DNA of 30,803 nucleotides from the IMG/VR virus record IMGVR_UViG_3300028745_000335, positions 1 through 30,803 of that record. The stretch is one strand, 5' to 3'. A program made the translations under genes and the position numbers. Positions 1-30,803 of the stretch are shown here, in pieces; position 1 is the stretch's first letter, and every line of letters starts with the position of its first letter. The notes beneath the pieces were generated by a model, which saw only the letters and a list, made by a program, of their open reading frames with translations, was not told where the DNA came from and did not search any database. Source of the stretch: a virus.

Positions 1-330
1 ATGCCATCTCCGCAGGTCAGCAGGCGCAAACGGGCACGGGATCAGCGCCGAATCAACACCTCTACACGTGGCTACGGGACCGAGCACCAGCGACTCCGCA
101 AGGTGTGGGCCGGGAAGGTCGAACATGGCGAAGTCAGCTGCGCCCGCTGCGGGAAGTGGATCGCCCCGGGCACGCCGTGGGACCTCGGCCACAACGACAC
201 CGACCGCTCGGTCTACACGGGCCCGGAGCACCGGAAGTGCAACCGGGCAACGTCGGCCCACAAAGCCGCCCGCAAAAAGCGCCAAGCCCACCAAGCCGGC
301 ACCGAAGCCCGCCACTCCCGCAGCTGGTAG
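1..330 (+). CDS. HNH endonuclease (packaging-associated)
   Basis: Small HNH nuclease of 109 aa. The motif order is that of phage HNH proteins encoded beside terminases: a GYG-x-EH-xx-LR segment (residues 24-33), a CxxC zinc knuckle (C47, C50), LGHND with the presumed catalytic His (H64), and GPEHRKCN (H77, C80, N81). The basic tail (residues 87-109) may bind DNA. It lies directly before the terminase genes; in phages of the HK97 type the neighbouring HNH protein works with the large terminase to cut cohesive ends, so a cos-type packaging mechanism is inferred. The ATG is the first base of the window, so no ribosome binding site can be seen and a longer N-terminus cannot be excluded. Its 3' third overlaps the upstream part of the terminase small subunit frame. 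Confidence 0.88.
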
Positions 331-799
331 GAAGCGGCCTTCACTGAAGCCCAAGCCACAGCTGAAACCCAAGCCGGAGACACCGGAGCTCGCCTTTGAT
401 CTCTACGCTGCCGGCGGCCGGGTCGTGAGCGTATTCGGGAAGTTCGGCAGCCGGGTAATGGTGGAGATGTCGGCCACGACCGCCGGCCAACTCTTCACCG
501 GTCTCCCTGAGAACTCGTCGCACACCCGACTGGTCGAAGCCATCGAGAACGACCTGGACGAGATCCGCCGGCGGGCACCCGAGGTGGCCGACTCGGCCAT
601 CGCAGCATCGGCCATCGCCATGGCCACCGAGATGGAGAACCCGTACAACTCGGCGACGTCGAAGTCCATGTGCGCCCGGGTGCTCATCGACTCGCTCGAC
701 CGGCTGCGAGAACTGGCGCCGGCACCTGAAGGGGCGGACCGGCTGGATGACCTCTCTTCTCGACGGCAGGCCCGGCTTGCTGGGAGCGCAAAGACCTAG
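125..799 (+). CDS. Terminase small subunit
   Basis: DNA-recognition subunit of the packaging motor. The C-terminal half carries the pattern typical of actinophage small terminases: an acidic helix ([15 protein letters not shown]), the segment [13 protein letters not shown], a Leu-rich helix LDRLRELAP, and an end resembling [13 protein letters not shown]. The start is uncertain. ATG at 125 has GGAAGG 6 bases upstream but gives a Lys/Pro/Ala-rich N-terminus and overlaps the HNH gene by about 200 bases in another frame. An ATG at 68 is longer still. A GTG at 425 would give about 125 aa, the usual family size, but would discard the in-frame segment [11 protein letters not shown], which looks like real protein. 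The stop lies inside the start of the large subunit (53-base overlap), which suggests translational coupling. Product identity is firm; the start is not. Confidence 0.8.
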
Positions 800-2249
800 G
801 ATCCTCTCGACGCCACCGGCGGTGTCGTCAACCGGTGCCGAGGCGGTCGAGCTGGCGGCGATCGCCGGGCTCGACCTCGATCCGTGGCAGCAGTTCGCCC
901 TCGAGTGCTCGTTGTCCGAGCGGGCCGACGGGAAGTGGGCGGCGTTCGGTGTCGGGATCGTTGTGCCTCGCCAGAATGGGAAGGGCGGGATCCTCGAGGC
1001 CCGGGAGTTGGCCGGCCTGTTCCTCCTCGAGGAGCGGCTCATCATCCACTCGGCCCACCAGTTCGACACCTCGCAGGAGGCGTTCGAGCGACTGGTCGCA
1101 CTCATCGAGAGCACGCCGAGCTTGAGCAAGCGGCTCGCCCGCAACGGCATCTCCCGCTCGCACGGGTCCGAAGGAGTGAAGCTCAAGAATGGCCACCGGA
1201 TCCGGTTCCGCACCCGGACGAAGGGCGGCGGTCGAGGGTTCACCTGCGACTGTCTGATCCTCGACGAGGCGATGATCGTGCCTGACTCGTTCATGGGCGC
1301 CGTGCTTCCGACCCTGTCCGCACGGCCCAACCCGCAGATCTGGTACACCGGCTCCGCCGTCGACCAGGAAATCCACGAGCACGGCCTGGTCCTCGCCAGG
1401 GTTCGGGAGCGCGGCCTGAAGGGTGACGATCCGTCGCTCTTCTACGCCGAGTGGTCAGCGTTCGACAACCTGGGCGAGGTCACCATCGCTTCGGCTGAGG
1501 ATCCGGAGGCGTGGGCCCGGGCGAACCCCGCAATGGGAATCAGGATCTCGGAGGAGTACATCGCCAACGAACGGCGAGAGTTCGCCTCCAACCTTCGGGG
1601 GTACGCCGTGGAGCGACTGGGAGTGGGGGACTGGCCCCGCACGGATCACTCGACCGGCCGGGTAATCGACCCCGACGACTGGTCCGACGGGATCGACGAG
1701 GAGTCGAAGCCGAAGGACCCGCTGTGCTTCGCCTTCGACATCACCCCTGACCGCTCCCGGACCACCATCTCGGTCTGCGGTGATCGGTCAGACGGGCTGC
1801 CCCACATCGAGACGATCGAGAACCGGCGCGGCACCGGGTGGGTGGCCAGTCGACTCGGCGAGCTCGTCAAGGCGCACAAGACGTGGGAGGTCCTCTGCGA
1901 CGCAGCAGGTCCGGCCAGCTCGTTGGTCACCGAAGTCGAGGAGGCCGTCGGCAAGAAGCCGAACGGTGACTCCCGGCTCCTGGTTGTCTCGTCCAAGGAG
2001 TACGCCCAAGCCTGCGGGATCTTTTTCGACGCAGTGGCCGACGGCCGGCTCCGCCACCTCGGGACCTCGGATCTCACCGAAGCGGTCGATGGCGCCCGAT
2101 CCCGTCCGCTCGGCGAGGCGTGGGCCTGGCACCGTAAGACATCGGACGTCGACATCTCCCCGCTGGTGGCCGCCACCCTGGCGCTCTTCGGCAACACCCG
2201 CCGGCCGAAGAACAGGTCCCGAGTCATCAACCTGAACGCAATTGACTGA
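747..2249 (+). CDS. Terminase large subunit
   Basis: ATPase and nuclease motor that packages phage DNA into the prohead; 500 aa, normal for the family. The N-terminal ATPase has a Walker A-like P-loop PRQNGKG (residues 74-80), a Walker B strand ending in LILDEA (170-175) and a coupling segment YTGSA near residue 200. The C-terminal RNase H-like nuclease begins at about residue 325 with FDITPDRSRT, whose first Asp is the expected metal ligand; further acidic residues follow in the VLCDAAGP segment. ATG at 747 is preceded by a purine-rich stretch (GAAGGGG near 728-734) and overlaps the small subunit by 53 bases. Its position between the small terminase and the portal is canonical. Confidence 0.96.
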   Translation: MTSLLDGRPGLLGAQRPRILSTPPAVSSTGAEAVELAAIAGLDLDPWQQFALECSLSERADGKWAAFGVGIVVPRQNGKGGILEARELAGLFLLEERLIIHSAHQFDTSQEAFERLVALIESTPSLSKRLARNGISRSHGSEGVKLKNGHRIRFRTRTKGGGRGFTCDCLILDEAMIVPDSFMGAVLPTLSARPNPQIWYTGSAVDQEIHEHGLVLARVRERGLKGDDPSLFYAEWSAFDNLGEVTIASAEDPEAWARANPAMGIRISEEYIANERREFASNLRGYAVERLGVGDWPRTDHSTGRVIDPDDWSDGIDEESKPKDPLCFAFDITPDRSRTTISVCGDRSDGLPHIETIENRRGTGWVASRLGELVKAHKTWEVLCDAAGPASSLVTEVEEAVGKKPNGDSRLLVVSSKEYAQACGIFFDAVADGRLRHLGTSDLTEAVDGARSRPLGEAWAWHRKTSDVDISPLVAATLALFGNTRRPKNRSRVINLNAID

Positions 2250-2263
2250 CCGGGAGGTCGCAG

Positions 2264-2590
2264 ATGTTCGAACCGAAGGTCAGCCGCGCCTACCACGATG
2301 CAGCGATCGACGATCTCCAGGAGACCGTCGACGGGCTGAGCGAGAAGCTGGCCGAGGTCGAGCGGGTCCAGGCCGAGCCGAACGAGTGGATCGGCACCGT
2401 CCTCCGGAAGCGGATCATCGTCCACCTGAAGAACGGAGACTCGATCGACGGATCGCTGTGGGAGACCATGGACGACGGCATCGTTCTCCGGGCCGCGCAG
2501 CTGCTCAATGCCGAGGGGCCGGCGACGACGATGGCCGGTGAGGTGTTCATCCCCCGAGAGAACGTCGCCTTCGCCCAGCTTGACGAGTAG
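2264..2590 (+). CDS. Sm-like small protein between terminase and portal
   Basis: Protein of 108 aa with GGGAGG upstream at good spacing. Residues 10-38 are predicted to form a heptad-rich coiled coil (LQETVDGLSEKLAEVERV). The rest is a run of short beta-strands with the pattern VHLKNGDSIDG...DDGIVLRAAQ...VFIPRENVAF, which resembles an Sm/LSm-type barrel. Proteins of this pattern recur between the large terminase and portal of actinophages, where they are usually left as hypothetical. A role at the portal vertex or in RNA/DNA binding is possible but is inference only. It ends 2 bases before the portal start and is surely co-transcribed with it. Confidence 0.75.
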   Translation: MFEPKVSRAYHDAAIDDLQETVDGLSEKLAEVERVQAEPNEWIGTVLRKRIIVHLKNGDSIDGSLWETMDDGIVLRAAQLLNAEGPATTMAGEVFIPRENVAFAQLDE

Positions 2591-2592
2591 TC

Positions 2593-3804
2593 ATGCAGAT
2601 CCTCACCCGCGATCGCCAGTTCGAGCATCGCGGCGCCAACCCACTCCAGCCCTGGGGATCGACGACACCGCCGACCAACGGCCAGCTCGGCCAGTCGACC
2701 GCCGGGGTCGTCGTCTCCGAGCACACAGCGCTGCAGCTGGCCTCGGTCTACAGCTCCGTGTCGCTCATCTGTGACTCGATCGCCACGCTGCCGATCCGCC
2801 AGCACAAGCTCACCGGGGCCGGTACGACCGTCGAGATGGAACCTTCGTCGGTCATCCAGCAGCCGTGGCCGGAGATCAGCCGCCGGGACTTCATCACCCA
2901 GGGCACCGCATCTCTCCTCCTCCGGGGCAACGTCTACGGGAAGATCACGGCCCGGGACGGCAAGCTCCAGTATCCGTCTCAGGTGCAGCTGGTCCACCCC
3001 GACCACGCCAGGGTCCGCCGGCTCAGCGATGGCTCGATCGAGGTCCGCTACTGGAACCAGCCGGTCCCGCCCGACGAGGTGAGCCGGGCCATGGCCCTGT
3101 CGCTTCCAGAGGGTCTGATCGGGCTCAACCCGATCGAGTACATGCGGAACATGCTCGGAGTGGCCCGGGCGCAGGACCTCTACTCCGGAGCATTCTTCGC
3201 CAACTCGGCCCGCCCCGACGGCGTGGTCAACGTCCCGGGCGACCTGGACCCCGAAGAGACCAAGGCCATGAAGCAGGCCCTCCTCGAGTCGAACCAGGGG
3301 ATCAACAAGTCGCACCTTCCTCTTGTCCTCACCGGTGGGGCCACGTTCCAGCCCATCACGATGAACATGGCGGACGCCCAGTTCATCGAACAGATGCAGT
3401 TCAGCGCCTCGGCTATCTCCGGGATGATCTACCGGGTCCCGCCCCACATGATCGGCATGGTCACCAAGGACACGTCGTGGGGTGCCGGCATCGAGCAGCA
3501 GGAGCTCGGCTACGTCCGGAACACGCTGCTGATCTGGCTGTGCCGCTGGGAGGACCTGCTGACCAGCTGGCTGCCGCCTGGCCAGTTCGTCACCTTCGAC
3601 CTGTCCGAGCGTCTCCGTGGCGACACGCTGCAGCGGTGGGCCGCCTACCAGGTCGCCCGGGTGATCGGGGCCATGAACAACGCTGAGATCCGAGCGGCCG
3701 AACATCTGCCGCCCGTCGCCCCGGACGATCCGTCGTACAGCCAGCCACTCAACTCGTCGCCTATGCCGGCTGCTGTCGGCCAGGGCGGGGACAAGGCGAA
3801 CTGA
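2593..3804 (+). CDS. Portal protein (HK97 family)
   Basis: Dodecameric ring at the capsid vertex through which DNA enters and leaves; 403 aa, normal for the HK97 type. Visible family features are the N-terminal helix AxxxASVYSSVSLICDSIATLPI, the clip/stem stretch LVHPDHARVRR, the segment IGLNPIEYMRNML followed by FFANSARPDGVV, and the C-terminal wing with QFSASAISGMIYRVPPHMIG and WGAGIEQQELGYVRNTL. The C-terminal 30 residues are Pro/Ser-rich and probably disordered. The gene starts 2 bases after the preceding stop and is followed after 7 bases by the protease gene, the standard portal-protease-capsid order. Confidence 0.95.
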   Translation: MQILTRDRQFEHRGANPLQPWGSTTPPTNGQLGQSTAGVVVSEHTALQLASVYSSVSLICDSIATLPIRQHKLTGAGTTVEMEPSSVIQQPWPEISRRDFITQGTASLLLRGNVYGKITARDGKLQYPSQVQLVHPDHARVRRLSDGSIEVRYWNQPVPPDEVSRAMALSLPEGLIGLNPIEYMRNMLGVARAQDLYSGAFFANSARPDGVVNVPGDLDPEETKAMKQALLESNQGINKSHLPLVLTGGATFQPITMNMADAQFIEQMQFSASAISGMIYRVPPHMIGMVTKDTSWGAGIEQQELGYVRNTLLIWLCRWEDLLTSWLPPGQFVTFDLSERLRGDTLQRWAAYQVARVIGAMNNAEIRAAEHLPPVAPDDPSYSQPLNSSPMPAAVGQGGDKAN

Positions 3805-3811
3805 GGTCACG

Positions 3812-5311
3812 ATGCCCGCCACCCCCGTTCACCACACAGCGACCGACGATGGCACGTGGGATGGCCCGGCCCAGGAGAAGAAGCTCAAGACTCCGCTGAC
3901 CACCACGGCGGGCGACGACACGTTCGCCTGGGTCGACGACAGCGACGATGCCGACCCCACCACGAAGTCGGCGTGGAAGTTCATCCACCACTTCGTTTCC
4001 GACGCCGGCCTGCCCGGATCCGCCTCGACGCTCGCCTGCTCAACCGGCATCGGGATCCTCAACGGGGCCCGGACCGGAACCACGATTCCTGACGCCGACC
4101 GAGAGGGCGTCTGGAAGCACCTCGCCGCTCACCTGAAGGATGCCGGCGTGAAGGAGGAAGACGTGCCCGAACTCGAATCTGCCACGCCGCCGGACGAGAC
4201 CCGTGCCGCATCCGACAACGACTGCAGCCGTTGCAACGGTGAGGGGACGGTCAGCCTCAATGACTCGGATGTCGAATGCCCACAGTGCGGCGGTACGGGC
4301 ACAGGCGAGAACAACGCCGACGAGCTGAGCCATCGACCGCCGGCCACGGCAATCCGTGGCGAGCTGCGTGGCGTTCCGGAGTCCCGGGTGTCCACGGGCC
4401 CCAAGTTCGAGCTGCGGGAGGTCCCGAATGGCACCGGCGGGACGAACCTTCGCTTCACCGGCTTCGCCTCGACCACCGACACCGAGTACGAGATGGAGGA
4501 TTGGCTCGGCCCCTGGGTCGAGTCGGTCAGCTCCGGGGCGTTCGGCAAGACCCTGTCTGAAGGGGCGGACGTGGCGTTCCTGCTCAACCACCAGGGCATG
4601 ACGCTGGCCCGGACCAAGCCGGGGACCCTGAAGCTCTCCGAAGAGACCGACGGCACGAAGAGTCCCATCTACGGGATCACCGGGCTGCACTCTGAGGCCC
4701 TGCTCGATCCGACCAACATGTACGTCCAGGCGATGCGCTCGGCCGTCGACCGTGGCGACCTGGACGAGATGTCGTTCGCCTTCCGGGTGATGCGCCAGGA
4801 GTGGAACGACGAGTACGACCGGCGGTGGATCAACGAGGTCAGCCTGGACAAGGGCGACGTGTCCCTCGTCAACTACGGGGCCAACCCGACCACTGGCGGG
4901 ACGGTGTCGATGCGGCAGCGGGTCACGGGCCGAACCGAGGATCCGTCTGGCATCCCGATGGTGATTCTCCTGCGACGCTCCGCACTCTTCCGCCAGCTGC
5001 GGGAGGGCAAGGTCCTCTCGGCGGCCAACTCAGAGGAGCTGCAGAAGGCCCTCGAGGCGCTCCACGCTGCCGACGATGCCGACATCCCCGGCATCGTCCG
5101 TGCGCTCCAGGACATCGACACCGCCGTGGACGCCGGCATGGCCGGGATCTCGACCGTCCTCGACACGGCGAACCCCGACGGGGACACCGGCGACCTCGAG
5201 CCGGCGCTGGTGCCCCCGACCGCCAGTGCCCTCGTTCTGCCCGACTACGGCGATGAGGCCAGGGCTGCCCTGGAGACACTCCGTCACGGACCTCGAAGGG
5301 GTGCGGCATGA
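3812..5311 (+). CDS. Prohead protease with extra N-terminal domains
   Basis: Serine protease that matures the prohead, HK97 type (peptidase S78 family). The protease domain spans about residues 212-360: LRFTGFAS, VSSGAFGKTL, LLNHQ with the catalytic His (H260), and EMSFAF with the nucleophile Ser (S321), followed by LVNYGANPTT. At 499 aa it is far longer than a usual prohead protease (about 200 aa). Residues 50-120 form a separate compact domain of unknown role (WKFIHHFVSDAGLPGSAS...IGILNGAR...WKHLAAHLKDAG). Residues 138-163 hold two CxxCxGxG knuckles (C138, C141, C156, C159), like a DnaJ-type zinc centre. Residues 380-499 are helical and may act as scaffold. The final TGA overlaps the next ATG (ATGA), so translation is coupled to capsid protein 1. 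Confidence 0.93.
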   Translation: MPATPVHHTATDDGTWDGPAQEKKLKTPLTTTAGDDTFAWVDDSDDADPTTKSAWKFIHHFVSDAGLPGSASTLACSTGIGILNGARTGTTIPDADREGVWKHLAAHLKDAGVKEEDVPELESATPPDETRAASDNDCSRCNGEGTVSLNDSDVECPQCGGTGTGENNADELSHRPPATAIRGELRGVPESRVSTGPKFELREVPNGTGGTNLRFTGFASTTDTEYEMEDWLGPWVESVSSGAFGKTLSEGADVAFLLNHQGMTLARTKPGTLKLSEETDGTKSPIYGITGLHSEALLDPTNMYVQAMRSAVDRGDLDEMSFAFRVMRQEWNDEYDRRWINEVSLDKGDVSLVNYGANPTTGGTVSMRQRVTGRTEDPSGIPMVILLRRSALFRQLREGKVLSAANSEELQKALEALHAADDADIPGIVRALQDIDTAVDAGMAGISTVLDTANPDGDTGDLEPALVPPTASALVLPDYGDEARAALETLRHGPRRGAA

Positions 5312-6777
5312 CCGACACGATGACCAACGGCCAGAAGGAAGACGTGCTGGAAGGCGCACTCGAGGTGCTCCTCGCTGGCGACGACCAGGGCGGCTACTAC
5401 TACGCCTACGTCCTCGACTTCACGGACACGTGGGTCGTCTACTCGTCGTATGAGGGGACCTACCAGATCAGCTACACGATGGACGACGACGGCACCGTGG
5501 CCTTCACCGGCGATCCGGAGCCCGTCTACTCCGTGACGACCTACGAGCCGGTGAAGGAGTCCAAGAACGCCGGCCCGCTCGAGCGTCGAGGCGGCCCCAA
5601 CATGCGACTCCGTGCCCGGATGGTCGAGTCCAGCCAGGGAGCCACGGTCAAGGTCCGCTCCGAGCCGCTCACCTACTCGCGGTGGGGACGGGACTCGTTC
5701 TACCGGGACCTGATCCTCCGGGACCGGGTCGACGGCGCAGCCGGCCGGCTGCGCCGCCACGCCCAGGAGATGGACGTGATCTCCAAGGAGCAGAACGCCC
5801 GGTCGCTCCGGTCGCTCCGGTCTGGTGAGATCGAGTACCGGGTCGAGCCGAACCGGACCGACGGGGAGGGCGGGTACCTGGCGCCACCGGCATGGCTCAA
5901 CCAGCTCTTCGCCACCGCTCCCCGCCCGGACCGGATCCTCGCCTCGCTGATCCCCGGCACCTTCGCACTGCCCCAGGGGTGCTCCTCGGTCAACCTCCCG
6001 ATCATCCAGACCGGCACTGCGGTCCAGCCCGTCGCCGATCTCCAGGCTGACCCCAGCCAGGACATCACGGATGCCCCTGGGTCCTCCACCGTGGTCACCC
6101 TGTCGGGTCACGCCGATGTCTCGGTCCAGTCGCTCGAGCAGAGCCCGACCGGAGCCCATCTGGACTTCGCCATCTTTGCCGACCTCTCGTCGGCCTACGA
6201 CGCCCAGCTGGAGACGCAGCTGCTCGTCGGCGGTGGTATAGCGATGAACCAGATCCTGGGGGTGGCCAACGTCGGCACTCCGGTCGCCTACACCGACGGC
6301 AGCCCGTCGGGCTCGGAGATGTACCCCATCTTCGGTCAGACGGTCGCTCAGCTGGCCAATGGACGGAACCGCCCGCCGGAGGCGTGGATGGCCCGTACGG
6401 CCCGCTGGGCATGGTTCACGACCCAGGAGGACACCGCCGGCCTTCCCTTTGGTCTGCCGAGCCCCTTCTATATGGGATCGGATTCCGAGACGCCGGATCC
6501 CCTCGGCGGCCTGCTCGGCTTCCCGCTCTTCGGCAACGAGGCGCTCCCGGCCAACCTCGGTGCCGGCGGAAACCAGGACGAGATGATCTGTCTCCGCCCC
6601 AGTGACCTACTGCTCTTCGAGGCCCAGCCGACCACGGCCGTCATGCGGGATCCGGGATCCGGAGCCCTCTCCGTCCGCCTCCAGCTGCACAACCGCGCAG
6701 CTGCCATCACGAACAGGTACCCGTCGGGTATCTGCGTGGCCGGCGGCACCGGCTTCGTCGTCCAGTCCAACTTCTAA
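5308..6777 (+). CDS. Major capsid protein 1 (HK97 fold)
   Basis: HK97-fold capsid protein, 489 aa. The core begins at about residue 118 with SEPLTY and continues with FYRDL, RHAQEMDV (150-157), EPNRTDGEGGYLAPP, SSVNLPI, LEQSP, YTDGSP and the C-terminal GTGFVVQSNF. These blocks are shared with the second capsid gene at 7042, so the two are paralogues. The N-terminal 97 residues differ: instead of a coiled-coil delta domain there is a Tyr-rich, acidic beta domain (GGYYYAYVLDFTDTWVVY at 28-45, YQISYTMDDDG at 52-62). Proteolysis by the upstream protease near residue 95-105 is inferred. The gene is joined to the protease by an ATGA overlap, and its stop is only 5 bases before a tRNA gene. Confidence 0.92.
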   Translation: MTDTMTNGQKEDVLEGALEVLLAGDDQGGYYYAYVLDFTDTWVVYSSYEGTYQISYTMDDDGTVAFTGDPEPVYSVTTYEPVKESKNAGPLERRGGPNMRLRARMVESSQGATVKVRSEPLTYSRWGRDSFYRDLILRDRVDGAAGRLRRHAQEMDVISKEQNARSLRSLRSGEIEYRVEPNRTDGEGGYLAPPAWLNQLFATAPRPDRILASLIPGTFALPQGCSSVNLPIIQTGTAVQPVADLQADPSQDITDAPGSSTVVTLSGHADVSVQSLEQSPTGAHLDFAIFADLSSAYDAQLETQLLVGGGIAMNQILGVANVGTPVAYTDGSPSGSEMYPIFGQTVAQLANGRNRPPEAWMARTARWAWFTTQEDTAGLPFGLPSPFYMGSDSETPDPLGGLLGFPLFGNEALPANLGAGGNQDEMICLRPSDLLLFEAQPTTAVMRDPGSGALSVRLQLHNRAAAITNRYPSGICVAGGTGFVVQSNF

Positions 6778-6782
6778 CCCTG

Positions 6783-6857
6783 AGCGGGGTGGAGCAGCGG
6801 TAGCTCGCCTGGTTCATACCCAGGAGGTCGCCGGTTCGATTCCGGCCCCCGCCACCA
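6783..6857 (+). tRNA. Initiator-like tRNA-Met (CAT), copy 1
   Basis: A complete cloverleaf with encoded CCA. Acceptor 6783-6789 pairs with 6847-6853, D arm 6792-6806, anticodon arm 6808-6824 (loop TTCATAC, anticodon CAT at 6815-6817), variable loop 6825-6829, T arm 6830-6846, discriminator A 6854, CCA 6855-6857. It resembles bacterial tRNA-fMet: the first acceptor pair is a mismatch (A1 against C72) and the D stem has A11:U24, both initiator features. The anticodon stem has only two of the three G:C pairs typical of initiators (29:41 is T:A). The gene lies between two capsid genes in the same orientation, 5 bases after a stop codon. It is probably part of the late transcript and released by RNase processing. 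Confidence 0.9.
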
Positions 6858-6872
6858 GGTGCGCCCAGCACC
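6858..6872 (+). other. Hairpin directly 3' of tRNA copy 1
   Basis: GGTGC (6858-6862), loop GCCCA, GCACC (6868-6872): a perfect 5-bp hairpin that begins at the base after the tRNA CCA. No T-run follows, so it is a poor terminator. It could protect or mark the 5' end of the downstream capsid mRNA after tRNA processing. The rest of the interval up to 7041 shows no gene apart from the ribosome binding site of the next gene. Confidence 0.5.
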
Positions 6873-7041
6873 GTCACACGTAGCCCTGGGCTTTCTGTGC
6901 AGCAACCCGCGCCGGACCCCAATCGACGACCGCCGGACCGCCTCCGGGCGGCACCACCGTCGCCGAGTGAGCGGCACCACCCGGGCAGACAACCACCCAC
7001 TGCCCGCCGTTCCGGCGCGCCCACCCAAGAAAGGGGGCACC

Positions 7042-8673
7042 ATGCCTCCCACCACCACGGAGCCCACGCTCCTCGACAAGCTGTACGAGCAGCGCACGAC
7101 CATGGTCGACGCCTGGTCCGAACTCGTCGCCGCCCGCGAGACCGAGCGTGCCTCCTTCGAGGAGCGCCGCAACTCGGCCGACGAGGCCCAGCGTCCTGAC
7201 GAGGCCGCCATCGAGCTCTACCGCTCGGCCGAGGCCGCGTTCAAGGCCGACTCCGACCAGCGCAAGGCCGAGATCAGCGAGCAGGACCTGCGGATCGCCG
7301 ACCAGGAGGACATCGTCCGCCGTCGGGCCGAGGCCGCCAAGGCACACCGGGGCGTCCCGGTGGTCACCTCCGAGCCCCTGACCTACCGCCGGGACAACGG
7401 CCGAGGCATGGAGGGGATCTCGTACTACCGGGACCTCGCCATCACCCAGGTCGAGGGCGTCACCTTCGCCACCACGACCCGGGACCAGTCCCTCGCTCGC
7501 CTGACCCGACACGCCCAGGAGATGGACGTCGAGATCCCGAGGCGGGTCGAGGCGGCCCAGGCCCGGGCCCGGGCAGCGCTCGACACCCCGGACTCCCGGG
7601 GCGGAAGCCTGCGGGGCATCAACCCGTTCCACCAGGGGGCGAACTACAACCCCGTGGAGCAGCGGGTCGAGCCCGGACGGACCGACGGCTACGGCGGATA
7701 CTTCGTGCCGCCCCTGTGGATCCCCGAGGAGTACATCCCCGGGCTGCGCGCCCACTCGGTGGCCGCCGACCTGTGCCGCCAGTTGGACCTGCCCCCGGGC
7801 ACGGACTCCATCAACATCCCGAAGCTGGCCAACCTGACTGCGGTCGGGTACCAGACGGCCGACAACTCCGGAGTGCTGTCGCAGGACTGGTCGGACACCT
7901 TCGTCCAGGCCAACGTCAAGACGGCCGCCGGCCAGTCCGACGTCGCCCTGCAGCTCCTCGAGCAGTCGCCCAACGGGATCACCGATGAGGTCATCACGAC
8001 CGACCTCATGGCCGCCTACAACCAGTTCGTCGACCAGCAGGTGATCGCTGGCGACGGGGTGGGGACCGGGCAGCTGGCCGGCGGTCACATCCAGGGCCTG
8101 TACCCGGCGAACAACTGGGGCGCCAACGCAGTCACCTACACGGACGGATCCCCCACGGGGCAGCACTTCGTGTCGGTGCTCGGCGTCATGGCGTCGCAGA
8201 TCGCCCGCAACCGCTTCGACCTGGCGAACCTCAAGTTCGTCCTCAACGGTCGTCGGTGGTTCTGGTACGCCACGTCGCTCGACACCAACGGCCGCCCGCT
8301 GGTGAACTCGCAGGAGGGGTCGCCGTACAACATCCCCGCCGAGATGCTCGCCGAGCTGCCCGCCGAGGGCCTGTCGGGGACGACCAACTTCGGCGCCCCG
8401 GTGTACGTGGACGACAACGTGCCGACCAACGACACCTCCGGTGGCGGGTCGAGCCAGGACGTCGCCATCGCCGCCCTGTGGGACGACATGTGGCTGTTCA
8501 AGGGTGACCTGCGGACTGCGGTCTACCGGGAGGTCCTGTCGGGATCTCTCGGCGTCCGGTTCCAGGTCTACAACTACTTCGCCTTCCTGGCGAGGTACGG
8601 ACAGTCCATCGCCATCGCCACCGGTTCCGGCTTCGCCGCCCCGCAGGGTTCCGTCTCCACCCTGCTGTTCTGA
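7042..8673 (+). CDS. Major capsid protein 2 (HK97 fold)
   Basis: Second HK97-fold capsid protein, 543 aa. ATG at 7042 follows a strong GAAAGGGGG at 7029-7037; this is far stronger than the signal for capsid protein 1 and suggests high expression. Residues 10-105 are a charged, heptad-patterned coiled coil, the usual delta (scaffolding) domain. The core starts at SEPLTY (110-115) and runs through YYRDL, RHAQEMDV (156-163), EPGRTDGYGGYFVPP, DSINIPK, LEQSP, YTDGSP, VRFQVYNYFAF and GSGFAAPQG. Core blocks match capsid protein 1, but many positions differ, so the duplication is old. Upstream, the frame is open to 6859, but no good start exists before 7042. A strong hairpin follows the stop. Confidence 0.95.
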   Translation: MPPTTTEPTLLDKLYEQRTTMVDAWSELVAARETERASFEERRNSADEAQRPDEAAIELYRSAEAAFKADSDQRKAEISEQDLRIADQEDIVRRRAEAAKAHRGVPVVTSEPLTYRRDNGRGMEGISYYRDLAITQVEGVTFATTTRDQSLARLTRHAQEMDVEIPRRVEAAQARARAALDTPDSRGGSLRGINPFHQGANYNPVEQRVEPGRTDGYGGYFVPPLWIPEEYIPGLRAHSVAADLCRQLDLPPGTDSINIPKLANLTAVGYQTADNSGVLSQDWSDTFVQANVKTAAGQSDVALQLLEQSPNGITDEVITTDLMAAYNQFVDQQVIAGDGVGTGQLAGGHIQGLYPANNWGANAVTYTDGSPTGQHFVSVLGVMASQIARNRFDLANLKFVLNGRRWFWYATSLDTNGRPLVNSQEGSPYNIPAEMLAELPAEGLSGTTNFGAPVYVDDNVPTNDTSGGGSSQDVAIAALWDDMWLFKGDLRTAVYREVLSGSLGVRFQVYNYFAFLARYGQSIAIATGSGFAAPQGSVSTLLF

Positions 8674-8682
8674 TCCCCGGGT

Positions 8683-8714
8683 CCGCCCCGTGGGACTCCG
8701 GTCCCACGGGGCGG
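8683..8714 (+). terminator. Strong hairpin after capsid protein 2
   Basis: A perfect 14-bp stem: CCGCCCCGTGGGAC at 8683-8696, loop TCCG, and its complement at 8701-8714. It starts 9 bases after the capsid stop. No T-run follows. It is probably a partial terminator or an mRNA 3'-end stabiliser that raises capsid yield relative to downstream genes. Confidence 0.7.
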
Positions 8715-8770
8715 CACCTCCGACCTGATTCACCGATTCACTCCACCTCAACCAATCGAAAGGAGTCACC

Positions 8771-9397
8771 ATGTCCGGTGACCTCGTGGGCGGGCGTTTC
8801 CCGCTGACCTATCCCTTCGCCAAGGCCACCGGCCTGGCGTCCAACGGCGCACAGGGGAACATCTCCGTGCGCTCCAACCTGGAGATCCCGTTCCTGGGCA
8901 ACCTCGCCGACCAGGCCGCTGCGCTTGTGTCCGGCGAGATCACCCTGGTCGCCGTGCCGGTCGAGATCGGCGACGAGATCTCGACCATCTCGGTCCGCAC
9001 CGGCGCCACCTCTGCGAGCACCCCGACCCACCAGTGGGCAGCGCTGTACACCGGCGCCCTGACCACGGCGGCGATCGCCGGTGCGCAGTCCGTGGACGGA
9101 ACGACCACCGCCATCGGTGCATCGGGAACTGTGGCCTTCACCCTGCCGGCGCCGGTCATCGTGACGCCGGCCATGGCCCCGTACGGCTACATCTACGTGG
9201 CCGTGAGCGTGACGGCATCGACCGTCCCGTCGCTCATCTCGGCGACGTGCGCCGCTGCCGCTCAGGGGGCGTGGTTCACCAACACCCCGCTGTTTGCCGC
9301 CACCACCGGCTCGGCCGTGGGAGCGACGGCGCCGTCGACACTGACCCTGGCGTCGGGCGCAGCGTCGGCCAAGGTCCCGGCAGTCTTCCTGTCGTGA
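8771..9397 (+). CDS. Putative head decoration / virion surface protein
   Basis: Protein of 208 aa with a clear ribosome site (GAAAGGAG about 8 bases before ATG). I cannot name a family with certainty. The sequence is rich in Ala, Thr, Ser and Val, low in charge after residue 45, and reads as a run of beta-strands: VEIGDEISTISVRTGATSAS, QWAALYTGAL, GTVAFTLPAPVIV, GYIYVAVSVTAS. That pattern fits a beta-sandwich virion protein. Its place immediately after the major capsid gene suits a capsid decoration or fibre protein, which is inference from position. The final TGA overlaps the GTG of the next gene. Confidence 0.65.
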   Translation: MSGDLVGGRFPLTYPFAKATGLASNGAQGNISVRSNLEIPFLGNLADQAAALVSGEITLVAVPVEIGDEISTISVRTGATSASTPTHQWAALYTGALTTAAIAGAQSVDGTTTAIGASGTVAFTLPAPVIVTPAMAPYGYIYVAVSVTASTVPSLISATCAAAAQGAWFTNTPLFAATTGSAVGATAPSTLTLASGAASAKVPAVFLS

Positions 9398-9963
9398 CCT
9401 CCGCGGCTCCGCTCCCCGGCCCGTCGAGGGCCGGGGAGTTGGAGGTGCGGGTCATCATCCCGTTCACCCACCGCCACCGTGAGACCGAGGAGGCAGCACC
9501 GGCCGACGCCGAATGGTACGACGTGGGTGCCGACCCTCATGCCTACTGGCGTCTACTCCGGGACGTCTGGGCGGACGGCGGGACGTTCCTGATCGTTGAG
9601 CACGACGTGGTCTGTCGGCCCGACGTGCTCGCCTCATTGGCGACGTGCCCGGAGCCCTGGTGTGCGTTCCCCTACGCCGACATGTGTCACTGGGAGTGCA
9701 TGGAGGCGTGGGCCAACACCCTCGGATGCACCCGATTCTCGGCCGAGATCATCGCTGCCTGTCCTGATGCCGTGTCCTCGCTTCGCGAGGAGCTCCGGGA
9801 CTGGCACAACCTCTGCGACCACATCGCCGGGGACCGGGTCGACGGCACCCCGACTGTCACGCTCCGGCCGGGCAGCCTACGGGCCGCCGGTTACACCCAT
9901 CACTGGCACTTCCCGGCCGTGGTGCATCACCACATGGGGAGGAACGATGCCCGACCAGCCTGA
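9394..9963 (+). CDS. Glycosyltransferase-like protein
   Basis: Protein of 189 aa starting at GTG 9394 (GTGA overlap with the previous stop); GTG at 9445 is an alternative, giving VRVIIPFTHRHRE as N-terminus. The layout resembles a minimal GT-A glycosyltransferase: a first strand VRVIIPF (residues 18-24), a strand FLIVEHDVV (65-73) whose EHDV stands where a DxD metal motif would be, then an acceptor-side region rich in Cys, Trp and His (CPEPWCAFPYADMCHWECMEAW). The C-terminus is His-rich (HHWHFP, VVHHHMG). A role in glycosylating the capsid or decoration protein is suggested by the adjacent genes only. Distant alternatives cannot be ruled out. Confidence 0.6.
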   Translation: MTSAAPLPGPSRAGELEVRVIIPFTHRHRETEEAAPADAEWYDVGADPHAYWRLLRDVWADGGTFLIVEHDVVCRPDVLASLATCPEPWCAFPYADMCHWECMEAWANTLGCTRFSAEIIAACPDAVSSLREELRDWHNLCDHIAGDRVDGTPTVTLRPGSLRAAGYTHHWHFPAVVHHHMGRNDARPA

Positions 9964-10072
9964 CCCAACCGAAACGCCGGAGCCTCCCGTAGAGGCGCCC
10001 CAGACCCGTGAGCGCCCCGACCTCTACGAGCGGGCCGTCGTCGATCGCCGCATCACCCACGAAACCCGATAG
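9947..10072 (+). CDS. Small Pro/Glu-rich hypothetical protein
   Basis: 41-aa product with a good start: GGGGAGG precedes ATG 9947 at normal spacing. It overlaps the end of the previous gene by 17 bases. The first half is Pro/Thr/Glu-rich and likely disordered (PDPTETPEPPVEAPQ); the second half is a short charged helix (RPDLYERAVVDRR). No known family is recognised. Its place between head and connector genes and its tight packing support that it is real. Confidence 0.6.
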   Translation: MPDQPDPTETPEPPVEAPQTRERPDLYERAVVDRRITHETR

Positions 10073-10079
10073 GAGCACC

Positions 10080-10448
10080 ATGCCCACCTCCCACGACTAC
10101 CTCGTCCAGGCCAAGGGACTCATCGCCCGCATGGATGAGGAGGTCACCGCCCGCCCTACCGACCGCCAGGAGTTCCATGGTGACTCGTTCGGCGGTGACG
10201 TCGAAGGTCATCTCCGGGTCGTTGTCGCCCACCTGGCGGCCATCGTCGGCGAGAGTCGGGAGGAGAACCCCGACCTGACCGTGGTGCCGGAGGGCGGCGA
10301 GGCGGCGAAGGAGCCCGCAAGGGAGCCCCGGCCCGATCATCCCCCAGCCGGCGAGGTCGGGGAGAAGGCGGCCGCCCCTGCCAAGAAGGTCGCCGCCAGG
10401 AAGACCGCCGGGGCGACGAAGACGGCGTCCCGCAACTGGGGCGAGTAG
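10080..10448 (+). CDS. Hypothetical virion protein with Lys/Ala-rich tail
   Basis: 122 aa from ATG 10080, with AGGAG 5 bases upstream. Residues 1-65 look like a folded helical domain (HDYLVQAKGLIARMDEE ... VEGHLRVVVAHLAAIVGE). Residues 66-100 are acidic and Pro-rich, and the last 25 residues are basic and Ala/Lys-rich (KKVAARKTAGATKTAS), similar in composition to histone-H1-like tails. No family is recognised. The basic tail could contact packaged DNA or RNA; this is inference from composition. It sits in the head-to-tail connector region. Confidence 0.65.
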   Translation: MPTSHDYLVQAKGLIARMDEEVTARPTDRQEFHGDSFGGDVEGHLRVVVAHLAAIVGESREENPDLTVVPEGGEAAKEPAREPRPDHPPAGEVGEKAAAPAKKVAARKTAGATKTASRNWGE

Positions 10449-10451
10449 TCC

Positions 10452-10814
10452 GTGTCCGGCACCCTGACCCTCGGTGGGATGTCGGCCGGACTGGTCTCGG
10501 GTGAGAAGGTGCTCGGCCCGGTCACCATGACCGGCTCGAACACCGTGGGCCAGATCACGGACGCCTCGCTCTCGAGCGGGGACAACGTGTTCACCCTGCC
10601 GCCGTCGGGGGCGGTGGCCGTGGCCATCCTGCTCGGCCAGGCCCCCGCCGTCACCGTGACCTACCGGACCAACCTGGACTCCGGCGACACCGGGGCCCCC
10701 ATCGCCCCGGTATCCGGTGTGGCCTTCGCCGTCCTCCCGCTCCCGACCGGTGTGACGGAGATCATCCTCAACGCCTCGGAGTCGCTGCCCGGAATCGAGT
10801 TGTGGTTCATCTGA
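10452..10814 (+). CDS. Hypothetical beta-rich virion protein
   Basis: 120 aa starting at GTG 10452, 3 bases after the previous stop. The sequence is Gly/Ser/Val/Leu-rich, with few charges and repeated short strands (GTLTLGGMSAGLV, NVFTLPPSGAVAVAILLG, GVTEIILNASESLPGIELWFI). No family is recognised. It overlaps the next gene as TGATG, so it belongs to the same translational chain. A minor head or neck role is inferred from position. Confidence 0.62.
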   Translation: MSGTLTLGGMSAGLVSGEKVLGPVTMTGSNTVGQITDASLSSGDNVFTLPPSGAVAVAILLGQAPAVTVTYRTNLDSGDTGAPIAPVSGVAFAVLPLPTGVTEIILNASESLPGIELWFI

Positions 10815-11794
10815 TGGCCACGGCCTACGACTTCATCATCAAGCAGGGTGACACCCTCCCGATCTTCACCGCCACCGTCCTCGACGAGAACGGCGACGTG
10901 GTCGACCTCACCGGCGCCTCGGTGCAGCTCGTGATCCGGAATCTCTCGTCGTCCTCCCCGGCTGTCAACGCCGCAGTCGAGATCACTGATCCGTCTGCCG
11001 GCGAGATCGAGTACGCCTGGGAGTCGCCGGACACGGCGGTCGCCGACCTCTACATGGGCTCACTGGTCGTCTCGCCGGAGAGCGGCGGCCAGTTCACTTA
11101 CCCGAACGACGGATACCTGTCGATCGCCATCGAGGCCAATCTGACGTCGACGTCCGGCCCACAGCAGCTCGTCTCGGTGGCCGACGCCAAGGACGTGCTG
11201 AACATGCCGGCGAGCGACCGGGCGAACGACGCCAAGATCCTCCGGTGGATCCGTGCGGCCCGCCCGATCATCGAGCAGCTGGCCGGCCCGATCATCCCCC
11301 AGCAGTGGGAGGAGTGGTACGACGGCGGGTCGACGTTCATCCAGCTCAACCACCGGCCGTCGGTCGGCATGGGCACGTCACCACTCCTCACGGTCCAGGC
11401 CATCAGCGAGTACAACGGCCCGATCGAGTGGCCGCTGGCGGTCGTCGCCTCGCCAGACCAGGGTCAGCTCTACTCGGCCATGGTGGACGTCCGCCGCGGT
11501 CGAGTCGTCCGGCGCACTGCCGGCGGCGGGGTACAGGGGTTTCCCGACACGCTCCAGTCTGTTCACATCTGGTACTCGGCCGGCCAGCAAGTGGTCCCCG
11601 ACAACGTCTACGAGGCGACGCTCGAGATGCTCCGGGTGAACTACCAGCGCACGGCGGAGTCGCCCGGGCTCAGCACTTCAGTCTCGATCGACCCCGACGA
11701 CAACACGCCCACGGGGTCGTTCGTCGGCTTCTTTGTCCCTGGACGCACCCGGGAGCTGCTCCAGCCCAACCGACGATTCCCGTCCCTGGCATGA
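10814..11794 (+). CDS. Head-tail connector (gp6-like) with BppU-like N-terminal domain
   Basis: 326 aa from ATG 10814 (TGATG overlap). Two domains can be read. Residues 1-112 look like the Ig-like N-terminal domain of baseplate upper protein BppU: FIIKQGDTLPIFTATVLDENG, VVDLTGASVQLVIRN, then a strand pair ending in GYLSIAIEANL. Residues about 118-300 resemble the HK97 gp6-type head-tail connector: VADAKDVLNMPASDRANDAKILRWIRAARPIIEQ, a central strand region, and the C-terminal helix VYEATLEMLRVNYQR. The connector part forms the ring beneath the portal. The fusion of these two kinds of domain in one protein is unusual. The stop overlaps the next ATG (ATGA). Confidence 0.75.
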   Translation: MATAYDFIIKQGDTLPIFTATVLDENGDVVDLTGASVQLVIRNLSSSSPAVNAAVEITDPSAGEIEYAWESPDTAVADLYMGSLVVSPESGGQFTYPNDGYLSIAIEANLTSTSGPQQLVSVADAKDVLNMPASDRANDAKILRWIRAARPIIEQLAGPIIPQQWEEWYDGGSTFIQLNHRPSVGMGTSPLLTVQAISEYNGPIEWPLAVVASPDQGQLYSAMVDVRRGRVVRRTAGGGVQGFPDTLQSVHIWYSAGQQVVPDNVYEATLEMLRVNYQRTAESPGLSTSVSIDPDDNTPTGSFVGFFVPGRTRELLQPNRRFPSLA

Positions 11795-12282
11795 CCACGC
11801 TCACGTCGACCGTGCCGGGGGCAGTGGGGGTCCTCCAGGGCCACTTCCAGGCCGTTGCCGATGCCCTCCCGGACCTGAACATCCTGGTCTACACGGGCAT
11901 CCCCGCCGGGACGAAGCCCGAGCAGAACTTCCTTATGATCGGCAACGAGGCCGGCCAACTGCTCGCCGGGTATCACCAGGACTGGGCCGGGATGCCGGCC
12001 AGCGCCGAACGTCGGTCCGAGGAGTACGGGATCCTCTGCACGATCCGCGCCTTGGCCGGCGGGAACGACCCGATGGATCGGATGGCCGACGCCTTCACCA
12101 TGTGGGATGCCGTGCTCGCCGAGTTGCAGTCCGACCCGAAGGCCAGCGGGTCGATCACCCCGTCGGGGTCGTGGCAGGTCGTGGGGATGGACGTCCCGGC
12201 ATGGGGCCCGCTCGGCGGCAAGGGCACCGGCATGGCCATCACCTTCACCGTCGAAGTCTCGAACGTCCGCCTCACCTCATAG
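11791..12282 (+). CDS. Probable tail terminator / neck protein
   Basis: 163 aa from ATG 11791 (ATGA overlap with the connector gene). Sequence features fit the small alpha/beta tail terminator or head-tail joining proteins of siphoviruses: an N-terminal helix (GVLQGHFQAVADALPD), a strand (NILVYTGIP), a central strand EEYGILCTIRALAGG, a helix DRMADAFTMWDAVLAELQ, and a final strand pair MAITFTVEVSNVRLT. Family similarity is weak by eye; the assignment rests mainly on order (after the connector, before the tail tube). Confidence 0.65.
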   Translation: MTTLTSTVPGAVGVLQGHFQAVADALPDLNILVYTGIPAGTKPEQNFLMIGNEAGQLLAGYHQDWAGMPASAERRSEEYGILCTIRALAGGNDPMDRMADAFTMWDAVLAELQSDPKASGSITPSGSWQVVGMDVPAWGPLGGKGTGMAITFTVEVSNVRLTS

Positions 12283-12291
12283 GAGATCCAC

Positions 12292-12579
12292 ATGGCCAAG
12301 TTCCGCAACGTCTCCGGCGTTGACCGCATCGTCGGATATGGGTTCCCCTCGACTCGCAAGGTCCTCGCTGACGACGTGTTGACCGTGCCCACCGAGGTGG
12401 CCAGCAGCTACGGCTGCCAGCCGACCATCTGGTCCCCGGTCGACCAGTCTGCCGAGAAGTCGACGTCGGCAGCGACTGCGTCGGATGTCGACCACGACGA
12501 CCAGGCCGGCTCCTCGACCGAGGACGAAATCACCGCCCCACCGAAGCGCACCCGCACCCACAAGGGAGAGACGTCATGA
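12292..12579 (+). CDS. Small hypothetical protein before tail tube
   Basis: 95 aa with a clear GGAG ribosome site. Residues 1-45 form a small beta domain (FRNVSGVDRIVGYGFPSTRKVLADDVLTVP); residues 52-95 are Ser/Thr/Asp-rich and then basic (KRTRTHKG), likely disordered. Proteins with this N-terminal pattern are seen in connector regions of actinophages, usually without assigned function. The stop overlaps the tail tube ATG by 4 bases. Confidence 0.65.
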   Translation: MAKFRNVSGVDRIVGYGFPSTRKVLADDVLTVPTEVASSYGCQPTIWSPVDQSAEKSTSAATASDVDHDDQAGSSTEDEITAPPKRTRTHKGETS

Positions 12580-13601
12580 CCATCGGATCTGGACTTGGAG
12601 CAACCTGGGGCCTGGCCCAGGAGGAGACGGTCGGTACGTTCCAGACCCCGACCCGGTGGCTGCCGGTCACCAGTGACAAGGTGAAGGGCAGCAAGAAGAC
12701 CGTGCAGTCCCAGGCCCTCAGCGGCAGCTCGTTCGAGATGGCCGGCCGGCGACGGATCGCCATGTTCGACGTGACGGGCCCGGTCGAGCTCGACGTCACC
12801 GACCAGCAGCTCGGCATCATCCTCCAGAACATGATCGGCTCGTCGGCCACCGCCGTGCAGCAGGGTGACACCGCCGCCTATCTCCAGGTCCACACGCCCG
12901 GGGACACGTCGGCACTGTCGCTGTCGTTGCAGTCGGGTCGTCCAACCATCGAGGGCGACATCCAGGCGTTCAGCTATAACGGGTGCAAGATCGCCGACTG
13001 GGAGCTGTCGGTGACGGCCGGTGGCCTGGCCAAGCTCGTCGCCACCTTCGACGGCGTGGACGAATCCGTCGACATCGAGTACACCGCGGCCAGCTACATC
13101 TCCCCCAGCGCCAACGTCCTGGCCTTCACCGACGGGGCGCTGCTGCTCGGCGGGACGGCGACCACCACCGACGGCGTAGTGACGGTGGCCGACGGGGCCG
13201 AGGTCGTCGGCACGGTCAAGACGGTGTCGATCAAGGGTCAGAACGGCCTAGCCGTCGACCGACAGAACCTCGGCTCGTTGACCAAGCGGAACCAGCTGAT
13301 GAACGCCTTCCGGAAGTACACGGGTTCGATCGAGGTGGAGTTCGCCAACCTCACCGACCTCTACAACGCCTACCGTAGCGATGACCCGCTGGCCCTGCAG
13401 TTCAGCCTCACTGGCGTGCAGATCGCCGAGGGCTACGACGCCTTCCTCGACGTGATCTGCCCGTCGATCCGGTTCAACGGTGAGCCGCCGGAGACCGACG
13501 GCCCGGCCATCCTCACGGTCACGGCGCCGTTCGACATCCTCGACGACGGCACCGACCCGACGATCCAGTTCAGCTACCAGTCGATCGACACTGCCGTCTG
13601 A
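12576..13601 (+). CDS. Major tail tube protein
   Basis: 341 aa. The tube protein of the non-contractile tail is expected here, directly before the tail chaperones, and the sequence fits: an N-terminal segment GLGATWGLAQEETVGTFQTPTRWLPV, the strand MFDVTGPVELDVTDQQLGIIL, a central SVTAGGLAKLVATFDG, and a long beta region ending in TPTIQFSYQSI-like strands. These are typical of Phage_tail_tube-type proteins of actinophages. The ribosome site AAGGGAGA precedes ATG 12576. It is 4 bases overlapped by the gene before it and is joined to the next one by TGATG. Confidence 0.85.
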   Translation: MTIGSGLGATWGLAQEETVGTFQTPTRWLPVTSDKVKGSKKTVQSQALSGSSFEMAGRRRIAMFDVTGPVELDVTDQQLGIILQNMIGSSATAVQQGDTAAYLQVHTPGDTSALSLSLQSGRPTIEGDIQAFSYNGCKIADWELSVTAGGLAKLVATFDGVDESVDIEYTAASYISPSANVLAFTDGALLLGGTATTTDGVVTVADGAEVVGTVKTVSIKGQNGLAVDRQNLGSLTKRNQLMNAFRKYTGSIEVEFANLTDLYNAYRSDDPLALQFSLTGVQIAEGYDAFLDVICPSIRFNGEPPETDGPAILTVTAPFDILDDGTDPTIQFSYQSIDTAV

Positions 13602-13990
13602 TGCCCATCATCAAGATCAGCGACGACGAGCAGTGGGAGTTCGACTTCGACAATCCGAGCATCCAGGAGGCTCGGCGGATCGAGCACCTCGCTGACTGCA
13701 CGTACCTGGAGTGGCTCGGCAAGGCCCGGAAGATGAGCGCCGAGGCCCTCGTTATCCTGATCTACGTGCTGAAGAAGCGAACCGAGAAGGCCGTCAACAT
13801 CGACAACATCGAGTTCGGGCTGATGGACTTCGAAGTCATCCCAACGGCGGAGGAGCTCGCCGCCGAGGAGGCGGCGAAGGCCGAAGCCGAGGCCGAGGAG
13901 AAGAAGGCCAAGAAGAAGGGCAAGGGGGCAGTGGACCCTACGCAGCCTTCACCGGCCGTCGCCTCGACGAGCTCCGGTGGAGATACCTGA
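13601..13990 (+). CDS. Tail assembly chaperone G (short product)
   Basis: 129 aa, unshifted product. Residues 1-85 resemble actinophage tail assembly chaperones (WEFDFDNPSIQEARRIEHLADCTYLEWLGKARKMS, then ALVILIYVLKKRT). The C-terminal part is a Glu/Ala/Lys-rich stretch (AEELAAEEAAKAEAEAEEKKAKKKGKG). In lambda-like tails this protein holds the tape measure during tube assembly. The position between tail tube and tape measure, with a second overlapping open frame, is the classic arrangement. Confidence 0.85.
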   Translation: MPIIKISDDEQWEFDFDNPSIQEARRIEHLADCTYLEWLGKARKMSAEALVILIYVLKKRTEKAVNIDNIEFGLMDFEVIPTAEELAAEEAAKAEAEAEEKKAKKKGKGAVDPTQPSPAVASTSSGGDT

Positions 13991-14106
13991 CGCAGTTCGT
14001 CGTCTACTTCCAGATCCGTCCGTGGGAGTGGGACCACCTCTCCCTCATGGATGCCTACGTCCTGATGGACCAGGCCGACGTTCTCCGGGAGAAGGCCAAT
14101 GGCTAG
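13601..14106 (+). CDS. Tail assembly chaperone GT (-1 frameshift product)
   Basis: A second frame overlaps the end of the short chaperone and is open to the TAG at 14104-14106. It is -1 relative to the first frame, and has no convincing own start at the junction. Its unique part, RRLDELRWRYLTQFVVYFQ, followed by IRPWEWDHLSLMDAYVLMDQADVL, is a well-formed protein segment typical of the T part of chaperones. A -1 slip near 13924-13929 would give about 168 aa, with the junction reading KGKGGSGPYAAF. The fused product is expected as a minor species. The stop overlaps the next gene. Confidence 0.75.
13922..13978 (+). promoter_or_regulatory. Candidate -1 frameshift site
   Basis: The zero-frame codons AAG GGG GCA (13922-13930) contain a run of five G, on which tRNA-Gly could slip back by one and still read GGG. 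It is not a classical X-XXY-YYZ heptamer. About 22 bases downstream a hairpin can form: ACCGG (13951-13955) with CCGGT (13974-13978), and inside it GTCG (13958-13961) with CGAC (13965-13968). The site precedes the zero-frame stop (13988-13990), as required. Confidence 0.5.
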
Positions 14107-14560
14107 GACCTCGCTCAGCGGTGACAGCATCGTCCTCGACACCACGCAGCTGAAGTCGTTGGCCCGTGACCTGAAGAAGGTCGGCCCGGAGGTCACCAAG
14201 GATCTGCGAGTCAAGATGCGGGCCCTCGGCCTGGTCGTGGCCAAGGAAGCGAAGGAGCGGGCCGGCTTCTCCACCCGCATCCCGAAGTCCATCGTCGTCC
14301 GGACGAGTGGGTTCAACGTCAAGGTCGTGGCCGGCGGCCCGAAGGCCCCTGGTGCAGCGCCGCTCGAGAACAAGGGCAAGAGCGGCTCGTTCCGCCACCC
14401 TGTGTTCGGCAACGGCAGGCGAGGCACATCGAGCACCCCATGGGTGGATCAGCCGGCCCGTCCCTTCCTCGGCCCGGCCATGGATGCCAAGGCGGAGGAG
14501 GTCGAGAAGGGCGTCCTCGACGCCGTGGATGACGCCCTGAGGGACATCGGCTTTCACTGA
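14099..14560 (+). CDS. HK97 gp10-family tail completion protein
   Basis: 153 aa. It matches the HK97 gp10 family: an N-terminal helix pair (LKSLARDLKKVGPEVTKDLRVKMRALGLVVAKEAKERA), the segment FRHPVFGNGRRGTSSTPWVDQPARPFLGPAM, and a closing helix (VEKGVLDAVDDALRDIGF). The HPVFG and W-Q-RPFL elements are the recognisable core. Such proteins sit at the neck or tail-completion position and are normally encoded before the tail tube; here the gene lies between the chaperones and the tape measure. ATG 14099 overlaps the chaperone stop. Confidence 0.8.
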   Translation: MARTSLSGDSIVLDTTQLKSLARDLKKVGPEVTKDLRVKMRALGLVVAKEAKERAGFSTRIPKSIVVRTSGFNVKVVAGGPKAPGAAPLENKGKSGSFRHPVFGNGRRGTSSTPWVDQPARPFLGPAMDAKAEEVEKGVLDAVDDALRDIGFH

Positions 14561-14575
14561 CCCGGAGGAGGTGTC

Positions 14576-17227
14576 ATGACCACCCGCACCACCACGGTCA
14601 TCCTCACGGGAGACGCCAAGCAGTACACAGCCGAGATGGACAAGGCGGCGCTCAAGTCCGAGGAAACGTCCAAGCGGATGGGCGATTCGATGGAGGGGGC
14701 CACCGAGCGTACCGGCAACGCATTCGAGCGGCTCGGCTCCAAGTTGGACGGCCTCGGCATCCCTGGAGGCTCCGCCTTCGAGAAGATCGGATCCAAGATC
14801 TCCGAGGCCGACACCAAGGGCCAGAAGTTCGGGCAGATGCTGTCGACCATTGGGGGAGTGACCCTCGCCGCCGGAGCCGCCGGGCTGGTGGCCTTCGGTG
14901 CCGAGTCGGTCGAGATGGCCGACAAGTTCGACGTGGCGCAGGCACAGCTGAAGGTCGCCGTCACGAATGCCGGCGGCAACTTCGACAAGCTCAAGCCGAA
15001 GATCGACGCCACCTACCAGTCGATGTCCAGCCTTGGGTTCAATGCCCAGGACTCTGCTAGCGCGCTGACCACACTGACCACGGCGACGGGCAATCCCACC
15101 AAGGCCATGGCCCTCATGGGGCAGGCCGCCGATCTCGCCCGGTACAAGCACATCAGCTTGGCCGACGCATCCCAGGCCCTGGCCAAGGTCCAGGCGGGGA
15201 GCACCCGGGTGCTCACGCAGATGGGGATCAACCTGGACATCGGGTCCGGGAAGCTCGCTGCGATCCACACGGCCACCGAGGGCGTGACCAAGGCGCAGAT
15301 GGCGCTCCACGCGACGCAGGACAAGATCGCCGCCGGCACCCTCAAGGGGACCGCTGCGACGGATGCCCTCAAGTCGTCCCAGCTGAACCTGTCGCTTGCG
15401 ACGCAGAAGCTGCACCAGGACCAGACGACCACCGGCACGATCCTCGATGCCCTCGCCCAGAAGACCAAGGGCGCTGCCGCTGCCTACGGCCAGACTATGG
15501 CCGGCCAGATGGACGTGGCCAAGGCCAAAGTCCACAACCTCGGCATCAGCTTCGGTGAGTTCCTGATCCCCAAGATCGAGACCACGATCCATGTCGTCTC
15601 CTCGGTCATCACCTGGTTCAGCAAGCACAAGGCCGTGGCCGAGGCCCTGGCCGCTGTGATCGGCGCCGTACTCGGCGCGGCCGTCATCAAGTTCAGTGTC
15701 GAGACCGCCGGCAAGCTGGTCGGCGGGGTCAAGAACATGGCGTCGTCCATGCTCCACCTCGGGGACACCTTCACGGCCGCCGCCGGCCAGTCCGACGAGG
15801 TCACCGAGGCATCTGCCCTCCAGCAGCAGAAAATCGATCTGCTCTCCGAGCGGGTGTCGTTGCTGACCGAGCGGTACAACGTCGAGCGCAACGTCCTGGG
15901 GGAGGAGGCCGAGGCCAAGGCCGAGTCGACCAAGAAGGCCATCGCCCTGGAGAAAGCGATGCTCAGCGAAGAGAAGGCGACGCTCCGGTCCGTCGATGCG
16001 CAGAAGAAGCTGATCGAGACCACACCGGAGACCGACGAGTCCCTGGCCTCGATCGCTGAGGCCATGGAGAAGGTCAAGGCGCAGGCCGCCGAGATGTCCG
16101 AGGCCATGGGTGAGACAGAGGTGGCCGAGGGCGAGTTCGCTGAAGCCTCCGAGGCGTCCGGTGCCGCTGCTGATACGGCCTTCGGTCCCATCGGGATCAT
16201 CCTCATGGGGCTGGTCACCATCGGCACTCTGATCGTGACCCACTGGAAGACCATCTCGAAGGATCTGGTCAAGGCGTGGGACTTCATCAAGGATGAGGCA
16301 GTTCGGGCCTTCGACTGGCTGAAGAGCCACCTCAAGGTCATCGCTGAGGGGATCCTCATCGCCGTGACCGGGCCCGTCGGGCTGCTGGTCGTGGAGCTGT
16401 ACAAGCACTGGTCGACCGTGAAGCACGACGTCGTTGAGGCGTTCGATGCCGTGGTCGATTTCGTAACCTCCATCCCGCACCGGATCCTGTCGGCACTCGA
16501 TGGGCTGGGCAAGGACATCGAGGACGTGTTCCGGGATGCCTGGCACCTGGCCGTCGAGGCGGCTACGGAGGAACTAGATCTCCTGCGGGACCTGGTCGTC
16601 ACCATCCCGGAGAAGGTCATCAGCTGGGTCGCAGGGCTCGGAGACAAGCTGTGGGACTGGGCCAAGGGTGCATTCGAGCATGCCCTCACCGGGTTCGAGG
16701 AGGCGTCCCTCGACATCTTCAATTTCGTCACCGGACTGCCCGACAAGATCCTGGGGTTCCTGGGTGACGCCGGCTCCAAGCTGCTCGGCTGGGGAGAGGG
16801 CCTGATTCACGGGCTGGTCACCGGGATCGAGAACGTGGCCGGTGACATCGGCCACGCCATCGAGTCGGCCGTGAAGTCGGGAGTCAACGGCATCCCGGTC
16901 ATTGGCGGTCTGCTCAGCCACATCCCCGGTTTCGCCACGGGTGGCTACGTCACGGCCCCGACGCTGGCCCTGATCGGCGAGAAGGAACCGGAGTTCATCA
17001 TCCCGCAGTCGAAGTTCGCCCAGATGGCGGCGACCGTCAAGCCGCTCACGACGGCCAACGCCACGGGCCTGACGTCGGTCACGGGAGCCTCCTCCTCGCC
17101 GGCCACGACCACGGGAGCAGCTGCGGCCGAGGGCGTCACGATCAACCAGTACATCTCGGCACCGACGGACAACCCCGAGCAGGTCCAGGCGCAGGCGGCC
17201 TGGAAGTTCAAGACGGCGGCGAGGTGA
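14576..17227 (+). CDS. Tape measure protein
   Basis: 883 aa, the longest gene of the window; sets tail length and is ejected with the DNA. A strong GGAGGAGG precedes the ATG. The N-terminus is coiled coil (AEMDKAALKSEETSKRM). Residues 90-110 and about 355-380 are hydrophobic; residues 415-530 form a long charged coiled coil with LSERVSLLTERYNVE. A hydrophobic segment GPIGIILMGLVTIGTLIV follows at about 540. Repeated helices of the type VISWVAGLGDKLWDWAKGAFEHALTGF cover 690-760. The end has the family signature FATGGYVTAPTLALIGEKEP. By the usual rule of about 0.15 nm per residue, tail length would be near 130 nm. No lytic transglycosylase or peptidase motif was seen. Confidence 0.94.
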   Translation: MTTRTTTVILTGDAKQYTAEMDKAALKSEETSKRMGDSMEGATERTGNAFERLGSKLDGLGIPGGSAFEKIGSKISEADTKGQKFGQMLSTIGGVTLAAGAAGLVAFGAESVEMADKFDVAQAQLKVAVTNAGGNFDKLKPKIDATYQSMSSLGFNAQDSASALTTLTTATGNPTKAMALMGQAADLARYKHISLADASQALAKVQAGSTRVLTQMGINLDIGSGKLAAIHTATEGVTKAQMALHATQDKIAAGTLKGTAATDALKSSQLNLSLATQKLHQDQTTTGTILDALAQKTKGAAAAYGQTMAGQMDVAKAKVHNLGISFGEFLIPKIETTIHVVSSVITWFSKHKAVAEALAAVIGAVLGAAVIKFSVETAGKLVGGVKNMASSMLHLGDTFTAAAGQSDEVTEASALQQQKIDLLSERVSLLTERYNVERNVLGEEAEAKAESTKKAIALEKAMLSEEKATLRSVDAQKKLIETTPETDESLASIAEAMEKVKAQAAEMSEAMGETEVAEGEFAEASEASGAAADTAFGPIGIILMGLVTIGTLIVTHWKTISKDLVKAWDFIKDEAVRAFDWLKSHLKVIAEGILIAVTGPVGLLVVELYKHWSTVKHDVVEAFDAVVDFVTSIPHRILSALDGLGKDIEDVFRDAWHLAVEAATEELDLLRDLVVTIPEKVISWVAGLGDKLWDWAKGAFEHALTGFEEASLDIFNFVTGLPDKILGFLGDAGSKLLGWGEGLIHGLVTGIENVAGDIGHAIESAVKSGVNGIPVIGGLLSHIPGFATGGYVTAPTLALIGEKEPEFIIPQSKFAQMAATVKPLTTANATGLTSVTGASSSPATTTGAAAAEGVTINQYISAPTDNPEQVQAQAAWKFKTAAR

Positions 17228-17228
17228 G

Positions 17229-18140
17229 ATGTCGTTTCCCAACCCCAACATCACCCCGCCGTCGCTTGACGACTGGCAGTGCTGGGTCAACGGCCTGGCC
17301 ATCGGGGCCGGCACCCCCTACGGGTCGATCACCTACGACGGCCTGTTCGGGGAGCCGGCGTCCCGGATGGCGAACGCACCCAAGGCGCTGGCATCGGGTG
17401 AGTTCAAGGGCTACAGCCTCCGAGGTGGGCGGGATCTCTCCATCACCGGCGACGCCATCTCCGACGGGACGAGCCTGGTCCACGCACTGATGGAGCTGGG
17501 TTCGGCAACGCCGACCGAGGGGAACGTCGAGTACCCCTTTTACATCCAGCTCCCCGGGTTCCCGCTGCTGTCGTCCATGCTGCAGGCGGTCGACCGGGTC
17601 ATCCCCCTCGACATTGCAGCATCCCTCGGGCTGGCCAACATCGCCGTCCTGTTCCATTCGACGGACTCCGTCCTCTATGGGGCACCGTCCTACTCGGCCA
17701 CGGTGGGCATGGACAACTCGGTAGGGGGAGCGACGTTCCCTTGGACGTTCCCGCTGACCTTCGGGGCCGGAGGTGCGTGGGGCGGGATCAATGCGGCCAA
17801 CGCCGGCAACGTGCCCATGTGGCCGATCCTCATCGTGACGGGACCGTGCATCGACCCGGCCATCGAGAACGGATCCATCCCCGGGGGCCCGGCGCTCGCG
17901 TTCAACGGGACGCTCAACCCCGGCGACCAGCTCATCATCAACACGATGCCAGGTGTGCACAGCGTCGTCCTGATCACCGCCGACACCACGGCCGGGGCCC
18001 CTCGTCGGAACTGGGTCATCCCCGGGTCGCAGTGGTTCCCGATCAACCCCGGGGACAACGAGATCCAGTTCACCTCCGGAGATCCCGGCCACGTCGACGG
18101 CACGCTCACGGTCCAGTGGGCCGACGCCTACATCCTCTGA
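17229..18140 (+). CDS. Distal tail protein (Dit-like)
   Basis: 303 aa, starting 1 base after the tape measure stop. The first gene after the tape measure is usually the distal tail protein. The sequence agrees: an N-terminal region with WCWVNGLAIGAG-like strands, LSITGDAISDGTSLVHALMEL, and a C-terminal domain of Dit-type strands (WPILIVTGPCIDPAI, GTLNPGDQLIINT, WFPINPGDNEIQFTSG, TLTVQWADAYI). It forms the ring linking tail tube to tip. A ribosome site GAGGTGAG partly overlaps the preceding stop. Confidence 0.82.
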   Translation: MSFPNPNITPPSLDDWQCWVNGLAIGAGTPYGSITYDGLFGEPASRMANAPKALASGEFKGYSLRGGRDLSITGDAISDGTSLVHALMELGSATPTEGNVEYPFYIQLPGFPLLSSMLQAVDRVIPLDIAASLGLANIAVLFHSTDSVLYGAPSYSATVGMDNSVGGATFPWTFPLTFGAGGAWGGINAANAGNVPMWPILIVTGPCIDPAIENGSIPGGPALAFNGTLNPGDQLIINTMPGVHSVVLITADTTAGAPRRNWVIPGSQWFPINPGDNEIQFTSGDPGHVDGTLTVQWADAYIL

Positions 18141-18149
18141 GGAGATCCC

Positions 18150-18983
18150 ATGGCACTCATCACCCCGCCGTACGCCAACGAGAACGCCAGCGTCACCGCC
18201 CAGCAGGTTCGCCTGGCCCTGAACACGGCGGCCGGCTACCCCGGGCCCAACTCGCCCAACGGTGGGGTATTCCGCCCGAATAATCTCGTCGTCTCGCAGG
18301 CGGCCACCCCGGCCATGTCCGTGGTGGTCGGCCCGGGCCACTGCTGGGTGGCCGGTGACGACGTGGACTACCAGGGCAGCTACTACGTCCTGAACGACGC
18401 AGATGTGACGCTCGGCATCGAGGCGTCCGACCCGACGAACCCCCGGTATGACATCGTCGCCGTGGTCGTCGCCGACTCCGAGTACGCCGGTGACACGAAC
18501 TCTGCCACCCTGGTCGTCATCACGGGGACCCCGGCCGGCTCGCCGTCACCACCGTCACTCCCCGACAATGCGCTCGAGCTGGCCCTGATCGCCGTCCCGG
18601 CCAACGCCACCACGATCACGACCGGGGACATCGCCAACACGGCCCCGATCCTCGCTCTCGGGGGCGGGTTCAGCGGCAGCCTCTTCGGCGTTGGGGGCAC
18701 CATCCACGGCTCGGCCCCGGCGGCGCAGAACGGCGGCGTCCTGACGCAGGCGGGCACCAAGTCGGGCACGACCGACGGCGATGGGTTCATCGCCGTCGAC
18801 TTCGAGGACTCGTTCCCGAACTCACAGATCGCCGTCATCGTCACCGCCTTCGACCAGGCCGGCGGCGTGGTCGTCAACATCGGCACCGTGTCCGGTTCCG
18901 GGTTCTCGGCCCACGTCTACGTCGGCGGCACGTCCCTCGACACGGGTGCCGTCGAGTTCTCGTGGCTCGCCATCGGTTCCTGA
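18150..18983 (+). CDS. Minor tail / tail fibre protein with lectin-like C-terminus
   Basis: 277 aa; GGAG ribosome site. Residues 1-165 have the layout of a baseplate-anchored fibre base found in siphoviruses (SVTAQQVRLALNTAA, a strand VVVGPGHCWVAGDDVDYQG, then NPRYDIVAVVVADS and LELALIAVPA). Residues 185-277 resemble the H-type-lectin/gp53-like receptor-binding domain, with a long strand series FIAVDFEDSFPNSQIAVIVTAFD and the end VEFSWLAIGS. Host receptor binding is inferred from that C-terminal fold. The next gene shares the N-terminal design. Confidence 0.72.
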   Translation: MALITPPYANENASVTAQQVRLALNTAAGYPGPNSPNGGVFRPNNLVVSQAATPAMSVVVGPGHCWVAGDDVDYQGSYYVLNDADVTLGIEASDPTNPRYDIVAVVVADSEYAGDTNSATLVVITGTPAGSPSPPSLPDNALELALIAVPANATTITTGDIANTAPILALGGGFSGSLFGVGGTIHGSAPAAQNGGVLTQAGTKSGTTDGDGFIAVDFEDSFPNSQIAVIVTAFDQAGGVVVNIGTVSGSGFSAHVYVGGTSLDTGAVEFSWLAIGS

Positions 18984-19005
18984 TCCGCCCACCCGAGGAG
19001 ACTCT

Positions 19006-20649
19006 GTGACCTTCATCTTCCCCGACGAGCAGTCCGACCCGACCTACCCGGGCCAGGCCCTGACCGATTCCGTCGACCTCGGATCCCTGGCCGGCGCTAT
19101 TGCCGGCACCGGGATCGTGTCCGGCTGTGCGGTCACAGCGCTCGACTCGCCAGCGATGGCCGTGGCCGTGGCCGCCGGGTCGGCCCTGATCGGCGGATCG
19201 CCGGTGACCGTCAACGCCAACGCCGACCTGGCCATCGCCACGGCGTCGTCGCACGACCGCCGGGACATCGTCGTGGTGGACGACTCCGGGGACCCCTCGG
19301 TGGTCGCCGGAGATCCCTGCTTCGTGGCCAACTGGGTGCCCGACGGGGTAACCCTCGGCCCGGTCAAGCCGGCCGTGCCCAGTGGCTTCGCCCTGATCGC
19401 TGAGGTATACGTGGCCGGTGGGATCACGTCGATCACGAACGGGGCCATCGTCGGCAAGCAGCTCGTGCCGCCGTCCGGCGGTGGGGGCGGCGGTGCACCG
19501 ACCCTCAGCCTGTCGTACAACGGGAACGGACCGGTCGAGTGCCAGGTGCTCAACGGGTTGTCGTGGAACCCGGCCGTCGGCGGCTTCCTCGACGTCGTCC
19601 TACCGGGCGCACTGTCCGGGTTCCCTGTCGACATCCCGGCGGTTGCGGAGGTCAATGGCAGCGGTGTGATCCAGGGATTCGCCGTCACGTTCTTCAACGA
19701 GGGCAGTGGGCTCACCCTGGTCTACGGACCGACCGGGAACCAGGTCGGTACCACCGTTCCCGGACTCAGAGTCGAGGGCAGCTCCGCCCCGGGCAACACC
19801 AACAGCGGTGTCGATGCCGTCGCCGGACAGCTCCTCGTCAACACCGACGACGGGAGCCTGTGGGTCTGCACGACCGGCTACGACCCAGATGGCCCTGTCG
19901 ATGCCGTGTGGTTTACATCTGGATCGAGTGCCACCGTCCTCGATCTCTCCTACGGCGGTAGCGGTCCCTTCTCCGTCCCAGTAACGAGCACTCCGGCTGG
20001 GTACACGCCGGGTGACGGTATCGTCACCCTCGATGCCCTGTTGACCGTCGGGACCAACATCGGCTCGGGTCTGCTGCTCGACGCCAACAGCAATCCGATT
20101 CCCGACGGATGGACGTTCCCCGCCGTGATCTTCGTAGAGGGCAACACCATCTACGACATCATCGCCACGAACGGCTACACGATCGACAGTGCCCAGGGCG
20201 GGCTCATCTCATGGGGGGCATCGGGCGGGGCACCTGTCCCGGTCCCGCTGCCTGGTGGACTCACCACCCCCGGCGTGGTCGTCATGTCCAACCTGCCCAC
20301 CTCCGACCCGTCGAACGCCGGCCAGCTCTGGAACCACAACGGCACAGTCGTGGTCAGCGGCACCAGTCCGGCTACGCACACGCTCACCGGGTCAGTGGGC
20401 GGGACGGCGGTGCTCACTGAGGTCAACCCCGGCACCTACCTCAAGCAGTACACGATCACGCTCAACGCCTTCGATGACGCCGGTGGGCAGACGTTCACCT
20501 TCGCCACCCCGTTCGCTGTGGAGGGGGCCTGGTCCACCACGAACGGCCTCGGGTCCTACACGCCTACACCAGCGGGGCTCACCACGTCGATCACGCTACC
20601 CGCCACCGGCGGTGCGCTGACCGGCGTGATCGTCCTGACGGGGGTCTGA
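19006..20649 (+). CDS. Large minor tail / fibre protein
   Basis: 547 aa from GTG 19006 with GAGGAG upstream. Residues 1-160 share the layout of the preceding protein (AVAVAAGSALIGGSPVTV, RRDIVVVDDSGDPSVVAGDP, SGFALIAEVYVAGGI). A Gly hinge (SGGGGGGAP) at about 163-171 separates it from several Gly/Thr/Val-rich beta modules, each beginning with a similar phrase (LSLSYNGNGPVECQV and LDLSYGGSGPFSVPV), so the body has at least two repeats of one module. A small strand domain of the type WNHNGTVVVSGT closes the protein. A receptor-binding or tip appendage role is inferred. Confidence 0.72.
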   Translation: MTFIFPDEQSDPTYPGQALTDSVDLGSLAGAIAGTGIVSGCAVTALDSPAMAVAVAAGSALIGGSPVTVNANADLAIATASSHDRRDIVVVDDSGDPSVVAGDPCFVANWVPDGVTLGPVKPAVPSGFALIAEVYVAGGITSITNGAIVGKQLVPPSGGGGGGAPTLSLSYNGNGPVECQVLNGLSWNPAVGGFLDVVLPGALSGFPVDIPAVAEVNGSGVIQGFAVTFFNEGSGLTLVYGPTGNQVGTTVPGLRVEGSSAPGNTNSGVDAVAGQLLVNTDDGSLWVCTTGYDPDGPVDAVWFTSGSSATVLDLSYGGSGPFSVPVTSTPAGYTPGDGIVTLDALLTVGTNIGSGLLLDANSNPIPDGWTFPAVIFVEGNTIYDIIATNGYTIDSAQGGLISWGASGGAPVPVPLPGGLTTPGVVVMSNLPTSDPSNAGQLWNHNGTVVVSGTSPATHTLTGSVGGTAVLTEVNPGTYLKQYTITLNAFDDAGGQTFTFATPFAVEGAWSTTNGLGSYTPTPAGLTTSITLPATGGALTGVIVLTGV

Positions 20650-20651
20650 TC

Positions 20652-21938
20652 ATGACTACTGCCGTTGCTGTTGTCTGGGATAACTCTAGTAAGCGTTACT
20701 ATCCATTCGATCTCAATACCTACTCTTTTGGTTCTGCCTACGGCAGTGCCAGTTTGTCAGACATAAATACGAATCCTGCGCCCACACCTGACGGGAAAGC
20801 CTTCATCGCCCTGGATGGAAATCATGTTGTGCTGATTAGTACCACCGGAGCATGGCCGGACGCATACGTTACTCAACCCGACCAACGGGCCGTTGCAGTT
20901 TCCCCAGATGGATCGACGGTCTGGGTAACAGACTACTCTGCTGGCACTGCCCATCCATATGCCATCGACACAACGGCGGGTACTATCACGGCAGGCACTC
21001 CGTTGCCAGTAGGCCCACAGGCGTTTGGCCTCGCCATCACCCCCGATGGAGGCACACTGATCGTCGGTTTCTACAATAGTTCGGGGAACATTTCGTTCTA
21101 CGATATTGCCACTAGGACCCTGATTCGCACTGTGGCATCGGGCACTACATACACCTACTGTATGGTAGTTTCCCCTGATAGCTCAACGGTGTACGTTAAT
21201 GGCTTCGTAACGGACACCATCGTTCCCATTGACATCTCGACCGGTGCTGTGGGCAGCTTCACAGCACCGACGGAGCTGCAGGAAATCAATCAAATGGCCA
21301 TTGACTCCGGTGGCCAATGGCTTGCTACTGCATCTTTGCACACCGGTGGGGGGGCGATGATAACCGCACAGTCTCTCCCCGGCGCTGGGCTTCTGCTATT
21401 TGAAGAACTAGACCTGAATCCGAACACCAACTCCGTATCGTTTGCTCCTGACAGAGAGCATGTTCTATTCGCCGTTGAAGACGGTCCCCTATGCACTTAT
21501 GAGACCGCAACGTGGAACTTGGTAAACAGTGACGATACTCGCAGTGACCCCAATGCGACTTTTCTCCCTGACCAGGCACCAACGGCGTCGTTTACCAGCA
21601 TTATCGCTGGTTTGTCTGTTGCATTTACCGATACATCTACATCGCCAGCGGGGACCATCGTCGACTGGGCGTGGGACTTTGGGGACTCCAACACCTCGAC
21701 CGCCCAGAACCCGACCCACGTCTACGCAGCGGGTGGGACCTACACGGTCACGCTGACGGTCACGAACTCGGCCGGGACCTCGACCACGCAGACCTTCACC
21801 GGACAGACAGTGAGCAACAACGGTGGGCCGAGTGCTATGGCTAGTCAGCCTGTGACGGTATCTGCATCTGGCCCACCCCTCGGGTCCTGGTCCAAGGCAT
21901 CCCAGTCGAACTGGTCCGGCCAGGGACCGGTGGTGTAA
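20652..21938 (+). CDS. Beta-propeller tail protein with PKD domain
   Basis: 428 aa. Residues 1-300 carry repeated blades of the YVTN/SMP-30-like type: VAVSPDGSTVWVTDYSAGTA (81-100), GLAITPDGGTLIVGFYNSSG (126-145), MVVSPDSSTVYVNGFVTDT (171-189) and SVSFAPDREHVLFAVEDG (261-278). Residues 310-382 are a PKD domain (SFTDTS-type strand, WDFGDSNTSTAQNPTHVYAAGGTYTVTLTV). The last 30 residues are Ser/Gly-rich. Codon use is unlike its neighbours: G+C on sampled lines in the first 1 kb is about 47%, against about 67% for the line at 21721. The change falls at about residue 330-335, inside the PKD domain. A receptor-binding function is inferred. Start ATG 20652 has weak ribosome signals. Confidence 0.82.
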   Translation: MTTAVAVVWDNSSKRYYPFDLNTYSFGSAYGSASLSDINTNPAPTPDGKAFIALDGNHVVLISTTGAWPDAYVTQPDQRAVAVSPDGSTVWVTDYSAGTAHPYAIDTTAGTITAGTPLPVGPQAFGLAITPDGGTLIVGFYNSSGNISFYDIATRTLIRTVASGTTYTYCMVVSPDSSTVYVNGFVTDTIVPIDISTGAVGSFTAPTELQEINQMAIDSGGQWLATASLHTGGGAMITAQSLPGAGLLLFEELDLNPNTNSVSFAPDREHVLFAVEDGPLCTYETATWNLVNSDDTRSDPNATFLPDQAPTASFTSIIAGLSVAFTDTSTSPAGTIVDWAWDFGDSNTSTAQNPTHVYAAGGTYTVTLTVTNSAGTSTTQTFTGQTVSNNGGPSAMASQPVTVSASGPPLGSWSKASQSNWSGQGPVV

Positions 21939-23203
21939 TGCTCGGCAGGGACCTGCTTGGCCGGGAGCTTCTCGGCGGGGACGGGTGGTCGCTTCCGCCG
22001 GTCGAGCCGGTCACGGGCCCGGCGGTGTTCACCTACTTCGCCTTCGATGCCATGAGCATGACGTTGCTGGCCGAACTCCCCCTGACCGGCGTGACCTTCG
22101 GCAACCGGTTCAACGGCTCCGGTACGTTCTCCGGGCAGATCCCGCTGTCGGATCCAGCCGTCCAGGCCCTGCACCCCTTCGCCGCATCCCGGCCGGGGCG
22201 GACCTACCTGGCGATCGACCTGAACGGCAGGATCGTCTGGGGCGGGCTCATCGAGACCAGGACCTACCAGAAGGCCGCCACGCCCCTCGTGGTGCCGCTC
22301 GGGGGCACGGAGACGTGGGGCTACCTCGGCTCGCAGCTGCAGGCAGCGGACTACACCTACAGCCCGATCGGCGGTCCCTATTGGAACGACCCGTTCGCTC
22401 TGGCCGGGGGGAACCGGATCGCCGCCCGGGTCGCCTACGACGTGCTCCAGAACCCGTACGTGATGATGAGCGGGATGGCTATCAGCGTCACCGGCACGGT
22501 CCCCAGCGAGGACCAGATCAACGCCAGCTTCCCGATCTCCCAGCGGCAGACCATCGACGCCATCATCTCGAACATGGCCAGCGCCGGCTACGACATCGGG
22601 TTCGACTACTGCGTGGACGTGGCGTGGTCGGACGGCCCGGGGTCGACGCCGGTCGGGACGCTGAACATCGACTACCCCCGGAGGGGCAAGATCGGGCCGG
22701 CATCCCAGGTCGTCATCGACCTCGATGCGTGCATCGACTACACCTGGCCGGAGGACGCCAGTGGCCAGGCCTTGACGATCTTCGGTACGGCATCCTCGAG
22801 CGGTGGACTACAGCACACCTACGGACCCGACGTCGTCGCCCTCGACGCAGGCTGGCCACTGACCGGAGTTGTCGAGTCCTACTCGGCCGTGAACACGCAG
22901 GACGCCCTGGACGGTGCGGTCCTCGGGGATGCCGCCCGGCTGGAGTACCCGGTCATCACCGCCACCGTCACGCTGCCCGTCATCGGCACCGGCGGCAACC
23001 CGGGCCTGACCGACGTTCGGGCCGGGGACGACGTGCGGGTGGTGGCGGTCACCGACCCCCGGTGGATCGAAGCGGGCGGACTGGACACCTACCTACGCAT
23101 CATTGCTGTCGATGTGACGGTCCCAAACGAAGGCGTCGTGTCCTACGTGCTCACCCTGTCCCTGCCGCCAGCCGTCGCACCGATCAGCCCGCCGCCGTCG
23201 TGA
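21938..23203 (+). CDS. Tail tip / baseplate hub protein (gp37-like)
   Basis: 421 aa, starting at the last base of the previous stop (TAATG). Family pattern of the ReqiPepy6 gp37-like / Tal N-terminal proteins: FDAMSMTLLAELPLTGVTFGNRFNGSGTFSGQIPLSD at about 36-72, then RTYLAIDLNGRIVWGGLIETRTY, which are the beta-barrel hub strands. The C-terminal region has a strand GDDVRVVAVTDPRW and YLRIIAVDVTVPNEGVVSYVLTLSL. It closes the tube until infection. Note that the propeller gene is inserted between the tail fibres and this hub gene. Confidence 0.82.
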   Translation: MLGRDLLGRELLGGDGWSLPPVEPVTGPAVFTYFAFDAMSMTLLAELPLTGVTFGNRFNGSGTFSGQIPLSDPAVQALHPFAASRPGRTYLAIDLNGRIVWGGLIETRTYQKAATPLVVPLGGTETWGYLGSQLQAADYTYSPIGGPYWNDPFALAGGNRIAARVAYDVLQNPYVMMSGMAISVTGTVPSEDQINASFPISQRQTIDAIISNMASAGYDIGFDYCVDVAWSDGPGSTPVGTLNIDYPRRGKIGPASQVVIDLDACIDYTWPEDASGQALTIFGTASSSGGLQHTYGPDVVALDAGWPLTGVVESYSAVNTQDALDGAVLGDAARLEYPVITATVTLPVIGTGGNPGLTDVRAGDDVRVVAVTDPRWIEAGGLDTYLRIIAVDVTVPNEGVVSYVLTLSLPPAVAPISPPPS

Positions 23204-23213
23204 GGAGCCTGCC

Positions 23214-23909
23214 GTGAGAGTTCGCCCCCTGGCCGACCAGTGGGCCGGCAACCAGCAGGACATCGAACGCCGCATCCGGGCGCTGGAGACGCAGCAGAAC
23301 TCCTACGTGACCGACGCCGTCGGCAACGTGGTCATGCAGACGGGGTACATAGCGGGCACCATCCCTGCCCAGTTGGGAACGCTCGTGTCCGACGACAGCG
23401 GCAACCCCCGGCTCCAGTTCGGCCTGCTCCCTGACGGGAACTATGGCATAGCCGTCTACGACCTCGACAACGACGGGAACTACATCCAGGTGCAGGCGCC
23501 GTCGCAGGGGTCCTGGTCGACGGAGTTCGACACCACGTCCGAGTCGTGGATCTACAACGGCACCAGCGGCCCGGCGACCACCGTCCAGGTGGGCCAGTCC
23601 GGGCGGGCCCTGGTCATTGCTTCAGCAATCATAGGTATCGACGGTGGGATCGACCAGACGGTCTACTGGCAGGGCCTGATCGGCGTGTCCCCGGGTGCGG
23701 CATCAGCCGCGACCGGAATCGCCAGCATGTCCGTCTCGCCGTTGCCTGGTGGGAGTGAGGTCACACCGTCGATCCAGTCGACCGCCTGCGGGAGCGCCCT
23801 GTTCTCCGGGCTAACGCCCGGCCCAGTGACGTTCACCATGGCCTACATGAGCGCGAATGGTCAGACCGTCCGGTTCACGGGGAGCAACCTGGTGGTGATC
23901 CCCTACTGA
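23214..23909 (+). CDS. Minor tail protein
   Basis: 231 aa from GTG 23214 with GAGGAG upstream. An N-terminal helix (QWAGNQQDIERRIRALETQQ) is typical of actinophage tail-tip proteins that trimerise. It is followed by a segment PRLQFGLLPDGNYGIAVYDLDNDG, a known pattern of phage minor tail proteins, and a C-terminal beta-sandwich rich in Ser, Gly and Thr. It is the last gene of the plus-strand tail module and overlaps the end of the opposing gene by 7 bases. Confidence 0.75.
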   Translation: MRVRPLADQWAGNQQDIERRIRALETQQNSYVTDAVGNVVMQTGYIAGTIPAQLGTLVSDDSGNPRLQFGLLPDGNYGIAVYDLDNDGNYIQVQAPSQGSWSTEFDTTSESWIYNGTSGPATTVQVGQSGRALVIASAIIGIDGGIDQTVYWQGLIGVSPGAASAATGIASMSVSPLPGGSEVTPSIQSTACGSALFSGLTPGPVTFTMAYMSANGQTVRFTGSNLVVIPY

Positions 23910-24406
23910 CCAGGCAGGTCGAGGCAGTAGCTGCCGCCCGGCTGGGACCCTCCCCTGTCGCCCACCTGCGCCACCTGGTACTTGCCCTCCACGAACCCGG
24001 TCGCTGGCAGCCACGATGCAGTCAGGTCACACATCGGCAGCGGGCCCTGAGCAAGGATGCGTGCCTCCTCGGCACCACCGCCACCACCGGATGCCAGATG
24101 CAGCGCGTTTGGATCGGTCGTCGTCGTCGTCACCACCGGCACGGTCGTGGTCGTGCTCTCCACGGGAGCAGCCGTTGTGGTCGTGGTGGGCGCTTCGACG
24201 GTGGTCGGGACAGGAGCTTGGGTCGTCGTCGTGGCCGGAGCGATGGCCACCGTGGTCGTGGTCGAGGTGGTCGAGTCGGACAGGGCGATCTTCTGGACCG
24301 GCGGCGATGAGTGCGACCCGGCGGCGAACGCCACGGTTCCGATGGCCACCGCTCCGATCAGCACCGCTCCGACGATTGCAGCACGTCCCGCACTGAGGTT
24401 CTTCAT
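23903..24406 (-). CDS. Secreted Thr-rich protein (probable lysogeny gene)
   Basis: 167 aa, the only minus-strand gene inside the structural region. Residues 1-29 form a Sec-type signal or membrane anchor (KNLSAGR, then a hydrophobic helix to VAFAAG; possible cleavage after AFA). Residues 45-100 are a Thr/Ala/Pro-rich linker with many TTTT runs, like surface proteins of actinobacteria. Residues 105-167 are a small domain with two Cys (C126, C161) that could form a disulfide. There is no lipobox. Start choice: ATG at 24406 lacks a Shine-Dalgarno, but a TACCCT box lies 6 bases upstream, as expected for leaderless mRNA. Independent transcription suggests expression in the lysogen, perhaps in superinfection exclusion or conversion. 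This function is inference. Confidence 0.7.
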   Translation of the reverse strand: MKNLSAGRAAIVGAVLIGAVAIGTVAFAAGSHSSPPVQKIALSDSTTSTTTTVAIAPATTTTQAPVPTTVEAPTTTTTAAPVESTTTTVPVVTTTTTDPNALHLASGGGGGAEEARILAQGPLPMCDLTASWLPATGFVEGKYQVAQVGDRGGSQPGGSYCLDLPGQ

Positions 24407-24412
24407 GCGTCC

Positions 24413-24418
24413 AGGGTA
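24413..24418 (-). promoter_or_regulatory. Candidate -10 box for leaderless transcript
   Basis: On the minus strand TACCCT (TANNNT type) is followed by exactly 6 bases and then the ATG at 24406. In actinobacteria this spacing places the transcription start on the A of ATG. The -35 region (TGTCAA 17 bases upstream) is a weak match, which is common for such promoters. The 49-base gap between the two divergent starts (24407-24455) leaves room for little else. Confidence 0.55.
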
Positions 24419-24455
24419 CGCCCGCCCGGGCCCGATTGACAGTGGAAGGTGAGCG

Positions 24456-25394
24456 ATGCCCGACCTGGTCTTCCCCGACATCAGCAACTACCAGCCCGAC
24501 GTCGACTTCGCCGCCCTCCGGGCCGGCTACCCGGTGCTGGCGTGCCAGATCAGCTGGGGCACCGCCATCACCGTGCCGGCGGGGCGCATTACCGCCATCC
24601 GGGCGCAGGGGTTCACGTGCGTGGTCTGGTACATGGGGCTCCGGGCGGACCAGGCCATCGCCCCGCAGGTCGGGGCGTTCACCCAGACGCTCGGGCCCCT
24701 GCTCCCCGGTGATGCCGTCTGCATCGACTGGGAGGAGACCCCAGGGGCAGGCACCCCGAACGCTGTCCAGCGGGAGCAGGCGGCGACGCTGATCGCCTCC
24801 ACGCTCGGGATGGATCGCTGGCACGTCGGCACCTACGGCCCGGCATCGCTGCTCGAGCAGTCGCCGCCCCCGTCGTGGGCCTGGCCGGCCAGCTACGAGA
24901 CCGCCGAGCCCACGATCCCCCACGTCGCCTGGCAGTACACCGACGGGGTCTACGTCTCGGCCGGTCTCGGCCCGGTCGACTTCCCCGGCATCGGGAAGTG
25001 CGACGCCTCGATCGCCCACGTGACCGCCGCCGAGTTCGCCGCCACCGTCTGTCGCACCGTCCAGCCACCTGCCCCACCGACTCCGGAGGAATCCATGGCC
25101 GTCTCACCGTGTCTGTCGTTCAAGTCTGGCCAGCAGGACGTGGTCCAGGTCGCCAACGGCGAGCTGATCCACTGGTGGGAGAAGACCGGATCCGGCGAGT
25201 GGAGCAGCGAGGTCATCATCGGCCCGACCACGCCGACGGTGTCGTCCGCCGTGGCCACCATCCCCGACCAGGTCCCGCAGGTGTCGCTGGTCGGTGGCAA
25301 CAACGTCATCTGCGTCGAGGACTCGACCGGGAACCCGTGGATCTTCTCCCAGGCGGCAGCGCCGGGAGGCGGGTGGGGAGACAACAAGCTGTGA
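24456..25394 (+). CDS. Endolysin, GH25 muramidase with C-terminal binding domain
   Basis: 312 aa; GGAAGG ribosome site before ATG. Residues 1-200 resemble glycoside hydrolase family 25 lysozymes, which cut peptidoglycan MurNAc-GlcNAc bonds: FPDISNYQPDVDF with the N-terminal conserved Asp (D8), VLACQISWG, and CIDWEETPG with the D-x-E pair (D91, E93) of the catalytic site. After a Pro-rich linker (PPAPPTPEE, 204-212), residues 214-312 form a domain with VSPCLSFKSGQQDVVQVANGELIHWW and PWIFSQ, like half of a lectin-type beta-propeller, presumed to bind the cell wall. An in-frame ATG at 25095 with its own ribosome site begins this domain. The stop overlaps the next gene (GTGA). Confidence 0.87.
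   Translation: MPDLVFPDISNYQPDVDFAALRAGYPVLACQISWGTAITVPAGRITAIRAQGFTCVVWYMGLRADQAIAPQVGAFTQTLGPLLPGDAVCIDWEETPGAGTPNAVQREQAATLIASTLGMDRWHVGTYGPASLLEQSPPPSWAWPASYETAEPTIPHVAWQYTDGVYVSAGLGPVDFPGIGKCDASIAHVTAAEFAATVCRTVQPPAPPTPEESMAVSPCLSFKSGQQDVVQVANGELIHWWEKTGSGEWSSEVIIGPTTPTVSSAVATIPDQVPQVSLVGGNNVICVEDSTGNPWIFSQAAAPGGGWGDNKL
25095..25394 (+). CDS. Probable internal start: endolysin C-terminal subunit
   Basis: Inside the endolysin gene and in the same frame, GGAGG (25085-25089) lies 5 bases before ATG 25095 (codon 214 of the endolysin). This is one of the best ribosome sites of the region and sits exactly at the domain boundary after the Pro-rich linker. It would give a 99-aa binding domain alone, beginning MAVSPCLSF. 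Such internal starts are known to make a separate binding subunit for other endolysins (Lys170, CTP1L). Confidence 0.6.
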   Translation: MAVSPCLSFKSGQQDVVQVANGELIHWWEKTGSGEWSSEVIIGPTTPTVSSAVATIPDQVPQVSLVGGNNVICVEDSTGNPWIFSQAAAPGGGWGDNKL

Positions 25395-25831
25395 TCGCCT
25401 CAGCCCTCCTCGCCGAGTGGTACGAGGTCGCCGGCATCGTCATCGCCGTCCCCGTGGCACTCGCCATCGTGTGGGCCATTGTCCGGGCCGTCGGTCACCT
25501 GACCCGGGTCCATGAGGCCATCATCGGTCGCCCGGAGACCTCATTCTCGGAGGCCATCCCTTCGATGATCGAGCGGTTCCACTCCATCGACGACCGGTTC
25601 GCCACCGTCGACCTGCACCTGTCGGACCAGGACGCATCCATCCTGGCCATCGAGTCGGAGTTCACGACCAACGGCGGGAGCACCGTGAAGGATGACCTGA
25701 AGAAGTTGCAGGCGATGCTCGACAGCGTCGCGGACAGACAGGCCGAGACGGCGCGCCTCGCATCGACCGCCGTGGACAAGCTCGACGCCGCCACGGCCGA
25801 CCGTCACGACATCGCCGAGGCCGCTCGATGA
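25391..25831 (+). CDS. Membrane protein with coiled coil (DUF2746-like)
   Basis: 146 aa from GTG 25391. Residues 12-35 form one transmembrane helix (VAGIVIAVPVALAIVWAIVRAV), followed by a long charged region with heptads to residue 140. The motif TTNGGSTVKDDLKKLQAMLD (90-110) resembles the DUF2746 family found next to holins of mycobacteriophages. A role as holin partner or spanin-like protein is possible. The last codon overlaps the next ATG (ATGA), so it is coupled to the holin. Confidence 0.72.
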   Translation: MIASALLAEWYEVAGIVIAVPVALAIVWAIVRAVGHLTRVHEAIIGRPETSFSEAIPSMIERFHSIDDRFATVDLHLSDQDASILAIESEFTTNGGSTVKDDLKKLQAMLDSVADRQAETARLASTAVDKLDAATADRHDIAEAAR

Positions 25832-26148
25832 CCCAGCTTGCCGAGAAGGTCCGAGCCACGCCGCTCTGGGTCACTGCCTTGCTCGCCTTTGTGGCGATGT
25901 GCGCCAACGACATCTTCGGCACGGTCATGGTCGTGTTCGAGGCCCGGCTGAACGCTCCGGTGGCCGGGGCGTTCGACGTTCTCGGATGGGTGGCTGGGCT
26001 GATCTGTGCCGCCCTGGCCCTCGACGAGATCATCCGCAACGGGTGGAGGACCCGGAAGTCGCTGACCATCATCGGCGCCGTCAGCCTCGCCAACTTCATG
26101 GGCACCGTCTGGGGTGTCGCCATCGCAACCGCACTGACCAAGCACTGA
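25828..26148 (+). CDS. Holin
   Basis: 106 aa with three predicted transmembrane helices: about residues 12-35 (PLWVTALLAFVAMCANDIFGTV), 45-68 (AFDVLGWVAGLICAALALDEII) and 78-103 (LTIIGAVSLANFMGTVWGVAIATAL). It is a class I-like holin by topology and is encoded right after the endolysin and its TM partner. The function is inferred from topology and position. The basic loop RNGWRTRKS (69-77) lies between helices 2 and 3. Confidence 0.8.
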   Translation: MTQLAEKVRATPLWVTALLAFVAMCANDIFGTVMVVFEARLNAPVAGAFDVLGWVAGLICAALALDEIIRNGWRTRKSLTIIGAVSLANFMGTVWGVAIATALTKH

Positions 26149-26156
26149 GGAGAACC

Positions 26157-26900
26157 ATGACCACCACCGACACGGAACCCCGCTACAAGCTCGGCCTGAT
26201 CCACGACCCGCTGCCGTCGATCGTTCCCGACCTGGAGTGCTTCGCCACCGCCCCCATCCCCGTGCCGCCGCCCACGGTGGCTGCGCCGGAGGTCGAGTGG
26301 CCGATGGCCGACAACGACACCCTGGGGGACTGCACCATCGCCGGTGCGGTCCATCTCGACCAGGCGGGTGCGGCCGTGACGGACGAGCCGTGGACCTACC
26401 CCGGCGATGTCGTGGTGAGCCGGGTCTACCTGGGGCTGACCGGCGGCCCAGACACCGGCCTGCAACTCCCACAGGTCCTCACCCCGTGGAAGACGCCCGG
26501 GCTCTTCGGAAGCCAGAACGGCGGCTTCGCCTCGGTCAACGTGAAGAACACCACGCTGGTCAAGCAGTCGGTATGGATCTTCGGTGGGCTCTACATCGCC
26601 GTCAACCTGCCGGCGGTAGCCCAGCAGCAGTTCCGCCCGAACGGGTCCGGGGTGTGGGAGTTGACCGGCACGCCGGCCGACTACGACATCGAGGGCGGCC
26701 ACTGCGTGGCCCCGGTGGGCTACACGCCCAAGGGCGTCATCGCCGTCACGTGGGGGTCGACGGTGCTCATCACCTGGCAGTGGTGGCACACCTACGTGGT
26801 CCAGGCGTACGCCGTGGTGCCGCCCGCCTTCGTGACCAAGGGCGGCGACGCCCGGGGCTTCGACCTGGCGGCGATCGACGGCTACCTGAAGGTGGCGTGA
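26157..26900 (+). CDS. Papain-like fold protein
   Basis: 247 aa from ATG 26157 (GAGGAGA upstream). It belongs by eye to a family common in actinobacteria and their phages with a papain-like layout: NDTLGDCTIAGAVHLDQ with the presumed nucleophile C59, WIFGGLYIAVNLP (140-152), GGHCVAPVGYT with H182, and VTWGSTVLITWQWW (197-210). The third catalytic position (Asn before Trp-Gly in papain) is Thr198 here. Activity is therefore uncertain. Substrate could be the peptidoglycan stem peptide or a host protein. It lies after the lysis genes and starts the accessory cassette. Stop and next ATG overlap. Confidence 0.68.
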   Translation: MTTTDTEPRYKLGLIHDPLPSIVPDLECFATAPIPVPPPTVAAPEVEWPMADNDTLGDCTIAGAVHLDQAGAAVTDEPWTYPGDVVVSRVYLGLTGGPDTGLQLPQVLTPWKTPGLFGSQNGGFASVNVKNTTLVKQSVWIFGGLYIAVNLPAVAQQQFRPNGSGVWELTGTPADYDIEGGHCVAPVGYTPKGVIAVTWGSTVLITWQWWHTYVVQAYAVVPPAFVTKGGDARGFDLAAIDGYLKVA

Positions 26901-27067
26901 TGGGCGAGCGGATCTGGGATGACGCCGAGGCACTCGACCAGATAGCCGACATCCTTGGGCTCTACACGACCGACCCCGACAACAACCCGGTGGCCGGTGT
27001 CCTCAACGACATCACCTCGTACGTGCAGAACACCGGGCGCTCGACCGACGTGCCCGAAGGAGCGTGA
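26900..27067 (+). CDS. Small hypothetical protein (55 aa)
   Basis: ATG 26900 overlaps the previous TGA by one base (TGATG). Residues 1-55 begin with an acidic helix (ERIWDDAEALDQIADILGLY) followed by a loop and a short helix (VAGVLNDITSYVQNT). No family is recognised. Its TGA overlaps the GTG start of the next gene, so it is translated in the same chain and may act with the phosphorylase-like protein. Confidence 0.6.
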   Translation: MGERIWDDAEALDQIADILGLYTTDPDNNPVAGVLNDITSYVQNTGRSTDVPEGA

Positions 27068-28098
27068 CCATGGCCGACGCCCTCCTCGAGCGCCTGACGG
27101 CGCCAGCAGCTGCCCAGGACCAGCTCGCGCCGATCCCCTGGCCGGCCGGGCTCGCCCCGACGCCGATCGACATGGCGCCGGTCGACCCGTCGGTCCCGCT
27201 GCCGAAGGCCGACGTTCTCGTGGTCACCTGGACCGCTGCCGAGGCTCAGGCCCTCTCCGACATCCTGACGCCGGGCCACCAGGTCTACGGGTGGGCGAAG
27301 TACGCCGAGCACTGGGACGCCTACCGGCCCCAACTGACCGGCCGATCACCGGCCCGGGACGCCGAGTGCATGGCCACCTACCAGCTGACCCAGATCGGCT
27401 CCAAGCGGGTCCTGTGCGTCCACTCACAGCTTCACCTGGCTACGGACGGGGCATCGGCCCCGATCGTTCAGCTGTGGGCGCAGATGGTCGCTGAGGTGCA
27501 GCCGTCCCTCGTCATCACCACGGGGACGGCTGGCGGCATCGGGATGACCACGGAGCTCGGTGACGTCTTCATCTGCAACTCGGCCAAGTTCAACTGCACG
27601 AAGACGTTCGCCGGCAAGCCGTGGGCCCAGCAGCGGTTCATGAACACTTTCACCCCCACCGGACCGAACCTCGAGCTGGCCCGGACATCGCTGGCCCAGA
27701 TCAACGCGGCGCAGCTCCCCGACCACCTGACGCCAAGGGATCGGACGTACAACGGCATCCCGGTCATCGTGTTCATCTCCGACAACACCGGCGACGTCGA
27801 GACCGTTGACTACTTCGGCTTCGACGACACCGACGACAGCTACGGGGTCGTGAAAGACGACCCCCAGGCCCACACCGAGGAGATGGACGACGCCACGCTG
27901 CCGCTGGCGCTGTCGAGCTTGACGGATCCGCCGGCATGGCTGTCGATCCGCAACGCCTCGGACCCGGAGGTGCCGTCGTCGATCGGCACGCTCGAGGAGC
28001 AGTCGAAGTGGGCGAGCAACATCTACCAGCAGTACGGCTACTGGACCACGGTCGGAAGCGCCATCACATGTTGGGCCGTGATCGCTGATCTGCAGTGA
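27064..28098 (+). CDS. Nucleoside phosphorylase/nucleosidase-fold protein
   Basis: 344 aa from GTG 27064. The core has the layout of the purine nucleoside phosphorylase / MTA-SAH nucleosidase superfamily: a first strand ADVLVVTW (49-56), SLVITTGTAGGIG with the phosphate/ribose loop GTAGGIG (154-160), then LGDVFI (165-170) as in the GD-V strand of MTAN-type enzymes, and later VIVFISDNTGDVETVDYFGF. The first 45 residues are Pro-rich. The C-terminus has a conserved-looking helix WASNIYQQYGYWTT. The substrate is not predictable. In a phage late region it could act on a nucleotide signal or on NAD-related metabolites; this is speculation. Stop overlaps the next gene (GTGA). Confidence 0.7.
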   Translation: MTMADALLERLTAPAAAQDQLAPIPWPAGLAPTPIDMAPVDPSVPLPKADVLVVTWTAAEAQALSDILTPGHQVYGWAKYAEHWDAYRPQLTGRSPARDAECMATYQLTQIGSKRVLCVHSQLHLATDGASAPIVQLWAQMVAEVQPSLVITTGTAGGIGMTTELGDVFICNSAKFNCTKTFAGKPWAQQRFMNTFTPTGPNLELARTSLAQINAAQLPDHLTPRDRTYNGIPVIVFISDNTGDVETVDYFGFDDTDDSYGVVKDDPQAHTEEMDDATLPLALSSLTDPPAWLSIRNASDPEVPSSIGTLEEQSKWASNIYQQYGYWTTVGSAITCWAVIADLQ

Positions 28099-28634
28099 GC
28101 CCGCTCACCGATCTGTCGACACTCGACCAGTTCGCAGCGGAGCCGTTCCCGCCCGAATGGCCGACCGACGTCCGCACCTTCTACTCGCCGGTCGACGACG
28201 TCCATGGCGTCCTGATGGCGGTCATCAGTTCGGCCAGCGAGTCGATCGACGTGGCGATGTACGGCTTCGACGACGCGTCCCTGGTTGCCGCTCTGGTGGC
28301 GGCGATGAAGGACCCGGCCATCACCGTGCGCCTCACTTTGGACAGGTCCCAGGCATCCGGGGCGCACGAGAAGGAGCTGCTGGCCGCGGCCGGGCTCACG
28401 ACGACGGACATCAGCGTCGGGACGTCGGAGAAGGGCGGCATCATGCACCTCAAGGCGGGGGTGATCGACGGCACCGTGCTCTTCGATGGCTCGACGAACT
28501 GGTCCGACAGTGGTGAGGACCAACAGGACAACCAGCTCCGGGTCGCCGTCTCCCCAGTGGAGTGCGCCCGGCTGTCGTCTCGCATCGACACCATCCACGC
28601 CTACCAGCTGGCCCACCCGAAAGGAACACCATGA
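28095..28634 (+). CDS. Phospholipase D-fold protein (probable nuclease)
   Basis: 179 aa from GTG 28095. It carries one HKD motif, MHLKAGVID (H118, K120, D125), followed by GSTNWS (132-137), as in single-domain PLD enzymes of the Nuc type that work as dimers. Earlier strands are SIDVAMYGFDDASLVAALV (50-68) and VRLTLDRSQ (78-86), the standard PLD-domain start. No signal peptide is visible, so it acts in the cytoplasm. The substrate (DNA, RNA or phospholipid) is unknown. The gene is coupled to the phosphorylase-like gene by a GTGA overlap and overlaps the next start by 4 bases. Confidence 0.82.
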   Translation: MSPLTDLSTLDQFAAEPFPPEWPTDVRTFYSPVDDVHGVLMAVISSASESIDVAMYGFDDASLVAALVAAMKDPAITVRLTLDRSQASGAHEKELLAAAGLTTTDISVGTSEKGGIMHLKAGVIDGTVLFDGSTNWSDSGEDQQDNQLRVAVSPVECARLSSRIDTIHAYQLAHPKGTP

Positions 28635-29101
28635 AAACCACCCTTCGAATCCCGGGGTTCTCCCCGGCGGCCTCGCAGGTCATCGCTCACTACCTGGCCA
28701 TCTTCCTGCTGGCCTTCGGGGCGCAGCTGGTGGCCGGCGCCACCCACGTCGTGTCGATCCCAGCCCTGATCGCACTGCTCACCTCGGCGGCCGCCGCTGG
28801 GGTCACTGCCGTGGCGCACGTCATGCTCGGGCTCATCCCCGTACCGCAGCCGTTGCCGGCACCGGTGGTCGGAACCCCATACAACGTGCTCGGGATCACA
28901 CTGAAGGTGAATACCGCCGGCTACCAGTTCCTCGTCTCGGTTCTCGTGACCTTCCTCAGCATCTTCGGTGCCCAGCTCGTCGGAGGCGCTGCCGGCATCA
29001 CCTCATTGCCGTCGGTCGTCGCCCTGATCCTGGCTGCCATCACAGCAGCCGTGGCCGGGATCGTACAGTTCGTCGTCGGGCTGATCCCAGCGCCGAAGTG
29101 A
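28631..29101 (+). CDS. Membrane protein with internal duplication
   Basis: 156 aa; GGA ribosome site before ATG 28631. Two copies of a two-helix hairpin, offset by 83 residues: FGAQLVAGA (29-37) and FGAQLVGGA (112-120), each ending with GLIP (67-70, 150-153). Together four membrane helices are predicted, joined by a Pro/Gly-rich loop (71-98). No family is recognised; a second holin, pinholin or other pore is a reasonable guess. Its stop overlaps the next start (GTGA). Confidence 0.75.
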   Translation: MKTTLRIPGFSPAASQVIAHYLAIFLLAFGAQLVAGATHVVSIPALIALLTSAAAAGVTAVAHVMLGLIPVPQPLPAPVVGTPYNVLGITLKVNTAGYQFLVSVLVTFLSIFGAQLVGGAAGITSLPSVVALILAAITAAVAGIVQFVVGLIPAPK

Positions 29102-29208
29102 AGCGGCTGGCGTTCTACGCCGCCGTGGCGCTGCTCGGCCCGGTCTACTTCGCCATCGGCGTGGTGGACGGGGTCCGCAAGGCAATGACCAATCGGTGGA
29201 ACATCTGA
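29098..29208 (+). CDS. 36-aa single-helix membrane protein
   Basis: Starts at GTG 29098 overlapping the previous stop, and ends at TGA 29206-29208, whose A is also the first base of the tRNA. Residues 4-23 form one transmembrane helix (LAFYAAVALLGPVYFAIGVV), followed by a basic tail (DGVRKAMTNRWNI). The charge pattern and the overlapping junctions support a real gene. It might be a lysis accessory or a regulator of the preceding membrane protein; no evidence beyond position. Confidence 0.6.
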   Translation: MKRLAFYAAVALLGPVYFAIGVVDGVRKAMTNRWNI

Positions 29209-29283
29209 GCGGGGTGGAGCAGTAGGAAGCTCGCCGGGTCCATGCCCCGGAGGTCGCCGGTTCGATTCCGGCCCCCGCCACCA
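29208..29283 (+). tRNA. Initiator-like tRNA-Met (CAT), copy 2
   Basis: Cloverleaf with encoded CCA: acceptor 29208-29214 with 29273-29279, D arm 29217-29232, anticodon arm 29234-29250 (loop TCCATGC, CAT at 29241-29243), T arm 29256-29272, A 29280, CCA 29281-29283. It has the initiator features A1-C72 mismatch, A11:U24 and three G:C pairs in the anticodon stem. Odd points: base 33 is C instead of the nearly universal U, and base 37 is G. It shares 36 identical bases with copy 1 across the T arm and CCA. Its place beside the integrase makes it a candidate attachment site too. Function as a translating tRNA is less certain than for copy 1. Confidence 0.75.
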
Positions 29284-29285
29284 GA

Positions 29286-29326
29286 GACGAAGCGCCCCGG
29301 CCCGTGATGGGTCGGGGCGCTTCGTC
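29286..29326. terminator. Strong bidirectional terminator-like hairpin
   Basis: An 18-bp stem with one G-T wobble: GACGAAGCGCCCCGGCCC at 29286-29303, loop GTGAT, and 29309-29326. It begins 3 bases after the tRNA CCA and lies between the convergent late operon and the minus-strand integrase unit, so it likely ends both. Neither side has a clear T-run. Confidence 0.8.
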
Positions 29327-29355
29327 GCGTCCGGGGTTATTCGTCGGGAATCGCT

Positions 29356-29517
29356 CTATAGGTCGAGCGCCCCGGCCACCATCAGTGCGAGACCCGCGAT
29401 TCTGGCGGCCCGGCGGATCTCCAACCATCCGTCGCCCGGGCGGGTCGAAGCGATCCGCTCGACGATCGCCACTGCGACAGTGGCCACGGCGATCTTCTTG
29501 GCTGAGCCTTTGGACAT
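29356..29517 (-). CDS. Small hypothetical protein (53 aa)
   Basis: Short gene on the minus strand. ATG at 29517 has AAGGAGGT 5 bases upstream, the best Shine-Dalgarno in the window; an ATG at 29520 is less well spaced. The product reads MSKGSAKKIAVATVAVAIVERIAS..., then RPGDGWLEIRRAARIAGLALMVAGALDL. It contains two hydrophobic helices (about 8-22 and 37-53) with basic residues before each, so it could be membrane-associated. It lies 59 bases downstream of the integrase stop and probably shares its transcript. Family unknown. Confidence 0.62.
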   Translation of the reverse strand: MSKGSAKKIAVATVAVAIVERIASTRPGDGWLEIRRAARIAGLALMVAGALDL

Positions 29518-29531
29518 CATGCACCTCCTTC

Positions 29532-29550
29532 TCGAACCCTCGAGGTTCGA
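29532..29550. repeat. Inverted repeat between integrase and small gene
   Basis: TCGAACC (29532-29538), loop CTCGA, GGTTCGA (29544-29550). In the minus-strand transcript this hairpin sits just before the Shine-Dalgarno of the 53-aa gene. Its right arm continues as GGTTCGATT, which also occurs in the T arm of both tRNAs. It could be an integrase-binding or attachment-related site, or only an mRNA hairpin. Confidence 0.45.
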
Positions 29551-29576
29551 TTTGGCGTGCCGGCTCCGGGAGCAGC

Positions 29577-30803
29577 CTACCGGGCGAGCCCGGAGTCCAG
29601 CGCTCCGGCCGCCAGGAGGGCGTTGGCGTCAGTGTCGTGGGCGTAGATGTCGCTGGTCGTCGACACCTTGGCGTGGCCGAGGCGCCGGCTCACGGTGACC
29701 ATGGGGAGCCCAGCGGCGATGAGCTCGGTGGCCTGGTAGTGCCGGAGGTCGTGGAACCGGTAGGGCCAGCGGTCGGCGACCGTCACTGCCCGGCCGGATT
29801 CTTCCGCCTCCTCTGCCGTCACCTCCTCGAGGGCCTGGCAGTGCAGCCGGAATCGCCGGCTGATCACGTCGGGCATCTTCGGCACCGCCTGGTCGGGGTC
29901 GGGACCGAACGCATAGGCGTCGTCGGCCACCTCCACCATTGCGGCCCTGGCTTCTCGCTCGGCCCGGAGTCGCCACGCCGTGAGGGCGGCCAGCACCCGG
30001 GGCCCGGCCGGGATCACCCGCACCTGGTGGCTCTTCGGGTCCTTCACGCCCCAGTCCTTCCCCGCCTGCCAGACCGACCGCTGGACGGTGATGGTCTGTC
30101 CGTGCCAGTCGATGTCCGACCACCTGAGCCCGCACAGCTCACCCCGGCGTAGACCGGTCAGGGCAGCGGTCACGATGATGGTGGCCATGTCCGGGGCCCG
30201 CGAGAGCTCGGCGTGGTCGATCAGGGCGACGACCCGGGCCGGCGGCGGCACCTTGAGCTCTGACCGGGGCACCTTCGGGACGGTGGCCAGCTCGGCAGTG
30301 TTCGAGGCCACCCAGCCCCACTTCCGCCCCTGGCGCAGGGCGGCGAAGACGAGGCGGTGGTGGTGGTGCACCGTGGCCGGCGTCATCTCCCCGGCGATCA
30401 GGTCGGCGTACCAGCCGTCGAGATCCCGGGACGAGAGCTTGTCCAGCTTCTTCGGCCCGGGCCCGGCCGCCACCGCTCGAGCGATCGACCGGTACCCCCT
30501 GATGGTGGTGGGGCTGGCGCCGGTCCTCTCGCGCTGGTCGATGTAGGCGTCGACCAGGTAGCCCAGCGTCCCCTTCGACCCGCCGTACTTGCCGGCGGCA
30601 ATGTCGGCCACGAGCTGCGCCCGCCGGGACCGGGCGGTGCGGATTCCGGCGCCCCACTCCCGCCGGGAGTGGACGTAGGTGGTGGTCTCCTGGCGGCCCT
30701 TCTCGGCGTTGTAGGCCCGCAGCTCGTACGAGCCGGGGGACCGCTCACGGATGCCCGTCTCCCGAAGTCCCGGACTGGCTTCCTCGCCGCTCATGGTGCC
30801 CAT
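29577..30803 (-). CDS. int: Tyrosine-type integrase
   Basis: Site-specific recombinase, 408 aa. Catalytic set visible: R219 in TGLRRGEL, K257 in DPKSHQVR, H351 and R354 in FHDLRH, H377 in LGHAKVSTT, and nucleophile Y387 in SDIYAH. Residues 75-180 form the core-binding domain (LGYLVDAYIDQRERTGASPTT), and residues 20-50 resemble an N-terminal arm-binding AP2-like domain (GSYELRAYNAEKGRQETTTYV). The length is normal. The ATG is at the window edge (30801-30803), so a more distal start is possible. Integration into a tRNA gene is usual for this class, and a tRNA lies 294 bases from its 3' end. No excisionase is visible. Confidence 0.95.
   Translation of the reverse strand: MGTMSGEEASPGLRETGIRERSPGSYELRAYNAEKGRQETTTYVHSRREWGAGIRTARSRRAQLVADIAAGKYGGSKGTLGYLVDAYIDQRERTGASPTTIRGYRSIARAVAAGPGPKKLDKLSSRDLDGWYADLIAGEMTPATVHHHHRLVFAALRQGRKWGWVASNTAELATVPKVPRSELKVPPPARVVALIDHAELSRAPDMATIIVTAALTGLRRGELCGLRWSDIDWHGQTITVQRSVWQAGKDWGVKDPKSHQVRVIPAGPRVLAALTAWRLRAEREARAAMVEVADDAYAFGPDPDQAVPKMPDVISRRFRLHCQALEEVTAEEAEESGRAVTVADRWPYRFHDLRHYQATELIAAGLPMVTVSRRLGHAKVSTTSDIYAHDTDANALLAAGALDSGLAR

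Follow-up and report, generated by a model that had tools for sequence, protein, structure and literature searches.

A papain-fold protease-like protein and a nucleosidase-fold protein encoded behind the lysis genes of a probable temperate siphovirus

What is the function of six linked, non-structural genes located between the lysis genes and the integrase of a phage? This question is raised by positions 26157-29208 of IMG/VR virus record IMGVR_UViG_3300028745_000335, of which 30,803 nucleotides (positions 1 to 30,803, hereafter the window) were analysed. The phage is probably a temperate siphovirus with an actinobacterial host. At even odds (probability about 0.5), we read the cassette as a set of accessory genes extending the lysis operon, having as its core a papain-fold protease and an MTA/SAH-nucleosidase-fold hydrolase, together with a four-transmembrane protein.

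Genes between the lysis region and a tRNA-Met gene

The lysis genes, all on the + strand, encode an endolysin-like protein of 312 aa (24456..25394; phrog_291 endolysin, 3.1e-8), a holin-accessory-like protein of 145 aa with one N-terminal transmembrane segment (25394..25831; phrog_15431 holin, E 0.0064; phrog_9869, 1e-5), and P0007, a holin-like protein of 106 aa with three hydrophobic segments (25828..26148), whose homologue in record L044 sits behind an endolysin-like gene (6e-13). The endolysin gene is located two genes upstream of the holin-like gene, and a similar contiguity was found in record G012. At the other end, the last base of the P0006 gene is also the first of a tRNA-Met gene (29208..29283, + strand; ARAGORN; Rfam 55.2 bits), beyond which a tyrosine integrase (phrog_1, 6.5e-56) is encoded on the opposite strand (29577..30803); neither was mentioned in the initial annotation. 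The tRNA-Met gene is the presumed attachment site because the integrase adjoins it, and since both lie directly behind P0006, the cassette is placed between the lysis genes and this site. Places adjacent to attP are where temperate phages gather accessory genes.

The cassette starts 8 nt behind the P0007 gene and comprises six + strand ORFs, whose successive junctions overlap by 1, 4, 4, 4 and 4 nt. Recomputing coordinates, strand and overlaps bore out the initial annotation, which had placed six linked genes with five overlapping junctions at the same positions. Each ORF was scored positive by a purpose-written codon-usage gene caller, and the third-codon-position GC of the cassette ORFs (0.84-0.94) resembles that of the structural genes (0.86-0.90), and thus they behave as resident coding sequence. 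A scan for sigma-70-like sites revealed no promoter-like site for the cassette, and neither a promoter- nor a terminator-like site was seen on the + strand between it and the lysis genes; the cassette genes may be read through from the latter, late in infection. None of the six proteins contains a structural domain, in line with the initial view of a linked accessory unit that is not part of the particle.

Proteins encoded by the cassette

P0001 (247 aa; 26157..26900, + strand) is predicted to be a papain-fold cysteine protease-like protein, based on a structure model (pLDDT 87.5) whose best PDB match is xylellain (E 4.7e-8), with matches also to procathepsin K and papain. Residues C59 and H182 are invariant in 83 of 83 aligned relatives, the invariance of C59 being partly forced by the search pattern and that of H182 not. 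P0001 lacks the triad Asn of papain, having Val at position 197, which is Ile or Val in most relatives. P0001 had no Pfam match at E 1 and did not reach the curated cut-off of PF00112 (Peptidase_C1), a cut-off that was reached by the papain neighbours of the nucleosidase in records L166 and L130; for the former we relied on hmmscan of the called protein (2.6e-7), as the profile search of genomes had missed it. P0001 is followed by P0002, a soluble protein of 55 aa (26900..27067, + strand), whose place is occupied in G012 by a 55-aa gene of unlike sequence.

P0003 (344 aa; 27064..28098, + strand) is an MTA/SAH-nucleosidase-fold N-ribosyl hydrolase according to its model (pLDDT 89.7, pTM 0.92), whose top 24 Foldseek matches in the PDB are MTAN, which ranks first, or futalosine hydrolase (target TM up to 0.73), and to a profile match (1.8e-11). 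Its residues E60, S121 and D300 are equivalent, by an alignment made partly by hand, to MTAN Glu12, Ser76 and Asp197; E60 and S121 are invariant across 21 relatives, and D300 nearly so. The ribose contact Glu174 of MTAN is not kept, being D275 in P0003 and Gly or Asp in the relatives. Activity of both P0001 and P0003 is predicted as likely but not certain, because the papain Asn is replaced by V197 and MTAN Glu174 by Asp275.

P0004 (179 aa; 28095..28634, + strand) is a single-HKD PLD-fold, Nuc/NucT-like protein with a PLDc_2 domain (PF13091, E 6.9e-15), one HxK(x4)D motif from residue 118, and a PDB match to the Nuc endonuclease (1byr, 1.8e-6); no close phage relative was found. It matches the DrmC model at 6e-8, at superfamily level only, and its assignment to DISARM was rejected because the DrmA/DrmB partners are missing, none of the other cassette proteins matching any DISARM model. 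A Pfam match to TCAD7 (E 0.042), which would point toward conflict systems, fell below the cut-off and was not used. P0005 (156 aa; 28631..29101, + strand) possesses four hydrophobic segments arranged as two repeats, its halves aligning with an E of 9e-14 in a two-sequence comparison. A relative of these repeats is fused to a papain-like domain within a single ORF in L044. The last protein, P0006 (36 aa; 29098..29208, + strand), has a single hydrophobic, presumably membrane-spanning, segment; among the records compared, the P0004 and P0006 genes were found only in this phage. The fold labels first given to the cassette proteins (papain, phosphorylase fold, single-HKD PLD, internally duplicated membrane protein) proved right, the second being refined to the MTA/SAH-nucleosidase fold.

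Recurrence of the papain-like and nucleosidase genes

In the viral collection, none of the single-sequence scans with P0001, P0003 or P0004 picked up a relative, and a P0003 scan of the genome collection was likewise empty; relatives were reached only by alignment-based searches. The nucleosidases of nine phages group with that of the Nostocoides japonicum chromosome in a single supported clade (100/97). A papain-like protein, of one of three types, is encoded in 10/10 records or genomes of this clade, adjacent to the nucleosidase in four, one to four genes away in five, and distant in one (L168, approximately 28 kb). In three phages a different papain-like gene immediately precedes the nucleosidase, and the order papain-like then nucleosidase is also found in an only distantly related 56-kb phage and, with the two genes adjacent, in a bacterial chromosome. 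The widespread papain family is present in five of the nine nucleosidase-bearing phage records and in none of 18 terminase relatives without nucleosidase (Fisher p 0.002; 0.005 without the window; 0.007 when records shorter than 27 kb are excluded); the near-identical L003 and L004 were left out of these controls because both end before the cassette and cannot test it. Record L169 was dropped as a phage locus, since its nucleosidase groups with the bacterial clade and the locus has a recombinase-like gene close by.

The idea that the gene order is conserved elsewhere thus holds for its papain/nucleosidase part but not for all six genes together; the outcome named at the outset as a refutation, genes found separately in related phages with no conserved order, was not observed, part of the order being kept. 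Joint action of the two kinds of enzyme late in infection is probable, given that 9/9 nucleosidase phages have both and that one bacterial chromosome encodes them as neighbours. It is improbable that the nucleosidase instead serves phage metabolism, removing MTA/SAH or recycling adenine for replication in the incidental company of a protease: its closest fold and sequence relatives are indeed MTA/SAH nucleosidases, and HAD and GMC-oxidoreductase genes share operons with some bacterial relatives, but a papain-like gene accompanies every member of the clade, although the papain family is otherwise rare (8/395 Actinomycetes genomes, and the 0/18 controls).

The order in G012 (GH25 endolysin, four-transmembrane protein, papain-like, 55-aa gene, nucleosidase), whose last two junctions overlap by 4 nt, matches that in the window. 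The pair is followed there by a Gp80 fibre gene (8e-21), and in L170 and L171 it is surrounded by apparent tail and head-completion genes, as would be expected if both proteins were packaged or carried on the tail to act on the next host; we consider this highly unlikely, as the proteins contain no structural domain and the protease is encoded with lysis genes both in the window and in cultured actinophages. According to the PHROG annotation of 131 neighbours, endolysins are close to a minority of the papain-family copies only, and we therefore rejected the notion that this family always represents a lysis gene. Some bacterial copies stand alone.

Lysis, exclusion and comparison with known systems

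Among cultured temperate phages, Arthrobacter phage Mufasa8 has the order lysin A, hypothetical, membrane protein, cysteine protease and tyrosine integrase, and Gordonia phage Morgana the order lysin A genes, hypothetical, cysteine protease, holin, membrane protein, lysin B, repressor and integrase. In Komagataeibacter phages phiKM1 and phiKX2 a papain-family gene overlaps a second gene and is followed by an integrase and/or a tRNA; a Trypco2 match of the phiKX2 neighbour (E 0.007), which would point toward conflict systems, fell below the cut-off and was not used. These orders, that of G012, the L044 fusion, the 8-nt gap followed by overlaps, the lack of a promoter- or terminator-like site behind the lysis genes, the single nucleosidase clade with a papain-like protein for every member, and the excess of the papain family in nucleosidase-bearing phage records count toward an extension of the lysis operon; the few endolysin neighbours, the lone bacterial copies, the context in L170 and L171, the distance in L168 and the replaced residues count against it.

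A role of the cassette in defence, counter-defence or competitor exclusion, as the initial annotation suggested, is possible but gained no direct support: P0003 matched no PADLOC model better than E 0.013, only 8 nt and no promoter- or terminator-like site separate the cassette from the lysis genes, the related cysteine proteases of cultured actinophages belong to lysis cassettes, and the cassette, which carries no defence sensor or cyclase gene, was not classed as Cap17-type. Genes proximal to attP might nevertheless be active during lysogeny and, when another phage arrives, kill the cell or keep that phage out, the nucleosidase being a protease-gated, nucleotide-depleting effector. This lysogenic conversion or superinfection exclusion is unlikely, yet has several observations in its favour: the location between the lysis genes and the integrase/tRNA, the HicAB and RelA/SpoT-family genes beside the papain-family gene of phiKM1, and the S8 subtilases in operons with some bacterial P0003 relatives. 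As Cap17, PNP-fold effectors break down ATP in several systems, CBASS and Detocs among them (PMC10952713, PMC12715507), and PNP domains are found together with proteases in conflict systems predicted for bacteria (PMC7159879, PMC8195603). Against it, the cassette directly adjoins the lysis genes, has neither a promoter-like site of its own nor a repressor, sensor or immunity gene, and the subtilase operon on an Azospirillum plasmid also holds oxidoreductase-type metabolic genes.

As an extension of the lysis operon, the cassette could act as follows. The small four-transmembrane protein can tether the protease to the membrane, and, once the holin has opened that membrane, the protease would act at or across it. 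Its targets would be envelope or host proteins, or else the nucleosidase itself, which would thereby be switched on. As the cell dies, one of its adenine nucleosides or nucleotides might be cleaved by the nucleosidase, and the PLD-fold P0004, a local addition, may cut nucleic acid or lipid. We put forward, tentatively, a protease-nucleosidase effector pair not described before, in which the phage MTAN-fold clade depends on a papain-fold partner (three interchangeable types, sometimes membrane-tethered, with subtilases instead for some bacterial relatives) that switches the nucleosidase on, for example upon membrane collapse or infection by a rival phage.

Phage lysis regions contain papain-like genes that have so far been annotated but not explained, and the tie to a distinct nucleosidase clade provides them with a concrete, testable partner. 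It suggests that late phage operons can hold protease-gated enzymes besides cell-wall hydrolases; if proteolytic activation is true, phage late genes would be linked to the way in which bacterial immune systems combine a protease with a nucleotide enzyme.

Compared with known systems, P0003 shares with MTAN the fold, the Glu12/Ser76/Asp197 equivalents and the TGTAGG core, but it is approximately 110 residues longer, carries Asp for Glu174, shows 10-18% identity in structural alignment, and belongs to a separate clade accompanied by a protease. P0001 has the fold and the Cys and His positions of xylellain and the C1A papain-like proteases, as well as the WG motif after the third-residue position, with N53 at the place of papain Gln19 (alignment by hand), and differs in the triad Asn, replaced by Val/Ile. 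P0004 resembles the Nuc/NucT single-HKD PLD endonucleases and DrmC in its single HxKxxxxD PLDc_2 domain. The Cap17 ATP nucleosidase effectors of CBASS and Detocs belong to the same PNP superfamily (PF01048) as P0003 and to a similar phage-bacterium setting, whereas P0003 is phage-encoded, in a lysis region, without a sensor, cyclase or SLOG partner. P0001 represents another papain subfamily than Mufasa8 gp26 and Morgana gp30, lacking the triad Asn, and tblastn of three nucleosidase members, P0003 among them, and of P0004 against 50,697 phage records gave no match, cultured phages showing no nucleosidase relative; what these temperate phages share with the window is a papain-like Cys/His protein encoded after lysin A, with 4-nt gene overlaps and close to a tyrosine integrase.

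Organization and probable expression of the cassette

The window corresponds to a linear virus record from IMG/VR (30,803 bases; G+C content about 67%) and carries genes for a terminase, a portal, a head protease, two major-head-protein-like proteins, tail proteins, an endolysin and an integrase. An actinobacterial host is suggested by the G+C content, a 74% DNA match of the terminase region to Rhodococcus phage Shagrat, and the relative in Nostocoides described below. As initially annotated, the cassette comprises six genuine ORFs on the plus strand, which overlap successively by 1, 4, 4, 4 and 4 nt and follow a holin-like three-TM gene (25828-26148) after 8 nt. They encode a papain-like protein (26157-26900), a 55-aa protein (26900-27067), a nucleosidase-fold protein (27064-28098), a PLDc_2 protein resembling Nuc and NucT, in agreement with the single-HKD PLD assignment (28095-28634), a membrane protein that is indeed duplicated, with a tandem repeat and four hydrophobic segments (28631-29101), and a 36-aa protein (29098-29208). 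The final base of the last gene is also the first base of a tRNA-Met gene (29208-29283), beyond which the integrase lies on the opposite strand. Since the third-position GC of the cassette resembles that of the structural genes, and neither a sigma-70-like promoter nor a plus-strand terminator was found between the lysis genes and the cassette, the simplest inference is late transcription by read-through from the lysis genes.

A near-identical tRNA-Met gene (6783-6857; last 35 bases identical to those of the copy at the presumed attachment site) separates the two head-protein-like genes; it could have served earlier as an integration target or have arisen by duplication. The two head-protein-like genes are consecutive (5308-6777 and 6859-8673), each assigned to phrog_2263 and about 34% identical over their shared part, and possibly form a two-MCP capsid; both are matched by L015 (46% and 53%). 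The GC falls to 0.56 at 20500-21500, inside a gene of the tail region (20652-21938); its product appears to be a beta-propeller carrying a PKD-type domain, and it was perhaps recently acquired.

Association of papain-like proteins with the nucleosidase

The terminase search returned 21 related viral loci, wider nucleosidase alignments added bacterial relatives and eight further viral loci, and an alignment search detected papain-family members at 187 viral loci; divergent relatives escape pattern-based collection scans. One terminase-related record of 56 kb (G012) encodes a 45% identical nucleosidase preceded by a papain-like protein, in the order GH25 endolysin, 4-TM protein, papain-like protein, 55-aa gene, nucleosidase and Gp80 fibre gene, the last two junctions up to the nucleosidase overlapping by 4 nt.

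A single clade (tree support 100/97) unites the nine phage nucleosidases with the one from Nostocoides japonicum, and all ten members are accompanied by a papain-like gene. For the NSW type (L170, L171 and L165, below), the assignment relies on the motif together with cultured relatives that carry a cysteine protease annotation, one of which has an HHpred match to xylellain on record. In N. japonicum the papain-family gene (E 1.8e-75), the sole copy in that genome, is located 31 nt upstream of the nucleosidase gene, in what looks like a chromosomal setting. Among the phage loci, a Pfam C1 peptidase (2.6e-7) directly upstream overlaps the nucleosidase by 4 nt in L166, and papain-like genes with a Cys/GGH/NSW pattern directly precede it, 0-1 nt away, in L170 and L171. 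Family members lie upstream with two (L167) or four (L172) intervening genes, or about 28 kb away (L168), and an NSW-type gene lies downstream with three genes between (L165). In L172 (6460-7619) the intervening genes include those for a Clp-N-terminal-domain-like protein and a LysM transglycosylase.

The widespread papain family occurs in 5/9 phages with the nucleosidase versus 0/18 terminase relatives without it, a small control set that includes fragments (Fisher p 0.002; 0.005 when the window is excluded; 0.007 when only records of 27 kb or more are counted). The reverse link fails: none of the 80 loci covered by the papain family scan has the nucleosidase within about 6 kb.

Outside the phage clade, S8 subtilases share operons with the nucleosidases in Azospirillum, Mesorhizobium and one Bacteroidetes MAG, and a C1 peptidase follows the nucleosidase in an Acidobacteriaceae strain; with the papain-like genes of the phages, these show that a protease is a recurrent partner, while its type is not. 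Three similar bacterial operons (L123, L131 and L135) consist of a HAD hydrolase, a gluconate 2-dehydrogenase subunit 3-like protein, a GMC oxidoreductase-like protein and the nucleosidase, followed by an unknown protein of ~430 aa and/or an amidohydrolase, plus an S8 subtilase.

The papain-like model adopts the papain fold (pLDDT 87.5; xylellain match E 4.7e-8), with C59 and H182 and without the triad Asn; the N53-C59 invariance of the family was partly imposed by the search pattern. L044, among the closest papain-family loci, encodes two repeats like those of the duplicated membrane protein and a papain-like domain in a single ORF, which ties the membrane protein to the papain-like protein. 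In the same phage lysis region (L044, 3877-5428), the genes ahead of this fusion appear to encode a polysaccharide pyruvyl transferase and a glycosyltransferase.

Comparison with lysis cassettes, defence systems and known nucleosidases

We read the cassette as a probable accessory extension of the lysis operon, because papain-type genes occur in actinophage lysis cassettes, prophage-like loci and two Komagataeibacter phages. In temperate actinophages, cultured relatives of the L171-type protein, annotated 'cysteine protease', lie within lysis cassettes. The gene order is lysin A, hypothetical, membrane protein, protease and integrase in Mufasa8; lysin A, hypothetical, protease, holin, membrane protein, lysin B, repressor and integrase in Morgana. 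Papain-family genes are found among tail and lysis genes in two Actinomycetes prophage-like loci, in one of which the gene overlaps an Amidase_2 gene by 4 nt. In the mitomycin-inducible phages phiKM1 and phiKX2 (PMC8566455) the papain-family gene overlaps a second gene, followed by an integrase and a tRNA. By PHROG annotation, endolysins are close to only a minority of papain-family genes, most neighbours remaining unnamed. In phiKM1 (L124, 5629-6808), HicA/HicB and a RelA/SpoT-family gene adjoin the papain-family gene near the integrase.

By superfamily analogy, the cassette might instead serve defence, as initially proposed: Cap17 enzymes, which have the PNP fold, degrade ATP within the CBASS and Detocs systems (PMC10952713, PMC12715507), and PNP domains co-occur with proteases in predicted conflict systems (PMC7159879, PMC8195603), but no sensor-, repressor- or immunity-like gene is present among the cassette genes. 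Of the initial 'nucleoside phosphorylase-fold' label, the fold stands, but 'nucleosidase' fits better than 'phosphorylase' given the structure, profile and residues. The confident model (pLDDT 89.7, pTM 0.92) finds MTA/SAH nucleosidases as best PDB matches (3dp9, E 2.7e-12, TM 0.73 on target), which a 21-relative profile also reaches by sequence (1.8e-11). E60, S121 and D300 read as Glu12, Ser76 and Asp197 of MTAN, equivalences partly drawn by hand alignment, whereas Glu174 of MTAN is replaced by Asp.
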